A DNA stretch of 64,000 bases from Aedoeadaptatus urinae (GTDB taxonomy: Bacteria > Bacillota > Clostridia > Tissierellales > Peptoniphilaceae), in the NCBI RefSeq assembly GCF_900155585.1, contig NZ_LT707418.1, forward strand, positions 124,001 through 188,000, in the 5' to 3' direction. This document shows positions 1 to 64,000 of the stretch, piece after piece (position 1 is the stretch's first letter; every line of letters starts with the position of its first letter). The position numbers and the translations under genes are program-made. The notes beneath the pieces are model-generated. The model saw only the letters and a list, made by a program, of their open reading frames with translations. It had not been told where the DNA came from and made no database searches.

Positions 1-244
1 AGAACGTGTCGCAAAAAGCGGCGCCGACCCCGAAAAGATCTTCACCATCGAAGATTTAGTAAAGGGTAACGACGTGATCTTTGCCGCTACCGGCGTGTCC
101 AACGGCGATTTACTGAAGGGCGTTCGCTACATGAAGGACAATAAGGCGACAACGCAATCCTTGGTCCTGCGCTTGCCCTCAAAGACCGTGCGCTTTATCG
201 ACAGCGTACACGATTTGAAGAACAAGCCGGAATACGCAAAGTAA
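1..244 (+). CDS. glpX: Class II fructose-1,6-bisphosphatase, C-terminal part
   Basis: Only the last 80 codons are present; the gene is cut by the window edge and ends with TAA at 242-244. The visible protein contains ATGVSNGDLLKGVRYMKD and, near the end, VRFIDSVHDL, which match the conserved C-terminal part of GlpX-type fructose bisphosphatases. This enzyme removes the 1-phosphate of fructose-1,6-bisphosphate in gluconeogenesis in the cytoplasm. In Bacillus and many clostridia glpX is followed by rho and then rpmE; here rpmE follows directly after 80 bases. Confidence 0.88.
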   Translation, partial: ERVAKSGADPEKIFTIEDLVKGNDVIFAATGVSNGDLLKGVRYMKDNKATTQSLVLRLPSKTVRFIDSVHDLKNKPEYAK

Positions 245-245
245 A

Positions 246-274
246 TTGACAAAAAGAAGAAAGTATGCTATCCT
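246..274 (+). promoter_or_regulatory. Promoter of rpmE
   Basis: TTGACA (246-251) and TATCCT (269-274) are separated by 17 bases. They lie just after the glpX stop codon and about 50 bases upstream of the rpmE start, which has an AAGGAAAGGAG ribosome binding site. Confidence 0.6.
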
Positions 275-324
275 ATAAAAGTTAGTAATACGAATTAAAT
301 TTTTAAGGAAAGGAGTGTGGACAG

Positions 325-525
325 ATGAAAAAAGGTATCCATCCCGAATACAAAGAAGCTACGGTCACTTGTGCTTGTGGCAACACCTTCAAGACGGGCT
401 CTGTAAAAGAGGATTTAAAAGTGGAAGTTTGTTCCGAATGTCATCCTTTCTTCACAGGACGTCAAAAGTTTACTGATACGGGCGGACGTATTGATAAATT
501 TAACAAAAAATATAAAAGATCATAA
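325..525 (+). CDS. rpmE: 50S ribosomal protein L31, zinc-binding type
   Basis: This 66-residue protein starts [19 protein letters not shown] and carries the CxC and CxxC cysteines (CAC near residue 16, CSEC near 36) of the zinc-containing L31 form. It belongs to the large subunit near the central protuberance. The start follows a strong purine-rich Shine-Dalgarno. It has its own promoter and a terminator directly after the stop, so it appears to be a single-gene unit. It sits where L31 usually follows rho in Firmicutes, but rho is not present here. Confidence 0.97.
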
Positions 526-527
526 AA

Positions 528-556
528 GACGGCCCGTGAAAGCGGGCCTTTTTTTT
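528..556 (+). terminator. Rho-independent terminator after rpmE
   Basis: A perfect GGCCCG/CGGGCC stem (531-536 and 543-548) with a six-base loop is followed by eight T residues, three bases after the rpmE stop codon. Confidence 0.9.
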
Positions 557-574
557 AAGGAGTTTCACTAATCT

Positions 575-1501
575 ATGAACGAATCCTTTAAGACGACCAT
601 CGGCGGACAAGCCCTTATCGAAGGGGTGATGATGCGGGGACCTTCCAAGACTGCCTATGCCGTAAGGAAGCCCGACGGAGAGATCGCCCTTCGCACGGGA
701 AAGAATAAAAGCATCGCCGACAAGTATCCCGTTTTAAATTGGCCCGTGTTGCGCGGTGCCGTGAAATTAATCGAGGCCATGGTTATCGGCGTCGATGCCA
801 TTATGTATTCCGCCTCTTTTTGGGAAGAGGAGGAAGGGGAAGAGGACGGCTTTTTTAGAAAACACTTCCCTGAACACGGCGAAAAGCTGGAGCAAATTTT
901 TACGGTAGCGTTTTCGTTTCTGTTAGCCGTTATCTTTTTCATGGTCCTTCCCAACGCGCTGGCCACCTTCTTCCAACGCAATATTGAAAGTTCCTTTCTG
1001 CTGAATCTGGTAGAAGGAGTTTTTCGCATCGGAATCTTCTTTGCCTACATGGCTATAATTTCCAAACAAAAGGAAATCGGCCGCGTCTTTGAATACCACG
1101 GAGCGGAGCATAAATCCATCGCCTGCTACGAGGCCGGTGCACCTTTGGAGGTGGAGGAGGTACGGAAGTATTCTCGCCTGCATCCCCGCTGCGGAACCAG
1201 CTTTTTATTTATGGTATTGATTTTATCGGTAATCATCTTATCCTTCTTCGGCTGGCCATCTTTTATCGGTCGCATCCTCGTGCGCATCTTGATCTTCCCC
1301 GTTATCGCCGGGGTCAGCTATGAGGTCAATCGATTGATCGGCAAATACGACACGCCTCTTACCATGGCCCTGCGCTATCCGGGGCTCATGATTCAAAAGC
1401 ATTTCACCGTTCGTGAGCCGGACGACAGCCAAATTGAAGTGGGTATCGCCTCTTTAAAGGCGGTTCTTCCCGAAGAAGGGGAAAGTGATCTATGGAAGTA
1501 A
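575..1501 (+). CDS. DUF1385 (YqhQ-like) membrane protein
   Basis: This 308-residue protein opens with GGQALIEGVMMRGP (residues 10-23) and has EYHGAEHK at 173-180 and HPRCGTSF at 203-210, the hallmark motifs of DUF1385. Predicted membrane segments lie near residues 108-130, 143-162, 207-226 and 233-250. It is a conserved membrane protein of Firmicutes; its biochemical role is not something the sequence reveals. It starts 20 bases after the rpmE terminator and overlaps prmC by 10 bases, so it probably heads a prmC-prfA operon, an order common in clostridia. Confidence 0.93.
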   Translation: MNESFKTTIGGQALIEGVMMRGPSKTAYAVRKPDGEIALRTGKNKSIADKYPVLNWPVLRGAVKLIEAMVIGVDAIMYSASFWEEEEGEEDGFFRKHFPEHGEKLEQIFTVAFSFLLAVIFFMVLPNALATFFQRNIESSFLLNLVEGVFRIGIFFAYMAIISKQKEIGRVFEYHGAEHKSIACYEAGAPLEVEEVRKYSRLHPRCGTSFLFMVLILSVIILSFFGWPSFIGRILVRILIFPVIAGVSYEVNRLIGKYDTPLTMALRYPGLMIQKHFTVREPDDSQIEVGIASLKAVLPEEGESDLWK

Positions 1502-2316
1502 AAGAAGCCTTTGACGAGGCTTGTGCGGCCTTAAAAGGGGATCGCCGCCGCGCATACCTTGTGTTCGACGCTCTCTTTCAGCTGGATCAGAAGGCCGTGC
1601 TTCTTTATCCGGAGAAGAATCTGAATCAATCTGAAGTTTCAGGGCTTCGTCGAGTGATCGGCGATATGGCAAGTGGAAAGCCCATGGCCTATGCTTTGAA
1701 GCAGGAATATTTTTACGGCGAGAAATTTTACGTCGATGAGCGGGTCTTGATTCCCCGCTACGATACGGAAAGAAGCGTGGATTGCATGAAGTCCTTGGCA
1801 CCGAAGGCCAAGCGCATTCTTGAAATCGGCACAGGCTCCGGCTGTGTGGCCATTACACTGGCCCGGCTTTACCCCGAAGCGGAGGTTCACGGCGTAGATA
1901 TTTCCGCCGATGCTCTGGATGTAGCCGCATTAAATGCAAAAAACCACGGCGTGAAAAACGTGTTGTTTACAGAATCCGATCTTTTTTCCAAGGTTCGGGA
2001 AACTTACGATATAATCTATTCCAATCCGCCGTACATTACCGCAGACGAAATGAATAATTTAGATAAAAGCGTCGTCGATTACGAGCCTGAGCAGGCGCTC
2101 TACGGCGGCGTAGACGGATTGGATTTTTACCGGAAAATCACGGCCGAGGCACCGAATTTTTTAAACGACGGCGGTTACTTGGTTTTTGAGATCGGTGCCA
2201 ATCAGAGAGAAGACGTGGAGAAATTATTACGCGAACATCATTTTTCGGCCGTCGGTTGCGAGAAAGATTTCAGCGGCTTGGATCGCGTCGTTTATGGGAG
2301 GATAGAATATGTTTGA
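1492..2316 (+). CDS. prmC: Peptide chain release factor N5-glutamine methyltransferase
   Basis: The 274-residue protein has the SAM-binding motif EIGTGSG (111-117) and the catalytic NPPY motif (178-181) that binds the substrate glutamine. IPRYDTE (87-93) corresponds to the conserved IPR-x-E-T segment of the family, with Asp in place of the usual Glu. PrmC methylates the glutamine of the GGQ motif in release factors RF1 and RF2. Its substrate gene prfA lies immediately downstream with an 8-base overlap, and the start overlaps the DUF1385 gene, so the three are very likely co-transcribed and translationally coupled. Confidence 0.96.
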
Positions 2317-3376
2317 AAACTTATCGGTTTATGAGGATCGCTATAAAGAATTAAACGATATGATGATGGATCCGAAGGTGCAAAGCGACAGTAAATTGCT
2401 TCAAAAAACGGCCATCGAACACGCGGAGATCGAACCAATCGTAAAAAAATACAGAGAATATACCGAAACCTCCGAAGCCATCGCCGAAAACAAGAGCATG
2501 TTTGACGAAAAAATCGACGACGAGATGCGGGAGCTGGTAAAAGAGGAATTGAAGATGGAAGAAGAGCGCTTGGCCAAAATCGAAGAAGAGCTGAAAATTC
2601 TCTTGATTCCCAAGGATGAAAACGACGATAAAAACGTCATTGTCGAAGTGCGCGGCGGTGCCGGCGGCGACGAAGCGGCTCTTTTTGCCGCGGTCCTCGT
2701 GCGCCAATACATTCATTATGCCGACAATCATAACTGGAGGTCGGAGCTGATGTCCAGTAATGAAAACGGCATCGGCGGTTTTAAGGAAGCCATTCTTTTG
2801 ATTCAAGGCAAGGGCGCCTATTCTCGTCTCAAATACGAATCGGGGGTTCACCGTGTGCAACGCGTGCCGGAAACGGAATCCTCTGGTCGAATCCATACAT
2901 CGACGGCGACGGTTATCGTCATGCCGGAAATCGACGATGTGGAAATCGAAATCGACCCCAACGACGTGCGCGTCGACGTGTTCCGTTCCTCCGGAAACGG
3001 TGGCCAGTCGGTCAACACCACGGACTCCGCCGTTCGCCTGACTCACGAACCGACGGGGATCGTCGTCAGCTGTCAGGACGAGAAGAGCCAATTGAAAAAC
3101 AAGGACAAGGCTTTTAAAATTTTAAAGGCGAAGCTTTACGACATGGAACTTCAAAAGCAGGAAGATGCCGTCAGCAAGGAAAAGAAATCCCAAATAGGCT
3201 CCGGCGATCGCTCTGAACGCATCCGCACATATAATTATCCCCAGGGTCGTGTGACGGATCACCGTATCAATTACACCAGTCACCGCATCGACGATATCAA
3301 TAACGGGGACCTGGACGATCTCATCGATGCCTTGACGGCAGCGGATCAAGCGGCGAAAATACAAAGCGTGGAATAA
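2309..3376 (+). CDS. prfA: Peptide chain release factor 1
   Basis: The 355-residue protein has the usual RF1 length and layout. The PxT anticodon-like tripeptide is PET at 187-189, which reads UAA and UAG. The GGQ motif at 231-233 triggers peptide release in the peptidyl-transferase centre. The acidic coiled-coil N-terminal domain (about 1-100) and the segment [13 protein letters not shown] (115-127) are typical. It overlaps prmC, whose product modifies the GGQ glutamine. No clear terminator follows; the next gene has its own promoter. Confidence 0.98.
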
Positions 3377-3399
3377 GCCTTTAGCGGTCGCTCGTAAAC

Positions 3400-3428
3400 T
3401 TGTCTTATTATCAATTACATGATATGAT
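3400..3428 (+). promoter_or_regulatory. Promoter of the rubrerythrin gene
   Basis: TTGTCT (3400-3405) and TATGAT (3423-3428) are spaced by 17 bases. A consensus AAGGAGG ribosome binding site (3455-3461) lies seven bases before the ATG at 3469. Confidence 0.6.
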
Positions 3429-3468
3429 TAGCAAGTCAAAAAGCAACAAGATATAAGGAGGCATTATT

Positions 3469-4014
3469 ATGCACGCAATGACTCAAGACAACTTAAGAAG
3501 CGCTTTTGGAGGCGAAAGCCAAGCACATATGCGTTACGGTATTTGGGCAAAAACCGCTGCCAAAGAAGGTTTCCCCAATGTCGAAAGACTCTTTAACTGC
3601 ACCGGCGAAGCCGAAAGAGTCCACGCCAATCTGCACTTCAAGGCCATGAAAGATATTCACGGCGATTTCCCCGTCACCAGTATGGCAGGCTTCGGAATCG
3701 GAAGCACCTCTGAGAACCTTCAAAAGGGTATCGATGGCGAAACCTTCGAATTTACGGAAATGTATTCCGCATTTATCGAAGTAGCTAAGATGCAAGGGGA
3801 AAAAGAAGCGGTTAAGGCGATGCAATTTGCTATCGAAGCTGAAAAGATTCACGCCGTTCGCTACGAAGAAGCTAAAAAGGCAGTTGACGCAGGTAAAGAC
3901 TTGGATGCAAAAGACATCCTTCTCTGCCCCGTTTGCGGTTACATCACCTTCGACGCAAACGAAGAAGAATGCCCCATCTGCCACACCAAGTCAAAGGCCT
4001 TCGTCGCTTACTAA
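3469..4014 (+). CDS. Rubrerythrin
   Basis: The 181-residue protein has an N-terminal ferritin-like diiron domain with GESQAHMRY (15-23), EAERVH (47-52) and a second EAEKIH motif near 122-127. A C-terminal rubredoxin-like iron site is formed by CPVCG (153-157) and CPIC (168-171). Rubrerythrins reduce hydrogen peroxide to water in anaerobes, taking electrons through the rubredoxin centre. The gene has its own strong promoter, consensus ribosome binding site and terminator, so it is a highly expressed single unit placed between prfA and the miaB-mutSL operon. It suggests an anaerobic lifestyle. Confidence 0.95.
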   Translation: MHAMTQDNLRSAFGGESQAHMRYGIWAKTAAKEGFPNVERLFNCTGEAERVHANLHFKAMKDIHGDFPVTSMAGFGIGSTSENLQKGIDGETFEFTEMYSAFIEVAKMQGEKEAVKAMQFAIEAEKIHAVRYEEAKKAVDAGKDLDAKDILLCPVCGYITFDANEEECPICHTKSKAFVAY

Positions 4015-4020
4015 GATCTG

Positions 4021-4047
4021 AAAAGACATCTTCGGATGTCTTTTTTT
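4021..4047 (+). terminator. Terminator after rubrerythrin gene
   Basis: A GACATC-TTCG-GATGTC hairpin with a stable tetraloop (4025-4040) is followed by seven T residues. Confidence 0.9.
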
Positions 4048-4073
4048 CATGCCCGAAATTTCAATTTCAACTA

Positions 4074-4082
4074 TGGTATAAT
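4074..4082 (+). promoter_or_regulatory. Extended -10 promoter of the miaB-mutSL operon
   Basis: TGG-TATAAT is an extended -10 element about 30 bases upstream of the miaB start. No good -35 hexamer is present, which is acceptable for extended -10 promoters. An AAAGGAG ribosome binding site precedes the ATG. Confidence 0.55.
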
Positions 4083-4111
4083 TAAGGGAACTGTTAATCA
4101 AAGGAGTAGTC

Positions 4112-5488
4112 ATGGAAGAGCAATTTCAACATTTAATCGATCGTGTGAAGGAAATCCACGGCGGTGAAACCTACGTCATCACCACCCACGGATGCCAGAT
4201 GAACGAACACGATTCCGAAAAAATAAAAACACTATTAAATAAGATGGGCTTTAAAGAAATTGACAGAGAAGAAGATGCCGACCTGTCGATTATCAATACC
4301 TGCTCCGTTCGCCATAGTGCGGAAGATAAAGTCATCGGCCATATCGGTCGCTTAAAACACATTAAAAAGAAAAACAAAAAGTTGAAAGTAGCGGTCTGCG
4401 GTTGCATGATGCAGCGAAAGGAATCTCGAGACTACGTACTCAATACGTTTAATCACGTGGACATCGTCTTCGGAACCAATAATATTTACCGTCTGCCCCA
4501 ATTAATTTTGGAGAGCGACGACAGGAAAAATGCCGTGGTGGAAATCGACGAAAGCTACACCAATTTCGACAATCAGATTTATTCAAGAACGGCGAGCAAT
4601 GCCGCTTACGTCAACATCGTGTACGGCTGCAACAATTTCTGCACCTACTGCATCGTGCCTTACACTCGGGGCCGTGAAGTATCCAGAGAACCGGAAGATA
4701 TTCTCGATGAAATAAAAAATCTCGTGGCCGACGGCGTCAACGAGGTGACTCTGCTGGGACAAAATGTTAACTCCTACGGAAAAAATTTAGAAGAGAAGAC
4801 CACCTTCGCCGAGCTTTTACGCATGGTACACGAGGTGGATGGAATCGACCGTATTCACTTTACCACCTCCCATCCCAAGGACATGTCCGACGACTTAATC
4901 GCCTGCTTTAAGGATCTACCGAAGCTTGCCAATTACCTGCACCTGCCCGTGCAGTCGGGATCCGATCGCGTGCTGAAGATGATGAACCGCCACTACACGC
5001 GGGAGGATTACTTTACGCTTATCGACAAAGTGCGCGCCGTCCGTCCGGACATTTCCCTTTCCACCGATATCATGGTTGGCTTTCCCGGGGAAACGGAAGA
5101 GGACTTCGAAGACACATTGGACCTGGTGAAGCGCGTTAAGTACGACAACGCCTTTACCTTTATTTACTCCCGACGGGAAGGCACAAGGGCCGACAAAATG
5201 GAAAATCAGGTGCCTAAGGAAGTAAAAGATGCGCGCTTTCAGCGTCTCTTGGACGCGGTGTATGCCATTCAAAGGGAAAAGTACGAGGCCTTACACGGTA
5301 CCGTGCAGGAGGTCTTATTTGAATCGGCGAGCAAAAACGATCCGACGAAAATGAGCGGACGCACCGGAGGATTTAAATTGGTCCACGCGCCCTACGATCC
5401 CGAATACATCGGTCGCATGGCTCAGGTAAAGATTACGGGAGGCAATACATTCTCTTTAGAAGGAGAAATCGTTCATGGAAATCAGTGA
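4112..5488 (+). CDS. miaB: tRNA (2-methylthio-N6-dimethylallyladenosine-37) methylthiotransferase
   Basis: The 458-residue radical-SAM enzyme has three N-terminal cluster cysteines (C28, C64, C98), the radical SAM motif CxxxCxxC at 173-180 and a C-terminal TRAM-like region. MiaB adds a methylthio group to i6A37 of tRNAs that read codons starting with U. The i6A is made by MiaA, encoded four genes downstream in the same run. It is the paralogue of RimO (23918-25243); the IVYGCNNFC-TYC context favours MiaB. It overlaps mutS by 14 bases, so this is an operon start for miaB-mutS-mutL-miaA. Confidence 0.97.
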   Translation: MEEQFQHLIDRVKEIHGGETYVITTHGCQMNEHDSEKIKTLLNKMGFKEIDREEDADLSIINTCSVRHSAEDKVIGHIGRLKHIKKKNKKLKVAVCGCMMQRKESRDYVLNTFNHVDIVFGTNNIYRLPQLILESDDRKNAVVEIDESYTNFDNQIYSRTASNAAYVNIVYGCNNFCTYCIVPYTRGREVSREPEDILDEIKNLVADGVNEVTLLGQNVNSYGKNLEEKTTFAELLRMVHEVDGIDRIHFTTSHPKDMSDDLIACFKDLPKLANYLHLPVQSGSDRVLKMMNRHYTREDYFTLIDKVRAVRPDISLSTDIMVGFPGETEEDFEDTLDLVKRVKYDNAFTFIYSRREGTRADKMENQVPKEVKDARFQRLLDAVYAIQREKYEALHGTVQEVLFESASKNDPTKMSGRTGGFKLVHAPYDPEYIGRMAQVKITGGNTFSLEGEIVHGNQ

Positions 5489-8036
5489 TTTTGAAAAATT
5501 GACGCCGGCTATGCGCCATTACGTCGAAACAAAAAACGAAAACCCCGAAGCCTTTTTGTTTTACCGCCTCGGGGATTTTTACGAGCTCTTTTTTAACGAT
5601 GCCATCGTCGTTTCCGATCTACTGGACCTCACCTTAACCAAGAAAAGCGGCGGCTTGGAAGACAAGATTCCCATGTGCGGCGTGCCTTATCGCGTGGCCA
5701 ATCAATACGTGAAGCGGCTGGTGAAAATGGGTTATTCCGTGAGCATTTGCGATCAAGTGGAAGATCCGAAAGAGGCGAAGGGCCTGGTGAAGAGGGAAGT
5801 CACCAAGGTCGTTACGCCGGGCACTTTTATCGACGAAGACGACACAGACGAGCCCCGCATATTGACCAGCATCGCTCAAGTGGGGAAGATCGTCGAGCTG
5901 GTGCACTGCGATTATCCTTCGGGCAAGCTGGTACTAGAGCGAAAAGTATGTTGGGACAAGCGCGAAACGGAAAGCTTTCTCGAAAAACAATTCGCCCTTT
6001 ATCGTCCCACGGAGATTCTTTACGACGGTGATTTTAAAGAGAAAAAGATCATTCATAAATTGGCGCGCCGCCACTTTGTCTTAAAAACGACGGAAGTGAA
6101 GGAAAATAATCGAGCCGTTTTAGCCGATTACGCCGAATTAAATCAAAGCATCGACTTCGATAGTTTGTCCCTCGCCAATCTGCTGGCCTATTTGGAAGCG
6201 ACCCAACACAGCAAGCAGAATCACCTCCATATTGCCGAGCGCAAGGACAACGACGAAACCATGGATTTGTCGGAAACCACCATTCGCAATTTGGAGCTGG
6301 TGAGCAACAGCCACAATAATCAAAAGGAGCATTCACTTTACGCCATTTTGGATCGTTGCAAGACGAAAATGGGCAGTCGCTACCTTCGCACGGCTATTTT
6401 GCATCCCTTAATGGACGCTGACGCCTTAAATGATCGTTACGATCGCATCGACGCGTTGCATAGCGATCGCATTTTATTTGACGATATTCAGGAGCAGCTG
6501 GCGGCGATTTACGACATCGATCGACTGTCCATCTACATTGCCAACGAAACCATGACGCCGAAACAGCTTCAGCGGCTGGAGAAAAGCTTGAACGCGGTGC
6601 AAGAAATCGTGCATCTCCTCGAGCAGGCAGACAGCCAAGCCTTGCTTCGGCTATTCGACGGCGTGGATCTCATGTGGGAGCTTTCGGAGCTGTTGAAAGA
6701 AACATTTGTGGAAGACGTCCCCGTTAACTTCCGCGAACAGCGCTTTATGGCCGAGGGCTTCGATGAAGAGCTTGACCGCCTCTTCGCCCTTTCCGAAAGC
6801 GGCAAGCAGTGGATTTTGCAGCTGGAGGAAAAAGAGCGGGAAGCGAGCGGCATAAAGAATTTGCGAATTAAGTACAATAAAATTCTCGGCTACTTTTTCG
6901 AGGTGTCCAAGTCTTTTGTGGATCAGGCGCCGGATCATTTCATTCGCAAACAGACCCTGGTGGGTAGTGAGCGCTTCTTCACAGAGGAATTAAAGGACAG
7001 GGAAGAGGAAATTCTTCACGCAAAAGAGCGTGCGCTTATGCGTCAGCTGGATTTGCTTGAGGGAATTCAACAAACTATTCGGTCGAAACTTTTGTCCATT
7101 CAAAAGTTATCGGAAGCCGTACAAAAGCTGGATGTGGCATGTTCACTGGCCACCGTTTCTGAGCGCTACCATTACATTCGCCCGTCCTTTAACGACAAGG
7201 GCGTGATCTCCATAAAAGGAGGCCGCCATCCCGTGGTCGAGCAGTCCATGGAGGATCCCTATATTCCCAACGACACCTATCTCGACGACGAGAAGGTGCT
7301 TCTGCAAATTATTACGGGACCGAATATGGCGGGCAAATCCACCTATATGCGGCAAGTGGCCCTGATTCAGATTATGGCTCAGATCGGCTCCTATGTGCCT
7401 GCCGATGAAGCCGATCTGCCTTTGGTGGATCAGATCTTTACCCGAATCGGTGCCTCAGACTACCTGACGCGAGGTCAATCCACTTTTATGGTAGAAATGA
7501 CGGAAGTGGCGGAGATTTTACGGCTGGCTACGGCCAGGTCCTTGATTTTATTCGATGAAGTGGGCCGCGGCACCAGCACCTACGACGGCCTTTCCATCGC
7601 TTGGTCCATTATCGAATACATTTGCATGGACGTGCGGGCGAAAACTCTTTTTGCCACCCACTATTTCGAGCTCACGGAATTGGAAAAGCGCTACGACGGC
7701 ATTTTAAATGTCACCGTGGCCACGGAAGAAGTGGACGATGAGATTCGCTTTTTAAGAAAGCTCGTCATCGGTCAAAGTAATTACTCCTTCGGCATCGACG
7801 TGGCAAAGCTCGCCGGCGTCAAGGAAGAAGTGATCGATCGTGCCCGCAGCGTGCTCATGCATTTGGAGTCGAAGGAAGACGGAAAAATCGTCGAGAGCGT
7901 GAAGGAAAAAAGCGTCGTCTCCGAAAAGGGACCGGATCCTTTGCGGGAGAAAATCCGCTCCATCGATATAAATCACACGACGCCCTTGGAAGCTTTGATG
8001 TTACTGGAAGCCTTAAAGGAGGATGTAGATGCCTGA
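5475..8036 (+). CDS. mutS: DNA mismatch repair protein MutS
   Basis: The 853-residue protein matches full-length MutS. The mismatch-reading domain has the GDFYELF motif near residue 33. The ATPase has Walker A GPNMAGKST near residue 615, Walker B ILFDEVGRGTS near 695 and the FATHYFEL motif near 730. It binds mismatches and loops and, on ATP binding, recruits MutL, encoded directly downstream with an 8-base overlap. The start lies 14 bases inside miaB. Confidence 0.98.
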   Translation: MEISDFEKLTPAMRHYVETKNENPEAFLFYRLGDFYELFFNDAIVVSDLLDLTLTKKSGGLEDKIPMCGVPYRVANQYVKRLVKMGYSVSICDQVEDPKEAKGLVKREVTKVVTPGTFIDEDDTDEPRILTSIAQVGKIVELVHCDYPSGKLVLERKVCWDKRETESFLEKQFALYRPTEILYDGDFKEKKIIHKLARRHFVLKTTEVKENNRAVLADYAELNQSIDFDSLSLANLLAYLEATQHSKQNHLHIAERKDNDETMDLSETTIRNLELVSNSHNNQKEHSLYAILDRCKTKMGSRYLRTAILHPLMDADALNDRYDRIDALHSDRILFDDIQEQLAAIYDIDRLSIYIANETMTPKQLQRLEKSLNAVQEIVHLLEQADSQALLRLFDGVDLMWELSELLKETFVEDVPVNFREQRFMAEGFDEELDRLFALSESGKQWILQLEEKEREASGIKNLRIKYNKILGYFFEVSKSFVDQAPDHFIRKQTLVGSERFFTEELKDREEEILHAKERALMRQLDLLEGIQQTIRSKLLSIQKLSEAVQKLDVACSLATVSERYHYIRPSFNDKGVISIKGGRHPVVEQSMEDPYIPNDTYLDDEKVLLQIITGPNMAGKSTYMRQVALIQIMAQIGSYVPADEADLPLVDQIFTRIGASDYLTRGQSTFMVEMTEVAEILRLATARSLILFDEVGRGTSTYDGLSIAWSIIEYICMDVRAKTLFATHYFELTELEKRYDGILNVTVATEEVDDEIRFLRKLVIGQSNYSFGIDVAKLAGVKEEVIDRARSVLMHLESKEDGKIVESVKEKSVVSEKGPDPLREKIRSIDINHTTPLEALMLLEALKEDVDA

Positions 8037-9864
8037 AATCTATGCACTGAGCGATCAGACGATTTCTCAAATCGCCGCCGGTGAAATCATCGAAAATCCC
8101 GCCTCCATTATTAAAGAATTGGTTGAAAATGCCATAGACGCCGGTGCCGATCGGATCAGCATTCGCCTCGCGGATAATCTTCTGGACGAAATTCGCATCG
8201 CCGACAACGGCATGGGCATGGATAAGAGCCAGGTGCCCAAGGCCTTTGCCCGCCACGCCACGTCGAAGCTTCGTACCATTTCCGATCTGGATATGATTAC
8301 CAGCCTGGGCTTCCGTGGCGAAGCCTTGGCGAGTATCGCAAATATCAGTGAGGTGGAATGCGTTACGAAGACGGAGGACAGCGACTTTGCTTACAAATTT
8401 TCCGTTGAAAAAGGCATCGTCTCTCGCGGTGAGCCCGTAGGGGCACCGGTAGGCACCACCATGATCGTGAGGGACATCTTTTACAACACGCCGGTGAGGA
8501 AAAAATTCCTGAACACCACGGCGAAGGAGATTCGTCGAATCGTGGAAGTCGTGGAGCTCTTAGCCTTAAGCCATCAAGACGTGTCCATTCACTTGTTGCG
8601 GATTCAAAAGACCCTTTTGCATTCCCAAAGCGCCGATAACAAGATCAATCACATCTATTCGATTTTGGGAAAAGACATTGCAAGAAATCTACTGCCGATT
8701 TCCTTTGAAACGGAATCCTACCAAATCGAAGGCTATGTCTCCAATAATTTACTTCACCGCTCGTCGCCGGATCGGGAATTTCTCTTCGTCAACGGCAGGG
8801 GAGTGAGGAGCAACGACATTGCCCAGGCCATTCGAAAGGTCTACCGTTCCTTAATTCCACTGAATCACTATCCGGTTTACGTCCTCTACATTACCATCGA
8901 TCCCATATTAATCGACGTGAACATTCATCCTCAAAAGCAGACCATTCGCCTTTCCAATGAAAATCAGCTGACGACGATTTTAGAGCGTCTGGTGGAAGAA
9001 AAGCTCATGCCGAAGCGGGAAATCCCATCCGTGGACGATTTAAAAGAGGGCGCTGATAAATCAGAGACACCCGTGCCGGAGAAGACCATTTTTGAGCTCA
9101 GCAGGGAGAGAAAGCTGGAAAAAGAGGTCCCGAAGCCTAAGGCGCCTGCCTTTGTCTTGCCGAAAGATATGCCGGTAGCGGCGGAAAGCGAAAAGGATTA
9201 CGATAAGGAACCGCTTCTTAGAGAATCAGTGGAAAAAGATGATGTGACAGAAGACGAAGCGCCCCATGAATCGCCGTTGGATGTAAGTCTTTACGAATTC
9301 TTGGCCGTGGTTTTTAAAACATACCTGCTCTTCGAAAACAAGCGGGACCATCGCCTTCTCGTCGTGGACCAGCACGCCGCACACGAGCGGATTCTATACG
9401 AACGCTACAGCAAGAAAATTCAGGAACATGCCGTGGCGACTCAGCTCTTGCTGGCGCCGATAACTATCCACTTAAGTCCCGAGGAGATGCAGGCGGTGGA
9501 AATGCACAGGGCGGACTACGAGCAACTGGGCATCTTTCCCGAAGTCTTTGGCGAACAGGACATCCTTATTCGCGAAGTGCCTGAGCATATTCTCATTGAC
9601 GACTTCCGGCAATTTTTTCTGGACTCCATCCATCAATTGGAGGACGGCGTAAATGTCAAAGAACAAAACATTTACAAAATCATGCGCCTCGCCTGCAGAA
9701 GCGCCATTAAAGCGGGGGATGCCATCTCTGAGACGGAAGCCTACGCTCTGTTGGACGAGCTCAACGATGCAGACACGCCCTTTACATGTCCTCACGGACG
9801 GCCGACGATGATCCACGTGGAAAAACGGGCCTTTGAAAAATTATTCTTACGGGAGGGTCTATGA
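8029..9864 (+). CDS. mutL: DNA mismatch repair endonuclease MutL
   Basis: The 611-residue protein begins with a GHKL ATPase domain containing IAAGEIIENPA, ENAIDAGA, DNGMGM and GFRGEALASI. A charged linker spans about 330-415. The C-terminal domain has the nuclease motif DQHAAHERILYE near residue 447 and CPHGRP near 587, so this is the nicking type of MutL used in bacteria without MutH. It works with MutS encoded just upstream. It overlaps miaA by four bases (ATGA). Confidence 0.98.
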   Translation: MPEIYALSDQTISQIAAGEIIENPASIIKELVENAIDAGADRISIRLADNLLDEIRIADNGMGMDKSQVPKAFARHATSKLRTISDLDMITSLGFRGEALASIANISEVECVTKTEDSDFAYKFSVEKGIVSRGEPVGAPVGTTMIVRDIFYNTPVRKKFLNTTAKEIRRIVEVVELLALSHQDVSIHLLRIQKTLLHSQSADNKINHIYSILGKDIARNLLPISFETESYQIEGYVSNNLLHRSSPDREFLFVNGRGVRSNDIAQAIRKVYRSLIPLNHYPVYVLYITIDPILIDVNIHPQKQTIRLSNENQLTTILERLVEEKLMPKREIPSVDDLKEGADKSETPVPEKTIFELSRERKLEKEVPKPKAPAFVLPKDMPVAAESEKDYDKEPLLRESVEKDDVTEDEAPHESPLDVSLYEFLAVVFKTYLLFENKRDHRLLVVDQHAAHERILYERYSKKIQEHAVATQLLLAPITIHLSPEEMQAVEMHRADYEQLGIFPEVFGEQDILIREVPEHILIDDFRQFFLDSIHQLEDGVNVKEQNIYKIMRLACRSAIKAGDAISETEAYALLDELNDADTPFTCPHGRPTMIHVEKRAFEKLFLREGL

Positions 9865-10814
9865 AGCCCTTGATTTTAATCACCGGGCCCACCGGCTCCG
9901 GCAAGTCGGATCTGTCCGTAGCTTTGGCCAAAGCGCTGAATACGGAAATTATTTCGGCGGATTCCGTTCAGGTCTATCGCGGCTTTACCATCGGAAGCGG
10001 AAAAATTACGGCCGATGAAACTGAAGGCATCGTACACCACTTAATCGACATTAAGGAACCTGAGGAATTTTATTCCGCCGCGGATTTTTACGAAGCGTCT
10101 CTGCCGATTTTTTATCGCCTGTGGGACGAGGGAAAGATTCCAGTCATCTGCGGAGGAACGGCCCTTTACATCCATAGCTTGATCTACGAGCTGGATTTTT
10201 CCAAGAAGCCTTCATCGGTTCTTCGGAACCGGTTAAATAGCCTCTACGACGAGCATGGTTTGGAATACATGGTGGAGCTTTTGAAAGAAAAAGAAGAATC
10301 CATGGCCCATGCCGTGGACTTAAACAATCCCCGCCGCGTCATTCGCGCATTAGAGCGCATCGAATCCGGCCACGTGGAAACGGAACAGCTCCGAAAGGTA
10401 AGAGAAGACGTCGACCCCCTATACATCGTATTGGATTGGGAACGTGAGGCGCTCTACGACCGCATTAACCGCCGTGTAATCAATATGGTGGAGGCGGGTC
10501 TATTCGATGAGGTAGAGAGCCTCTACAAGACCTATGGCGACGATGTCAAGCCCATGGGCTCCATCGGTTATAAAGAAGTGGTGAAGTATTTAAAAGGGGA
10601 ATGGGACGAGACCACGGCCATCGAAAAAATTCAGCAGCATTCCAGAAATTTTGCAAAAAGACAAATGACCTGGTTTCGCAAGGAAGAAGATGCAATCTTC
10701 CTCCCCATGTCCGAAATGACGAGAGAAGAAGCAGTAGAAAAGATTTTAGAACTGGAGAGAGAAAAATATGGTACAGATCGCGGATTTGCAGGAGATCGAA
10801 AACAGTCTTCGTGA
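9861..10814 (+). CDS. miaA: tRNA dimethylallyltransferase
   Basis: The 317-residue protein has the P-loop GPTGSGKS (9-16), the substrate motif SADSVQVYRG near 32-41, and HHLID near 55. MiaA transfers a dimethylallyl group to A37 of tRNAs reading UNN codons, giving the substrate for MiaB encoded upstream. The start overlaps mutL (ATGA). Its last 15 codons overlap the next gene by 47 bases in another frame, which is longer than other overlaps in this operon; the C-terminal tail (GFAGDRKQSS) is probably not conserved. Confidence 0.95.
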   Translation: MKPLILITGPTGSGKSDLSVALAKALNTEIISADSVQVYRGFTIGSGKITADETEGIVHHLIDIKEPEEFYSAADFYEASLPIFYRLWDEGKIPVICGGTALYIHSLIYELDFSKKPSSVLRNRLNSLYDEHGLEYMVELLKEKEESMAHAVDLNNPRRVIRALERIESGHVETEQLRKVREDVDPLYIVLDWEREALYDRINRRVINMVEAGLFDEVESLYKTYGDDVKPMGSIGYKEVVKYLKGEWDETTAIEKIQQHSRNFAKRQMTWFRKEEDAIFLPMSEMTREEAVEKILELEREKYGTDRGFAGDRKQSS

Positions 10815-11994
10815 ACCCTTCGCCGCCCTGGATGAGATTTGTCTGTTCAATCAGGAGAAAGTATTAAACGCCATGCAGTCCGTTCGTTTAGCGTCCACGG
10901 ATTTCAACTGGACTACGGGCTACGGCTACGGCGACGTGAGTCGCGATAAGGTGGAGGCCGTCTATGCGGCCCTCTTTCGCACGGAAGACGCCCTGGTACG
11001 GCCCAATATAGTCTCCGGTACCCATGCCATCGCCCTTGCGATCAAGGCATTGACGTCGGCCGGAGACACTATCGTCTCCATTACCGGCACGCCCTACGAC
11101 ACCTTGCATAAAGTTTTGGGCACATCCGGCGACGCACCGGGCAATTTAAGATCTAAAGGCATCGACTATCGGGAGCTTCCTTTGATAGACGGCGCCATCG
11201 ACTACGATGCCATCCCCGATTTCGTTCCCCACGATACGGATTTGGTGATCATGCAGCGATCCACGGGCTATTCCAACCGCCGCGCCTTTACGGTAGAGGA
11301 GCTGAAGCAGGCCGTGGATGCCGTAAGAAAAAGCTTCAACGGTATTATTTTTCTCGACAATTGCTACGGTGAGTTTACGGAAACAATCGAGCCCACGGAA
11401 GTCGGCGTCGATATTATGGCGGGCTCCCTCATTAAAAATCCCGGCGGCGGCCTGAGCCTATCCGGCGGCTACGTCGTGGGGAAGGAGGACCTTATCGAGC
11501 GGGTGGCATCGGAGCTTACGGCACCGGGCATCGGCAAAGAATGCGGCCTCACCTTCGGCCAAAGTCGTAACACGCTTATGGGCCTGTTTCTCGCACCCCA
11601 CCGCGTGGCTCAGTGCATTAAGGGCGCCATGCTCTTCGCCAAAACCTTCGAATCCATGGGCTACGATTGCGTTCCCGCATCTACGGATCCCAGAAGTGAC
11701 ATCGTACAGTCCATTGCTCTTGAGACGCCGGATAACCTGATTCGTTTCTGCCGCACCATTCAGGCGGCCTCTCCCGTGGATTCCCATGTGACGCCTTATC
11801 CGTGGGACATGCCCGGCTACGAGGATCAGGTCATTATGGCTGCCGGCGGCTTTATCGAAGGCAGCAGCATCGAGCTGTCCGCCGACGGGCCCATGCGCCC
11901 GCCTTACCGCGTCTATTTTCAAGGCGGACTTACCTACGAACACATCAAGCTCGCCCTGATTCAAGTGCTCCGTGCCCTAAAAGAAGAAGCATAA
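10768..11994 (+). CDS. PLP-dependent methionine gamma-lyase family protein (YnbB-like)
   Basis: The 408-residue protein resembles the cystathionine-beta/methionine-gamma-lyase fold family that includes B. subtilis YnbB and was once labelled aluminium resistance protein. Visible motifs are GYGYGDVSRD near 49-58, SGTHAIA near 80 and the probable PLP lysine in SLIKNPGGG near residue 223. The exact substrate is unknown. Its place right after miaA matches the Bacillus neighbourhood miaA-hfq-ynbA-ynbB, but hfq and ynbA are absent here. Its start has a GGAGAG ribosome binding site inside miaA. Confidence 0.85.
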   Translation: MVQIADLQEIENSLREPFAALDEICLFNQEKVLNAMQSVRLASTDFNWTTGYGYGDVSRDKVEAVYAALFRTEDALVRPNIVSGTHAIALAIKALTSAGDTIVSITGTPYDTLHKVLGTSGDAPGNLRSKGIDYRELPLIDGAIDYDAIPDFVPHDTDLVIMQRSTGYSNRRAFTVEELKQAVDAVRKSFNGIIFLDNCYGEFTETIEPTEVGVDIMAGSLIKNPGGGLSLSGGYVVGKEDLIERVASELTAPGIGKECGLTFGQSRNTLMGLFLAPHRVAQCIKGAMLFAKTFESMGYDCVPASTDPRSDIVQSIALETPDNLIRFCRTIQAASPVDSHVTPYPWDMPGYEDQVIMAAGGFIEGSSIELSADGPMRPPYRVYFQGGLTYEHIKLALIQVLRALKEEA

Positions 11995-12000
11995 AAAGAA

Positions 12001-12042
12001 CCCCGAGAACTTCCGACGGAAGGGAAGCTCGGGGTCTTTTTT
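12001..12042. terminator. Bidirectional terminator between the ynbB-like gene and the exported-protein gene
   Basis: CCCCGAG (12001-12007) pairs with CTCGGGG (12028-12034), with an inner CTTCC/GGAAG stem. T-rich tracts follow on both strands, so it can end the plus-strand miaB-to-ynbB operon and the minus-strand gene that stops at 12044. Confidence 0.85.
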
Positions 12043-12043
12043 A

Positions 12044-12664
12044 TTACGAATAGACGGCGAGTAAGCGCTTAGATTCCAATTCAGTTAAAGGATTGATAAA
12101 TTTCTTATTTACTTCTAACTCAAATTCAATACAATTATGATTATTTAATTCAAGACCATGATCTTTTCTAGATTTTTTTCCTTCCGACTTTGTAGATATT
12201 GTTTCTTTTCCCCTAAATAAATCTAGAAAAGAAACAGCATTTGATGCATTATCTTTAACATAAATTCCATATTCTCCATCATCCGGAATAGTAAACTTTA
12301 CCTCATCTTCTGGGCTTTCTAAACCCTTTTTTATAGGAGCACCATAATCATTATAGCCCCAGCCAACGTTAATATCTTCGGCAGGCAAAATACCTACTTC
12401 TAAATCGCTTCCTTTTAAAGACTTAAACTTAATGACTACGATATCACCTTTTTTCCACTTTTCTCTAGCAAAAGTAGCTACACTTCCTTTTAACAAGCGG
12501 ATTTGAAAATCCGTAGATCCTTTTGTATCTCTAGATTCTACTAAAAAATTCTTGCTTGAAAAACATTTTGCATCGTTGCTATTTTTCGCAGCCATTACTA
12601 CATTCGGACTAAAAACTAATGCAAAAAGCAAAAGTGCTATTGAAATTTTTTTTATATTCTTCAT
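12044..12664 (-). CDS. Exported protein of unknown function
   Basis: This 206-residue protein has a clear signal peptide: a lysine-rich start, a hydrophobic core around residues 8-21 and a likely signal peptidase I site after VVMAA (about residue 26). No lipobox cysteine is seen. The mature part contains FTIPDDGEYGIYVKDNAS near 128-145, a pattern seen in beta-sandwich pre-peptidase C-like domains, but this resemblance is weak. The DNA is far more AT-rich than its neighbours, suggesting transfer. Its ATG directly abuts the TAA of the upstream XRE regulator gene and its ribosome binding site lies inside that gene, so the two are coupled. I do not recognise the family. Confidence 0.75.
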   Translation of the reverse strand: MKNIKKISIALLLFALVFSPNVVMAAKNSNDAKCFSSKNFLVESRDTKGSTDFQIRLLKGSVATFAREKWKKGDIVVIKFKSLKGSDLEVGILPAEDINVGWGYNDYGAPIKKGLESPEDEVKFTIPDDGEYGIYVKDNASNAVSFLDLFRGKETISTKSEGKKSRKDHGLELNNHNCIEFELEVNKKFINPLTELESKRLLAVYS

Positions 12665-12898
12665 TTAATTTCCTCCTATGCCTTTATTACACTGTTCACA
12701 CTCAAATTTATCAAAACCAAATAGTGTATAAATACATGTATTTAGTTTGTTTGCAATTTCAATTGCCACTGAAATTGTAGCTTGAGCCTCACCACGTTCC
12801 AAAAGACTAATGTATTGTCTTGTTACACTTAACTCATAGGCTAATTCTCGTTGAGTTAATCCTTTTTCTTTCCTAATTTGTTTTATTCTATTTCCCAA
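12665..12898 (-). CDS. Small XRE-family transcriptional regulator
   Basis: The 77-residue protein is almost entirely a helix-turn-helix domain: IKQIRKEKGLTQRELAYEL then VTRQYISLLERG (residues 5-36). The tail has the cysteines FECEQC, which could bind a metal or be redox-active (inference). The reading frame begins with TTG preceded by a modest AGGTAGG. It lies immediately upstream of the exported-protein gene in an AT-rich islet and probably regulates that gene and itself. The start codon is less certain than the domain call. Confidence 0.8.
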   Translation of the reverse strand: MGNRIKQIRKEKGLTQRELAYELSVTRQYISLLERGEAQATISVAIEIANKLNTCIYTLFGFDKFECEQCNKGIGGN

Positions 12899-12940
12899 AA
12901 TATTTTGAACCTACCTATCTAACATTCTCAATTTAACTTT

Positions 12941-12969
12941 ACTGTAGCATATTCCTTTTCATGATGCAA
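12941..12969 (-). promoter_or_regulatory. Possible promoter of the XRE regulator gene
   Basis: On the minus strand TTGCAT (12969-12964) and TACAGT (12946-12941) are 17 bases apart, about 45 bases upstream of the proposed TTG start. The -10 matches only four of six consensus bases. Confidence 0.35.
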
Positions 12970-13063
12970 TTATATTTGCAAAATTGTTAGAATTTATCAA
13001 AGTCCTCTTTTATAGCTACTTACCAACACTTGAACTTGTTTTTCGAATCGGTATCATAGCCCT

Positions 13064-13093
13064 AAAAAAAGCCGTCGAAAAAAGCTCGGCGGC
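13064..13093 (-). terminator. Terminator after lexA
   Basis: On the minus strand a GCCGCCG/CGACGGC stem with one mismatch is followed by seven T residues, 12 bases beyond the lexA stop codon. Confidence 0.75.
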
Positions 13094-13105
13094 AAAAAAC
13101 AAATT

Positions 13106-13729
13106 CTAGAAAAGGCGATAAAGACCGATTACGCGGCCCAGTATTTTTAAATCATCGACATAAATAGGATCCATGGTGCTGTTTTCCGGTTGAAGGCGGA
13201 AGCGGCGATTGGCTTCGTCGCGATAAAAAGTTTTTATCGTGGCCTCGTCTTCGATCAGCGCCAAGATAATCTCGCCCTCTCTGGCGGTGGAGGTAGGTTC
13301 GATCAACACCTGATCGCCGTCTAAAATGCCGACGTCGATCATGCTTTCGCCCTGAACCGTTAAAAAGAAGAGATTGCGATCGTTAACGAAGTCCGTGGCC
13401 ATAGGCACCGTATCGGAAATATTTTCAGATGCTAAAATAGGCAAGCCCGCGGCAACACGCCCTAAAATGGGAATGTCCGTGGTTTTCTTTTTTGCCGATA
13501 GAAAATCGTCGTCTTGATGAATGACCTCGATGGCGCGGTTAATGGTGGCGCCGCGGCGAATATAATTTTTCAGCTCCAGCTTTTCTAAATTGGAGTGAAC
13601 CGTCGAGGTGCTTTTGATATTACAGCCATTACAGATTTCGCGAATAGAAGGGGGGTAGCCCTTGGAGTCGATAAAGCGTTTAATATAAAAGAGAATTTCC
13701 ATTTCCCGTTTTTCAAGATCTTCATACAT
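13106..13729 (-). CDS. lexA: SOS response repressor LexA
   Basis: The 207-residue protein has the winged-helix DNA-binding domain (about 1-65), the self-cleavage site Ala94-Gly95 in GRVAAGLP, the catalytic Ser129 in QGESM and Lys166 in ATIKTF. It represses DNA damage genes until RecA filaments trigger its autocleavage. The start has a good AAAGGAG site. It is divergent from a YneA-like gene, the same arrangement as lexA-yneA in B. subtilis, and LexA-type boxes lie in the intergenic region. Confidence 0.97.
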   Translation of the reverse strand: MYEDLEKREMEILFYIKRFIDSKGYPPSIREICNGCNIKSTSTVHSNLEKLELKNYIRRGATINRAIEVIHQDDDFLSAKKKTTDIPILGRVAAGLPILASENISDTVPMATDFVNDRNLFFLTVQGESMIDVGILDGDQVLIEPTSTAREGEIILALIEDEATIKTFYRDEANRRFRLQPENSTMDPIYVDDLKILGRVIGLYRLF

Positions 13730-13762
13730 AAATTCAATCGCTCCTTTTCATGAAGTATGTTT

Positions 13763-13791
13763 AGTATATCAGAGACGAACAAACATTTCAA
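13763..13791 (-). promoter_or_regulatory. lexA promoter
   Basis: On the minus strand TTGAAA (13791-13786) and TATACT (13768-13763) are spaced 17 bases. The spacer holds GTTTGTTCG, the right half of a LexA box with a degenerate left half, so autoregulation is plausible. Confidence 0.6.
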
Positions 13792-13809
13792 ACATACATT
13801 CAAAAAAGC

Positions 13810-13838
13810 TTGACACAGAACAACTGTTCAGATAAAAT
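13810..13838 (+). promoter_or_regulatory. Promoter of the YneA-like gene with an embedded LexA box
   Basis: TTGACA (13810-13815) and TAAAAT (13833-13838) are spaced 17 bases. The perfect LexA palindrome GAACAACTGTTC (13818-13829) occupies the spacer, so bound LexA would block RNA polymerase. Confidence 0.75.
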
Positions 13839-13864
13839 ATGAACAAACGTACGAACAGACATTC
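13818..13864 (+). promoter_or_regulatory. Tandem LexA boxes
   Basis: Three sites follow the Gram-positive consensus GAAC-N4-GTTC: GAACAACTGTTC at 13818-13829 (perfect), GAACAAACGTAC at 13841-13852 and GAACAGACATTC at 13853-13864 (one mismatch each in the right half). The last two are directly adjacent and lie downstream of the -10 element. Confidence 0.75.
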
Positions 13865-13902
13865 GAATAAATGATCGAAAATAAATTGCATGGAGGTCTA
13901 AA

Positions 13903-14259
13903 ATGAAAAGGGATAAAAGCATGCAAAGACAAAATCACAAAAATTTACAACTCTCTCATCGGATTATTAAAAATAGAAAGCGACTCCGTCTGCTGCCGAT
14001 TATTATTCTTTTACTTATGAGTATAATGGGGACCACGGTGCCGAAGCATCGTTCAAATACTTACCAAGTGCAAGAGGAGTACCTGGTGCAGCCCGGCGAC
14101 ACCCTGTGGTCCATCGCAACGAACTATGCCGAGCACGGCGACGATTTGCGCCTCATGATCGATCGCATGGTGGAAGCCAATCACTTAGGCGACGATTGCG
14201 CACTCAAGCCGGGCGACAAAATCATCGTCGTACTGGATGAACGGGAGCTTCCGTTATAG
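13903..14259 (+). CDS. YneA-like SOS-induced membrane-anchored LysM protein
   Basis: The 118-residue protein has a basic cytoplasmic N-terminus, one transmembrane segment (about 29-44) and a C-terminal LysM domain (about 58-110, with YLVQPGDTLWSIA and LKPGDKIIV). This is the layout of B. subtilis YneA, the SOS cell-division inhibitor encoded divergently from lexA. The promoter here carries a perfect LexA box and two more sites follow. The function is inferred from layout, position and regulation rather than from close sequence match. A GGAGG ribosome binding site precedes the ATG. Confidence 0.8.
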   Translation: MKRDKSMQRQNHKNLQLSHRIIKNRKRLRLLPIIILLLMSIMGTTVPKHRSNTYQVQEEYLVQPGDTLWSIATNYAEHGDDLRLMIDRMVEANHLGDDCALKPGDKIIVVLDERELPL

Positions 14260-14329
14260 ATTTATAGAGAGACTTTGAGATCTCGATCCCATCACGGAAG
14301 ATAAACATCAAATCCAAATAAATACGGAA

Positions 14330-14359
14330 TAAAAAAAGGCGACTTCGGTCGTCTTTTTT
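14330..14359 (+). terminator. Terminator after the YneA-like gene
   Basis: GGCGAC-TTCG-GTCGTC (338-353 of this block, 14338-14353) forms a six-pair stem with one G-T wobble, followed by six T residues and preceded by an A-run. Confidence 0.8.
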
Positions 14360-15026
14360 AGTGAGATGGAAGGGATGGAGCAGAGCGATCATAAATCCAT
14401 AGCCACAAATATTTAGTCACAAAATAAAGATTTTGTGACTAAATGCGTCGTTTTAAAGAAAGAACGATTCGGGGGTTATTTAAAGCCCTTTAAGAGGCGT
14501 TCACGTCCTCTACATGTGACCTTAGGAGCTTTCTATTTTTATTTTAAGATCTTAGGTTTGATTACGTATTTGATCTGTAATTTTATTTCTGAGTCGATTT
14601 TAAAAGTTTGTAATTTGATTCCGATGTTTTCTTTAAAACTTTAAATGGTCGAGATTCATATATATCGGTTACTATTTATAGATTACATTGACGGTATCCT
14701 ATTTCGATGCTTGTTGCCGTCAATGCCACTCATCAATGGCCTCCGGTATATCTATTTGAATCACAGCGCATATCTTCAGTTAAAGTCTGAAAAATGACGT
14801 CGTAGAATCGAAATAGCAGGCTTTTTAGGTTTAAATCATATAACTGCATGGAAGAAACACAAAGTCTCTTAAAAGGCCTTTAATAGCCTGTAAAGACGTA
14901 ATAGCCCGAATTATGGTATGAAGAAGCATTTACAGGCATGTAAAGCCGACTTATAGGCGATTGTATCGAACGATCTGTGAGCATTGATACAAAAATTCGA
15001 ACCGTATGTTCGAACATGCGTTTATA
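14360..15026. other. Gene-free region rich in inverted repeats
   Basis: About 670 bases separate the YneA-like terminator from the 3' end of the recombinase gene. I see no credible coding sequence. It holds a 15-bp perfect hairpin (14411-14444), a CATTGACGG inverted repeat (14686-14694 with 14717-14725), a CTATTTCGAT inverted repeat (14699-14708 with 14807-14816), a GCCTGTAAA inverted repeat (14886-14894 with 14929-14937), and a LexA-like palindrome cluster at 14998-15023. It may encode a structured RNA or be decayed mobile DNA. Confidence 0.5.
14411..14444. repeat. Perfect 15-bp inverted repeat hairpin
   Basis: ATTTAGTCACAAAAT (14411-14425) and its exact reverse complement (14430-14444) flank a four-base AAAG loop. 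There is no T-tract, so it is not a typical terminator. It could be a protein-binding palindrome or the stem of an RNA. Confidence 0.85.
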
Positions 15027-16040
15027 TCATTCCTTAGACTCATTTTCTTTTTCAGCATCCTCTAACATTTTTTCCACGTCTTCAATATTCGCCAAAGGGT
15101 TTTGATTCATGGTATGGCGAATGTCTTCCAGGTTCACGTGAGTATAAATTTGCGTCGTGGAAATGGATTCGTGTCCCAGGATCTCCTGCAGGGATTTTAA
15201 ATCCTCGTCGCCGAATTGATACATTAAGGTGGCTGCCGTGTGGCGCAATTTATGCACGGTATATTTCCGCGTGTCGAAGCCGGCGTTTTTTAAATGTTTC
15301 TCCAACATATGCTGAATGGAACGATTGCTCATTCGTGTCTTGCGCATACTTAAAAACAGCGGCTCCTCGTCTGCCAAGCCTTCGGCCTTGCGGGCGAATA
15401 AATAAGCGTCGATGGAGCGTTCCACATTGTCGTTTAAGTAAACCAGCCGCTCCTTGGAGCCCTTGCCGATAATGCGTAAGGTGCGATCCTTGTTTAGATC
15501 CTTTACATTTAAGGAAGCGAGCTCGCTGAGCCGCAGGCCGCAATTTAAAAAGAGCATGGCTATGGCATAGTCCCTAAGGCGAAAGATGTTCTTTTGTTTA
15601 AAGTTCTGAATACTGCGGAGCAGCCGGATAGACTCCTCCAGGGTTAAGTAAACGGGAAGGGATTTTTCCATTTTAGGCATATCGATATTTTCCGAGGGAT
15701 TTTTTTCCAGGACATCCACCTTATAGGTCAGATAATCGAAAAAGGAGCGCACGGAAGAAATCTTTCGAAATTTCGTACGGCTATTGTTTTTCCGCTCCCG
15801 GTCTAAATAGGAAATATAGGCGTAAATATCCGATTTTTCGATTTTTCTGAGAAGTTCGCCGTCGACGGCATCGATGTCCACCTCGTCTAAAGATTCCACG
15901 GCGAGGCCCTCTTTTCTTACGCGCATGTAGCGGAGGAATTGGCGTACATCGTAAAAATATTCTTTAACCGTGCCTTCGCTTCGGCCTCTGGCGGCGCGCA
16001 TATAGTTTAAGTAGTCGTCCAATATATTTGCCCGAATCAT
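15027..16040 (-). CDS. Tyrosine recombinase of the XerC/XerD type
   Basis: The 337-residue protein has the N-terminal SAM-like core-binding domain and a complete catalytic set: Arg170 (CGLRLSEL), a lysine in GKGSKER near 194, His263 and Arg266 (HKLRHT), His290 (LGHES) and Tyr299. XerC/XerD proteins resolve chromosome dimers at dif sites with FtsK. The length is slightly above the usual 300, with a charged C-terminal tail. It has no neighbouring att site or integrase-linked cargo, so a housekeeping Xer role is likelier than a phage integrase. It begins 63 bases after the end of rny. Confidence 0.85.
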   Translation of the reverse strand: MIRANILDDYLNYMRAARGRSEGTVKEYFYDVRQFLRYMRVRKEGLAVESLDEVDIDAVDGELLRKIEKSDIYAYISYLDRERKNNSRTKFRKISSVRSFFDYLTYKVDVLEKNPSENIDMPKMEKSLPVYLTLEESIRLLRSIQNFKQKNIFRLRDYAIAMLFLNCGLRLSELASLNVKDLNKDRTLRIIGKGSKERLVYLNDNVERSIDAYLFARKAEGLADEEPLFLSMRKTRMSNRSIQHMLEKHLKNAGFDTRKYTVHKLRHTAATLMYQFGDEDLKSLQEILGHESISTTQIYTHVNLEDIRHTMNQNPLANIEDVEKMLEDAEKENESKE

Positions 16041-16075
16041 GTTTCACCTCTTAACTATCATAGCAAAGAAAGCAA

Positions 16076-16105
16076 GAAAAAACCTGCCCGTAGGCAGGTT
16101 TTTTT
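16076..16105. terminator. Terminator after rny
   Basis: AACCTGCC-CGTA-GGCAGGTT (16081-16100) forms an eight-pair stem. On the minus strand it follows the rny stop and ends in a T-rich run; T-runs occur on both sides. Confidence 0.85.
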
Positions 16106-17648
16106 ATTTGGCGTATTCGATGGCACGGGTTTCGCGGATCACATTGACTTTGATCTGTCCCGGGAAATCCAGCTGCGCTTCGATTTCGTTGGCTATGTTT
16201 CGAGCCGTGGTTACCATGTGAGCCTCGTCGATTTCCTTGGGCTTCACGATGATACGCAGTTCACGTCCGGCTTGAACGGCATAGGATTTTTCGATGCCTT
16301 CGAAACCGGTGGCGATTTCTTCCAATTGTTCCAGTCGCTTAATGTAGTTTTCGATGGTTTCACGTCGTGCACCGGGTCGAGCCGCGCTAATGGCGTCGGC
16401 CGCCTGTACTAAGACGGATTCCAGAGAATTGAATTCTACATCGCCGTGGTGAGCCTCGATGCCGTTAATGACGGCTTCGGGTTCCTTGTAACGTCGCGCA
16501 AGTTCCACGCCTAATTCCACATGGGGTCCTTCCACTTCGTGGTCGATGGATTTACCCAAATCGTGGAGCAGACCGGCGCGTCTCGCCAATTTCGAATCGA
16601 TACCGATCTCTTCGGCCAAGTAGCCGGCGATTTTCGATACTTCCACGGAATGGCGCAGACAGTTTTGTCCAAAGCTGGTACGGAATTTCAGTCGGCCCAG
16701 GTACTTCACCAGCTCAGGGTGAAGACCGTGAACGCCTGCTTCAAAGGCAGCTTCTTCGCCGCTTTCTTTGATGATCTCGTCCACTTCCTGTCTCGCCTTT
16801 TCCACCGTATCCTCGATACGCGTCGGGTGGATCCGTCCGTCAAGGACCAATTTTTCCAAAGCGACGCGGGCAATTTCCCGGCGAATGGGATTAAAGGATG
16901 AAACGACTACCGCTTCCGGCGTGTCGTCGATAATCAAGTCGACGCCGGTCAAGGCTTCGATGGCGCGAATGTTTCGTCCCTCTCTGCCGATAATGCGTCC
17001 CTTCATTTCGTCGTTGGGAAGATTGACCACAGACACCGTCGTCTCGGCGACCTCGTCGGCTGCAATCCGTTGAATGGCGTGGACAATGACGTCTTGAGCG
17101 ATCTTTTTGCTCTCATCCTTAATGTGGCGTTCGTATTCTCTGATTTTCACAGCCGATTCCTGAGTCAACTCATTTTCCAATTCGTTGAGCAGAATCTGCT
17201 TCGCTTCTTCCTTCGATAGTCCGGAGATCCGTTGAATTTCTTCGGATTTCTTTTCTACCAATTCGTCGATCAGGTCTTCCTTTTCTTGAATGCGATTTTG
17301 TTGATCGAAAATTTGGCTTTCCTTTTTTTCCAAGGTCGCACTTTTCGATTGAAGCAAATCTTCCTTCGAATTCAAACGATCTTCATAGCGTTGGAGTTCG
17401 CTTTTCCGAGCATCGCTTTCCTGTTGGACCGTATCCCGAAGCTTGTGAATTTCCTCTTTCGCTTGGAATAAAATATCGCGTTTATTGTTTTCGGCTTCAC
17501 GTTCCGCTTCAATAATGATATTCTTGGCTAATTCTTCTGCACGGTTGATTTTTCCTTCAGCCGATGACTTACGTATAAAATAACCAATAGCTACTCCGAG
17601 GATTCCAATTACCAATGCCCCTATAATAGGTACCAAATATGCGGGCAT
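16104..17648 (-). CDS. rny: Ribonuclease Y
   Basis: The start chosen is the ATG at 17648, eight bases after a perfect AAGGAGG; a GTG nine bases upstream overlaps that site. This gives 514 residues. The protein has an N-terminal membrane anchor (about 3-22), a long coiled coil (about 25-200), a KH domain with [13 protein letters not shown] near 217, and an HD domain with RHSVEVS and [11 protein letters not shown]. RNase Y is the membrane-bound endonuclease that initiates mRNA decay in Firmicutes. Clostridial genomes commonly have rny next to recA; here the split SbcC-like operon lies in between. Confidence 0.97.
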
Positions 17649-17703
17649 ATGGAACACCTCCTTATTTAGTTTTCATGATTCAAATGGTATAAACCACTTG
17701 TTT

Positions 17704-17712
17704 ATTATATCA
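17704..17712 (-). promoter_or_regulatory. Extended -10 promoter of rny
   Basis: TGA-TATAAT on the minus strand (17712-17704) lies about 55 bases upstream of the rny start. No convincing -35 is seen. Confidence 0.5.
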
Positions 17713-17761
17713 TAGTTCGAAACTTTTGTTTGATGATTTAACCTATTACTAAAATTTGCCA

Positions 17762-17787
17762 CAAAAAAAGCCGCTTAGGACAGCGGC
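17762..17787 (-). terminator. Terminator of the recA-sbcD-split rad50 operon
   Basis: On the minus strand GCCGCT/AGCGGC (17787-17782 and 17775-17770) with a six-base loop is followed by seven T residues. The stem overlaps the last codons of the 228-residue ATPase gene. Confidence 0.85.
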
Positions 17788-18461
17788 CCCTTTACGATAG
17801 CCTGTTCGTCGGCATCGTCGATTAATTCCGTCACCTCGCTGATGCCGTTTCGTATGTCCACGCGAAAGGCTTTGTCACAAATGTTGGTCAGGTAGTCGTT
17901 ATGAGTGACCATAATGATTTGTCGAGAAAAAAGGCGAGAGCATTCCTTTAAAAATTCGCCCATGTTAAAAATATAATCGTCGCTTATGTGCTTGCCGGGC
18001 TCGTCGAGAAAGAGAGGCCCGTCCATTTTCGGCCGATGATTTTCCAAAAATGCGATGCGAAGGGCGAGACTGACGATATCCACCACGCCGCCGCCCCGAC
18101 TTAATTCCGGCTTCGTCTTAACTTTGTAGTCGCCGTAGTCGGACTCCACAAAAAATTCCGCAATGGGCAGACCCCGTTTTTCAGAGAGATCGACGATAAA
18201 CCTCGAGCTGTTTTGCATAATATAGGCGATGGATTGAGTGACGATGTCTTCGATTTGGTGGGTCGCCTGATTTCTCGAAAAATCCGCGGCCTTTTGAAGG
18301 AGAAACACGACGCCGTTCAGCTTCGTCTCCTCCCCTTCTACTTCTCTTATCTCGCCCTTCTTTTTTTCAATCTGCTCTTTGATCGAATCCCGTATGCCCT
18401 CTTGGCGGCTAACATCCTTTGAAAATTTTTCAAAGCGATGGTTAATTTCTTCGTAGGTCAT
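17775..18461 (-). CDS. Rad50/SbcC-like ATPase, C-terminal half (split gene)
   Basis: The 228-residue protein starts with a coiled coil (about 1-60) and ends with the C-terminal lobe of an SMC/Rad50-type ABC ATPase. It has a signature-like SRGGGVVDIVSLALR (121-135), Walker B GPLFLDEP with Asp153-Glu154, and the switch histidine in VTHND (His187). It has no Walker A of its own. The missing P-loop is in the protein encoded at 18698-20137, so the two should form one ATPase head. It overlaps the small coiled-coil gene by four bases (ATGA) and is the last gene of the operon. Confidence 0.85.
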   Translation of the reverse strand: MTYEEINHRFEKFSKDVSRQEGIRDSIKEQIEKKKGEIREVEGEETKLNGVVFLLQKAADFSRNQATHQIEDIVTQSIAYIMQNSSRFIVDLSEKRGLPIAEFFVESDYGDYKVKTKPELSRGGGVVDIVSLALRIAFLENHRPKMDGPLFLDEPGKHISDDYIFNMGEFLKECSRLFSRQIIMVTHNDYLTNICDKAFRVDIRNGISEVTELIDDADEQAIVKGPLS

Positions 18462-18697
18462 GACCGATCCTCGGGCAAGAGTTTTTCCGCCTCATCCAAC
18501 AAGCGAAGGATCTCCCCTTCCATCCGTTCAATTTCTTCCTCCAAGGTGTCGGGATTAAAGCCTAGGGCCTTGATTTTTGCGTTTAGCTCCTTCTCTTCCC
18601 TTTCCAGCTCTTCCATGCGCCATTCCGCGCGCTTTCTCGTGTCCTTGGCCTGCTCGTAACGTTTGTTTAAATCGCTAATCCGTTGTTCTAAGTTCAT
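18458..18697 (-). CDS. Small coiled-coil protein of the split SbcC-like operon
   Basis: The 79-residue protein is nearly all charged heptad-like sequence (for example RYEQAKDTRKRAEWRMEEL) with a Gly-Phe-Asn-Pro break near residue 47. It has no enzymatic motif. It lies exactly between the genes for the two ATPase halves, starting directly after the stop of one and overlapping the other by four bases. By position it may supply part of the returning arm of a Rad50-like coiled coil or bridge the halves. This role is inference; the protein alone is not recognisable. Confidence 0.7.
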   Translation of the reverse strand: MNLEQRISDLNKRYEQAKDTRKRAEWRMEELEREEKELNAKIKALGFNPDTLEEEIERMEGEILRLLDEAEKLLPEDRS

Positions 18698-20137
18698 CTA
18701 ATCCTCCAAACTATGCTTAATGGCGTGAAGCGCCTTATCGTCAATGGTCTGCTTGCACAAGGGACAAGTGCCTGCGTGGGAGAGGCAGTCGAGATAAGCG
18801 TTCATAGCCTGCCGATCGCCCTCGATCAAATGCTTTAAATCCACTGCCGTTTTATTTTTCTCATCCCTTAATCGCCTTTGGTCGTTTTTTAATGACTCAA
18901 TGGATTGTTCTTTCTCCATCATTTCAGCTATTTGAGTATTTAATAGGGCCAATTGGTCCAGCTGATCGAATCGAGTGAGAAACTGTGCCCCCTTTTCCAT
19001 TCGAAGCTTTAATTCCTTAAAGGCAGCAAGGGTACGGCTATAGTCGCAAAATGAAACGTATTTTTCCCGAAGGTTCATGGCCTCCACGTCAAAAACGCCT
19101 TTCGTTTCCCGCAAAATGATTCCATTGGTTCTCTCTGCCTCGCGAATGGATTGCATGCGATTAAAATCGGGCAAGATACCGTCGTATGTAGCTTTTAATT
19201 TCGCCAATTGCGTTAAACTCGACTCCAGCGCATTGACATTTTCATAGAGTGACAAAAGGGCCTTCGTTTCCTTTCGGCCTTTCTGATTTTGTAAAAAGAG
19301 ATCGAAAAGCAAGCGCTCGTTTCTGTAATGCTCGACGTTTCGCTGCAGGTGCATCAGCTTGTTTCGGAGCTCGTCCAACACGGCGTAACGAGCTATGGCA
19401 TCCTTTGTCAGGGCGCGATCTTGATTTATATCCCTCAGTGCTTCGGCGAAAGCTTTCGCCGTCTCCGCCTTTTCCTTTAGCTCCGAAACAGAGCACAGAA
19501 GCTTTTCGACCCTTTCGCGCAAGACTATTTGATCGTCTAAATCGGAAAAGGCCTCCAGGGACTTCTCCGTTTCCTCGAGATCTTTTTCCATTAATTCGCG
19601 GCGAAGGGAGATCTGTTTCTTATCCCGCAAAGTGTCGCGCATGGTTTCGTCTAAAAGATCGACGCCCACCATTCGGCCGATGGCCTGCGCTTTATAAGCG
19701 TCGGTTTCCTGAAGCAAAAAGGGGCCGTCCAGCTGATCGGAAAAGTTTAAGGGCAAGGACTTTTTGTCGTCCAGCATGATTTTTTTGATGCCGATGGCCT
19801 CTTCGATTTCCTTCGGCACATTCTTCCCGAAGCCTTCAAAGATCAGTTCCTCTTCGTCGGGCCGGCGCAAAATGTATTGATTCTTTGAACGACTGCGACG
19901 TCGCTCCACCTCCACGTGGTTTTGAAAGCGTACGGTAACGGAAACCTCCGATTCCCCTTCACGAACGAATTCCACGCCGGAAGGGTCGTTAAACATATTC
20001 CAGCGCAGGGCGCGCATGATGGCGGTCTTTCCGCTGTCGGAAGGGCCTACGATGACGTTGACGCCGCGGGAAAGGCTGAGCTCGGAGTAGACGTGGGATT
20101 GAAAATTGACGAGAATAATCTTTTCTATAAAATTCAA
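18698..20137 (-). CDS. Rad50/SbcC-like ATPase, N-terminal half ending in a zinc hook
   Basis: The 479-residue protein starts with the Rad50/SbcC N-terminal lobe: NFQSH near 11-15 and Walker A GPSDSGKT (31-38). A long coiled coil (about 155-450) follows and the chain ends just after CPLC (458-461), the CxxC zinc hook that joins two Rad50 arms. No signature motif or Walker B is present, so it must pair with the C-terminal half encoded at 17775-18461. The TTG start overlaps the stop of the SbcD-like gene (TTGA) and has a GGAGGAG site. Such N-terminal lobes with FQSH and GPSD-GK also occur in phage and clostridial SbcC-like proteins. Confidence 0.88.
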   Translation of the reverse strand: MNFIEKIILVNFQSHVYSELSLSRGVNVIVGPSDSGKTAIMRALRWNMFNDPSGVEFVREGESEVSVTVRFQNHVEVERRRSRSKNQYILRRPDEEELIFEGFGKNVPKEIEEAIGIKKIMLDDKKSLPLNFSDQLDGPFLLQETDAYKAQAIGRMVGVDLLDETMRDTLRDKKQISLRRELMEKDLEETEKSLEAFSDLDDQIVLRERVEKLLCSVSELKEKAETAKAFAEALRDINQDRALTKDAIARYAVLDELRNKLMHLQRNVEHYRNERLLFDLFLQNQKGRKETKALLSLYENVNALESSLTQLAKLKATYDGILPDFNRMQSIREAERTNGIILRETKGVFDVEAMNLREKYVSFCDYSRTLAAFKELKLRMEKGAQFLTRFDQLDQLALLNTQIAEMMEKEQSIESLKNDQRRLRDEKNKTAVDLKHLIEGDRQAMNAYLDCLSHAGTCPLCKQTIDDKALHAIKHSLED

Positions 20138-21114
20138 ATGCCGCTCCTCCTCTCCTGTACTTGAGCGATGCGTGCCATAGCCTCCTCTTTGATTGCCGGA
20201 TCCAATTTTTCGTTGGCGGAAATATCGGCAAGCAAATCGAAGAAATTAATGCGGTCGTAATTGCCCGTGCGGTCGATGGACTCCTTGAACTCGGCCAACT
20301 CTCTGCGCTTAAATTTGTGCATCTCGATTTCCGTTCGGTCCAAAACCTCCGATCCGGGTCGCGCGGATTTTAAATAGCGCTCCGTGATGGTGGCGTTGTT
20401 TTTCTTCACGTCGATAAGTAAAATTTTCGGACGCCTCTTAAGCTCCGTCATGGAGTTTGAAATTCGCACGATGGCGCCTGGATTGGCGAACACCTTCCCC
20501 TCGACCTCTGTCGTCGGAAAACCGTCGTGTAGGTGGCCGGATAAGGTCAGATCCGCCTTGGTGTCCAAAATATCGTCGATAAGGGTGTTGGAAAACATGG
20601 CCTTCACATTGCCGGACATTAAGAAGCCGTGGACCAGGTGGATGGCATAATCCGCCGAAGGATCCCGCTCATCGAGCACATAGAGAGCGCGGTTTTCCTC
20701 ACGGTCGATGCCGTAAATATAGGGAGAGCCGCTTAATTGCACGGTGGTCTCTTCGTCTTTTAAGAGAAGCCGCTGATTGTTAATTAAGTGAATGATCCCC
20801 AGCGTATCCAAAAGGCCCATCATGGTCCTTGGCAAGGTGATGGGATTGTGGCCGTAAATATCGTGATTGCCGCTAATAGCATAAATCGGCGCCTGAAAGC
20901 TTTTTAAAATCGGAATGATTTCGTTCATAACCGAAATCGAAACGTCCGGTCGATCGAAAAGGTCGCCTCCATGTAAAACGGAGTGGACCTTTTCTTCGGC
21001 GGCGATGGATTGAATCTCCTGTAATTTAATTTTGACCGTATGGAAAAACGAATCCGTTCTGGATTTCGGATTCGTTCCTCGAATGTGACTGTCTGTGAAG
21101 TACAGGAATTTCAA
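20134..21114 (-). CDS. SbcD/Mre11-like metallophosphoesterase
   Basis: The 326-residue protein has all calcineurin-like nuclease motifs: DSH (8-10), GGDLFDRPD (49-57), GNHD (82-85), VHG (161-163) and GHLH (193-196). These bind two metal ions in SbcD/Mre11 exonucleases. The C-terminal part (about 240-326) would bind the ATPase partner. The TTG start follows GGAGGAA three bases after recA. Being translationally coupled to a Rad50-like ATPase and to recA points to double-strand break end processing. It is distinct from canonical SbcD in sequence; exonuclease activity is inferred. Confidence 0.88.
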   Translation of the reverse strand: MKFLYFTDSHIRGTNPKSRTDSFFHTVKIKLQEIQSIAAEEKVHSVLHGGDLFDRPDVSISVMNEIIPILKSFQAPIYAISGNHDIYGHNPITLPRTMMGLLDTLGIIHLINNQRLLLKDEETTVQLSGSPYIYGIDREENRALYVLDERDPSADYAIHLVHGFLMSGNVKAMFSNTLIDDILDTKADLTLSGHLHDGFPTTEVEGKVFANPGAIVRISNSMTELKRRPKILLIDVKKNNATITERYLKSARPGSEVLDRTEIEMHKFKRRELAEFKESIDRTGNYDRINFFDLLADISANEKLDPAIKEEAMARIAQVQERRSGI

Positions 21115-21117
21115 ATT

Positions 21118-22149
21118 TTATTCCTCCTCGGAGGGCACGCCTTCGTTGTTTTCCTTGTTCTCGCCCATATGGTAATGAATGCGAACTTTTTCGTCGATAT
21201 CATTTAACAGATCCGGATTTTCCAGCAAATAGGCCTTGGAATTTTCACGACCCTGACCGAGCTTTGCATCGCCGTAGCTGAACCAGGAGCCGGATTTTTC
21301 AATAATGCCCGCTTCCACGGCGGCATCCAGAACGGAGCCCACTTTTGAAATGCCCGTGCCGTACATAATGTCGAACTCGGCTTTCTTGAAGGGCGGCGCT
21401 ACCTTGTTCTTAACGACTTTCACGCGAACGCGATTACCGATAATTTCATCGCCCTTCTTCAAGCTGTCGATGCGGCGAATATCCATGCGCACGGTGGTAA
21501 AGAATTTAAGGGCGCGGCCGCCTGTGGTCGTTTCGGGATTGCCGAACATAACGCCGATTTTTTCGCGCAGCTGATTGATGAAGATAACGGAGGCCTTGGA
21601 TTTGCTGATGGCGCCGGTGAGCTTTCTTAAGCCTTGGCTCATGAGGCGAGCCTGAAGACCCATGTGGCTGTCGCCCATTTCCCCTTCGATTTCCGCCTTC
21701 GGAACCAGTGCGGCTACGGAGTCCACGACGATTATATCGACGGCGTTGCTGCGAACCAGGCTTTCCGTGATTTCGAGAGCCTGTTCCCCTGTGTCCGGTT
21801 GAGAGATAATTAAATTTTCCGTGTCCACGCCTAGATTTTTGCTGTACTGAGGATCCAGGGCGTGCTCCGCATCGATAAAGGCTGCCGTTCCGCCGAGCTT
21901 TTGAGCTTCGGCGATCATGTGCAGAGCCAGTGTCGTCTTCCCGGAGGATTCGGGACCGTAAATTTCGATGATCCGTCCTCTGGGAATGCCGCCGATCCCA
22001 AGGGCCACATCTAAGCTTAAGGAGCCTGTGGGAATCGACTCTATATTTAAATTGGCATTTTCGCCGAGACGCATAATGGCGCCTTTGCCGTATTCCTTTT
22101 CGATTTTAGCGATGGCATCGTCTAATGCTCTTTTTCTACTTTCGTCCAT
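21118..22149 (-). CDS. recA: Recombinase RecA
   Basis: The 343-residue protein has Walker A GPESSGKT (65-72), Walker [11 protein letters not shown] near 140 and the L2 region with [22 protein letters not shown]. It forms filaments on single-stranded DNA, promotes strand exchange and triggers LexA cleavage. The ATG overlaps cinA by 14 bases, a common cinA-recA pairing. A set of SbcD-like and split Rad50-like genes follows in the same run with a 3-base gap, so damage signalling and end processing may be co-expressed. No SOS box was seen directly before it. Confidence 0.98.
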
Positions 22150-23392
22150 GTCCCTCTCCTAACTCATGTAATAAAATCCGCGCCAAAATGTATTTCGAGC
22201 TGCGATATTGAATGGTGTTTCGATCGCCCTTAAACATTCGGCTTTCCCGCACAACTTCTTCTCCGTCTTTTCGTATGGAATAAATAACCGTGCCTACCTC
22301 TTTCCCCGTGGCCGATGTGGGGCCGGCTTCTCCTGTGGTGGCGACGCAGTAACGGCTCTTCGTTTTTTCGTAAAGTCCGCGACTCATTTCCGTCGCCACG
22401 GCTTCAGAAACCACCGTGTCTTTCGAAAAGGTCTTCGGATCAACTGCCAATAGCTTTTCCTTCACGGAGTCGCTATAGGTTATATAGCTTTCGTGGAGCA
22501 CATTGCTCGCTCCCGCCACCGAAGTGATCATATGGGCCATCTGTCCTCCGGTTACCGATTCGGCGAAGCTGATGGTCATCTTCTCTTGCGTAAGACAATC
22601 CACCAATGTTTCGAAGACATCTCTTTCGCCGTCGCCGTAAATGAACTCGGCAAAGAGCTCGCGAAGGGCGCGAATAGCCTCGGCGTGTTCCTTTTCGATT
22701 TCAGCAGCCTCCGCCTCGTCCTCGGCATGGGCGATGACCTTGATTTCCACTTCACCGGTCTTGGCAAAGGTGTTGATCTCTACCCGATCCGTTTCGATTT
22801 GCGCCGCTCTGAACATGGATTCACATTTCGATTCGCCGATATTGACCAGGCGCAACGACGTGATGAAGTTTTTTCCGTGAACGGGCTTCAGGTAATTGGC
22901 CACAATGTCGTCCGCCATAGGCTCAAACTCCCGCGGCGGCCCCGGCAGCATGAAGAATTGCTTGCCCTCGTAGTTCAGCATACATCCCGGTGCCGTTCCC
23001 TTTGGATTGGGAATGACCACGGCGCCTTCGGGAAATTCCGCCTGCCGCTTGTTGTTTTCCGTAATATGCTTTGAAAAGCTCATGGACACATGGCGAATGT
23101 AATCCCACTGTTTTTCATCGAAAATAAGTTCCAAATCCAGGGCATGGGCCAAGGCCTGCTTCGTCATATCGTCCTGCGTGGGCCCTAAGCCGCCGCATAG
23201 AAAAATAACGTCAGAACGGGTCAAGGCGATATCAATGGCGTCTCTAATGGCTTCGTACTTGTCCCTAACCGAAGCGTGATAGCAGACGTCGTAGCCCTCG
23301 TCGGTGAGCTTCCTCGACAAGTAGGGACCGTTGGTATTTAAAATGGAACCGATGAGAATTTCGGTCCCTATGGTTATAATCTCAGCTTTCAT
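22136..23392 (-). CDS. cinA: CinA-type competence/damage protein with nicotinamide-nucleotide amidase domain
   Basis: The 418-residue protein has an N-terminal MoaB/MogA-like domain ([20 protein letters not shown] near residue 70) and a C-terminal CinA amidase domain (FAESVTGGQ near 275, TGEAGP near 350). The C-terminal domain deamidates NMN in pyridine nucleotide salvage in characterised members; the N-terminal domain has ADP-ribose pyrophosphatase activity in some. The stop lies inside recA. Co-occurrence with recA is widespread in Firmicutes. Confidence 0.93.
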
Positions 23393-23400
23393 AGACGCTC

Positions 23401-23934
23401 CTAAATATTTTCCAAGTCCAAAACGCTCTTGTTCTTAACCAGGTAATCGACGCCGCTTAAAACCGTAAGCACGACGGCAATGTAGAACAGGACGATGCCG
23501 ATCATTTGCGGTACAGGCGGTGCAAACAACAGGGCGATAAGAGAAAGCAGCTGCGTAATGGTTTTAATCTTTCCGAAGGGGCTTGCGGCAATGGTGATAT
23601 TGTCAGAAGCTGCCAAAATTCGAAAGCCCGTAATGGCCAATTCCCGCGCGACGATAATAATGACGCCCCAAGCCGGAATGACCCCTTCTTCCACGAGCAT
23701 AATAAATGCCGAAATCGTAAGCACTTTATCGGCCAAGGGGTCGAGAAATTTTCCGAAGGTGGTCACTAAATGGTATTTTCTAGCCAAGTGACCGTCGAGA
23801 AAGTCGGTAAAGGCAGCCACACAAAAAACAAAAGACGCGGCAAGCCCGGTGCCGGGTGTCTTCATCAAAAATAAAATGACAAAGACGGGAACCAAAAGCA
23901 AGCGCATGATCGTAAGTTTATTTGCAATGTTCAA
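23401..23934 (-). CDS. pgsA: CDP-diacylglycerol-glycerol-3-phosphate 3-phosphatidyltransferase
   Basis: I choose the TTG at 23934 (protein MNIANKLTIMR, 177 residues) because AGGTGGTGA lies at the right distance and the N-terminus then matches the family. Upstream GTG codons overlap that site. The CDP-alcohol phosphotransferase motif is complete: DGHLAR, then G and two Asp in FGKFLDPLADK. Several membrane segments are visible. It makes phosphatidylglycerophosphate in the membrane. It overlaps rimO by 17 bases. Confidence 0.93.
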   Translation of the reverse strand: MNIANKLTIMRLLLVPVFVILFLMKTPGTGLAASFVFCVAAFTDFLDGHLARKYHLVTTFGKFLDPLADKVLTISAFIMLVEEGVIPAWGVIIIVARELAITGFRILAASDNITIAASPFGKIKTITQLLSLIALLFAPPVPQMIGIVLFYIAVVLTVLSGVDYLVKNKSVLDLENI

Positions 23935-25243
23935 TGTAATCACCACCTAAATCATAAGCCGTGGATTCGGTAATTTCAACTTTTATAAAATCGCCGACGG
24001 ACAATTTTTCGTCTGTGCGGATCGTGACCTCTCCGTCGATATCCGGTGCATCTAAATAGGAGCGGCCCATGGCGCCCTCCTCCGTGAGCTCCGTGACCAA
24101 GACGTCCAAGACCCGTCCCACGTGCTTTTCCATGAGAGCTTCCGATACGTCCATTTGCAAAGACATAAAGGTGTCGACACGCTCTTCCTTTACGGCATCG
24201 TCTACCTGATCTTCCAATGTTGCGGCAGGCGTGCCCTCTTCGCGGGAATAGGCAAAGGCGCCGGCACGATCCAGAGGATGTGCTTTTAGAAAATCGAGAA
24301 CCTCCTGAAAATCCTCGTCGGTTTCACCGGGAAAGCCCAGCAAAAAGGTGGAGCGTATGGCGATGTCGGGCATGGCCCTTCGAAGTCTCGTGATCAAGGC
24401 TTCGATGGCGCGGCGATCGGTTTTTCGATTCATGCGCTTTAAGACGGAGTCGGAGACGTGTTGAATGGGAATGTCGATATAGGGAAGAATCTTCGGATTA
24501 TCCTTCATCTCTTCGATTAAAGCGTCGTCGAAGTGATCAGGGTATGCGTAAAGGATACGCACCCAACGCAAATCGTCGATAGACCTAATTGCTTTCAAAA
24601 GATCGATAAGGGCATAGCGCCCGTATAAATCGATGCCGTAGTCTGTGGTGTTCTGCCCTATGAGAATGACCTCGCGGGTTCCCTTTTCAACTAGGTGGCG
24701 AATTTCATCGACGATATGTTCCAGAGAGCGGCTGCGATTATTGCCTTTTAAGTAAGGAATAATACAGTAGCTGCAGCGATTGTTGCATCCCTCGGAAATT
24801 TTAACGTATTCGGTAACGGAAACTTCTTCTCGCCGGGCATCTTCGAGGTAATTATTTTCTAAAGACGAGGCGTAAATGGGCTTTTCGTGATTTTCCGCTT
24901 CAACGATGGCCTCGTTAATGGAGCGAATATGACCCGGACCCAAAATGCCGTCCGCCTCAGGAATGGATTCCAGCAATTCCTCCGGATAGCGTTGGGCGAG
25001 ACATCCTGCCAAGAGCAGCGTCTCCAGTTTGCCGATCTCTTTTAATTTAGCTAAGTCCAAAATAGTGTCGATGGACTCTTCTTTCGCCGCGTCGATAAAA
25101 CCGCAGGTATTCACGACGATAACCTCGGCCTCTTTTACCTGATCCGTAAAGACAAAGCGGGATTCGTCTAAAACGCCGCGCATTTGGCCCGAGTCGATGT
25201 CGTTTTTAGAACAACCCAGGGTGACGATGGACACATGTTTCAT
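23918..25243 (-). CDS. rimO: Ribosomal protein S12 (Asp89) methylthiotransferase
   Basis: The 441-residue radical-SAM enzyme has N-terminal cysteines in LGCSKNDIDS, VNTCGFI and LAGCLAQRY, the radical SAM cluster motif in EGCNNRCSYC and a C-terminal TRAM domain. The opening VTLGCSKNDIDSG and the motif IPYLKGNNRSR mark RimO rather than MiaB (present at 4112-5488). It methylthiolates an aspartate in ribosomal protein S12. It overlaps ftsK by four bases and pgsA by 17. Confidence 0.96.
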   Translation of the reverse strand: MKHVSIVTLGCSKNDIDSGQMRGVLDESRFVFTDQVKEAEVIVVNTCGFIDAAKEESIDTILDLAKLKEIGKLETLLLAGCLAQRYPEELLESIPEADGILGPGHIRSINEAIVEAENHEKPIYASSLENNYLEDARREEVSVTEYVKISEGCNNRCSYCIIPYLKGNNRSRSLEHIVDEIRHLVEKGTREVILIGQNTTDYGIDLYGRYALIDLLKAIRSIDDLRWVRILYAYPDHFDDALIEEMKDNPKILPYIDIPIQHVSDSVLKRMNRKTDRRAIEALITRLRRAMPDIAIRSTFLLGFPGETDEDFQEVLDFLKAHPLDRAGAFAYSREEGTPAATLEDQVDDAVKEERVDTFMSLQMDVSEALMEKHVGRVLDVLVTELTEEGAMGRSYLDAPDIDGEVTIRTDEKLSVGDFIKVEITESTAYDLGGDYIEHCK

Positions 25244-27510
25244 ATATTCTCCTGATTTTCTTTCAGTGCTTCAATTTGTTCTTTTGTCATAAGCAGCTTA
25301 CGGGGCTTCGTGCCCTCGTGGGGCCCGATAATCCCCATCTCCTCGATTTGATCCACGATGCGCGCCGCACGGGCATAGCCCACCTTCAGCTTGCGCTGTA
25401 TAAAGGATATAGAGGCTTGCTCTTGCGTCAAGACGATGTCCACGGCATCGTAAAGCAGTGGATCTTCGTCGGCTACGGCCTTCTGCACCTTTTTCTCCAT
25501 GGTGTCCAAGGCGTCCTCGTCGTAGTCCGTAGACTCCGTGTGATGCTTCACGTAATTTAAGACATCTTCCACTTCCTTATCCGACACAAAGGCGCCCTGT
25601 AAGCGCTTGGGCTTCGGGAAGCTCGAAGGATAAAAAAGCATATCTCCCTTACCCAGCAGCTTTTCCGCGCCGGACATATCCAGAATCGTACGAGAGTCGA
25701 TGGAGGATGAAACGGAGAAGGCGATGCGGGAAGGAATGTTCGCCTTAATCGTTCCCGTAATAACATCCACCGAGGGGCGCTGGGTCGCGAGGATCAAGTG
25801 GATTCCCGCCGCTCTCGCCATTTGAGCGAGGCGGGTAATGTAATCTTCCACTTCCTTTGCCGCTACCATCATTAAGTCGCTTAACTCGTCTACGACGATG
25901 ACGATTTTCGGCATGGTACTTTCGCCGCTGAGCTTCATTTTTTCGTTATAGCCGGACACGTCACGCACGCCGGTTTCAGCAAAGGCCTTGTAGCGCTTTT
26001 CCATTTCGTCCACAGCCCAAGCCAGGGCGAAGGCCGCCTTCTTCGGATCCGTCACCACGGGGATGAGCAAGTGAGGAATACCGTTATAAATACCCAGTTC
26101 CACCACTTTCGGGTCGATAAGGATTAAGCGCACGTCTTCCGGCGCCGATTTATATAGAATGCCCATTAGGATCGAGTTGATGCACACGGATTTACCCGAG
26201 CCCGTAGCACCGGCGATTAGCAGGTGAGGCATCTTATCGATGGAGGAGACGATGGCGTTGCCGCTGATGTCCTTTCCTAAGGTCAAAGGCACGTTAGAAT
26301 CCAAGGATTCAAAGGCGGCGCTTTCGATGATTTCTCTGAGATTGACGCTGTCCTTTACCTTATTTGGTACCTCGATACCGATAGCACTTTTACCGGGAAT
26401 CGGTGCCTCGATGCGGATGCCGGGGCTAGCCAAGGAAAGGCTGAGGTTGTCGTGAAGGGAAACGATTTTTGAAATCTTCACGCCCGGCGACGGTTCCAAT
26501 TCGTATGAGGTAATGGTTGGGCCGCGATTAATAGCCCGCACGCGACAATCCACGTTGAAATTGTCCATGACTTCCTGGATAATGGCGGCGTTTTGTCGAA
26601 TGCCTTCGTCGCTCAATGTGGATCCGCCGGTGGGCTTTTTCAAAAGCTTTAAAGGCGGGAAGTGATAGACCGACTCTTGGACCTCCGTATTCACATCCTT
26701 GGCAAAGGCGGCCTTTTCCGTTTCCTTTAAAGCTTCCGCCCGCTTCGGCTTTTCTTCCGCTGCCGGACGGTAGTCGCGAATTTCCACGGCCTCCGGCGAC
26801 CTTTCGGCTTTTTCTTTTTTTCCCGCTACGCCGAATACGTCAAAGCCGGAAATGAGAGGCGCCTTGTTCTCCTTCTTTGTCGAGGAGGAGGCACTTTTTT
26901 CTTTCTTCGCTGCGGACTTTTCTTTCTCTTGAGCTTTTTCGTTTTTATTCTCTTTTTGCTCGCGGAAGAATCGGCTTATCTTTTCTTTTACTAATGCCTT
27001 TCGCTCTTTCGACGGCAAAAGATAAAGCAGTAAAAACGCCATTAAAATCATCAGCGTCCAGCTCCCAACGATGCCGAGAAGGCCGACGATTAGTCGTGAG
27101 AAGCTTTCTCCGATCAGTCCCGGGTCCGTGTAAGGCCCTCGCAGGTTTATACGGCTGTCCCACGTCATGACTGGGCCCGTGGGATCGTAGGTATAAAGCA
27201 TGCCCATAAGGAATGCTAAAATGCCCAGGCCTAACACTTTTAATTTAATTTTGACGTCCCAGTCCGTAATAAAGAACAGGCCGATGACGAAAAGAAGGGC
27301 GCAAAAAAGCGGGCCGACCTTTCCGAAGAGAATGCCGACGGCCGATGATACGAAGTCGCCGAAGACGCCCATCTGTTCGCTGTAAAGGCTCAGCATGGAA
27401 AGGATGGCCAGAATGATGATGAGTCCACCAATCATATAAGCCCTTTGTTGGCTCTGAGCGGTAGTCTTTTTTTTCGTCGTTTTTCTTTTTCTAGGCAAGG
27501 GAATCCTCAT
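25240..27510 (-). CDS. ftsK: DNA translocase FtsK/SpoIIIE
   Basis: I place the start at the ATG at 27510 (MRIPLPRKRK, 756 residues); the TTG four codons later with GAGGA before it is also possible. The longer frame from 27561 would begin upstream of the -10 element. The protein has four N-terminal membrane segments (about 27-170), a Lys/Glu-rich linker (about 180-290), a motor with Walker A GATGSGKS and LILIDPKVVELG, and a C-terminal winged-helix gamma domain that reads DNA polarity. It pumps DNA through the division septum and activates Xer recombination. Confidence 0.95.
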   Translation of the reverse strand: MRIPLPRKRKTTKKKTTAQSQQRAYMIGGLIIILAILSMLSLYSEQMGVFGDFVSSAVGILFGKVGPLFCALLFVIGLFFITDWDVKIKLKVLGLGILAFLMGMLYTYDPTGPVMTWDSRINLRGPYTDPGLIGESFSRLIVGLLGIVGSWTLMILMAFLLLYLLPSKERKALVKEKISRFFREQKENKNEKAQEKEKSAAKKEKSASSSTKKENKAPLISGFDVFGVAGKKEKAERSPEAVEIRDYRPAAEEKPKRAEALKETEKAAFAKDVNTEVQESVYHFPPLKLLKKPTGGSTLSDEGIRQNAAIIQEVMDNFNVDCRVRAINRGPTITSYELEPSPGVKISKIVSLHDNLSLSLASPGIRIEAPIPGKSAIGIEVPNKVKDSVNLREIIESAAFESLDSNVPLTLGKDISGNAIVSSIDKMPHLLIAGATGSGKSVCINSILMGILYKSAPEDVRLILIDPKVVELGIYNGIPHLLIPVVTDPKKAAFALAWAVDEMEKRYKAFAETGVRDVSGYNEKMKLSGESTMPKIVIVVDELSDLMMVAAKEVEDYITRLAQMARAAGIHLILATQRPSVDVITGTIKANIPSRIAFSVSSSIDSRTILDMSGAEKLLGKGDMLFYPSSFPKPKRLQGAFVSDKEVEDVLNYVKHHTESTDYDEDALDTMEKKVQKAVADEDPLLYDAVDIVLTQEQASISFIQRKLKVGYARAARIVDQIEEMGIIGPHEGTKPRKLLMTKEQIEALKENQENI

Positions 27511-27534
27511 TTCGTCAAATATATGTTCGGTTTT

Positions 27535-27543
27535 ATTATAACA
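27535..27543 (-). promoter_or_regulatory. Extended -10 promoter of ftsK
   Basis: TGT-TATAAT on the minus strand (27543-27535) lies between the dut stop and the ftsK start. Its position argues against an ftsK start upstream of about 27528. Confidence 0.5.
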
Positions 27544-27567
27544 TAACTTACGGGATTCCACATGATT

Positions 27568-28011
27568 TTAGCGTATCCCGGTGTGACCAAATCCGCCTTC
27601 GCCTCGCTCCGTTTCAGACAATTCGTCCAAGCTTTCCACTTGAACCCAATGAGCCACTTCATAAGCCATAAAAACCATTTGGGCGATGCGATCGCCGTCT
27701 TCAATGGTTACCGCTTCATCGGAAAGATTGACGACCAGAATGCCCAGCTCGCCACGGTAATCGCTGTCGATGGTGCCGATGCCGTTAATGAGGGTAATGC
27801 CTTTTTTCAAGGAAAGGCCGCTTCTCGCCCGCACCTGACCTTCGATACCCTTGGGAATTTCGAAAAAAAGGCCGGTGGGAATCATGGCACGCTCCAAGGG
27901 CTTTAAGGTTTTCGGCTCCTCTAAATTCGCGCGTAAATCCATGCCGCAGGAGCCTTCGGTTTTATAAGACGGAAGGGGGTGATGGGATTTATTTACAACT
28001 TTTACATTCAT
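27568..28011 (-). CDS. dut: dUTP diphosphatase
   Basis: The 147-residue protein has the trimeric dUTPase motifs in order: GSCGMDLRA near 20, [10 protein letters not shown] near 60-70, [10 protein letters not shown] near 79, GDRIAQMV near 106 and the C-terminal lid GEGGFGHTG. It hydrolyses dUTP to dUMP and pyrophosphate, keeping uracil out of DNA and supplying dUMP. It lies between the pnp terminator and the ftsK promoter. Confidence 0.97.
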
Positions 28012-28024
28012 AGGATCTCCTTTA

Positions 28025-28050
28025 TGAAAAAAACCGCCGAAGCGGTTTTC
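28025..28050 (-). terminator. Terminator after pnp
   Basis: On the minus strand AAACCGC-TTCG-GCGGTTT (28048-28031) is followed by a T-run, between pnp and dut. Confidence 0.85.
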
Positions 28051-28053
28051 TGT

Positions 28054-30183
28054 TTATTTGTTATTTTCTTTGTCTTCCGGCTTTTTGTCCCGAGGCGGAT
28101 GATTCCGTTCCGGCTTCGGTAAAAGAGCTTTCCTGGAAAGGCCGATCTTTCCTTTTTCAAGATTCATTACCCTAACCTTGACCTTGTCCCCTTCTTTTAA
28201 TACATCGTCCACTTTGGCTATACGCTTGTGATCGATGTTTGAAATGTGCAGGAGACCTTCTCTTCCCCACAGGATTTCGACAAAGGCACCGAAGTCGACA
28301 ACCTTCGTAACCGTGCCGTCGAATACTTCCCCCACTTCCAATTCGTGGACAATGTCTTCGATGATTTTCTTCGCAATAAGAGCGCCTTCGTCGTTGGCGA
28401 TAATGGATACGCGACCGTCGTCTTCGATTTCGATTTGTGCGCCGGTTTCTTCGGTAATTTTATGGATGACCTTGCCGCCGCTGCCGATGACTTCACCGAT
28501 TTTTTCGGGATCGATTTGCAGACCCGTAATCTTCGGTGCGTAGGGCGAAAGCTCTGCTCTGGGACCAGCAATGGTGCCCTTAATGTGAGCTAAAAGCTCC
28601 ATACGGGCGTCATTTGCCTGTTTCAGGGCACGGGAAAGAATTTCTCTGGAAACGCCGCTGATTTTTATATCCATTTGCAAGGCGGAGATGCCTTCCGAGG
28701 TGCCCGCTACTTTAAAGTCCATGTCGCCGTAGTGGTCTTCCAAGCCTTGGATGTCCGTTAAAATGACCGGATCGTCTCCGTTGTCGATAAGGCCCATGGC
28801 GATACCGGCAACCGGCGCTTGAATCGGCACACCGGCATCCATTAAAGCCAGGGTCGATCCGCAAATGCTCGCTTGTGACGAAGAACCGTTGGATTCCAAG
28901 ATTTCATTGACTACGCGAATGTAGTAAGGGAAGTCTTCCTCCGTAGGCAGCACGGGGAGCAAGGCCCGCTCGGCCAAATTGCCGTGACCGATTTCTCGGC
29001 GACCCGGGCTTCTCGGCGGACGGGTTTCACCGACGGAATAGGACGGGAAATTGTAGTGGTGTACATAGCGCTTCGTATATTCGGGATCCAAGCCGTCGAT
29101 AATTTGTCCTTCCGTCAAGGGAGCCAAGGTAACCGAGGTCAAGGCTTGTGTTTGTCCGCGAGTAAAGAGGGCGCTGCCGTGAACGCGAGGCAAAAGCCCT
29201 ACCTCCGAAGACAGGGGACGGATTTCCGTGAAGTCTCTGCCGTCGCTCCGTTTTCTGTCTACGAGAATTTGTTTTCTAAAGATTTCTTGCGTCAGGTTTT
29301 CAAAGATGACGTTTAATTCGACTTCTCTGTAATCATCCTTCTCTTCCAATTCCGCGATCAGCTCGTCCTTCACTTTGGAAAGCGCGTGGCCTTGCTCCGT
29401 TTTATCGGCGATCCATAAAGCCTTTTCAACCTTGTCGTAGACCGCATCTCTAATCATGGCCTTGTAATCTTCGTCGATGACCAATTGATCGTAGTCCATA
29501 TTTTCTCTTCCCACCTCGTCGACGATGTCGTCAATGAAGGAAACCAGTTTTTTAATTTCCTCATGGGCAAAGAGAATGGCGTCCAGCACCTCATCTTCCT
29601 TCAGCAGGTCGACTTCCGCCTCCACCATCATAATGGCGTCGGCAGTGCCCGAGACGGCGAGGTTTAAGCGGGAGATTTTTTGATCGTCAACGGAAGGATT
29701 TAATACCAATTTGCCGTCGATATGGCCGACGCGCACCGAACCGGTAGGGCCTTGGAAGGGAATATCCGAAATCGACAGAGCGATAGAGGATCCGATCATG
29801 GCCAAAATATCCGTAGGGTGGTCGGGATCGTAGCTGAGTACCGTGGCCGTAACTTGAATGCTGTGGTGGTAGTCATCGGGGAACAGGGGTCGAATGGGGC
29901 GGTCGATTAAGCGACTGACCAAAATAGCGTTGGTACCGGGACGTCCTTCCCGCTTGTTGAAGCCACCGGGAATTTTCCCGGAGGAGTAATATTTTTCTTC
30001 GTAGTCGCAGCTTAAAGGCAGAAAATCCGCTCCTTCGCGGGCCTTGGTCGATGCCGTCGCCGTGACGAGAACCACGCTTTCGCCCTGTCTGATCCAGCAG
30101 GCGCCGTTAGCCTGTTTGGCGACCTTCCCGATCTCTACATGCAGAGGCTCGCCGTTTAGTATAGTCGAATATGTTTTATACAT
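28054..30183 (-). CDS. pnp: Polyribonucleotide nucleotidyltransferase (PNPase)
   Basis: The 709-residue protein has two RNase PH domains (about 1-220 and 310-540), a KH domain with IGSGGKVIHKI near 565 and an S1 domain with VVDFGAFVEI near 635. The C-terminus is short and charged. PNPase degrades RNA phosphorolytically from the 3' end, complementing RNase Y encoded 11 kb away. The order rpsO-pnp is conserved in bacteria. The ribosome binding site (GAGTG) is weak. Confidence 0.98.
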   Translation of the reverse strand: MYKTYSTILNGEPLHVEIGKVAKQANGACWIRQGESVVLVTATASTKAREGADFLPLSCDYEEKYYSSGKIPGGFNKREGRPGTNAILVSRLIDRPIRPLFPDDYHHSIQVTATVLSYDPDHPTDILAMIGSSIALSISDIPFQGPTGSVRVGHIDGKLVLNPSVDDQKISRLNLAVSGTADAIMMVEAEVDLLKEDEVLDAILFAHEEIKKLVSFIDDIVDEVGRENMDYDQLVIDEDYKAMIRDAVYDKVEKALWIADKTEQGHALSKVKDELIAELEEKDDYREVELNVIFENLTQEIFRKQILVDRKRSDGRDFTEIRPLSSEVGLLPRVHGSALFTRGQTQALTSVTLAPLTEGQIIDGLDPEYTKRYVHHYNFPSYSVGETRPPRSPGRREIGHGNLAERALLPVLPTEEDFPYYIRVVNEILESNGSSSQASICGSTLALMDAGVPIQAPVAGIAMGLIDNGDDPVILTDIQGLEDHYGDMDFKVAGTSEGISALQMDIKISGVSREILSRALKQANDARMELLAHIKGTIAGPRAELSPYAPKITGLQIDPEKIGEVIGSGGKVIHKITEETGAQIEIEDDGRVSIIANDEGALIAKKIIEDIVHELEVGEVFDGTVTKVVDFGAFVEILWGREGLLHISNIDHKRIAKVDDVLKEGDKVKVRVMNLEKGKIGLSRKALLPKPERNHPPRDKKPEDKENNK

Positions 30184-30206
30184 GTCACACTCTTTTCTCT
30201 ATAAAG

Positions 30207-30228
30207 AAAGAGCGGTCGCCCGCTCTTT
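30207..30228 (-). terminator. Hairpin between rpsO and pnp, probable attenuator
   Basis: A nine-pair stem AAAGAGCGG/CCGCTCTTT with a GCGA-type loop is followed only by CTTTAT. The weak T-run suggests partial termination or a processing site in the rpsO-pnp transcript. Confidence 0.6.
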
Positions 30229-30238
30229 GATTCCTGTC

Positions 30239-30505
30239 TTAACCTCTGATGTTTAAACGTTCGATAAGAGTTCTGTAACGTTCCACATCCTTGTTCTTCA
30301 AATAGCGGAGCAGGTTCCGTCTCTTACCGACCATCTTTAAAAGACCTCTACGAGAGTGGTGGTCTTTTTTATGTTCTTTTAAGTGTTCGTTCAGCGTATT
30401 AATGGTGTAGGTTAAAATAGCAACTTGTACTTCCGGAGAACCGGTGTCGCCTTCTTCTCTTTGATACGCTTTGATGATTTCTTGTTTCTTTTCTTTCGAT
30501 AACAT
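30239..30505 (-). CDS. rpsO: 30S ribosomal protein S15
   Basis: The correct start is the ATG at 30505 ([10 protein letters not shown], 88 residues), right after GAGGAGG; an upstream in-frame extension runs through the leader and is not coding. The sequence has the S15 features [12 protein letters not shown] and [13 protein letters not shown]15 binds 16S rRNA early in small-subunit assembly. It has its own promoter at the end of ribF and precedes pnp. Confidence 0.97.
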
Positions 30506-30581
30506 AATTTCCTCCTCATAAAAATACGGTTTGACCAAGTAAGCGTCGAGGGTCGACAAACTGAGCCAAACTAACGAATAC
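30506..30581 (-). promoter_or_regulatory. Possible S15 autoregulatory leader
   Basis: The 75-base transcribed leader contains CTGAG...CTCAG (30585-30581 and 30565-30561 as complement) and a TCGACCCTCGA hairpin before the ribosome binding site. S15 leaders with rRNA mimicry are known in several bacteria; whether this is one is inference. Confidence 0.3.
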
Positions 30582-30587
30582 TCAGTT

Positions 30588-30616
30588 ATTTTACCATTAT
30601 TCTACTTATTTGTAAA
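30588..30616 (-). promoter_or_regulatory. Promoter of rpsO
   Basis: On the minus strand TTTACA (30616-30611) and TAAAAT (30593-30588) are spaced 17 bases, with TGG before the -10. The -35 lies inside the 3' end of ribF. Confidence 0.65.
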
Positions 30617-31543
30617 ATCCTGTTTAGAAATTTTTACGCGAATATCTTCCAGATCGTCGTTCATGCGATCCTTTAATTCATCCACGTCTTTAAAAGCCAC
30701 TTCCGGACGAATAAATTCCAGCAGGGCTACGTCCATGGTTTTCCCGTAAAGGCTATCGCCATGGTAGTCGTAAATATAGGTTTCCACCTTTATTTCCTGC
30801 TCGGAAAAGGTCGGGTTCGTGCCGATATTCGTGGCGCCGTAATAAAACCTTCCGTCTACGGTGACGCCGGTCAGATAGACGCCGAATTTCGGTATGACGT
30901 AGTGAACGTCGTACAGAATATTTGCAGTGGGAATGCCGATGGTCCGCCCCAACTGCTTTCCGGCGACGACGGTGCCGCGTATGGTAAAGGGGCGCATTAA
31001 AAGGGATTGTGCGAGTACGACATCGCCTTCTTTTACGGCTTCTCGAATGCGCGTACTGGAAACAATCTCGCCGCCGTAGGTCACCGCTTCTTTAACGGAA
31101 AGGGCAATGCCGTTTGCCTCGCAAAGCTTTTTAAGTGTGGAGGTCGTTCCCGATGCTTTATAGCCGAAGCGATAATCGTAGCCGACGACGATTCCCTTGG
31201 CCTTTAAATGGTTTAGAAGAAATTTGGTCACAAAGGCCTCGGGACTCATGTGCATGATTTCGTCGGTAAAATCGATCTCGTAAATAATATCGATACCAAG
31301 AGAGCGAAGTATGTCGTGTTTTTGAGATCGGGACGTTAAAAGCTCCTGGGAAATACCATCCGTCATGTTTTTCGTGTGCGTCGTAAACATCAGCACGGAA
31401 GACGGGCAGTGAAGCTCATGCGCCATATGGACGACACCTGTGATCAGTGATTGATGACCTTTGTGTATGCCGTCGAAATTACCCAGGGCAATCGTCGCCT
31501 CCCTATGAATTTCCGACTCTAAATCGACTTGTATAACCTCCAT
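30602..31543 (-). CDS. ribF: Bifunctional riboflavin kinase/FAD synthetase
   Basis: I choose the ATG at 31543 (MEVIQVDLES, 313 residues), which sits just after GAGGTG. The N-terminal nucleotidyltransferase domain has GNFDGIHKGH near 22-31 and SSTRIREAV near 164. The C-terminal flavokinase domain has GKQLGRTIGIPTAN near 195. It converts riboflavin to FMN and FAD. It follows truB, the usual Firmicutes order, and overlaps the rpsO promoter at its end. Confidence 0.96.
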   Translation of the reverse strand: MEVIQVDLESEIHREATIALGNFDGIHKGHQSLITGVVHMAHELHCPSSVLMFTTHTKNMTDGISQELLTSRSQKHDILRSLGIDIIYEIDFTDEIMHMSPEAFVTKFLLNHLKAKGIVVGYDYRFGYKASGTTSTLKKLCEANGIALSVKEAVTYGGEIVSSTRIREAVKEGDVVLAQSLLMRPFTIRGTVVAGKQLGRTIGIPTANILYDVHYVIPKFGVYLTGVTVDGRFYYGATNIGTNPTFSEQEIKVETYIYDYHGDSLYGKTMDVALLEFIRPEVAFKDVDELKDRMNDDLEDIRVKISKQDFTNK

Positions 31544-31550
31544 AAACACC

Positions 31551-32426
31551 TCACACTAATACTTTCTTCATGAATACATTCATTGCGCCGTCAATCTCTT
31601 TAAGCGTGCCCAAGCCGACGAAGGTATCTCCCGCATAGACGCGGTACAGCCCGGCACGTGGAACGGACGAATGAATTCGAGAAGACATGCCGCTCATGGC
31701 GGGCTTCAGACGATTTGCCGCAAGATGAATCGCAGGCATATGCTCGAGCAGCCGGTCCATGGGAAGAAGAACGTCTCTTCTCTCCCGAGGCGTCATGGCC
31801 TCCACTTCCTCGATGGTAAATGCATCATCGATGCTTGTATCACCGACGGAGACTCGCCGCAAGGCAGACATGGTCAAATAGCAGCCGGCTGCCACGCCGA
31901 TGTCGTCGAGGAGCGTGCGAATATAGGTCCCCGAAGACACCTCGGCCAGAATCGTCACCGATTCTTTATCCGATTTTAAGCACTGAAGCTTCGTCACTGA
32001 AATAGGACGCTTCTTCCGCGGAACACATATGCCCTTACGCGCATACTCGTATAATTTTTTGCCCTTATACTTCAGCGCCGAATGCATAGGGGGCAGCTGC
32101 AGCTGTTCCCCTCTGAAGGCCTCCAGAACATTATTTAAGTCTTTCGGAACCGGATAAGGGGATCTTGCATAGACTACACCGGAAGTGTCCCCTGTGTCCG
32201 TCCTAAAGCCTGCAGAGGCCGTAGCGACATAGGCCTTGCGATCGTCGGAAATATATCCGGCCACCTTTGTCGCACGCCCGATGCAAATGGGCAAAAGGCC
32301 CGTCGCCATGGGATCCAAGGTGCCCGTGTGACCGACCTGCTTTGTTTCATAGAGCCTGCGCATTTTTTGAACCACATCGTGAGAGGTCCAGCCCTCAGGC
32401 TTATCGATTAAAAGGATTCCGTTCAT
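31551..32426 (-). CDS. truB: tRNA pseudouridine-55 synthase
   Basis: The 291-residue protein has the catalytic motif GHTGTLDPMATGLLP near 32-46 with the nucleophilic Asp, plus DKPEGWTSH near 7. It isomerises U55 in the T-loop of tRNAs. It overlaps nrnA by four bases and belongs to the nusA-infB-rbfA-nrnA-truB-ribF block. Confidence 0.97.
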   Translation of the reverse strand: MNGILLIDKPEGWTSHDVVQKMRRLYETKQVGHTGTLDPMATGLLPICIGRATKVAGYISDDRKAYVATASAGFRTDTGDTSGVVYARSPYPVPKDLNNVLEAFRGEQLQLPPMHSALKYKGKKLYEYARKGICVPRKKRPISVTKLQCLKSDKESVTILAEVSSGTYIRTLLDDIGVAAGCYLTMSALRRVSVGDTSIDDAFTIEEVEAMTPRERRDVLLPMDRLLEHMPAIHLAANRLKPAMSGMSSRIHSSVPRAGLYRVYAGDTFVGLGTLKEIDGAMNVFMKKVLV

Positions 32427-33409
32427 TGACCCGTATTTTCTATTTTATCCCGAACTAATGCTTCCACTTTCTCGATTACACTGTCCAAAGAGTCCTTTGA
32501 CGAAGCACCGGCTGCGCGAATATGGCCGCCGCCACCGAAGACGGAGGCGAATTCCGTGCAGTTGAGATAACTCTTCGAGCGAAAAGAAAGCTTGACCTCA
32601 TCGGCTTTTTCTTTGAGGAAAATCGCCATTTCGACGCCGTCGATATTTCTGGCCTTTTCTACGATTCCCTCCGTGTCGTCCTTTGCCGCCCCCGTCGCTT
32701 CGATGTCTTTCAATCGACAGACGGCGATAGAAATTTTTCCGTCGGCCATAAAGCGCAGATCGGAAAGGACGCGAGATGACAGCGCCAGCTTTTCCTTAGA
32801 CATGGATTGATACACCGATTTGACCACTATATTATGGTCGCATCCGGCATCGTAGAGCTTGGCGACGATGCGGTGGGTATCGCCGTTGACGCTGTCGTAT
32901 TGAAAGCTCCCCGTGTCCGTCGATATGGCCGTGTAAAAGCCCGTAGCCATAGCAGGCGTTATCTCCGCATCCATGGCTTCCAAAACTCGGAATAATACTT
33001 CTCCGGTGGATGTGGCCTTGGGAAGCACACAATTTAAATCGGCGTAGGAAAGGTTACTCATGTGGTGATCAATATTCACCGTAAGCTTTGCCTTCTCAAA
33101 AAGCTCTTTCCCCTTGGGACCGAAGCGATCGGCATCTGATGAATCTAAGGCGATTAAAAGGTCAAACGCCTCGTCGACGGACGAGACGTCTACTCGGGCT
33201 TTTGTCGAGGGTAAATAAGCAAAATCCTTCGGAACATCGTCGTTAGACAGGTAGACGACCTTCTTATTCAATCCCTTTAAAAAGCCGTACATGGCATCCA
33301 AGCTGCCGAGATTGTCTCCGTCGGGGCTGGTGTGCGACATAATCGCAACAGTATCCGCCCGACGGATTTTATCTCGAAGTGTATCGGCAAATCGTTGAAT
33401 ATCACTCAC
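32423..33409 (-). CDS. nrnA: DHH/DHHA1 phosphoesterase, NrnA-type oligoribonuclease/pAp phosphatase
   Basis: The 328-residue protein has DHH motifs SPDGDNLGS near 28, ALDSSDADR near 89, NIDHHMSN near 113 and DTGSFQY near 165, plus the DHHA1 motif GGGGHIRAAG near 294. NrnA degrades short oligoribonucleotides and dephosphorylates pAp in the cytoplasm. The start is GTG. It overlaps rbfA by eight bases and truB by four. Confidence 0.93.
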   Translation of the reverse strand: MSDIQRFADTLRDKIRRADTVAIMSHTSPDGDNLGSLDAMYGFLKGLNKKVVYLSNDDVPKDFAYLPSTKARVDVSSVDEAFDLLIALDSSDADRFGPKGKELFEKAKLTVNIDHHMSNLSYADLNCVLPKATSTGEVLFRVLEAMDAEITPAMATGFYTAISTDTGSFQYDSVNGDTHRIVAKLYDAGCDHNIVVKSVYQSMSKEKLALSSRVLSDLRFMADGKISIAVCRLKDIEATGAAKDDTEGIVEKARNIDGVEMAIFLKEKADEVKLSFRSKSYLNCTEFASVFGGGGHIRAAGASSKDSLDSVIEKVEALVRDKIENTGQ

Positions 33410-33764
33410 TGTGATGCTCCGATTCCATAACCTTATTTATCGTTTCTTCCAGAGCCATGCCCTTTTCGATGCTTTCGTCCAGCTCCAAAAGGAGCTCGGG
33501 CATCGCCCTTAATTTTAAGCGGCTGCCCAATTCCTTTTTCATAAAGCCTTTTGCACTTTCCAAGCCTTCCATGGCATCTTTTTTCGCTTCGGCGTCGCCG
33601 AAAATCGAAATACCTACCTTGGCATAGGAAAGATCTCTCGTCACCGAGACAAAGGAGACGCTGGTTAAAGGAGGAATCCGAGGATCTTTCAATTTGTTTT
33701 GAATAATGTCGGAGAGTTCCCTCTTCACTTCTTCCGATATTCGGTGAACTCGTTTATCCTTCAT
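33402..33764 (-). CDS. rbfA: Ribosome-binding factor A
   Basis: The 120-residue protein has the KH-like RbfA fold with RISEEVKRELSDII near 8 and a RIPPLTSVSFVSVTRDLSYA-type core strand near 29-48. It assists late 30S maturation at the 5' end of 16S rRNA. It begins one base after infB and overlaps nrnA. Confidence 0.96.
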   Translation of the reverse strand: MKDKRVHRISEEVKRELSDIIQNKLKDPRIPPLTSVSFVSVTRDLSYAKVGISIFGDAEAKKDAMEGLESAKGFMKKELGSRLKLRAMPELLLELDESIEKGMALEETINKVMESEHHSE

Positions 33765-33765
33765 G

Positions 33766-36201
33766 TTAAATTTCCTTCTTAATTTCTTTTTCGATATAGC
33801 ATTCCAGCAAGTCGTTAACTTGAATGTCGTTAAAGTTTTCCACCATCAGACCGCCCTCGTAGCCTTGAGCGATTTCCTTGGCGTCATCCTGGAAGCGCTT
33901 CAAGGATGAAATCGCCCCTTCGTGAATGATGACGTCGTCGCGCAATACCTTGACGAATGCCTTTCGTGCAATTTTTCCCTTGAGAACGTAAATACCGGCG
34001 ACGATGTCGTTGGAAGGGAGCTTAAAGGTTTCGCGGACCTCGCATCGACCCAAGACTTCTTCGGCGATTTCAGGCGTAAGCATGCCGCTGATCGCATTTT
34101 TCACATCGTTTAAAATGTCGTAAATGACGCGGTAGGTGCGCACGTCCACTTCTTCCTGCTTGGCCAGCTCGATGGCATTAATATTCGGACGAACGTTAAA
34201 GCCGATGACCAGCGCATTGGACGCGGAAGCCAGGTTAATGTCGCTTTCGTTGATTCCGCCGGTGCCGGAGTGGATAATGTTGACCTGAACTTCATCCACA
34301 TCTTCGTTGTCGTTTAATTTCAGCAGGGATTGAGTTAAGGCTTCTACGGTACCCTTGACGTCGGCTTTGACGACAAGGTTTAAATCCTTCAGCTCGCCCT
34401 CTTTGATCTTGTCGAAGAGATTGTTCAAGGATACCTTGTTCTTCGAAGCCAATTTTTCTTCCCGTTCTTGAGCGATGTTGTGAGCGGCGATTTCTCTGGC
34501 CGTCTTTTCGTCTTGAACGGCATAGACCATGTCGCCGGCATTAGGAACGCCGTCGAGACCGAGAACGACGACGGGCATTGCCGGGCCGGCCGTCTTCAGA
34601 CGCTTCTTCTTGTCGTCGTTCATGGCGCGAATGTGACCGTAGCAGGTGCCGCTGACAATGTAGCTGTCGCTGGTCAAGGTGCCCTTTTGAACGAGAATCG
34701 TCGCCATGGGGCCCTTTCCCTTATCGAGACGAGCTTCCACGATAGTACCTACCGCCAGTCGATCGGGGTTCGCCTTTAATTCCAGAACCTCCGCCACGAG
34801 AAGCACCATATCCAAAAGCTCGGGAATCCCTTCCTTCGTCTTCGCCGATACTTCGACCATAATGGTATCTCCGCCCCAGTCTTCGCAAACCAAGCCTTCT
34901 TCCGTCAGCTCTTGGCGAACGCGGTCGGGATTGGCGCCGTCGCGGTCGATTTTATTGATTGCGACGATAATGGGAACGCCGGCGGCCTTGGCGTGGTGAA
35001 TAGCTTCTCTGGTTTGAGGCATGACGCCGTCATCGGCAGCGACGACCAGAATGGCGATATCCGTAATGGACGCCCCTCTGGAGCGCATGGCCGTGAAGGC
35101 CTCGTGACCGGGCGTGTCCAGGAAAGTAATGGCCTTGCCGTTAGCCGTCACCTGGTATGCGCCGATATGTTGGGTAATGCCCCCGGCTTCCGATGCGGTG
35201 ACGTGACTCTTTTTAATGACGTCCAGGATCGAGGTCTTGCCGTGGTCGACGTGACCCATGACCGTAACGACCGGAGGCCTTTCAACCAGACTGTCCTCGG
35301 GATCTTCCTGATCCAAGCCGTAGAGCTCTTCGATATTCGAATCCTCTTCGGAGATAAACTCGATCTCCAGCTTTAATTCGTCGGCTAAAATTTCAATGAC
35401 GTCGCGGTCAATGGATTCGTTTTGTGTCGCCATAACGCCTAAGCCGATAAGCTTTGTAATAACCTGTGCCAAGCTGATGCCGACTGTATCGGCAAATTCC
35501 TTAACCGTTAACGGTGCTTTGATCTTAATAGCCCCGTCCCCCTTTACATCTTCCTTTGCCATGCGCTCTTTACGCTTTTGACTTCTCGATTTCTTCTTCG
35601 GTGCCTTCGGCTTTTCGAAATCCTGCGGCCGTGCATTTGTTTTTTCTTTAGCCTTGGATTTCTTCGCTTCTTTTTGTTTTTTCTTTTTGCTCTTCTTAAG
35701 GTCCGAATGCTTTTTGCTTGTACCGTCGGAATACTGTTTATCCTCGTAAGCATCCACCTCGGGTGCGCTCTTTTCTTGCACCTTCCGCGGAGCTTCTTTT
35801 ACGACTTTGGGACTGACCTGAGTATCTCCTCGGTCGTGAACCTTCTTTTTAGCCGTCTTAGCCGCCGGTTTTTCCGTCGTCTTTTTAGCAGACTTGTGAT
35901 CCGATTCCGTTTTCTTTTTGCTCTTCTCAGGCGCCTGTTTCTTGACGGGAGCTATTTCCTTTTTCTTCATATCCTCGGCTTTTTCCGTCGGTTTCTTTTC
36001 CGTTTCCTCAGGCTTTTGAGCGCCGGTGCTTTGCGCACTTTGCGCCTTCCTGATAAAGCTCAAAAGATCTTTTTGTTGCTGTTCACTTAAAGTACTCATG
36101 TGACTTTTGACGGTGATATTTGCCTGCGCAAGAATATCCATTAAATCCTTGCTGGCCATGCCAAATTCCTTGGCTACCGTGTAAACTCTCTTGTTCGACA
36201 T
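33766..36201 (-). CDS. infB: Translation initiation factor IF-2
   Basis: The 811-residue protein has an IF2N module (about 1-52), a long Lys/Glu/Ala-rich low-complexity linker (about 55-225), a second IF2N-like module, and the GTPase domain with GHVDHGKT near 317, DTPGHE near 363 and NKID near 417. Domains II to IV follow and bind fMet-tRNA. It promotes subunit joining at initiation. A GAGGAGGTG site precedes the ATG. Upstream lies ylxR without the usual ylxQ. Confidence 0.98.
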   Translation of the reverse strand: MSNKRVYTVAKEFGMASKDLMDILAQANITVKSHMSTLSEQQQKDLLSFIRKAQSAQSTGAQKPEETEKKPTEKAEDMKKKEIAPVKKQAPEKSKKKTESDHKSAKKTTEKPAAKTAKKKVHDRGDTQVSPKVVKEAPRKVQEKSAPEVDAYEDKQYSDGTSKKHSDLKKSKKKKQKEAKKSKAKEKTNARPQDFEKPKAPKKKSRSQKRKERMAKEDVKGDGAIKIKAPLTVKEFADTVGISLAQVITKLIGLGVMATQNESIDRDVIEILADELKLEIEFISEEDSNIEELYGLDQEDPEDSLVERPPVVTVMGHVDHGKTSILDVIKKSHVTASEAGGITQHIGAYQVTANGKAITFLDTPGHEAFTAMRSRGASITDIAILVVAADDGVMPQTREAIHHAKAAGVPIIVAINKIDRDGANPDRVRQELTEEGLVCEDWGGDTIMVEVSAKTKEGIPELLDMVLLVAEVLELKANPDRLAVGTIVEARLDKGKGPMATILVQKGTLTSDSYIVSGTCYGHIRAMNDDKKKRLKTAGPAMPVVVLGLDGVPNAGDMVYAVQDEKTAREIAAHNIAQEREEKLASKNKVSLNNLFDKIKEGELKDLNLVVKADVKGTVEALTQSLLKLNDNEDVDEVQVNIIHSGTGGINESDINLASASNALVIGFNVRPNINAIELAKQEEVDVRTYRVIYDILNDVKNAISGMLTPEIAEEVLGRCEVRETFKLPSNDIVAGIYVLKGKIARKAFVKVLRDDVIIHEGAISSLKRFQDDAKEIAQGYEGGLMVENFNDIQVNDLLECYIEKEIKKEI

Positions 36202-36227
36202 GAGAACACCTCCTCATTAATAGAGGG

Positions 36228-36497
36228 TTATAGATCTGCAAGTGATTGGCGAAGCGATTCGATCGTTTCCTCTGTGAGGTCTTTTCCTAAGGCCTTGTAA
36301 ATCGCCTTCGTTTTAATCGCCTTATCCAGGCACCTTATATCTTTACAAACATAAGCGCCTCTGCCGTTTGCTTTTCCTGTTTCATCTATAAAAACCTCTT
36401 GTTCTTTATTTTTTACGATTCGTATAAGCTCTTTTTTCGGCTTCGATTCAGAACACCCTACACATTTGCGCAAGGGAACTTTTTTCGTCTTGTTCAT
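36228..36497 (-). CDS. ylxR: YlxR (DUF448) RNA-binding protein
   Basis: The 89-residue protein has the DUF448 motif RKCVGCSESKPKKELIRI near 10-27 and GRGAYVCKD near 46. Members are small basic proteins encoded between nusA and infB; YlxR has been linked to RNA binding and, in some species, to RNase P. The neighbouring L7Ae-like ylxQ gene that normally follows is absent. It starts 12 bases after nusA. Confidence 0.93.
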   Translation of the reverse strand: MNKTKKVPLRKCVGCSESKPKKELIRIVKNKEQEVFIDETGKANGRGAYVCKDIRCLDKAIKTKAIYKALGKDLTEETIESLRQSLADL

Positions 36498-36509
36498 CGA
36501 TGAATCCTC

Positions 36510-37811
36510 TTACTCATCTTGCGCTGCTTCCTCCGCTAAATCCTCGTCTTGGACCGGCTCCTCTTCCGCTACGCTTTCATCCGCATCTTGGAACAATTCC
36601 GACAGATCCATGCCGGTAAGACCGCCGATACTTGCGAAATTATCGCTGACCCTCGACTCGCCTTTTTCATCGGCTGCGATTGCTACCTTCGACGTGCCGT
36701 CTTCCGTGGATTCCGCCGCCGTATTTTCAAAATAGGTTTTGAAATCGTCTATATCCATGGAAAGGGAATCCAGGTATTCGTCAAATTGTGTTTCGGATTT
36801 AATGTCGATTTTCCAGTTCGTCAGCTTTGCCGCCAGACGCGCATTTTGTCCTTCTTTGCCGATGGCCAAGGACAACTGATAGTCCGGTACGACGACCATG
36901 GCGGATTTTTCCCGTTGATTGATAAAGACTTCCACGACCTTCGATGGGCTCAAGGCGTTGCCGATAAAGGCGGCAATATCTTTTTCCCAAATCACGATGT
37001 CGATTTTTTCGTCGTGCAGTTCGTCGACGATGGTCTTCACCCGGCTGCCCTTAAAGCCGACACAGGCGCCTAAGGGATCCACGTCTTCGTCTTTGCTGAA
37101 GACCGCGATCTTTGTCCGGCTCCCTGCTTCTCTTGCGATGGAGAAAATCTCGACGATTCCGTCGTGGATTTCAGGTACTTCCAATTCAAACAGCCGTCTG
37201 ACTAAATTCGGATGACTTCTCGAAAGTACGATTTGCGGTCCCTTCGGCTGCTTGTTAACCTCGAGTACCAGCATTTTGTAGCGGTCGCCCTGCTCGTAGG
37301 ACTCCCCTTGGATTTGTTCTGACACGGGCAAGATGGCTTCGGTCTTTCCTAAGTCGACGAAGACGTTGCCCTTCGTCACGCGCTGTACGTCGCAGGTAAT
37401 AATTTCATTTTCCCGATCGGCGTAGTCGTCGTAGATAACATCTCGTTCGGCGTCCTTGATCCGTTGAATGACTACTTGTCGAGCCGTTTGTGCGGCGATG
37501 CGACCGAATTTTTCCGGTTCAATATCTTCGTAATAAGTATCGCCAATTTCCAATCTGGGATTTTCTTTTCGCGCCTCTTCCAACGAAATTTCCGTGTTGT
37601 CGTCAAAAACTTCCTCTACGACCTCTTTTTCGGCGGCTAAAGAAATTCTTCCCGTTTCCCGATCGATATCAACGACCACATTTTGTGTGGTACCGAAATT
37701 TTTCTTATAGCTGGATAAGAGTGCCGTTTCAAGGGCCTCGATGATGACGTCCTCTGGAATTCCTTTTTCGCTTTCTAATTGCTTCAGAGCTAAAATAAAC
37801 TCTTCATTCAT
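36510..37811 (-). CDS. nusA: Transcription termination/antitermination protein NusA
   Basis: The 433-residue protein has the N-terminal RNA polymerase-binding domain (about 1-125), an S1 domain (about 130-200) and two KH domains (GACVGFKGSRV near 250, IGKEGQNARLAA near 317). The tail after about 350 is acidic. NusA modulates pausing and termination. It is the second gene of the rimP-nusA-ylxR-infB operon. Confidence 0.97.
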   Translation of the reverse strand: MNEEFILALKQLESEKGIPEDVIIEALETALLSSYKKNFGTTQNVVVDIDRETGRISLAAEKEVVEEVFDDNTEISLEEARKENPRLEIGDTYYEDIEPEKFGRIAAQTARQVVIQRIKDAERDVIYDDYADRENEIITCDVQRVTKGNVFVDLGKTEAILPVSEQIQGESYEQGDRYKMLVLEVNKQPKGPQIVLSRSHPNLVRRLFELEVPEIHDGIVEIFSIAREAGSRTKIAVFSKDEDVDPLGACVGFKGSRVKTIVDELHDEKIDIVIWEKDIAAFIGNALSPSKVVEVFINQREKSAMVVVPDYQLSLAIGKEGQNARLAAKLTNWKIDIKSETQFDEYLDSLSMDIDDFKTYFENTAAESTEDGTSKVAIAADEKGESRVSDNFASIGGLTGMDLSELFQDADESVAEEEPVQDEDLAEEAAQDE

Positions 37812-37828
37812 TGTTTTTTCTTTGCCTC

Positions 37829-38290
37829 CTAAAATTCAATGACCTGTCGCATTAATGAGATGGATTTTGAATCAAAGGTGACAATTTTTCCATCTTCGGT
37901 GCGGATGTCCACGGTATCTTCGCCGTAGTCCGCTAAAATACCAACAAATTCTTTCTTATCTTCTACTTTTTTGTAGAGGTGAACCTCGACCTTTTTTCCC
38001 ATGTTTCGCCTGTAATCATCCGTCGTACGAATGGGTCGATCCAAACCCGGCGACTGAACCTCCAAGGTGTATTTGCCTTCAAATAAATCCTCGCCGTCGA
38101 TTCGCTCTCCTATATCGCGAGAAATATCGGCGCAGTCGTCGATTTTCACGCCCTCAGGATGATACACCGTGATAACAATACGCGACGGCGTCTTGTTTGA
38201 AACCTCAACCTCTACGATTTCATAACCGCGTTCACTTGCCGCTTTTTCCGCCGCCGATGCGACGATCTCCCGTACTTGAGAATGTTTCAA
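37829..38290 (-). CDS. rimP: Ribosome maturation factor RimP
   Basis: I choose the TTG at 38290 (MKHSQVREIV, 153 residues) because GGAGGTGA lies five bases before it; the upstream ATG at 38305 overlaps that site. The protein has VSPGLDRP-type motif VQSPGLDRPI near 85 and an Sm-like C-terminal domain. RimP is needed for 30S maturation. It heads the nusA operon and has a promoter within the end of polC followed by a leader hairpin. Confidence 0.94.
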   Translation of the reverse strand: MKHSQVREIVASAAEKAASERGYEIVEVEVSNKTPSRIVITVYHPEGVKIDDCADISRDIGERIDGEDLFEGKYTLEVQSPGLDRPIRTTDDYRRNMGKKVEVHLYKKVEDKKEFVGILADYGEDTVDIRTEDGKIVTFDSKSISLMRQVIEF

Positions 38291-38302
38291 GAACTCACCT
38301 CC

Positions 38303-38340
38303 CATAAAAAACTAGAGTGGTGGACCCACTCTAGTTCTAC
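38303..38340 (-). terminator. Hairpin after polC, also in the leader of rimP-nusA
   Basis: On the minus strand AACTAGAGTGG/CCACTCTAGTT is an 11-pair stem (38336-38326 and 38320-38310) followed by six T residues, immediately before the rimP ribosome binding site. It can terminate polC transcripts and may attenuate rimP-nusA transcription from the promoter just upstream. Confidence 0.85.
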
Positions 38341-38357
38341 TCGTCTATCTTTGCTTT

Positions 38358-38386
38358 AGTATATCACATTTTACCGGTATCGCCAA
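38358..38386 (-). promoter_or_regulatory. Promoter of rimP-nusA-infB
   Basis: On the minus strand TTGGCG (38386-38381) and TATACT (38363-38358) are spaced 17 bases, with TGA before the -10. It overlaps the last codons of polC. Confidence 0.5.
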
Positions 38387-41300
38387 CAAGATCCATGATG
38401 CTTAATTGGTTATCTTGCGGGATTCCTCTGAGGGCGCCGTGCGCCTTTAGAGTTTCCACGACAGTTTTGGAAGCACCGGTTCGCTTCACCATGTCTTCTA
38501 CGGAAAGAAATTCCTGTTCCGCGACGGCCTCGTAAATTTCTTTCGCCACCGTTCGTCCGATTCCCTGAAGGGAACTGATGGGCAAAAGCACTTTTCCTTC
38601 ATAGACGGAAAATTTCTCGTAATGGGACACGCCCAGATGGATGGGCTCAAAGGCATAGCCTCTCGCCATCATTTCCATAACGACACGTAAAATGGGTAAT
38701 TCGGATAATTCCGCCTTTGTCGCGTCGTCGTTATTTTCGATCCATTCCATCCGCTTTTTAATTTCGCTGATCCCGCCGACCAGTAAATCGCCGTTTAGAT
38801 CTGACAGCTTGGTCGTAAAATAGGCGGCATAAAATGCCAGGGGGTAATGGACCTTGTACCAAGCGATGCGAATACTTGTCATGACATAGGCTACGGCGTG
38901 AGCCCGCGGGAACATGTACTTAATCTTTTCGCAGCTTTCGAAATACCAGCTCGGTACATCCAAGGTTTTTAACACGTCCATGTATTTTTCAGGAAGGCCT
39001 CGACCCTTTCGTACCGCTTCCATGGTATCGAAGGCAACTTTATTTTCGGCACCGGCGACGATCAGGTAGTTCATAATATCTTCCCGGGTACTGATGACTT
39101 CCGAGATCGTGGCCTTCTTGGAGTGCACCAAATCTTGGGCGTTGCCCGTCCATACGTCGGTGCCGTGGGAAAGGCCGGAAATATTCACCAGCTCGCCGAA
39201 GGTGGACGGCTTCGTGTCCATAAGCATGCGCACGACGAAATCCGTACCGAACTCGGGAATCCCTAAAGTTCCAGTCGGCGAAGTGAAAAGTGTTTCATCC
39301 ACTTTTAATGCATCTGTGGAAGTAAACAAACTCATGACGTCGGGATCGTTCAGGTCGATGGTCTCCATAGGGACGCCGGTTAAATCTTCCAGCATACGCA
39401 GGATGGACGGCGCATCGTGGCCGAGGATGTCCAGCTTTAAAATATTTTCGCTAATGGAGTGGTAGTCGAAGTGAGTGGTTATGACGTTTTTCTTCTTTTC
39501 ATCCGCCGGATACTGAATCGGCGTAAAGTGATGAATGTCCTGATCCTTCGGCACGACCATAATGCCGCCGGGGTGCTGGCCGCTGGTGCGCTTTACCCCT
39601 TCGATGCCCTTGGCCAATCGCATGATTTCCACGGGATTTTTCTGAATATTGTTTTCTTCGATAAATTTCTTCACCAGACCGAAGGCGGTTTTTTCCGCCA
39701 AGGTGCCGATAGTACCGGCGCGAAAGACGAAGCCTTCGCCGAAGTAATCCTCTATGAATTTGTGGGCCGTCGGCTGATATTCGCCGGCAAAGTTTAAATC
39801 GATATCCGGTTCCTTGTCGCCGTAAAAGCCCAGGAAGACCTCAAATGGAATCTTGTGGCCTTCGCGAGTTAAGGGCTCGCCGCAAACCGGGCAATTTTTC
39901 TTCGGCAGGTCGAAGCCGGTGCTCACCTTGCCGTCGTCGATAAATTCACTGTACCGACATTTGCCGCAAACGTAGTGCGGCATCAGGGGATTGACTTCCG
40001 TAATGCCGGTCATAGTAGCGACAAAGGAAGAGCCGACGGAGCCACGGGAGCCGACGTAATAGCCGTCGTCGTTGGATTTTTGCACCAGCTGCTGGGCAAT
40101 TTTATACATAACCGCGTAGCCGTTTCCGATAATACTTTCAAGCTCCGTATTTAAACGGTCCTCCACGATTTTCGGTAAGGGATCGCCGTATATTTCCTTC
40201 GCCCGCTTAAAGGCGTCTGCCTTTAAATCCACGTCGGCGTTTTTAATTTTAGGCGGGAATTTTCCCGAGGGAATCGGCGGGAATACGTCGATTGAATCGG
40301 CGATCTTCTTCGGATTGTCGATGACGATGGTCTCTGCTTCCTCTGCCAGGAAGGAAAAGGCGTCGAGCATTTCGTCGGTAGTCATAAGGTAAGCGCCGTT
40401 ATTTGTAAAGGGGCGACCCCTGAATTTCGAATGCTCCAGTATTTGAAGAAATTCCGCGTTCTCTTTGTTTAAGTAGCGCACGTCGGAGGATGCAACCACG
40501 GGAAGATCAAGCTCCTTTGCCAATTTTATTAAATCGGCGATCATCTCCCGAGCGTCGTCTTCATTTCTCAAAAGGCCGTCGGCGTAGGCCTTGCCGTAAC
40601 GCGTCAGCGGCGCTACCTCGATGTAATCGACATTCGAAGCGATGTGCTTAAGCTCCTCTTTATCTGCTCCTCGCAAATAGGCATCGATTAATTCGCCCTC
40701 TTCTCCCCCGGATCCGATGACAAAATTTTCTTTGTTTTTTAAGACCTCCGAGCGAAGCATCCGCGCCGTACGGAAAAAATGATCCATATGAGACTCGGAG
40801 ATCAAATGGTACAAGGCCGTAAGACCCTCCAGGTTCTTCGGAAAAATAGTCATCTTCGCAGGGAAAGATTTTTCAGGCGCATCGGGCTTCAATTTGTTGA
40901 GGTCGTCGGGCCTTTCGACACCGCATTTTTCCGCCAGTCGTTGCAGCTGCAGAAATAATTCCGCCGTAGCCTCGGCGTCGTTGACGGCGCGGTGAGCTCC
41001 CTGCAGGTTTATGCCGAAACGCTTCGCAAGAGTGCCCAAGCGAAAATTTTTCACCTGAATATCCAGGGACCGAGCCAATAGCAAGGTGTCGATGGTTGGG
41101 TAGGGCGTCTTGCCCTTTCGTCTATACTCGATAAAGCGAGAGTCGAAGGAGGCGTTGTGAGCTACCAAAATGCAGTCGCCGATAAAAGCTTCGAATTTCG
41201 GCAGAACTATATCGATGGGATCTGCATCCGCTACCATCTCGTCCGTAATGTTGGTAAGCTCCACCACTCTATCCGGGATGGGCCGCATGGGATTGACAAA

Positions 41301-42584
41301 GGTCGAAAAGCGATCGGTAATGCGCCCGTCCTGAATTTTTACGGCGCCGATTTCCGTAATCTCGTCGTAGCGCGGAGAAAATCCCGTGGTCTCCAAGTCA
41401 AAAACCACGTAACCTGCCCCGTGTTGAGCCTGTCCCGGATTTTTATAAATAAGCTCCTCGTCATCCACCACATCGGCATCGATGCCGTAGAGAATGCGTA
41501 TGTCATTTTTCTTCGCCGCATTCATGGCGTCGGGATAGCCCTGCACCACATTGTCGTCGGTGATGGCAATGGCCTCGTGGCCCCAAGCCTTGGCCTGCTT
41601 GGCGAAATCGCCGATGGTGTTGGTGCCGTCCATATTGCTCATTTTCGTGTGGAGGTGAAGCTCGATGCGCTTACGTTCGCTTTTGTCTACACGCTTCGGC
41701 GTGGGGGACAGCTTGATATTTTTAGCCACCATGCACTCCCGCTTGTCGAAGCTGTCGAAATCGTATTTCCCATGGACGGAAACGGTTGTCCCTACCCCAA
41801 AAGTCTGAGCAAAGGCATCGGCTTCTTTGTTTTTGGCAAAGGCCTTTACCGTCGCACTGTCCGTGCCGTCGTAAATCGAAAGAATAAGCAAAGTCTTGTC
41901 ATTTTTAATGGGCCGTGCATCGAAATCGAAGACGGAGCCCGTAATCGTCACCGTCTCCCCTAAGCTACATTGGTTGAGAGGCGTCGGCGCTTCGAATTTA
42001 TTTTTGCCGAAACTGTAAACTTCGTCCTCGTTTTTCCCGGGCTCTTGCGCAGCCACCGGCGTTTCAAGTTTAAAATCGTTGCAGAAAACCGACTCTTCGC
42101 TTTCGATCACCTCATTCAAGGCTTTCAATTCACAACCATCCTCCGAGCAGGCACACTCGAGGAAGTAGTGGTGTCCGGTGATTTCTTCAAGTCGACCTTC
42201 TATGCCCATGGAAAGAACGGTCTTTTGTACGGTGGCATTGGGCACCTGAAGGGTGATTCGGCCCTCTTTTAAAGAAAAGCAGCCTCTTTCGAGCCATGCT
42301 CCGGAAGAAATAATCGACGTCTTCAGAAAATCATAGATCTCATCCTCCGTGTAAGTCGCCGGCTCTTTTTTCTTATCTAAGTAAAACATCTCGACGTCCA
42401 ATGTGGGATAACACTGCGCCACCAGTTGGCCCAGCTCGTCGCTCCAATCCCCTTCCTCGCAGCTTAGATGCAAGCTTAAAAGGGCTTTGTCCCTGTTATA
42501 GACGAGCTTTTCGAAGGGTATGGCGTTTTTTAAAATAAAATCCATCAGGGCACGCTCTGATGGATGCTTTTCTTGATTGATCAC
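38364..42584 (-). CDS. polC: DNA polymerase III alpha subunit, Gram-positive type (PolC)
   Basis: The 1406-residue protein has the PolC layout: N-terminal domain, an OB fold (about 205-300), a PHP domain with ELHLHTKMSNMDG near 309 split by a DEDD exonuclease (VFDLETTGFSP near 396), then the polymerase core with a zinc cluster (CGKC near 873, CPVC near 895) and RTSGQHPGG near 993. It is the replicative polymerase of low-GC Gram-positives. The GTG start overlaps the ispG stop (GTGA). The ispG-polC-rimP order is common in clostridia. Confidence 0.98.
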   Translation of the reverse strand: MINQEKHPSERALMDFILKNAIPFEKLVYNRDKALLSLHLSCEEGDWSDELGQLVAQCYPTLDVEMFYLDKKKEPATYTEDEIYDFLKTSIISSGAWLERGCFSLKEGRITLQVPNATVQKTVLSMGIEGRLEEITGHHYFLECACSEDGCELKALNEVIESEESVFCNDFKLETPVAAQEPGKNEDEVYSFGKNKFEAPTPLNQCSLGETVTITGSVFDFDARPIKNDKTLLILSIYDGTDSATVKAFAKNKEADAFAQTFGVGTTVSVHGKYDFDSFDKRECMVAKNIKLSPTPKRVDKSERKRIELHLHTKMSNMDGTNTIGDFAKQAKAWGHEAIAITDDNVVQGYPDAMNAAKKNDIRILYGIDADVVDDEELIYKNPGQAQHGAGYVVFDLETTGFSPRYDEITEIGAVKIQDGRITDRFSTFVNPMRPIPDRVVELTNITDEMVADADPIDIVLPKFEAFIGDCILVAHNASFDSRFIEYRRKGKTPYPTIDTLLLARSLDIQVKNFRLGTLAKRFGINLQGAHRAVNDAEATAELFLQLQRLAEKCGVERPDDLNKLKPDAPEKSFPAKMTIFPKNLEGLTALYHLISESHMDHFFRTARMLRSEVLKNKENFVIGSGGEEGELIDAYLRGADKEELKHIASNVDYIEVAPLTRYGKAYADGLLRNEDDAREMIADLIKLAKELDLPVVASSDVRYLNKENAEFLQILEHSKFRGRPFTNNGAYLMTTDEMLDAFSFLAEEAETIVIDNPKKIADSIDVFPPIPSGKFPPKIKNADVDLKADAFKRAKEIYGDPLPKIVEDRLNTELESIIGNGYAVMYKIAQQLVQKSNDDGYYVGSRGSVGSSFVATMTGITEVNPLMPHYVCGKCRYSEFIDDGKVSTGFDLPKKNCPVCGEPLTREGHKIPFEVFLGFYGDKEPDIDLNFAGEYQPTAHKFIEDYFGEGFVFRAGTIGTLAEKTAFGLVKKFIEENNIQKNPVEIMRLAKGIEGVKRTSGQHPGGIMVVPKDQDIHHFTPIQYPADEKKKNVITTHFDYHSISENILKLDILGHDAPSILRMLEDLTGVPMETIDLNDPDVMSLFTSTDALKVDETLFTSPTGTLGIPEFGTDFVVRMLMDTKPSTFGELVNISGLSHGTDVWTGNAQDLVHSKKATISEVISTREDIMNYLIVAGAENKVAFDTMEAVRKGRGLPEKYMDVLKTLDVPSWYFESCEKIKYMFPRAHAVAYVMTSIRIAWYKVHYPLAFYAAYFTTKLSDLNGDLLVGGISEIKKRMEWIENNDDATKAELSELPILRVVMEMMARGYAFEPIHLGVSHYEKFSVYEGKVLLPISSLQGIGRTVAKEIYEAVAEQEFLSVEDMVKRTGASKTVVETLKAHGALRGIPQDNQLSIMDLVGDTGKM

Positions 42585-43633
42585 CGATGATCCCTTTCTA
42601 TTAAGTCGATAAGAGCGTCTAAGAGCTCGGTTTCAGGTACGGTTTTCACAACTTGTCCCTTTTTAAAAATGACGCCTCGCCCGTTTCCGCCTGTAATTCC
42701 GTAATCCGCTTCCTGTGCCTCGCCGGGGCCGTTGACCCGGCAACCCATAATGGCGATCTTCCCTTCGAAATCTAAGGACTTAAAGCGCTCTTCCGCTTCT
42801 TTGACCAAATTGATTAAGCCGATTTCCGTGCGTCCGCAGGTGGGACAGGCAACGATGTCGATGCCCTCTTGTCTCAGACCCAGGCTCTTCAATATGGCCT
42901 TGGCGCAATAGACCTCATCCACGGGATCGCCCGTTAAGGAAACGCGCATGGTGTCGCCGATGCCTTCCTCCAGCAAGGTTCCCATGCCCACTGCCGATTT
43001 AACGATGCCGTTTAAGGCTGCGCCGGCTTCGGTAATGCCGAGGTGGAGCGGGTAGTCTGAAACCTTTGAAAACTCGCGATAGCTTTCGATGGATTGACGC
43101 ACGTCGGAGGATTTCAATGAAACCTTGATGGCGTCGAAGCCGAATTTTTCCAAGGTGGCGATCTCTTCCAGAGCCGATTCCACAATGGACTTTGGATTGA
43201 CGCCGTGATACTTTTCGATAAAAGAGGGCTTCACGGAGCCGGAATTGACACCGATGCGAATGGAGACGTTCCTTGCCTTTGCCGCTTCCGCCACTTCCTT
43301 TACCTTCCATTCTTCACCGATGTTTCCCGGATTGATGCGCAGGCCGTGGACGCCGTGCTCCAAGGCGTAAAGGGCCAGTCGGTAATCGAATTGAATGTCG
43401 GCGATAACCGGAATGGCGATGGCGGGAATAATTTTATCCAAGGCTTTTGCGTCGTCCTCGTCGTTGACCGCCACCCGAATAATATCGCAGCCGGCCTTTT
43501 CCAAGCCGTGAATCTGCTCGATGGTCGAGGTCGCGTCCTTCGTCTTCGTGTTCGTCATGGACTGAATGCTGATTGGAGCGCCGCCGCCGATTAAAACGTC
43601 GCCGACTGCGATTTGCTTCGTGTACTTTGCCAC
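42581..43633 (-). CDS. ispG: 4-hydroxy-3-methylbut-2-enyl diphosphate synthase
   Basis: The 350-residue protein has the iron-sulfur cysteines in CPTCGRTE near 259 and MGCRVNGPGEA near 296, and the N-terminal barrel motif SIQSMTNT near 23. It catalyses the penultimate step of the MEP isoprenoid pathway. The start is GTG with AAAGGAC. It lies between rseP and polC; dxr, the usual MEP gene near cdsA, is missing from this block. Confidence 0.96.
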   Translation of the reverse strand: MAKYTKQIAVGDVLIGGGAPISIQSMTNTKTKDATSTIEQIHGLEKAGCDIIRVAVNDEDDAKALDKIIPAIAIPVIADIQFDYRLALYALEHGVHGLRINPGNIGEEWKVKEVAEAAKARNVSIRIGVNSGSVKPSFIEKYHGVNPKSIVESALEEIATLEKFGFDAIKVSLKSSDVRQSIESYREFSKVSDYPLHLGITEAGAALNGIVKSAVGMGTLLEEGIGDTMRVSLTGDPVDEVYCAKAILKSLGLRQEGIDIVACPTCGRTEIGLINLVKEAEERFKSLDFEGKIAIMGCRVNGPGEAQEADYGITGGNGRGVIFKKGQVVKTVPETELLDALIDLIERDHR

Positions 43634-43647
43634 TTTCGTCGTCCTTT

Positions 43648-44646
43648 CTAATGTAAAAATCGTGCGATGTCGCCGAAAATCGTCACGTAAATCATAAGGC
43701 TGAATAATAATACAAAGCTTGCTATCGAAAGACCCTGTTCTACCCTTTCGTTGACGGGCTTACCGGTAATCCCCTCGATGAGCAAGAAAACCAGCTTTCC
43801 GCCGTCGAGGGCGGGAATGGGAAGCAAATTCATAAAACCTAAGTTTGCAGAAATATAAGCCGTAATAAAGAGCAGAGATGCGAATCCGTATTTCACCGAA
43901 TCGCCGATAACCTTCACCACGCCCACCGGCCCCGAGAGATTATCGACGCCGAGCTTGCCGGAAAATAATTGACCCAGCACTTGAAAAATAGTCACGACGG
44001 TCTTACCGGTCATGGTGAATCCGTCGCCAATGGCTTTGATCGGTTCTTTTTTGCTCGTCGGTTGAATGCCGACGATAGGCCGACCTTCTTTTTTCACCGG
44101 CGTAACGGTAAAAGACAAATCCTCGCCCTTGCGACGAACGCCGATGGTCAAGGTCTTTTTCGATGCCGCCACCGTTTTGGAAAATGTGTCCCAATCGGCC
44201 ACGGTCTTTCCGTCGATGGAATGAATCACATCACCGGTTTGTATTCCCGCTTCTGCCGCCGGGGATTGGGGAAGAACCCTTTCGACGGTGCGGGTCGGAT
44301 AGCCTGTAATTAATAAAAAAAGGCTAAAGGTCACGATGGCCAAAACGAAATTCATTCCGGCACCGCTTACGACGACCGCCGCCCGTTTCCAAAGGCTTGC
44401 GTTATTAAAAGATCTGGGGTCTTCCGATGCCGATTCCTCCCCTTCCATGGCGACGTAGCCGCCGATAGGCAGGACTCGAAGGCTGTACTGGGTCTCTCCT
44501 TTTTTCTTTTTAAAAATTAACGGACCCATGCCGATGGCGTATTCGTTGACGCGAATGCCCACAGCTTTGGCCACGGCAAAGTGACCGAACTCGTGTATGG
44601 CAATAATTAATATAAATACAAAAAGTGAACCTAATAAGGTCGACAT
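43648..44646 (-). CDS. rseP: Site-2 zinc metalloprotease RseP/RasP
   Basis: The 332-residue membrane protein has the zinc-binding HEFGH (18-22) in its first membrane segment, a PDZ domain (about 110-190) and the second active-site motif NLLPIPALDGG near 273. It cleaves membrane-embedded substrates such as anti-sigma factors and signal-peptide remnants. It follows cdsA by eight bases, where dxr often sits between the two. Confidence 0.95.
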   Translation of the reverse strand: MSTLLGSLFVFILIIAIHEFGHFAVAKAVGIRVNEYAIGMGPLIFKKKKGETQYSLRVLPIGGYVAMEGEESASEDPRSFNNASLWKRAAVVVSGAGMNFVLAIVTFSLFLLITGYPTRTVERVLPQSPAAEAGIQTGDVIHSIDGKTVADWDTFSKTVAASKKTLTIGVRRKGEDLSFTVTPVKKEGRPIVGIQPTSKKEPIKAIGDGFTMTGKTVVTIFQVLGQLFSGKLGVDNLSGPVGVVKVIGDSVKYGFASLLFITAYISANLGFMNLLPIPALDGGKLVFLLIEGITGKPVNERVEQGLSIASFVLLFSLMIYVTIFGDIARFLH

Positions 44647-44654
44647 AAAACCTC

Positions 44655-45425
44655 CTAAAGGGCAAAACGGAATAGGATATAGACCATGGGAATGATTAAT
44701 AGCATGCTGTCGAAACGGTCCATAAATCCGCCGTGACCGGGAAGGAAATTTCCGAAGTCTTTAATGCCCGTCGTTCGTTTAATTTTTGATGCAAATAAAT
44801 CGCCGAGCTGTGCCGTCACCGAGGCGAGGCCGATAAAAAGCCCGTGAACAAAGTAAATTTCGATATGAAAGATAAGACAATAGATCAATCCGCAAATCAA
44901 CGTGCCGATAATTCCGCCTAAAGCGCCCTCAATGGTCTTATTCGGACTAATGGAGGGGCATAGCTTGTGTTTCCCGAAGGCCATGCCCGTTAAATAGGCA
45001 AAGGTGTCCGTCGCAATGGATATAACGAAGACCAGATACAGATAGCGGGTCTTGTTCAGCGACATAATGGGAAACAAAAATGTAGGCACATAGATGAGTA
45101 TTAAAACGGAAATGCCCATGTCCTCGACGGTAAATTGATCGTCTTTCAAAAAATAAAGAATTAAGAAAAATAAAGGAATGGTGAATGCGACAAACCACGG
45201 CCAGCCGAATTCGTAGACCACAAAGTGAAATGCACAGGCGAGCAAAATATAATGCTCGGGAATGTGATTGCCCTTGTGCTTAAAGGCGGCAATCAGCTCT
45301 CGAGACAGCTCCAGAGAGAATAAGAGCACGGCAATCTGCAGCATCCTTCCGCCGAAATATAAAATCGTGACTAAAAGCGCAATAAGAACCAGGGCCGTTA
45401 TCGTACGTTTTGATAGATTACTCAA
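44655..45425 (-). CDS. cdsA: Phosphatidate cytidylyltransferase
   Basis: The 256-residue protein is a multi-pass membrane protein with the CdsA signature SPNKTIEGALGG near 164 and KIKRTTGIKDFGNFLPGHGG-type C-terminal motif near 216, including the DRFDS segment. It makes CDP-diacylglycerol, the substrate of PgsA. The TTG start follows GGAGGCG at the end of uppS (TAA directly abuts TTG). Confidence 0.95.
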   Translation of the reverse strand: MSNLSKRTITALVLIALLVTILYFGGRMLQIAVLLFSLELSRELIAAFKHKGNHIPEHYILLACAFHFVVYEFGWPWFVAFTIPLFFLILYFLKDDQFTVEDMGISVLILIYVPTFLFPIMSLNKTRYLYLVFVISIATDTFAYLTGMAFGKHKLCPSISPNKTIEGALGGIIGTLICGLIYCLIFHIEIYFVHGLFIGLASVTAQLGDLFASKIKRTTGIKDFGNFLPGHGGFMDRFDSMLLIIPMVYILFRFAL

Positions 45426-46139
45426 TTATACGCCTCCAAATCGCCTGTTTCTAAATTGGTAATCGTCGATCGCTTTTTTTAAGGTTTCTTCGGTAAAATC
45501 TGGCCACAAAATATCCGAGAACCAAAATTCCGCATAGGCCAGCTGCCAGAGCATAAAATTACTTACCCTTAGCTCGCCGCTGGGACGGATTAAAAGATCC
45601 AAGGGCGGCTGATTTTTCGTGTAGAGCTCTTTTTCGAAAGCCTCTTTGTCGATGGCATCCGCGGTGATTTCTTTCGCTTCCACCTTTTGCGCCAAAGCCT
45701 TTGCCGCACGAAGGATCTCGTCTTGTCCGCCATAGTTTAAGCCGATGTTTAATACGAGGTCTCTATTGGGTTCCGTTCGCTTCACGGCATTTGTTACCAT
45801 CTCTCTCGTCTTGTCTCCCAAAGCCGATACGTCGCCCATAATATTCAGCTTCACGCCGTTTTCATATAATTCATCCAGATATTGCTCGATAAATGAACGC
45901 AATAAAAACATCAAATTGGAGACTTCCTGTTCGGGACGCTTCCAATTTTCCGTGGAAAAGGCATATAGAGAGAGGTAGGGAATATTTAATTTGTAGCAGG
46001 CCTTGACGATTTCTATAACCCGTTTCACGCCTTCCTTATGTCCGTAGGTCCGAGGCAAGTTTCGTTTTTTTGCCCAACGGCCGTTTCCGTCCATAATAAT
46101 GCCGATATGTTTCGGCATTGCTTTTTTTGCAGAATCCAT
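45426..46139 (-). CDS. uppS: Undecaprenyl diphosphate synthase
   Basis: The 237-residue protein has the catalytic MDGNGRWAKKR near 17-27, the motif LSLYAFSTENWKRP near 56 and RPSGELRVSNF near 185. It extends farnesyl diphosphate with isopentenyl units to the C55 carrier of cell wall synthesis. Its substrate comes from the MEP pathway represented here by ispG. It sits in the frr-uppS-cdsA order. Confidence 0.97.
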   Translation of the reverse strand: MDSAKKAMPKHIGIIMDGNGRWAKKRNLPRTYGHKEGVKRVIEIVKACYKLNIPYLSLYAFSTENWKRPEQEVSNLMFLLRSFIEQYLDELYENGVKLNIMGDVSALGDKTREMVTNAVKRTEPNRDLVLNIGLNYGGQDEILRAAKALAQKVEAKEITADAIDKEAFEKELYTKNQPPLDLLIRPSGELRVSNFMLWQLAYAEFWFSDILWPDFTEETLKKAIDDYQFRNRRFGGV

Positions 46140-46150
46140 GATTTCTCCTA

Positions 46151-46178
46151 AAAAGAAAGAACCCCCTAAGGGGCTCTA
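46151..46178 (-). terminator. Terminator/attenuator after frr
   Basis: On the minus strand GAGCCCC-TTA-GGGGGTTC is followed by TTTCTTTTT, between frr and uppS. Read-through would supply uppS and the genes beyond. Confidence 0.75.
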
Positions 46179-46189
46179 TTCAATTGTAT

Positions 46190-46750
46190 TTAAATTTCAA
46201 GTAGTTCGTCTTCCTTTTTCTTGGCTATGGCATCGATATTTTTGATGGCGGCGTCGATCAGCTTTTGAATTTCTTCTTCATAATCTTTCAGATCATCTTC
46301 AGAAATTTCCTTGTTCTTTTCCGCTTTTTTAATCGTTTCGATGGCATCGCGACGAACGTTACGAATGGCAATTTTCGATTGCTCCGCATCCTTACCGACG
46401 ACCTTAATCATATCCCTGCGTCGCTCTTCCGTCAGTTGAGGAATCGCCAGACGAATTAATTTTCCGTCGTTGGAAGGATTTAAACCCAAATCGGATTTTA
46501 GAATCTCTTTTTCAATGGCCGGAATCAAGGATGCGTCCCAAGGTTGAATGGTTAACAAGCGCGCTTCCGGTGCTGTAATGCCAGCGACTTGGTTTAAGGG
46601 CGTTTGTTGGCCGTAAGCTTCTACGGTAATTCGGTCTAAAAGAGAGGGATTGGCGCGACCGGCACGAATCGATGCCAACTCTTCCTTTAAGCGATCGGCA
46701 GTCTTTTGCGTTTTGGTTTGAACTTCTTTTTTGATTTCGCTAAAATCCAT
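46190..46750 (-). CDS. frr: Ribosome recycling factor
   Basis: The 186-residue protein has normal length and the motifs RAGRANPSLLD near 30-40 and the C-terminal RRDAIETIKKAEKNKEISEDD near 132-152. With EF-G it splits post-termination ribosomes. It follows pyrH by 12 bases in the conserved rpsB-tsf-pyrH-frr order. Confidence 0.98.
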   Translation of the reverse strand: MDFSEIKKEVQTKTQKTADRLKEELASIRAGRANPSLLDRITVEAYGQQTPLNQVAGITAPEARLLTIQPWDASLIPAIEKEILKSDLGLNPSNDGKLIRLAIPQLTEERRRDMIKVVGKDAEQSKIAIRNVRRDAIETIKKAEKNKEISEDDLKDYEEEIQKLIDAAIKNIDAIAKKKEDELLEI

Positions 46751-46762
46751 ACAAAATCCTCC

Positions 46763-47470
46763 TTATTCCACACGGGTTCCCAGCTCCTTGCCCATGGCCG
46801 CATCGTAAAGATTGTTCGATTCGTCGATGCCGAAGACAAGTAAGGGAATTTCATTTTCCATGCATAGAGAAGTGGCTGTCGAGTCCATAATTTTTAAATT
46901 CTTACTTAAGATATCGAAATAAGTCAAGTTGTCAAATTTTACAGCGTCTTCATAGACATTGGGGTCGGAGTCGTAAATACCGTCCACGCCTTTTTTCGCC
47001 AGCAAAATGACTTCCGCGTCGATTTCAGCTGCACGGAGGGCCGCTGTGGTGTCCGTGGAGAAATAGGGATTGCCGATGCCGCCCGAGAAGATAACCACAC
47101 GTCCTTTTTCAAGGTGGCGAATGGCGCGGCGACGAATGTAGGGCTCGGCCACCTGTTTCATTTCGATGGCCGTCATGACCCGCGTGACCACGTCCATTTG
47201 CTCCAGAGCATCTTGGAGGGCCAGGGCATTCATTACCGTTCCCAGCATCCCCATGTAGTCGGATGTGGCACGATCCATTTCCTTGCTGTCGCGGCCACGC
47301 CAAAAGTTGCCGCCGCCAACGACGATACACGTTTCCACACCGGCTTCGGAAATACGCTTAATTTCAGAAGCGAAAAGCCGGACGACGGAAGAATCGATGC
47401 CGATTCCTTTTTCACCCGCCATGGCTTCCCCGCTGAGCTTTAAGACGATTCGCTTATATTTAGGTTCCAT
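46763..47470 (-). CDS. pyrH: UMP kinase
   Basis: I choose the ATG at 47470 ([10 protein letters not shown], 235 residues), which gives the usual N-terminus; a longer frame extends into tsf. The amino-acid kinase fold shows KLSGEAMAG near 10, [10 protein letters not shown] near 51 and [13 protein letters not shown] near 155. It phosphorylates UMP to UDP. No strong ribosome binding site precedes this ATG, so coupling to tsf is likely. Confidence 0.95.
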
Positions 47471-47483
47471 GGTCGCGGTCCGA

Positions 47484-48128
47484 TTATTGCATTTGTTTTG
47501 CAACTTCTTCGGCGAAGTCTTCGTTGCGCTTTTCTAAACCTTCACCGACTTCATAGCGGCAGAAACGACGAATGCTGATCTTTTCACCGATCTTTGCGAT
47601 GAGTTCGGTTAACAGATCGTTGACGCTCTTGTCGCCGTCTTTAATAAAGGGTTGATCCAATAAGACGATTTCTTTGTAGAATTTTTCCAAACGGCCTTCG
47701 ACCATTTTTTCTACGATCTTTTCGGGTTTGCCTTCGTTTAACGCTTGTTCCTTTAATACGGAACGTTCGTGATCCAATTCTTCTTCGGGCACTTCTTCGC
47801 GGGTAACGTATTTCGGATTGGTCGCTGCTACTTGCATCGCCATGTCGCGAACGAATTCTTTGAAGTCTTCGTTTTTAGCGACGAAGTCGGTTTCGGAGTT
47901 GACTTCGATCAGAACGCCGATGCGATTGTTGTGGATGTAGCTTTCAACGATCCCTTCAGCGGCAATACGGCTGCTCTTCTTAGCAACCTTGCTTAATCCT
48001 TGTTCTCTGAGAATGTCGGCCGCGCGATCGATGTCACCTTCGGATTCTTTTAAGGCCTTCTTGCAGTCCATCATGCCTGCGCCGGATTTGTCTCTCAGTT
48101 CTTTGACCATTTTTGCAGTAATTTCCAT
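47484..48128 (-). CDS. tsf: Elongation factor Ts, short form
   Basis: I choose the ATG at 48128 ([12 protein letters not shown], 214 residues) after AAAGGGGA. It has the UBA-like N-terminal domain with [12 protein letters not shown]-type motif [12 protein letters not shown] near 16-27 and NSETDFVA near 78. At 214 residues it is shorter than the 283-residue E. coli protein, matching forms with a reduced core domain. It recycles EF-Tu-GDP. A strong hairpin terminator separates it from rpsB. Confidence 0.96.
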
Positions 48129-48162
48129 TTTACAGTCCCCTTTCAATCGTGAATCACATTTT

Positions 48163-48199
48163 CAAAAAAATAAGAGTTCCATTGGCTTAGAACTCTTAT
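48163..48199 (-). terminator. Terminator/attenuator between rpsB and tsf
   Basis: On the minus strand ATAAGAGTTC/GAACTCTTAT is a perfect ten-pair stem with a ten-base loop followed by seven T residues. Since no separate tsf promoter is obvious, it probably sets the ratio of S2 to downstream products. Confidence 0.88.
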
Positions 48200-48207
48200 A
48201 ATCTACC

Positions 48208-49008
48208 TTATTCTTGTTCTTTTGTATCAGCCGCACTGTCCATGTTTTGATTTTCAGTTTCTTCGGTTGCTTCAGCTTCTTCGGAAGCTTCCGTCGCTTC
48301 AGCTTCTTCTTCAGCGTGGTCTTGTGCCCCTTGTTTCCCTTCGAGAACGGCATTAGCCATGGTTTCCGTAATCAACTTAACGGCACGGATGGCGTCGTCG
48401 TTACCGGGAATGGGGTAATCCAGCTCATCGGGATCGCAGTTGGTATCGAGAATACCAACGATGGGAATACCGAGCTTTTGAGCTTCTTTAACGGCGATAT
48501 TTTCCTTCTTCGGATCGACGACATACATAACATCGGGCAGACCGTTCATGTCTTTAATGCCGCCTAAGAACTTTTCAAGACGTTCTCTTTCGTGACGAAG
48601 GCCGATCACTTCCTTCTTGGGAAGAACGTCGAAGCGACCGTCTGTTTCCATTTCTTCTAAATCCTTCAGACGACCGATTCTTTTCTTTATGGTTTGATAG
48701 TTGGTAAGAAGACCACCTAACCAACGTTGGTTGATGTAGAATTCTCCGCAACGCTTTGCTTCTTTTTCAATGGCATCTTGTGCTTGTTTTTTCGTACCGA
48801 CAAACAATACTTGTCCGCCGTTTTGTACGGTTTCGCGAACGAAGTCATAGGCGTCTTCGATTTTACCGACGGTTTTTTGTAAGTCGATGATGTAAATGCC
48901 GTTACGTTCGGTGAAGATGTATTTCTTCATCTTCGGGTTCCATCTTCTGGTTTGGTGACCAAAGTGTACGCCGGCTTCAAGCAGGCTCTTCATAGATACT
49001 ACAGACAT
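48208..49008 (-). CDS. rpsB: 30S ribosomal protein S2
   Basis: I choose the ATG at 49008 ([10 protein letters not shown], 266 residues), directly after TTGGAGGAA. It has [18 protein letters not shown]-type N-terminus, VGTKKQA near 73 and [17 protein letters not shown] near 187. The C-terminal 35 residues are Glu/Ala-rich and poorly conserved. S2 is a late-binding small-subunit protein. The gene has a strong promoter and a structured leader. Confidence 0.97.
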
Positions 49009-49032
49009 AATTCCTCCAATTGTTTTTTCCTC

Positions 49033-49087
49033 CACAGTTCGTATGGACAGAACGACCCATAGGCAACGGCTCTGTTCCGAAACTGTG
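49033..49087 (-). promoter_or_regulatory. Structured rpsB leader, candidate S2 autoregulatory RNA
   Basis: The 92-base leader folds into an outer stem CACAGTT/AACTGTG (49087-49081 with 49039-49033) and an inner stem GGAACAGA/TCTGTCC with one bulge, enclosing a GCCGTTGCCTATGGGTCG loop. The stem ends next to GGAGG. Two nested stems in a ribosomal protein leader suggest feedback control by S2. Confidence 0.45.
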
Positions 49088-49106
49088 TGCGTATTTGTAC
49101 CGATAT

Positions 49107-49135
49107 ATTATAACATGGGCCAAAGGGGCATGCAA
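49107..49135 (-). promoter_or_regulatory. Promoter of rpsB-tsf-pyrH-frr
   Basis: On the minus strand TTGCAT (49135-49130) and TATAAT (49112-49107) are spaced 17 bases, with TGT before the -10. Confidence 0.7.
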
Positions 49136-49166
49136 GAATCCTTTCTCATTTTTCATGACGAACTTA

Positions 49167-49175
49167 TGATATACT
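49167..49175 (+). promoter_or_regulatory. Extended -10 promoter of the M29 aminopeptidase gene
   Basis: TGA-TATACT lies 21 bases before the start codon and just upstream of the AAAGGAGG ribosome binding site. No clear -35 is present. Confidence 0.5.
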
Positions 49176-49196
49176 TTTTCTGTAAAAGGAGGAATT

Positions 49197-50426
49197 ATGA
49201 ATTTTAATCAACGCTTACAGGCTTATGCTGAATTATTAATAAAGACCGGTGTTTCTTTAAAGGACGGACAGGATTTAGTGATCCGCAGTCCTCTGGAAGG
49301 AAGGGATCTCGTCGTCGCCTGCGCCCGCGTCGCCTATGAGGTCGGCGCCGCAGACGTTCACGTCATGTGGTCCGACGACGATCTGACTCTCTTAAAATAC
49401 CAATGTGCGCCTGATGAGGTTTTAAATACGGTTCCCGATTTCGAAAAGGAAAAATTTCGCCACTATTTAGAGCGTGGCGCCGCCTTCTTATCCTTCACCG
49501 GATCGGATCCCGACCTTCTCAAGCAAATCGATCCGAAGAAGCTGCAAAAGGCTTCCGGAAGTCGGAGCAAGGCCCTGCGCTTTTACTCCGAAGCCATGAT
49601 GCGGGACGAAAACCCCTGGACCGTCGCCGGCATCGCCACTCACGCTTGGGCCATGAAGGTCTATCCGGATTTAGAAGCCGATGAATCCGTGAAAAAACTA
49701 TGGGACGCCATTTTCGACATGTCCCGCGTGTCTGAAAATACCATCGCCGATTGGAAAAAGCACATGGAGACCGTGGACGGACGCGCTAAAAAGCTTACCG
49801 AAGCATCCTACGCCTCTCTGCACTACACGAACGGCTTGGGAACGGATTTGACAATCGCCTTGCCCGAAGGCCATATTTGGGCCGGAGGCGGCTCTCATTT
49901 GCCGGACGGCCGTTATTTCGTGGCGAACATTCCCACGGAAGAGGTCTTTACCATGCCCCACCGCAAGGGCGTCGACGGCATCGTCTATGCCTCCATGCCT
50001 CTCGCCTATAACGGAAACGTCATCGACGGCTTTTGGCTTCGCTTTAAAGAGGGGAAGGTCGTGGACTTCGATGCAAAACAAGGCAAGGACGTTCTCGCCC
50101 ATTTGTTGGAGACCGACGATGGCGCCAAGCACTTAGGCGAGGTGGCTCTCGTCCCAGACGATTCGCCTATTTCCAATCGTAATCAATTATTTTACAACAC
50201 CTTGTACGACGAAAACGCCTCTTGCCACTTGGCTTTGGGAAAGGCCTACCCCACCTGTTTAAAAGACAGCGGCGATTTAAGTAAAGAGGAACTGTTGGAA
50301 CGTGGGGCCAACGACAGCTTGACCCACGTCGATTTCATGGTCGGTACGCCGGATCTTTCCATTACGGCAACGACGATCGACGGAAAAGAGGTTCCCATCT
50401 TCGTCGACGGAAATTGGGCAAAATAA
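49197..50426 (+). CDS. M29 family (thermophilic-type) aminopeptidase
   Basis: The 409-residue protein matches the length of AmpS/PepS/aminopeptidase T. Visible family motifs are IPTEEVFTMPHR near 250-261, HLGEVALVPDDSPI near 313, NTLYDENASCHLALG near 335 and HVDFMVG near 377, which together hold the Glu, His and Asp metal ligands. It removes N-terminal amino acids from peptides in the cytoplasm. It is a single-gene unit on the plus strand between rpsB and rpmF. Confidence 0.93.
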   Translation: MNFNQRLQAYAELLIKTGVSLKDGQDLVIRSPLEGRDLVVACARVAYEVGAADVHVMWSDDDLTLLKYQCAPDEVLNTVPDFEKEKFRHYLERGAAFLSFTGSDPDLLKQIDPKKLQKASGSRSKALRFYSEAMMRDENPWTVAGIATHAWAMKVYPDLEADESVKKLWDAIFDMSRVSENTIADWKKHMETVDGRAKKLTEASYASLHYTNGLGTDLTIALPEGHIWAGGGSHLPDGRYFVANIPTEEVFTMPHRKGVDGIVYASMPLAYNGNVIDGFWLRFKEGKVVDFDAKQGKDVLAHLLETDDGAKHLGEVALVPDDSPISNRNQLFYNTLYDENASCHLALGKAYPTCLKDSGDLSKEELLERGANDSLTHVDFMVGTPDLSITATTIDGKEVPIFVDGNWAK

Positions 50427-50428
50427 AA

Positions 50429-50482
50429 GGACACCCGAGGGTGTCCGCAAAAAAAGCTTCCGATTTTTCGGAAGCTTTTTTC
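50429..50482. terminator. Double hairpin, bidirectional terminator
   Basis: GGACACCC/GGGTGTCC (50429-50446) is followed by AAAAAGCTTCCGA/TCGGAAGCTTTTT (50451-50480). The second hairpin has T-runs on both strands and serves the aminopeptidase gene and the convergent rpmF. Confidence 0.9.
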
Positions 50483-50671
50483 TTATACTTCTTCAGAAGT
50501 TGCGATAACTTCTTTGCCATCGTAGTAGCCGCAGCTCGGGCAAATACGGTGGGGTAACTTCGCTTCGTGGCAATTGGGGCACTCAGCGACAGTCGTTTTA
50601 TTCAGACGATAAGAAGATGCACGTCTTTTGTTTTTACGTTGTTTCGAAGTTTTACTCTTAGGTACTGCCAT
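50483..50671 (-). CDS. rpmF: 50S ribosomal protein L32
   Basis: The 62-residue protein begins MAVPKSKTSKQRKNKRR and has the zinc-binding pairs CPNC near 35 and CPSC near 48. It follows the DUF177 gene by 18 bases, a pairing found in most bacteria. Confidence 0.98.
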   Translation of the reverse strand: MAVPKSKTSKQRKNKRRASSYRLNKTTVAECPNCHEAKLPHRICPSCGYYDGKEVIATSEEV

Positions 50672-50689
50672 GTCTACACCTCCCTATCT

Positions 50690-51199
50690 TCATGCTTTTT
50701 CATCGAATAAATTTTTTAAGGATTCAAAGGGGCTTACGCCTTCCGACTCACAATGATGGTCGGGATGTTCATTTAAATCCTCACCACAGACCGGGCAAAG
50801 TCCCCTGCAAGCTTCGTTGCACAAAACCTTGTTCGGTACAGATGTTATCACTTGCGAGAATACCAATTCCGCCAATGGGAATTCATCCAGTGTTTCCACG
50901 AGAAGGACGTTTCCGTCGTCATCTTCGCTGTCGTCGGTAGTTACGACGATATGAGATTCGCTTTCTACGGTTTCTTCAACCGGCTTTAAGCAGCGATCAC
51001 AACAGCTTTCGAACGAATAACCCACGCGAACGTCGACTTCCAAATCGCCGTCGACTTTATAAATATCCATGTCGTAGTCAATGGGATCGATTAAGCCCAT
51101 GCCGGAAACGTCCAGTGGACTTTCCTCTTTCATTAATTGACCCTCGACGTGCTTGTGGATCTCACTTCCCTGTAAAAAATCAGAAAATTCTCTACGCAA
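50690..51199 (-). CDS. DUF177 (YceD-like) protein
   Basis: I choose the TTG at 51199 (MRREFSDFLQ, 169 residues) because GAGGTGA lies at the right distance; an upstream GTG overlaps that site. It has the family cysteines CCDRCLKPV near 91 and CNEACRGLCPVCGEDLN near 132. YceD-family proteins are encoded before rpmF and have been linked to 23S rRNA processing or accumulation. It has its own promoter. Confidence 0.9.
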   Translation of the reverse strand: MRREFSDFLQGSEIHKHVEGQLMKEESPLDVSGMGLIDPIDYDMDIYKVDGDLEVDVRVGYSFESCCDRCLKPVEETVESESHIVVTTDDSEDDDGNVLLVETLDEFPLAELVFSQVITSVPNKVLCNEACRGLCPVCGEDLNEHPDHHCESEGVSPFESLKNLFDEKA

Positions 51200-51228
51200 A
51201 GGTATCACCTCTAAAACTGCTGCAAGCT

Positions 51229-51258
51229 ATTATATGACAACTATTCAGCTCCTGTCAA
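51229..51258 (-). promoter_or_regulatory. Promoter of the DUF177-rpmF operon
   Basis: On the minus strand a consensus TTGACA (51258-51253) and TATAAT (51234-51229) are spaced 18 bases, between ackA and the DUF177 gene. Confidence 0.75.
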
Positions 51259-51263
51259 GGATT

Positions 51264-52454
51264 TTAAACGAGTTTAGCCGTTTCCATAGCGATCTTTAAT
51301 TCTTCGTTGGTAGGAATGACCAAAACGGGAATGGAAGAATCGTCGGTGCTTACTACCGCTTCTTTTCCGCGCATATTGTTTTTGTCGCTGTCGATCTTTA
51401 CGCCTAAGGAAGTTAAGCCGCCTACGACACGTTCTCGCGTCGTAATGGAGTTTTCACCGACACCGGCGGTAAAGATAATACCGTCGCAGTGATCCATTTC
51501 GGTTAAATAAGCGCCGATATATTTACGAACGCGATTTTCGAAAATATCTAAAGCCAATTGAGCGCGACCATTGCCTTTTTCAGCTGCTTCTTCCAAGTCT
51601 CTGAAGTCGCTGGAAACGCCGCTGATTCCCAAGACGCCGCTCTTCTTGTTCATGACATTGGACATTTCTTCAGTGCTGAGGTTTTCTTTGTCCATGATAA
51701 AGGGAACGATGGCGGGGTCCATGTCGCCGGTACGAGTACCCATGGCCAAGCCTTCGAGCGGCGTAAAGCCCATGGTGGTGTCGTAGCATTTTCCGCCGAT
51801 GACGGCGCTGATGCTGGAGCCGTTACCTAAGTGGCAGGTAATTAAATTCACTTCGTCAAGCTTCTTGCCCAGCATGTCGGCAGCACGTTCCGTAATATAT
51901 TGGTGGCTGGTGCCGTGGAAGCCGTAGCGACGAACCTTGTATTTTTCGTAGTATTCATAAGGCAGGGCATAAATGTAGTTCAATGCAGGAATGCTTTGAT
52001 GGAAAGCCGTGTCGAAGACAGCGACCATGGGGACGTCGCCCATAATTTCTTTGCATGCTTCGATGCCGATAATGTTCGGCGGGTTGTGCAAGGGTGCGAT
52101 TTCCACATTGTCGTTAATGGCTTTCATGACCTTTTCGTCGATGATGACCGATTGAGCGAAGGCTTCGCCGCCGTGGACGACGCGGTGGCCGACGGCATCG
52201 ATTTCGTCCAAGCTCTTTACCGCACCGTACTCCGGATGTTGTAAAGAATCCAAGACGATTTTAAGGGCAGCTTTGTGATCGGCGAGTTTTTCTTCGATGA
52301 CGATTTCATCCTTGCCGGCTGCTTCGTATTTTACGCGACCGCCTTCAATGCCGATACGTTCTGCCAAGCCCTTGGCAAGAACCTTCTTTTCTTCCATATC
52401 GATTAACTGGTACTTCAAAGAAGAACTTCCGCAGTTAATGACTAAAATGTTCAT
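51264..52454 (-). CDS. ackA: Acetate kinase
   Basis: The 396-residue protein has INCGSSSLKY near 5-14, AVGHRVVHGGE near 86, CHLGNGSS near 205 and FTAGVGENS near 322, all typical of AckA. It makes ATP and acetate from acetyl phosphate, the main energy-yielding step of many anaerobes. No pta gene is adjacent. The gene diverges from tmcAL with a shared 90-base promoter region. The start has AAGGAGG. Confidence 0.98.
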   Translation of the reverse strand: MNILVINCGSSSLKYQLIDMEEKKVLAKGLAERIGIEGGRVKYEAAGKDEIVIEEKLADHKAALKIVLDSLQHPEYGAVKSLDEIDAVGHRVVHGGEAFAQSVIIDEKVMKAINDNVEIAPLHNPPNIIGIEACKEIMGDVPMVAVFDTAFHQSIPALNYIYALPYEYYEKYKVRRYGFHGTSHQYITERAADMLGKKLDEVNLITCHLGNGSSISAVIGGKCYDTTMGFTPLEGLAMGTRTGDMDPAIVPFIMDKENLSTEEMSNVMNKKSGVLGISGVSSDFRDLEEAAEKGNGRAQLALDIFENRVRKYIGAYLTEMDHCDGIIFTAGVGENSITTRERVVGGLTSLGVKIDSDKNNMRGKEAVVSTDDSSIPVLVIPTNEELKIAMETAKLV

Positions 52455-52492
52455 GTATTTCCTCCTTGTGCATTTTCATTTTGACCGTAGTT

Positions 52493-52501
52493 ATTATATC
52501 A
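52493..52501 (-). promoter_or_regulatory. Extended -10 promoter of ackA
   Basis: TGA-TATAAT on the minus strand (52501-52493). It overlaps a weaker plus-strand promoter candidate for tmcAL with TTGACC at 52481-52486, so the two may interfere. Confidence 0.5.
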
Positions 52502-52546
52502 TATAACTGTTCCCTATCGAAGAAAAGAGCAGAAAAGGATAAAATC

Positions 52547-53668
52547 ATGCCCTACGCCCTGATTGTGGCCGAGACCAATCCACTCCATTACGGCCATACC
52601 TACTTAATTCAATGTGTCAAAGACCGAGGCTATTCGGTGATCGTCTTGATGAGCGGCTCCTTTACTCAAAGGGGCCTCCCCGTCGTCACCGATAAGTTTA
52701 CCCGTGCGAGGGATTTAATCGCAGAGGGCGTCGATGTGGTCATTACCCACCCGGTGCAGTCGGCCACATCGGCGGGTGAGCTCTTTTCCTACGGCGCCAT
52801 GAGTGCGGCCACGCGCCTTCCCTCCATCGATGCCGTCTTCTGCGGCACGGAATTCGGAGACGAGGAAGTGTTTCGCGCCATGTTCGATTACGAACGGACG
52901 GAGACATTTAAAACTCAATTAAAAGAAGCAATGACATGCGGCGCCTCTTACGCCGCCGCTTATAAAAAAGCTTTTGCGGAAAAAGATCCTCAATGGGAAA
53001 TGCTCTTTCAGTCCAACGCCCTTTTGGCTTACGGCTATTATAAAAGCTTGAGAAAACTCTCTTCCGCCATTTCTTTGAAGATGGTCCCAAGAAAAAAATC
53101 GACATCCGTCCTTTCCGCCTCAGTCCTTCGCGCCATGAACGAGGAAAATGCAGCAGACGTTAAGGGCTATTGCGCCGGAACCGCTCCCGCCTATCGTGAG
53201 TCGGAGCTTTGCGCCAAGCTTTTTCAAATCTATCGCAGTGGTCTCTTAACTTCCGAGCTCGACCTCGCGTCATACGACGGCTACGAGATCGGCATCGATC
53301 AGCGTATTCGCAAGCTGCTTCGGAGCACCTCGGACCATAAAGCTTTTCTTGAGCAGGCAAGCACGAAGCGCTATTCCCGGTGGCGCATCGCCAGACTCTT
53401 GCTTCATCATTTGTTGGCCATGGACCGAGAAAGCGTCCGGGCCTCCATCGAAAGCCAAAAAGCCTATCAGGTGTTGGCATTTTCGGAAAAAGGCACCGAC
53501 TTCTTGCGCTTGGCAAAATCCTCTTCCGCTTCCCTTCTTACGAATTACAAGCAAATAAATAAAGCTTCAGCGGATCAACAGCGGATTCTTTCTTTCGAGG
53601 AGCGGGCCACCGACCTGTGGAGCGTTCTGACGGGAACAGAGATGGGTCGGGATCACATTGGAATTTAA
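52547..53668 (+). CDS. tmcAL: tRNA(Met) cytidine acetate ligase (TmcAL, YlbM family)
   Basis: I choose the ATG at 52547 (MPYALIVAETNP, 373 residues) after AAAAGGA; a longer frame crosses the promoter region. It has the nucleotidyltransferase motif ETNPLHYGH near 9-17, VLMSGSFTQRG near 36 and TKFTRAR-type DKFTRARDLIAEGVD near 53. TmcAL uses ATP and acetate to make N4-acetylcytidine at the wobble base of elongator tRNA-Met. It diverges from ackA, whose product generates acetate. It is slightly shorter than B. subtilis YlbM. Confidence 0.9.
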   Translation: MPYALIVAETNPLHYGHTYLIQCVKDRGYSVIVLMSGSFTQRGLPVVTDKFTRARDLIAEGVDVVITHPVQSATSAGELFSYGAMSAATRLPSIDAVFCGTEFGDEEVFRAMFDYERTETFKTQLKEAMTCGASYAAAYKKAFAEKDPQWEMLFQSNALLAYGYYKSLRKLSSAISLKMVPRKKSTSVLSASVLRAMNEENAADVKGYCAGTAPAYRESELCAKLFQIYRSGLLTSELDLASYDGYEIGIDQRIRKLLRSTSDHKAFLEQASTKRYSRWRIARLLLHHLLAMDRESVRASIESQKAYQVLAFSEKGTDFLRLAKSSSASLLTNYKQINKASADQQRILSFEERATDLWSVLTGTEMGRDHIGI

Positions 53669-53674
53669 GCAAAG

Positions 53675-53699
53675 AAAAAACGGCACGAGGCCGTTTTTT
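53675..53699. terminator. Bidirectional terminator after tmcAL
   Basis: AAAAAACGGC-ACGAG-GCCGTTTTTT is a perfect hairpin with A and T arms that can end both tmcAL and the convergent coiled-coil gene stopping at 53700. Confidence 0.9.
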
Positions 53700-54134
53700 T
53701 TAAAGCTCTTTTCTGTTTTCATTAATGGTCTTGATCATCTCGGACAAGTGAACTTGGGTGCTTTCAAGCATATTGTCCACGTAGTCGCGAGCCGAGAGGC
53801 GAATTTGATCCGATTCAAGCTCGGCGCGGTTCATGATTTCTCTGGCTTGTTCTTGGGCGGCGAGGGTGATTTCGTCTTCGTTGACCAGCTTTTGTGCTTC
53901 CACATGAGCCGCTTGAACGATTTGCTTCGCCTGCATATTGGCTTCGTCAAAAATTTCGTCCTTGCGATCGCGAATGCTTTGAGCTTCTGCTAAATCTTGA
54001 GGAAATTGCGATTCGATTTGGTTCAAAAGTTCGTTGACCTCGTCCTTATCGACCATCACTTTTCCCGTCAAAGGAATGGTGGAGCTAACTTCCAATAAAT
54101 CTTTTAAATCTTCGATGTAACGCATAACTTCCAT
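53700..54134 (-). CDS. Coiled-coil protein encoded next to coaD
   Basis: The 144-residue protein is largely helical and charged, with a central region rich in Ala, Glu and Gln (about 65-140) reminiscent of ATP synthase b-subunit or DivIVA-type coils. No enzymatic motif or membrane segment is seen. Similar small proteins sit beside coaD and ylbM in clostridial genomes, often labelled ATPase without support. AGGAAGG precedes the ATG, three bases after coaD. Function unknown. Confidence 0.75.
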   Translation of the reverse strand: MEVMRYIEDLKDLLEVSSTIPLTGKVMVDKDEVNELLNQIESQFPQDLAEAQSIRDRKDEIFDEANMQAKQIVQAAHVEAQKLVNEDEITLAAQEQAREIMNRAELESDQIRLSARDYVDNMLESTQVHLSEMIKTINENRKEL

Positions 54135-54137
54135 AAG

Positions 54138-54617
54138 TTACCTTCCTCTCATTTTCTCCTTCATTGCATCCCCGACTACATCGGGTACAAACAGCGACGT
54201 ATCTCCATTAAACAAAGCGACCTCTCTGGCGAGAGAAGAACTGATAAACAAATGCTCCTGAGTCGTCAATAAAAATACCGTCTCCAAATTGGTTCCGTAA
54301 TTTTTATTGGCCATGGCCACCGTGTATTCGCTTTCGAAATCGTGATTGGACCGAAGACCGCGAACGACAACGTCGACATTTTTTTCCTTGGCATAATCGA
54401 CGAGTAAACCTTCAAAGTGATCCGTCTCAATGCCTTGTTCCCCTTTCAGGGTTTCTCTTAACAGGTGGAGCCGTTCCTCTACCGTAAAAAAACCGGGCTT
54501 GCTTTTATTGTTCAGCACGGCGACGATGACTTCGCCGAAAATAGCCTTCGCTCGATGAATAATGTCCAAGTGGCCATAGGTTACGGGATCGAAGCTACCG
54601 GCATAAATGACTTTCAA
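54138..54617 (-). CDS. coaD: Phosphopantetheine adenylyltransferase
   Basis: The 159-residue protein has AGSFDPVTYGHLDII near 6-20 with the T/HxGH nucleotidyltransferase motif, GLRSNHDFESEY near 90 and ISSSLAREVA near 126. It makes dephospho-CoA from phosphopantetheine and ATP. The TTG start lies three bases after rsmD and has only a weak ribosome binding site, so coupling with rsmD is likely. The rsmD-coaD pair is conserved widely. Confidence 0.96.
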   Translation of the reverse strand: MKVIYAGSFDPVTYGHLDIIHRAKAIFGEVIVAVLNNKSKPGFFTVEERLHLLRETLKGEQGIETDHFEGLLVDYAKEKNVDVVVRGLRSNHDFESEYTVAMANKNYGTNLETVFLLTTQEHLFISSSLAREVALFNGDTSLFVPDVVGDAMKEKMRGR

Positions 54618-54620
54618 ATT

Positions 54621-55175
54621 CTAATCACAACTTTCATAAATCCAAATGATCTTCTTACCATAGAGCTTTTGCCGCACCAATGTCAAGTGCTTGTAGTCGG
54701 AAAAATCGTAGTCCCTCGGTGCCTCAAACACCATGCGACCGCCCTGTGCCAATAAGTGATCGGCTTCGACGATGGACGCCGTGCGATCGTAATATTCTCG
54801 ATTGACGTAAGGCGGATCGACATATATGTAGTCGAACGTCACATTTTCCTTTCGAGCGAGTACCAAGCACTCCTCGAAAGATCCATCCACGACCTTACTC
54901 TTCTCATTATACCCTGTTTTGCTGATATTTTCACGAGTAATTCGAAGACTTTCCCTATGATTATCGCAAAACCAGGCGAAGTCGGAACCTCGACTTAAAA
55001 ACTCGATGCCCATATGGCCGGTGCCGGAGAATAGATCCAATACTTTGGTCCCGCTAAAGGGGCCGTAGAGAAGATTAAAAACATTTTCTTTAATGCGATC
55101 CTCCGTCGGACGAATGCGATCGCCTTTCGGCGTTGTGAGTCGCTGCCCCTTCTTCTCTCCCGCTATAACACGCAT
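54621..55175 (-). CDS. rsmD: 16S rRNA (guanine966-N2) methyltransferase
   Basis: I choose the ATG at 55175 (MRVIAGEKKG, 184 residues); a GTG two codons upstream is also possible. It has LDLFSGTGHMGIEFLSRG near 46 (SAM binding) and the catalytic DPPY in YVDPPYVNREYYD near 118. It methylates G966 of 16S rRNA. It lies between recG and coaD. Confidence 0.95.
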   Translation of the reverse strand: MRVIAGEKKGQRLTTPKGDRIRPTEDRIKENVFNLLYGPFSGTKVLDLFSGTGHMGIEFLSRGSDFAWFCDNHRESLRITRENISKTGYNEKSKVVDGSFEECLVLARKENVTFDYIYVDPPYVNREYYDRTASIVEADHLLAQGGRMVFEAPRDYDFSDYKHLTLVRQKLYGKKIIWIYESCD

Positions 55176-55220
55176 AGTCACTTCCCTTCAGATATTAGCA
55201 TATTCCCTTTTCCACGCCAA

Positions 55221-57251
55221 TTAAATCCCCAGCGTCCGCGTCTCATATTCCTCCACGGCACGCAAGAGCTCCGGCTCTTCTCTTTCGTTTAAATGCCCGC
55301 CCTGCAAAATAGCATCGGCTTCCACCTTTGCATAGCGCATAATGTCCATGTTTTCAAATAGATCCCCGACTCGGAAGCTGACTGCTCCCGATTGTCGGGT
55401 GCCGAAAAAGTCCCCGCCGCCGCGAAGCTTCATGTCTTCTTCCGCGATATAAAAACCGTCGTTTGATTTTTCCATTATGGCCAAACGCTGCCGCGACTTC
55501 AGATTTTTGTTGTCGCTGTGCAAAATACAATAGGCCCTTTGATCTCCACGCCCGACGCGTCCGCGGAGCTGATGCAGGGTGGCAAGACCGAATCGATCGG
55601 CGTCGTAAACGAAGAGGAGATTGGCATTGACCACATTGACGCCCACTTCGATGACGGTGGTGGAGATTAAAATCTGCACGTCGTTTTTCTGAAAGGCGTC
55701 CATGATTTTATTTTTCTCTTCTGCGGAAAGCTGGCCGTGAATCAGGGCCACGGAATAATCTTTAAAGCGATCCTTGGAAAAATAGTCATAAACCGTTTCC
55801 GCCGCATGAAGAGGAAAATCCGGATTTTCTTCGATAAGTGGGCAGACGACGTAAATCTGCTGCCCGCTTTTCAAAAATGATTCCATAAAGTCATAGCTGT
55901 TCTTTAGGCCCGCTTCGTCGACCACCGTCGTCTCCACGGCCTTACGCCCCTTGGGCATGGTTCGAATCGACGATATTTTTGTATTGCCGTACATAACGAT
56001 GCCCAGACTTCTTGGAATAGGCGTCGCCGTCATAATCAGCCGATCGCTTTTCGTTTGCTTCTCTTGCAAGGCTTCCCTCTGCATGACGCCGAAGCGATGC
56101 TGCTCGTCGGTAATGGTAAGTCCGATGCGGTCGCTTTTTAAGTCTTCGTTAAACAAAGCATGGGTTCCGATTATAATATCGCAAATACCGCTTTCGAAAT
56201 TGTCGCGTATAGTCTTTTTCTTGCTTTCCTTCGTGCTGCCGGTCAACAGCTCCACACGCACGCCGTGGGGCATAAACAGATCGAAGGCCTCCTCGTAATG
56301 TTGCTTGGCGAGAATTTCCGTCGGCGCCATAAAGAGGGCCTGATGCCCCGACGCCACGCAGGTGGCCATGGCGAGAAAGGCGATAACGGTCTTGCCGCTG
56401 CCCACATCCCCTTGGACCAGACGCTCCATGCGCACCTCCGATGCCATATCACGCTGAATGTCCTTCCACGCCTGCTCCTGCCCTTCCGTCAATTGAAAGT
56501 GCAATTCCGACAAAACTTCTTCCGCCAGATGAATCTTCTTCATGGAAAAGCCGACTTCACTTCTGTTGTGATGGAAGCGACCCAGTGCCAGTTGAAAGCA
56601 GAGAAACTCTGAAAATATTAAAGATTGTAGGGCGTTCTTCCCTTCCTCTAAATCCTTCGGCGCGTGGAGCTTGGCCAGGGCCTCCTTCTCGGGTAAAAGA
56701 CCGTAGCGGGAACGCAAATAGGCCGGCACCACAGAGGGCATGTCCACTTGCAAAAGGGCCTCGCGAATATATTTCGCCATGGCTTTTTGCCCGATGCCGC
56801 TGACGAGAGGATAGATCGGCGTAATGGCCAAAGCTTCCTTTCGTTTCGATTCGTCAAAAATTTTCGGCGTGGAAAAATCCAGACGATTTCTGAAAAACTT
56901 CGGCTTGCCGAAAATATAGTAATCCTTCCCCACGATCAGACTCTTGTCCAAAAAAGGCATGTTAAAAAAGGTCATGGTTGCCTCGCGCGTCCCGTCTGAA
57001 ATGCCATAGCTCTGCATGGTCAATCCTTTTTTTAAAAAGCGCCGGGGCTTTTTTTCTACGAGGCGAACGGCATAGGTAGCAGGCTTTTCAAAATCGGGTT
57101 GAGAAAAGTCTCTAAGCTCGCTGCCGTCGTCGTAGCGATAAGGCAAGGTGTATAAAAGATCTTCCACCGTTTCGATGGACGCTTTATTTAATTTTTCGGC
57201 GACTTTTTTGCCGATTCCCCTGATCTGTAAAATACTGGAATGCCGGTCCAT
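55221..57251 (-). CDS. recG: ATP-dependent DNA helicase RecG
   Basis: The 676-residue protein has the N-terminal wedge OB domain (about 55-140), helicase motif I GDVGSGKTVIA near 279, the DEQH motif near 382, TATPIPR near 410 and the C-terminal RVGRGDQR near 557. RecG regresses stalled forks and branch-migrates Holliday junctions. It lies downstream of fakA, as in B. subtilis. Confidence 0.98.
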   Translation of the reverse strand: MDRHSSILQIRGIGKKVAEKLNKASIETVEDLLYTLPYRYDDGSELRDFSQPDFEKPATYAVRLVEKKPRRFLKKGLTMQSYGISDGTREATMTFFNMPFLDKSLIVGKDYYIFGKPKFFRNRLDFSTPKIFDESKRKEALAITPIYPLVSGIGQKAMAKYIREALLQVDMPSVVPAYLRSRYGLLPEKEALAKLHAPKDLEEGKNALQSLIFSEFLCFQLALGRFHHNRSEVGFSMKKIHLAEEVLSELHFQLTEGQEQAWKDIQRDMASEVRMERLVQGDVGSGKTVIAFLAMATCVASGHQALFMAPTEILAKQHYEEAFDLFMPHGVRVELLTGSTKESKKKTIRDNFESGICDIIIGTHALFNEDLKSDRIGLTITDEQHRFGVMQREALQEKQTKSDRLIMTATPIPRSLGIVMYGNTKISSIRTMPKGRKAVETTVVDEAGLKNSYDFMESFLKSGQQIYVVCPLIEENPDFPLHAAETVYDYFSKDRFKDYSVALIHGQLSAEEKNKIMDAFQKNDVQILISTTVIEVGVNVVNANLLFVYDADRFGLATLHQLRGRVGRGDQRAYCILHSDNKNLKSRQRLAIMEKSNDGFYIAEEDMKLRGGGDFFGTRQSGAVSFRVGDLFENMDIMRYAKVEADAILQGGHLNEREEPELLRAVEEYETRTLGI

Positions 57252-57262
57252 AAAACCTCCAA

Positions 57263-57287
57263 TGAAAAAGCAGGCCTTCGCCTGCTT
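57263..57287 (-). terminator. Terminator/attenuator between fakA-like gene and recG
   Basis: On the minus strand AAGCAGGC-GAAG-GCCTGCTT (57287-57268) is followed by a short T-run. The weak tail suggests partial read-through to recG. Confidence 0.7.
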
Positions 57288-57288
57288 A

Positions 57289-58929
57289 TCACTCGACTGA
57301 AATTAAATAATAATAAATGGGCTGCTCACCGCGCATGATTTCAACATCCATATCGGGGAAAGCCGTTTCCAATTTTTCTTCCAGGTCTTCGGCCTCGTCG
57401 ACGCTGACATCTTCTCCGGCGTAGAGAGAGATAAAGCTTGAATCCTCGTCCACCATTTTTTTGATCATCTCGATGGTGGTTTCGTTAATGGATTGGCCTT
57501 TCGCAAGGATTTTCTTGCCGGAAAGGCCGATGTAGTCGCCTTTTTTGATGGCGATGCCGTTCATTTCCGTATCGCGTACCGCATAGGTTACCTGACCGGT
57601 GCTTAGGTCGTTGACGGCTTCCATCATGGACTGCACATTCTCTTCCACACCTTTGTCAGGCATAAAGTGGATGCAGGCGTTAATGCCTTCGGGAATAGAG
57701 CGCGTCTTTAAGACGATAACGTCTTTATCGGAAATTTCCGCCGCCGCTTCCGCCGCGAGGAAAATATTGCTGTTGTTGGGAAGAACAAAAACGTGTTCAG
57801 CGTGCACCCGATCGATGCCGGCGAGAATGTCTTCCGTGCTGGGATTCATCGTTTGTCCGCCGGTGACAAGATAATCTACGCCGACTTCGGTGAAAATATC
57901 TTCGATGCCCTTGCCGGCACAGATGGAGACGAAACCGTAGGTCTTCATTTCCGTAGGCTCTGCCGGTGCCTCCTTCGCCTCTTTGACCTCATAGTCGGTA
58001 AACAGGCGCTCAGAGTGCTGCAGGCGCATATTGTCGATCTTAATATCCTTTAAGAAGCCGTATTTCAGCGCGCTCTGAATGGCGAGACCGGGGTCGTTGG
58101 TGTGAACGTGGACCTTAATCATGCTGTCGTCGCCGACGGCGATTAAGCTGTCCCCTCGGGGAATCAAGTCTTTCTTTAAATCTTCGACGTGATTGGATTC
58201 GGTATTGACGATAAATTCCGTGCAGTAGCCGAATTTAATATCGTCGGTAGAAATTTCGCGGCGCTCGGCTTTTTCTTTTGTATGGCCGCTTTCCGCTTCC
58301 ACATCGCCTAATACGCCTTCGCCCTTTAAGGCCTTTAATGCCCCTTCCATAATAGTGACGAGGCCTTGGCCGCCGGCATCGACGACGCCCGCTTCTTTTA
58401 ATACGGGGAGAAGATTCGGCGTGTTGGCCAAGGATTCCTTGGCGCGCTCTAAAACCGCTTCGCCGAATAAAATCAAATCGCTGTATTTCTTCGCATGCTT
58501 GACGGCGAAATCGGCACTTTCACGTCCTACGGTAAGAATGGTTCCCTCCGTCGGCTTCATGACGGCGAGGTAAGTCATTTCCGATGCACTCTTCATCGCC
58601 GCAGCCAATACGGGCACTGTTAACGCCTCATGCCCTTGCAGGCCTTCGGCAAATCCTCTGAACAGTTGGGAAAGAATAACCCCGCTGTTCCCGCGAGCTC
58701 CCATCAGGGCGCCGCGGCTCATTTCCGTCGCAAAAGCTGCGAGGTCCTTGGCGTTTGAAGACGCCACTTGTTTCACCGCGCTTTTAATCGTCTTGGACAT
58801 ATTGGTTCCCGTGTCCCCGTCGGGTACGGGAAAGACGTTTAAGTCATTGACGTGCTCTTTATTTATTTCCAAAAAATTCGAAGCACTGATCAGTGCCTCC
58901 TTAAATTCTAAAAGTGTTATCTGATCCAT
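57289..58929 (-). CDS. fakA: DAK-domain fatty acid kinase ATP-binding protein (FakA/YloV-like)
   Basis: The 546-residue protein has the DhaL-type domain with NVFPVPDGDTGTNM near 30-43, GARGNSGVILSQ near 77 and DAGGQGL near 184, then the FakA middle and C-terminal domains. FakA phosphorylates fatty acids held by FakB (DegV) proteins for phospholipid synthesis. It follows the Asp23 gene by ten bases, the conserved yloU-yloV order. Size and layout support FakA over dihydroxyacetone kinase. Confidence 0.92.
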   Translation of the reverse strand: MDQITLLEFKEALISASNFLEINKEHVNDLNVFPVPDGDTGTNMSKTIKSAVKQVASSNAKDLAAFATEMSRGALMGARGNSGVILSQLFRGFAEGLQGHEALTVPVLAAAMKSASEMTYLAVMKPTEGTILTVGRESADFAVKHAKKYSDLILFGEAVLERAKESLANTPNLLPVLKEAGVVDAGGQGLVTIMEGALKALKGEGVLGDVEAESGHTKEKAERREISTDDIKFGYCTEFIVNTESNHVEDLKKDLIPRGDSLIAVGDDSMIKVHVHTNDPGLAIQSALKYGFLKDIKIDNMRLQHSERLFTDYEVKEAKEAPAEPTEMKTYGFVSICAGKGIEDIFTEVGVDYLVTGGQTMNPSTEDILAGIDRVHAEHVFVLPNNSNIFLAAEAAAEISDKDVIVLKTRSIPEGINACIHFMPDKGVEENVQSMMEAVNDLSTGQVTYAVRDTEMNGIAIKKGDYIGLSGKKILAKGQSINETTIEMIKKMVDEDSSFISLYAGEDVSVDEAEDLEEKLETAFPDMDVEIMRGEQPIYYYLISVE

Positions 58930-58939
58930 AATCCTACCT

Positions 58940-59293
58940 CTAGTTCATTCGTATTCCTTCGACCAAAACTTCGATTTGATCAACATCTAAGCCGGTTAAA
59001 GATTCTACATTGAATTGAACGGCATCGATAATATTTTGTCCCACGGTAGAAATGCGAATGCCGAACTCGATGATGACATGCAATTGAATGTGTACCCGTT
59101 CGTTTTCCGTGTGCACTTCAATGCCTCTCGTTAAGTTTTCAAATTTCAATAATTGAAAAATACCGTCCGCCGCATTTTTAGAAGCCATGCCGACGACGCC
59201 ATAGCTTTCCATGGCGGATATGCCTGCGATGGTGGCGATCACTTGATTATCTATGGTAATATTGCCCTTTTCATTGGGGATCGTTACTTGCAT
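58940..59293 (-). CDS. Asp23/Gls24 family protein (YloU-like)
   Basis: The 117-residue protein has the DUF322 features TIDNQVIATIAGISAMES near 13-30 and VGMASK near 34. Family members are abundant envelope-associated stress proteins, and YloU is encoded just before FakA/YloV in Firmicutes. It has an AAGGAGA site and an extended -10 promoter, diverging from rpmB. Confidence 0.92.
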   Translation of the reverse strand: MQVTIPNEKGNITIDNQVIATIAGISAMESYGVVGMASKNAADGIFQLLKFENLTRGIEVHTENERVHIQLHVIIEFGIRISTVGQNIIDAVQFNVESLTGLDVDQIEVLVEGIRMN

Positions 59294-59331
59294 GATTTAT
59301 CTCCTTTTTTGCGCTACTGGGATTTACGGAT

Positions 59332-59340
59332 ATTATATCA
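59332..59340 (-). promoter_or_regulatory. Extended -10 promoter of asp23-fakA
   Basis: TGA-TATAAT on the minus strand (59340-59332), about 40 bases upstream of the Asp23 gene. Confidence 0.5.
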
Positions 59341-59371
59341 CATAAGCCTCGGGGAAAAAACCAAAGGCCGA

Positions 59372-59400
59372 TTGCAATTTGTTTTTCTCTGTGGTAAAAT
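59372..59400 (+). promoter_or_regulatory. Promoter of rpmB
   Basis: TTGCAA (59372-59377) and TAAAAT (59395-59400) are spaced 17 bases, with TGG before the -10. GGAGGAGGTG precedes the start. Confidence 0.65.
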
Positions 59401-59436
59401 AATTCGAGTTGAAAAAATGTCGGAGGAGGTGTAAGT

Positions 59437-59628
59437 ATGGCAAAAAGATGTGAAATCTGCGGAAAAGAAAAAAAATTCGGTAACTCGGTTTCCTTCTCCC
59501 ACAAAAGAGGAAACAGGTCTTGGTCCCCGAACCTTCAACGCGTACGCGCCGTCGTTAACGGTTCGAAAAAAAGAATTTACGTATGTACGCGTTGCCTGAG
59601 ATCCGGCAAGGTTGAACGCGCTCTTTAA
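59437..59628 (+). CDS. rpmB: 50S ribosomal protein L28
   Basis: The 63-residue protein starts MAKRCEICGKEKKFGNSVS and has a second cysteine pair CTRCLRSGKV near 52, giving the zinc-binding form of L28. It is divergent from asp23-fakA, as in B. subtilis. It ends at its own terminator. Confidence 0.98.
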   Translation: MAKRCEICGKEKKFGNSVSFSHKRGNRSWSPNLQRVRAVVNGSKKRIYVCTRCLRSGKVERAL

Positions 59629-59633
59629 TCATT

Positions 59634-59664
59634 AGTCGATTCCCAGCGGAGTCGACTTTTTTTT
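59634..59664 (+). terminator. Terminator after rpmB
   Basis: AGTCGA (59634-59639) pairs with TCGACT (59652-59657), followed by eight T residues or more. Confidence 0.8.
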
Positions 59665-59687
59665 ATTGAAAATATCAGGAGGAAAGC

Positions 59688-60635
59688 ATGAAACTATTTA
59701 TTTCAAGTCGCGTGCCCGATGAAATCATCGATCGCTTAGACGGCATCGACACCAGCTACAACGACAGCAATGTCCCCATGACGAAAGCTGAAATTATCGC
59801 AGGCCTTCAGGGAAAAGACGCCCTGATCTGTCCCCTCTCCGACAAAATCGACAAAGAGATCATGGATGCTGCGAAGGACTTAAAGCTCATTTTAAATTAC
59901 GGTGCCGGCTTCGATAACATCGACATCGCCTACGCCCGCGAAAAGGGCATCGTCGTCTGCAATGCACCGGCCCCCTCTTCTGCCGTCTCCACAGCGGAGC
60001 TAACCTTCGCCTTACTCCTCGCCCAAGCGCGCCGATTAGTTCTCGGCGACAAGGATTTGCGTGCCGGCGGTTTTCACGGATGGCGCCCCACTTATTTCCT
60101 CGGCCAACAATTAAAGGGAAAGACCCTGGGTATTTTCGGCATGGGAAACATCGGTCGTAATTTGGCGAAACGCGCCCTGGCCTTTGACATGAAGGTCATT
60201 TACAACTCGAGAAATCGCAAGGAAGAAATCGAGAAATGCGGCGCCGTCTACGTCTCCTTCGACGAACTCCTTAAAGAATCGGATTTTCTCAGCATTCACT
60301 CCGCTTTCGTTCCCGAGCTGAAGCACAAGTTTAACGCCGACGCCTTCAAGGCCATGAAAAAATCCGCCACATTTATTAACGCCGCCCGCGGTCCTTTAAT
60401 CGACGAGCAGGCCTTGGCCGATGCGTTAAAAGACGGCACCATCGCCGGCGCTGCCTTGGACGTCTATGAATTTGAGCCGAAGGTCACCGAAGACCTTCTG
60501 TCTCTGGACAATGTGACTCTCGCTCCCCACCTGGGCAATGCTACCGTGGAAGCACGCCTGGAAATGGGCAATGCCTGCTTAGACAATTTGGAAGATTTTA
60601 TCGCAGGCAAGAAACCGAGAAACCAAGTAAATTAA
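59688..60635 (+). CDS. D-isomer 2-hydroxyacid dehydrogenase
   Basis: The 315-residue protein has the NAD-binding GMGNIG near 151-156, the catalytic Arg in NAARGP near 227, Glu in YEFEP near 256 and His in APHLGNAT near 277. Members interconvert 2-hydroxy and 2-keto acids such as lactate, hydroxypyruvate or glyoxylate; the substrate cannot be told from sequence. It sits with an IS element between rpmB and thiN, genes that are normally adjacent, so it looks inserted into a conserved block. An AGGAGG site precedes the ATG. Confidence 0.92.
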   Translation: MKLFISSRVPDEIIDRLDGIDTSYNDSNVPMTKAEIIAGLQGKDALICPLSDKIDKEIMDAAKDLKLILNYGAGFDNIDIAYAREKGIVVCNAPAPSSAVSTAELTFALLLAQARRLVLGDKDLRAGGFHGWRPTYFLGQQLKGKTLGIFGMGNIGRNLAKRALAFDMKVIYNSRNRKEEIEKCGAVYVSFDELLKESDFLSIHSAFVPELKHKFNADAFKAMKKSATFINAARGPLIDEQALADALKDGTIAGAALDVYEFEPKVTEDLLSLDNVTLAPHLGNATVEARLEMGNACLDNLEDFIAGKKPRNQVN

Positions 60636-60646
60636 GCGCAATAAAC

Positions 60647-60675
60647 ATCCCCCGGCGTAGCCGGGGGTTTTCCTT
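60647..60675 (+). terminator. Strong hairpin downstream of the dehydrogenase gene
   Basis: An eight-pair CCCCCGGC/GCCGGGGG stem followed by TTTTCCTTTTT. It can end the dehydrogenase transcript and also fits the right-end hairpin of the IS element. Confidence 0.75.
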
Positions 60676-60750
60676 TTTCGGCCCAAAGGGCCTGCATTAC
60701 TAGCTGCGCCTGAAGGGCGTCGGTGGTCTGCCCGCGCTAACGTTACTCGG

Positions 60751-61209
60751 CTACCCCTTAAAGGGGTTCGTCGTGTCAAAGGTTAGTTGCTCACTCATTT
60801 GATCCTCTTTCAACTGGTTTTGTATATACTCTTGAATCTTTTTAGCGTTTTTTCCCGCTGTATCGACGTAATAGCCTCGGCACCAAAACTGCCTTCCCCT
60901 ATATTTAAATTTCATGTCTCCCCATCGTTCATAGATCATGATACTGCTCTTCCCTTTTAGAAAGCCCATGAATGAAGATACAGATATTTTGGGTGGGATC
61001 TCTAGTAACATATGAACGTGATCCGGACATACTTCCGCCTCGATTATGTTTACGCCTTTCCAGCTACATAACTCGCGTAAAATCGCGCCTATTTCTAAGC
61101 GCTTCGATCCATAAAATACTTTTCGCCTATATTTCGGAGCAAACACTACGTGATACTTACAATTCCATTTTGTGTGTGATAAACTATGGGTGTGATTTAG
61201 TGATGTCAT
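60751..61209 (-). CDS. tnpA: IS200/IS605 family transposase (Y1 HUH type)
   Basis: The 152-residue protein is full length. It has HVVFAPKYRRKVFYG near 20-34, the HUH metal motif in PDHVHML near 62-68 and the catalytic tyrosine within GYYVDTAG near 112. These enzymes move single-stranded DNA by a peel-and-paste route. An AGGAGG site precedes the ATG. No accompanying tnpB is present, so the element is IS200-like. Confidence 0.95.
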   Translation of the reverse strand: MTSLNHTHSLSHTKWNCKYHVVFAPKYRRKVFYGSKRLEIGAILRELCSWKGVNIIEAEVCPDHVHMLLEIPPKISVSSFMGFLKGKSSIMIYERWGDMKFKYRGRQFWCRGYYVDTAGKNAKKIQEYIQNQLKEDQMSEQLTFDTTNPFKG

Positions 61210-61332
61210 TATTTCCTCCTGATTGTGATTGGTTGGCAGACCTCTCTCATCATATCACGCTGGAAATAACGGGTAATTATCGCTAAAGCTAAACGGAACC
61301 CCCGGTCTAACCGGGGGTTTTCTAATGCAAAC

Positions 61333-61357
61333 AAAAAAAGCCCTTCGGGGCTTTTTT
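61333..61357. terminator. Terminator after thiN
   Basis: AAAAAAAGCCC-TTCG-GGGCTTTTTTT is a perfect hairpin with T-runs on both strands; it ends the pknB-rsgA-rpe-thiN operon on the minus strand. Confidence 0.9.
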
Positions 61358-61370
61358 TAATTGGCGATTC

Positions 61371-62006
61371 CTATTCATCCTTGGATTGAATCATTAGGGC
61401 TGTGCCCTCGTGTAAGGTCACTGTCCCCTCGTCCTTCAGCAATTCATTACTGACGCCGCGGGTCTTTTTTCTGTAGAGAGTTAAATGATCCACTTCGTAT
61501 TTAAAACCCTTAGTAGAGATGACTATAGCATCGGTGACGGGGATAAAGCTGATGTAGCGAAAGCCGTCTTTCTTTACGTCGTAGGTGCCTGCAGGGATCA
61601 TGCGAAGGCGATTGTTATCGTCGATTAAGCTGATCTTCGACTTCTCGTTCAGGTAGGCTTCCATGGAAAAAATCGTCGCCACGCTGTGGTCCCAACGACT
61701 GCCCGTCGCGCCCAAAATATGAATTTCATCGGGAGAAAACTCCAGCATACGCAAGACCGACATTTCCGTATCCGTTTCGTCTTTCTCAGGCGGCAGGATT
61801 TCTATGGGTAGCTTTTTTGCTTTAAGCTCTTCCAAACGGTGAGAACTGTCGAAGTCGCCAATGACGAGCTTTAGCTTTTCCGGCACGTGAGCCAAAGCGT
61901 CGTAGCCCCCGTCGGCACAGATAATGCCGTCGGCCCATTGGATTTCTCTCTCCAACAAATCACGAGAGGGGCGTCTGCCCCCCGTTACGATTAAGCCCCG
62001 TTTCAT
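61371..62006 (-). CDS. thiN: Thiamine diphosphokinase
   Basis: The 211-residue protein has ICADGGYDALAH near 34, VIGDFDSS near 47, EKDETDTEM near 75 and GATGSRWDHS near 99, the thiamine pyrophosphokinase motifs. It makes thiamine diphosphate from thiamine and ATP. It overlaps rpe by four bases in the conserved prkC-rsgA-rpe-thiN order. Confidence 0.95.
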   Translation of the reverse strand: MKRGLIVTGGRRPSRDLLEREIQWADGIICADGGYDALAHVPEKLKLVIGDFDSSHRLEELKAKKLPIEILPPEKDETDTEMSVLRMLEFSPDEIHILGATGSRWDHSVATIFSMEAYLNEKSKISLIDDNNRLRMIPAGTYDVKKDGFRYISFIPVTDAIVISTKGFKYEVDHLTLYRKKTRGVSNELLKDEGTVTLHEGTALMIQSKDE

Positions 62007-62644
62007 AAGCGTCTCAACGCCTCGATGGCGACCATGGGGTCGTCCTGTTTAAAGATATAGGATCCGGCCACCAGACTGTCACAGCCCGCCTTCACCATTT
62101 GTGCGCCGGTGGTTTCGTTGATGCCGCCGTCCACCATGATTTCCAAATCCTTGCGATCGGTCATGGTCCTTAATTGCTTCGCTTTTTCAATGGTCGAAGG
62201 AATAAAGGATTGGCCGCCGAAGCCGGGATTCACGCTCATCAAAAGCACCAGGTCCACATCGTCCAGCAGATAGCGGATAGATTCGGGGTTTTGCGACGGA
62301 TTTAAACTGACGCCGGCCTTTACACCAGCTTCTTTTATTTTATGAATGAGGCGGTGAGCGTGAATGGTGGCATCGATGTGAAAGGTGATTCGATCGGCCC
62401 CTGCGGCGATGTAGTCATCGACGGAATCCTCCGGCTTATCGATCATTAAATGCACGTCGAAGGGAATGGACGTGAAGGGACGTATGGCTTTAATCACCGG
62501 CGGTCCGAAGGTTAAATTCGGCACGTACTTGCCGTCCATAACGTCGATATGAATGAAGTCCACGGCAGCCTTATCCAAAAATGCAATAGCTTCGCCTAAT
62601 TTAGAAAAATCTGCCGACAAAATCGACGGTGCCACTATCGCCAT
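62003..62644 (-). CDS. rpe: Ribulose-phosphate 3-epimerase
   Basis: The 213-residue TIM-barrel protein has SILSADFSKLG near 7, HIDVMDGKYVPNLTFGP near 32-48, VNPGFGGQSF near 138 and VDGGIN near 174. It interconverts ribulose-5-phosphate and xylulose-5-phosphate in the pentose phosphate pathway. It overlaps rsgA by ten bases and thiN by four. Confidence 0.98.
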   Translation of the reverse strand: MAIVAPSILSADFSKLGEAIAFLDKAAVDFIHIDVMDGKYVPNLTFGPPVIKAIRPFTSIPFDVHLMIDKPEDSVDDYIAAGADRITFHIDATIHAHRLIHKIKEAGVKAGVSLNPSQNPESIRYLLDDVDLVLLMSVNPGFGGQSFIPSTIEKAKQLRTMTDRKDLEIMVDGGINETTGAQMVKAGCDSLVAGSYIFKQDDPMVAIEALRRL

Positions 62645-63519
62645 TTCTCGTTCTCCTTTTCTCTTAATTCCTCGTAAAAGCGCATATAGTTTTCGAAGCG
62701 ACTCGACGGGATCTCTCCCTTCTCATAGGCGTCCCGCACGGCACATCCCGGCTCTTTCATATGCCGACAGTCCTGAAACTTACAATTTCTCATAAAGGGG
62801 ATGAATTCCCTGAAGTGTTCATCAAGATTTTCTGAGGAAATCGAATCAATTTCGATACTCGAAAAGCCCGGCGTATCGAAAAGATAGATGCCTTTTTCTC
62901 CCGTGAAGATTTCCGTATGCCGCGTCGTATGCTTGCCGCGATTGGTTTTCTCGCTGACCGTTCCCGTTTCCATATCCAAATTTAAGACGTGATTAAGAAA
63001 GGTCGTCTTTCCGGATCCCGACACGCCGCTTAAAACCGTCGTCTTGTCGTAAAGCATTTCTTTTAAAGCCTTCACGGAAGCTTGGTCTGCTTCAGACAAG
63101 GCCATAACATCGTAGCCGCAGGCTTCGTATAGTTTACGAAGGCGACTCGCCTCTTCCGGATCCAAATCACATTTCGATACGACGGGAACGACGAGGACAT
63201 TTTTCTGCTCGTAGTAGGCGAGCATTTTATCCACTAAAAACAGATTGTATTTCGGATTTGCCGTGGGAATGAAAACCAAAATTTGATCCACATTTGCCAC
63301 CGGCGGGCGAAGCAGAGAGTTTTTTCTCGGGAAAATTTCTTCTACCGAATTGAGCCGATCCCCTTCGTCGATTAAAAGCTCCACGTAATCGCCGACGACG
63401 GGTTTTCTTTTTTGATGGCGAAAAATTCCCCGCGCCCGCGTTTCGTAGACTTCGCCGTCCTCGGCCATGACATAGTAAAATCCTCCGAGCAATTTGGTGA
63501 TTCTACCTTTTTTGTTCAT
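62635..63519 (-). CDS. rsgA: Ribosome small subunit-dependent GTPase RsgA
   Basis: The 294-residue protein has an N-terminal OB fold, a circularly permuted GTPase domain with SKCDL near 114, GVSGSGKTTFLN near 165 and DTPGFSS near 213, and a C-terminal zinc finger with CKFQDCRHMKEPGC near 245-258. It checks late 30S assembly. It abuts the PASTA kinase gene by a one-base overlap. Confidence 0.97.
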   Translation of the reverse strand: MNKKGRITKLLGGFYYVMAEDGEVYETRARGIFRHQKRKPVVGDYVELLIDEGDRLNSVEEIFPRKNSLLRPPVANVDQILVFIPTANPKYNLFLVDKMLAYYEQKNVLVVPVVSKCDLDPEEASRLRKLYEACGYDVMALSEADQASVKALKEMLYDKTTVLSGVSGSGKTTFLNHVLNLDMETGTVSEKTNRGKHTTRHTEIFTGEKGIYLFDTPGFSSIEIDSISSENLDEHFREFIPFMRNCKFQDCRHMKEPGCAVRDAYEKGEIPSSRFENYMRFYEELREKENEKWR

Positions 63520-64000
63520 TAAAAGTTCACCGATTTCACAGTTTTTCCGTCCACGCGCAAAATGGCTCTGTCGCCGGGGCTTCCTTGAACAGGGTAGGAC
63601 CCGTTAGAACCGCTGCCTAATTCTTCGTGTACAACCGTACGTTCGCTGCCTCCGGATTGAACGACTACTTCAATTTCATGAGTATTTCCATCGTCCGGAA
63701 CGCGGTATGAAAGGTTCTTGTGACTGGTAGTTCCGCCGTTTTCATCGCCGCCCTGATCTCCCCTCGAACGCTTACTGATAATAATATCCACAGCCGTGCC
63801 TTGTTTGACTTGGTTGCCGCTATTGTATTGTTGCCATACGACTTCTCCGGGACCGACGGAAATATCTTCACGTTCTTCGATATTACCCAGCTTGAGACCT
63901 TGTTGGCTTAAAAGCGTTCTGGCTTTTTCCAGTGTGACGCCCTTCAAATTGGGAACGACGGTCGTCTTGTCGTCGGCGCCTTTGCTCATAATGACGTGAA
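63519..64000 (-). CDS. PASTA-domain serine/threonine kinase, C-terminal part
   Basis: The reading frame has no stop up to the window end, so the gene continues beyond 64000 and the kinase domain is not visible. The visible 160 residues contain a PASTA repeat (VVPNLKGVTLEKARTLL then ISVGPGEVVWQQ) and a C-terminal Gly/Ser-rich tail. The position before rsgA-rpe-thiN identifies it as PrkC/PknB, the membrane kinase that senses muropeptides. The assignment rests on PASTA plus gene order. Confidence 0.85.
   Translation of the reverse strand, partial: HVIMSKGADDKTTVVPNLKGVTLEKARTLLSQQGLKLGNIEEREDISVGPGEVVWQQYNSGNQVKQGTAVDIIISKRSRGDQGGDENGGTTSHKNLSYRVPDDGNTHEIEVVVQSGGSERTVVHEELGSGSNGSYPVQGSPGDRAILRVDGKTVKSVNF

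Follow-up and report, generated by a model that had tools for sequence, protein, structure and literature searches.

Results

Organization of the four-gene locus

The window, the whole 64,000-nt stretch of Aedoeadaptatus urinae DNA that was analyzed, contains four minus-strand genes between recA and rny, here called D, N, S, and C. The genes around this locus are recA, cinA, pgsA, rimO, and rny, and the window's genome carries one strong copy of the system.

21118..22149, minus strand: recA, 3 nt upstream of D (TIGR02012, 2e-172)
20134..21114, minus strand: D, SbcD/Mre11-like nuclease subunit, 326 aa, TTG start
18698..20137, minus strand: N, Rad50 N-lobe (Walker A, Q-loop) with a helical arm and a CPLC zinc-hook motif, 479 aa, TTG start
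18458..18697, minus strand: S, helical protein of 79 aa with an invariant P49, ATG start, conserved in 33 aligned rows
17775..18461, minus strand: C, Rad50 C-lobe (signature, Walker B, switch histidine), 228 aa, ATG start
17770..17784, minus strand: terminator-like stem and T run at the end of C, a pattern match only, of a kind not above chance in the region
16104..17657, minus strand: rny (RNase Y), downstream neighbor (TIGR03319, 3e-219)

D and N overlap by 4 nt, as do S and C, and the TAG of N is followed immediately by the ATG of S in the same frame. A pattern search of the region returned promoter-like and terminator-like sites only at the chance level. No LexA box was found before the recA operon; the sole perfect GAACNNNNGTTC in the window adjoins lexA, and one perfect match is what chance would give.

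The two lobes of a Rad50-type ATPase are encoded separately

N matches AAA_23 (2e-12) and Rad50 models (5e-14), D matches Metallophos (4e-12) and Mre11 models (1e-10), and C shows a weak match to Rad50 C-termini (4e-5). Within PHROGs, N, S, and C fall into three separate phage families (16465 at 1e-64, 18563 at 1e-6, and 15167 at 2e-57, respectively). These matches, to models for N, D, and C and to three different PHROGs for N, S, and C, place the layout of motifs and ORFs above chance. The following elements were located in N and C:

20024..20047, minus strand: Walker A GPSDSGKT, N residues 31-38; G31, S33, G36, and K37 invariant in 34 rows
18839..19543, minus strand: five 47-residue repeats in the arm of N, residues ~199-433; unit phase chosen by us
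18755..18766, minus strand: CPLC hook motif, N residues 458-461; C458, P459, and C461 invariant in 34 rows
18087..18101, minus strand: variant ABC signature (SRGGG) at C residues 121-125; all 34 rows keep G123-G125
17997..18014, minus strand: Walker B LFLDEP, C residues 150-155; L152, D153, and E154 invariant in 34 rows
17901..17903, minus strand: switch histidine, C residue H187; invariant in 34 rows

The Q-loop residue Q135 of N is likewise invariant in 34 rows. Judged by these sequence motifs, N meets the test for a Rad50/SbcC N-lobe (Walker A, Q-loop) and C that for a C-lobe. The rule that both lobes reside in one polypeptide is broken in the window and likewise in the 34 order loci. The Rad50 signature consensus is SGGE, and the D-loop carries an Asp; C differs from this consensus in its SRGGG signature and in a D-loop Ser (S160, invariant). 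The phosphoesterase residues of D (D8, H10, D51, N83, H84, H162, H194, and H196) are invariant in 32 rows, and D satisfies the motif test for a two-metal nuclease at the level of sequence, while its binding to Rad50 and Mn-dependent nuclease activity are inferred. Among N proteins, 92 of 93 from bacteria and 71 of 73 from viruses carry a CxxC beyond residue 200, so that the criterion of a zinc hook at the arm tip is met as a motif, with zinc binding inferred.

The initial annotation had described a Rad50/SbcC-like ATPase spread over three genes beside an SbcD-like nuclease, with Walker A in N and the signature, Walker B, and switch histidine in C, and all of this held. Its placement of the break exactly at the hook apex held only in part, as N of the window stops 18 residues beyond the CPLC motif. 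Of its proposal that hook dimerization is kept, the conserved motif can be confirmed and joining through zinc remains an inference.

Conservation of the split form

The order set comprised 61 Tissierellales genomes, and a genome was counted as a bearer if it encoded C at E<1e-30. C is present in 35 of these 61 genomes, the window's included; N occurs in exactly the same 35, and D in the same 35 plus one fragmentary genome. The 37 regions found were reduced to 34 loci by dropping L068 (partial) and L069 and L070 (weak matches). Within contig reach, each of the four genes is an ORF of its own in 34 of 34 relatives' loci, with recA upstream of D in 32 (the remaining two are cut by contig ends) and rny present in 27. 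Across loci with both genes located, and excluding a frameshifted Peptoniphilus obesi locus, the N-S gap ranges from -23 to +82 nt and the S-C gap from -14 to +33 nt, with all three frames represented. The dN/dS values against A. pacaensis are 0.025-0.14 across the genes, S having the lowest of the four (0.025).

Ribosome binding sites and frames were counted in 80 loci, the best of 255 relatives, which overlap with the 61-genome order set. By our pattern, a ribosome binding site precedes S in 74 of 80 loci, N in 55 of 79, D in 48 of 76, and C in 23 of 80, against a background of 19/335 and 7/204 internal ATGs. The claim that each frame has a clean start with a ribosome binding site is therefore borne out in part, the signal being clear before S and N and weak before C. 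We looked for one continuous chain in close relatives, the case that would have refuted the initial annotation, and the 34 order loci contained none. In P. obesi, C is apparently frameshifted, and in four further loci one gene lies in two ORFs.

The family is also common in viral contigs, where C is encoded alone in 80 of 80 loci, and it occurs on plasmids. The viral contigs hold a more diverse set than the bacterial order, and the C-lobe tree was a quick one covering 29 of the 80 best loci, a thorough tree search being incomplete. Gene names in the phage and plasmid records inspected are hypothetical protein, AAA family ATPase, ATPase, exonuclease, and chromosome segregation/partitioning protein.

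The N arm and its possible return strand

The autocorrelation of the N arm profile is 0.40 at lag 47, a value reached by 0 of 500 block shuffles, and among lags of 30-70 the best single-sequence lag is 47 for 70 of the 93 N proteins from bacteria and 24 of the 73 from viruses. The controls were 16 canonical SbcC-type proteins, namely that of E. coli and 15 picked by strong matches to PF13558, and lag 47 was best in 1 of their 32 arms. The hook was located in the E. coli protein only and the midpoint was assumed in the other 15, so the equal arms of those 15 are meaningless. An HMM of the 47-residue unit detects few units, returning nothing for 69 of the 96 bacterial N proteins and for 68 of the 73 viral ones; consecutive matches were spaced by 47 in 45 of 58 cases. 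The evidence for the repeat is the profile autocorrelation together with the single-sequence lags. Unique arm lengths fit a period of 52 better than one of 47 (0.73 versus 0.58), and the ladder by total length is unclean.

The possible return strand (N tail, S, and C coil) has a median of 149 residues at arm lengths of 134-355, and its slope against arm length is -0.002 ± 0.024 (116 loci, one S per N). These arm statistics exclude the fused L181-L183 and any locus that lacks the hook, a complete N start, or one of N, S, and C. By fixed offsets, the arm strands of E. coli SbcC are ~339 and 347 residues. The Rad50/SbcC criterion of equal antiparallel arm strands is not met for one S per N, and a classical coil cannot be closed by one S and C because the lengths do not fit. 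The role implied earlier for the 79-residue coiled coil, that of a simple gap-filler in such a coil, is not supported; the 47-residue repeat and the constant length of the return strand had been missed.

Fused relatives and the probable formation of one head

A distant family contains natural D-N-C fusions in six genomes and N-C fusions in two. The D-N-C relatives are armless, with D, N-lobe, and C-lobe in one chain, and AlphaFold2 modeled one of them with a pLDDT of 85 and a pTM of 0.61. Residues 328-681 of this model align with the Rad50 head 3qku_A (Z 26.2, rmsd 4.7, 325 aligned) and residues 1-260 with Mre11 5dny_A (Z 24.9, rmsd 2.8, 240 aligned), while SMC and cohesin heads fit the model nearly as well as Rad50 (Z 24-26). 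Searched against the PDB, N matches 1f2t_A (E 0.0045) and C matches 1f2t_B (E 0.0084). Because the fused relative is predicted as a Rad50 head plus an Mre11 nuclease, N and C are likely to build one Rad50-type head. This support for the earlier suggestion that heads assemble from separate chains is indirect, coming from the natural fusions and the fused-relative model, and assembly from the system's own chains is inferred. A one-chain N-S-C fold was unobtainable, none of 95 loci having the three genes in frame. With the stop translated as Gly, the model of N plus S (window and relatives) reached a pTM of only 0.34, which leaves the placement of the arm and S undetermined; only its helix breaks were used.

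Relation to canonical SbcCD

Canonical SbcC was marked by the SbcC Walker-B family PF13558 above cut-off. This marker is found in 1 of 35 bearing genomes of the order against 17 of 26 non-bearing genomes (Fisher p 8e-8, 61 genomes, kinship uncorrected). At E<=0.001 the window's genome has no PF13558 match, and the family is absent among the domain matches of C. From this co-occurrence pattern, the split system probably replaces SbcCD in the order Tissierellales. Phylum-wide, by our reading of the lists, a PF13558 match at E<=1.5e-7 is present in 25 of the 65 bearing genomes, and the exclusion of canonical SbcC is a partial, weak pattern at that level. Some PF13558 matches are to long proteins (~1,400 aa) that are unlikely to be SbcC.

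Alternative explanations

N and C might act in separate complexes, for example with C paired with another Walker-A protein. The two genes lie far apart in phage Magritte, and a joint N-C head of the window's own chains was not modeled. This reading is unlikely, given that N and C occur in identical sets of 35 of 61 genomes and are fused in distant-family genomes, as N-C in two and as D-N-C in six.

We consider it similarly improbable that the locus is a Lamassu/LmuB- or MADS-like defense module instead of a repair complex. PADLOC matched N to LmuB (4e-16) and C to mad3 (8e-10), the LmuB model being matched in part, and the family is frequent in viral contigs and present on plasmids. Against this reading stand the fixed site behind recA, the one strong copy in the window's genome, the Mre11-type nuclease, the neighbors recA, cinA, pgsA, rimO, and rny, and the order-level exclusion of PF13558; an LmuA-like effector was outside the search.

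Programmed readthrough or frameshifting that fuses N, S, and C into one chain would be consistent with the window, where the N TAG abuts an in-frame S ATG and S and C overlap by 4 nt. It is very unlikely, however, as the N-S distance modulo 3 is 2 in 35 loci, 0 in 26, and 1 in 17 (n=78), the S-C distance is 1 in 54, 2 in 21, and 0 in 4 (n=79), all three genes are in frame in 0 of 95 loci, and ~93 kb separate N and C in the Magritte record.

A recently broken single-chain SbcC (frameshift or assembly artifact), suggested by the single-chain canonical protein and by N, stop, and S lying in frame in the window, is all but excluded, as the initial annotation had held, because of the separate genes in 34 order loci, C as a gene of its own in all 80 viral loci, the variable gaps and frames, the low dN/dS, the ribosome binding sites before the genes, and a whole gene between N and S in phage vB_BboS-125.

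Discussion

The best explanation, which we consider likely, is that the genes just behind recA encode a split SbcCD/Mre11-Rad50 complex; head assembly in trans, a nuclease function at DNA ends, the place of S, and co-transcription are inferred. The genes would probably be carried on one transcript. N (Walker A lobe, arm, and hook) and C (signature, Walker B, and switch histidine) are predicted to form one Rad50-type ABC head, with ATP causing two heads to dimerize; the Mre11-like D would dock on the heads and cut DNA ends, hairpins, or blocked ends. S may sit along or beside the N arm, and two N hooks could still be joined through zinc. As PF13558 is excluded at the order level, the split system probably stands in for SbcCD in Tissierellales, where the complex would take over the job of the missing canonical SbcCD and feed ends to the recombination pathway of the neighboring RecA.

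A bolder reading, which we offer only as a possibility, takes the N arm to be a ladder of 47-residue units, with several S copies forming the return strand. The first helix of each S would correspond to about one unit and supply the strand piecewise, the number of N units would set the arm length with S and C unchanged, and the joining of C would close the head in trans. S, whose ribosome binding site is the strongest among the four, would be made in excess. If true, this would be an ATPase arm built of repeating subunits rather than of a folded chain.

In canonical SbcC/Rad50, a single chain folds back on itself in its coil. The split complex resembles SbcCD/Mre11-Rad50 (E. coli SbcCD, archaeal MR) in its Mre11-type nuclease and Rad50-type ABC ATPase with a CxxC hook, and solved Rad50 heads match the predicted fold of the fused relative. 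It differs in that the ATPase is three chains with an arm of 47-aa repeats and that the arm is ~2x the possible return strand. In the Rad50 catalytic domain structures 1f2t and 1ii8, the N- and C-lobes are separate polypeptides in one structure; those two chains are reportedly laboratory-made pieces of a protein that is naturally one chain. Mre11/Rad50 fusions such as Mimivirus R555 carry nuclease and ATPase lobes in one chain (PMC3175470), like the distant fused family here, and share the occurrence in phages and plasmids; their Rad50 is one chain, and a separate C-lobe gene is unmentioned in the relevant sections. The same paper reports one P-loop segment as unobserved in Anaerostipes and Bacillus phage 0305phi8-36, whose split status is undetermined.

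Bacillus phage vB_BboS-125 (PHROGs 16465/18563/15167) encodes the same chains in the order N, S, C, labeled only exonuclease, unknown, and ATPase, with D unannotated. In jumbo phages, Pol III alpha and RNAP cores are split into polypeptides thought to reconstitute (PMC7824862), a kinship in the multi-chain core; an SbcC/SbcD split is unmentioned in the relevant sections. No report of a split Rad50/SbcC was found in the open-licence literature searched (including PMC6375668 and PMC12153180), subscription papers and preprints being outside the search, and we regard the natural split variant of Mre11-Rad50/SbcCD as new.

Rad50 ranks among the most thoroughly studied repair machines. Its single folded-back chain is taken as part of its mechanism, and much of the order appears to use a natural split version for end processing. 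With lobes, arm, and possible return strand in separate genes, head assembly, arm length, and the hook become independently testable, which is hard in a one-chain protein, and the armless fused relatives provide a minimal complex for comparison. Given the gene names in the phage and plasmid records inspected, genomes without sbcC by name may still have the function.

Organization of the recA-linked locus

Four open reading frames lie on the minus strand, exactly at the positions assigned to them by the initial annotation, and are listed here in the direction of transcription.

20134..21114, minus strand: D, SbcD/Mre11-like nuclease (326 aa)
18698..20137, minus strand: N, Rad50 N-lobe, arm and hook chain (479 aa)
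18458..18697, minus strand: S, helical protein (79 aa)
17775..18461, minus strand: C, Rad50 C-lobe chain (228 aa)

The gene order is rimO, pgsA, cinA, recA, D, N, S, C, a terminator-like stem (pattern match only) and rny, where 3 nt separate recA from D and the neighboring genes are named from NCBIfam matches. The genome (1.82 Mb, 4 contigs) has as its closest sampled relative by C (89% identical) Aedoeadaptatus pacaensis, which is Peptoniphilus pacaensis in NCBI's taxonomy (family Peptoniphilaceae, order Tissierellales). A XerC/D-like recombinase (window 15027-16040) follows rny, a position kept in many relatives, and scores under the models' cut-offs. Further along are lexA (TIGR00498; window 13106-13729), a nearby GAACNNNNGTTC site (window 13818-13829) and, beside these, a divergent small LysM-domain protein (window 13903-14259), which we take to be YneA-like.

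N contains the Walker A motif GPSDSGKT and the invariant Q135, followed by a long helical arm and the zinc-hook motif CPLC, and terminates 18 residues past the second Cys of the hook. C contains the signature SRGGG, the Walker B motif LFLDEP and the switch H187. The Rad50 consensus has an SGGE signature and an Asp in the D-loop; C differs in having GGG in the signature and Ser in the D-loop. The residues that we take to form the Mre11 metal site are retained in D. Matches to N and C in the PDB are Rad50 and SMC heads, some of the Rad50 heads having been solved as two separate chains.

The split form is conserved

Of 61 Tissierellales genomes, 35, among them that of the window, carry C at E<1e-30, and two further matches are weak; N is present in exactly the same 35, and D in those 35 plus one fragmentary genome. 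Each of the other 34 C-bearing genomes contributed one locus, taken from 37 retrieved regions. In these loci the four genes are separate, with D and N missing from one where its contig ends; BLAST located S in 33, and inspection by eye in the remaining one. In the direction of transcription, recA precedes the four genes in 32 of the 34 loci and rny follows them in 27. A second set comprised 80 loci, selected from 255 relatives found in titled genome contigs: all four genes are present in 76, with every gene in a single ORF in 72 of these, and recA and rny are found in 74 and 66 of the 80, respectively. N or D lies in two ORFs in four loci (L110, L129, L133, L146), and in Peptoniphilus obesi (L049/L151; among the 72) the start of C is missing, with an apparent frameshift near C residue 35. 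By our own choice of start, D begins with TTG in 55 of 76 kept loci, while N, S and C mostly begin with ATG. On a short Peptoniphilus harei contig (L136), incomplete stretches of N, S and C occur on both strands, possibly a duplication or an assembly artefact.

Conserved readthrough across N, S and C is ruled out, since intergenic gaps and reading frames differ between loci. The dN/dS values against A. pacaensis are 0.06 for D, 0.14 for N, 0.025 for S and 0.09 for C. The claim of the initial annotation that the three-gene ATPase is not the product of a recent frameshift therefore held, given the conservation of the split form in the order and the low dN/dS.

Fused, phage and plasmid relatives

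Across the phylum, 65 of 398 genomes carry C (E<=1e-10) in 69 places; the open frame there is 147-314 aa long in 66 cases and 686-702 aa in three. The three long proteins (L181, L182, L183) all come from one distant Bacillota family, in which 8 genomes were searched (including G457-G461; L205-L212): D, N-lobe and C-lobe form one chain in six, and in two D is separate and N-C is a single open frame of ~380 aa. No CxxC occurs in any of the eight fused proteins, and the S profile had no match in the 4-9 kb examined near the fused gene in each genome. In one D plus N-C form (L212), LDDP and Tyr replace LDEP and the switch His, and this N-C protein could be inactive. An S match was found in 94 of 97 bacterial loci having N and C (L101-L200); the three without it are armless fusions, so S accompanies the arm.

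A scan of viral contigs found 81 relatives, of which 80 were retained. C is joined to neither N nor D in any of these (a few are truncated by the contig end), and D-N fusion occurs in three. The S profile matches in 29; among the other 51, 44 have an ORF of 55-140 aa ending close to the C start, ~37 of these S-like by eye. Bacillus phage vB_BboS-125 (L032) encodes N, an AP2-domain gene (6416-6988) between N and S that may be a homing endonuclease, S, C, and a D gene (8256-9236) lacking annotation in the record. In Microbacterium phage Magritte (L033, L201), C is near the start of the linear record and N is ~93 kb away. C matches occur in 9 of 72,556 plasmid records; in Geobacillus pGspE55-1 an 801-aa protein that combines nuclease and N-lobe domains is followed by a 92-aa ORF and then by C. 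In a quick C-lobe tree of 130 sequences, a single group of 31 rows with modest support (80) unites the copies on chromosomes, most of them linked to recA, and lies within viral copies of greater diversity. That the chromosomal locus came from a phage is our inference from this quick tree, whose root is unknown.

Predicted structure of the head

The natural D-N-C fusion was modeled with AlphaFold2 using an alignment of 30 rows (pLDDT 85.1, pTM 0.61). The top Foldseek match of the model was Rad50 (3qkt_A, 1.5e-16). VIA-align matched residues 328-681 to the Rad50 head 3qku_A (Z 26.2, rmsd 4.7, 325 aligned) and residues 1-260 to Mre11 5dny_A (Z 24.9, rmsd 2.8, 240 aligned); SMC heads match about as well as Rad50 does. 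The model thus predicts that N- and C-lobes form one head in the fused relative, from which we infer that the separate N and C of the window would do so as well.

The arm of N and the small protein S

The N-S model predicts that the arm is almost wholly helix, with breaks at 197-199, 251-253, 345-353 and 392, at a pTM of only 0.34. The arm alignment profile has a 47-residue period (autocorrelation 0.40, 13.9 null standard deviations), matched by none of 500 block shuffles and also high at lags 94 and 141. When single N sequences were compared over lags 30-70, 47 scored best for 70 of 93 from bacteria and 24 of 73 from viruses, in contrast to just 1 of 32 canonical SbcC-type arms. An HMM of the 47-residue unit detected few units.

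In the 116 loci measured, the lobe-to-hook arm spans 134-355 residues (median 299), and the possible return strand, composed of the N tail, S and the C coil, 77-174 (median 149). The length of this possible return strand does not track that of the arm (slope -0.002 +- 0.024), whereas a simple antiparallel pair predicts a slope of 1. The mismatch might therefore reflect several copies of S, N arms paired together, or a folded N arm, each being possible. The ribosome binding site is strongest at the S start (median -10.2 kcal/mol, versus -8.4 for D, -7.8 for N and -5.4 for C), which is consistent with, and does not demonstrate, production of S in excess.

Function and relation to SbcCD

The split system does not meet the one-chain feature of Rad50 nor, assuming one S per N, the equal-arm feature, yet it probably functions like Rad50. 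The genes, their motifs, conservation and co-occurrence, the natural fusions and the fold predicted for a fused relative rest on the data presented here; assembly of N and C into a head in trans, the nuclease function of the complex and the placement of S within it are all inferred. The Mre11-Rad50 type is already known; no description of a split Rad50/SbcC was found in the open-licence literature listings searched, within which the split form appears to be undescribed. In PHROGs, N, S and C each have a phage family of their own, and the system itself goes unnamed.

The SbcC Walker-B family PF13558, a marker of canonical SbcC, has no match in the window's genome. Within the order, 18 of 61 genomes have a match above its cut-off, namely 1 of the 35 that carry the split system and 17 of the 26 that do not (Fisher p 8e-8, uncorrected for kinship). 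In the phylum, 25 of 65 genomes bearing the split system also match PF13558 at E<=1.5e-7 by our own reading of the match lists. Some phylum matches sit in open frames of ~1,400 aa, which are probably not SbcC. As these phylum-wide matches count against replacement, the claim is confined to the order. Together with recA, the locus most likely encodes an Mre11-Rad50 complex in split form that processes DNA ends, and in Tissierellales this complex probably takes the place of SbcCD.
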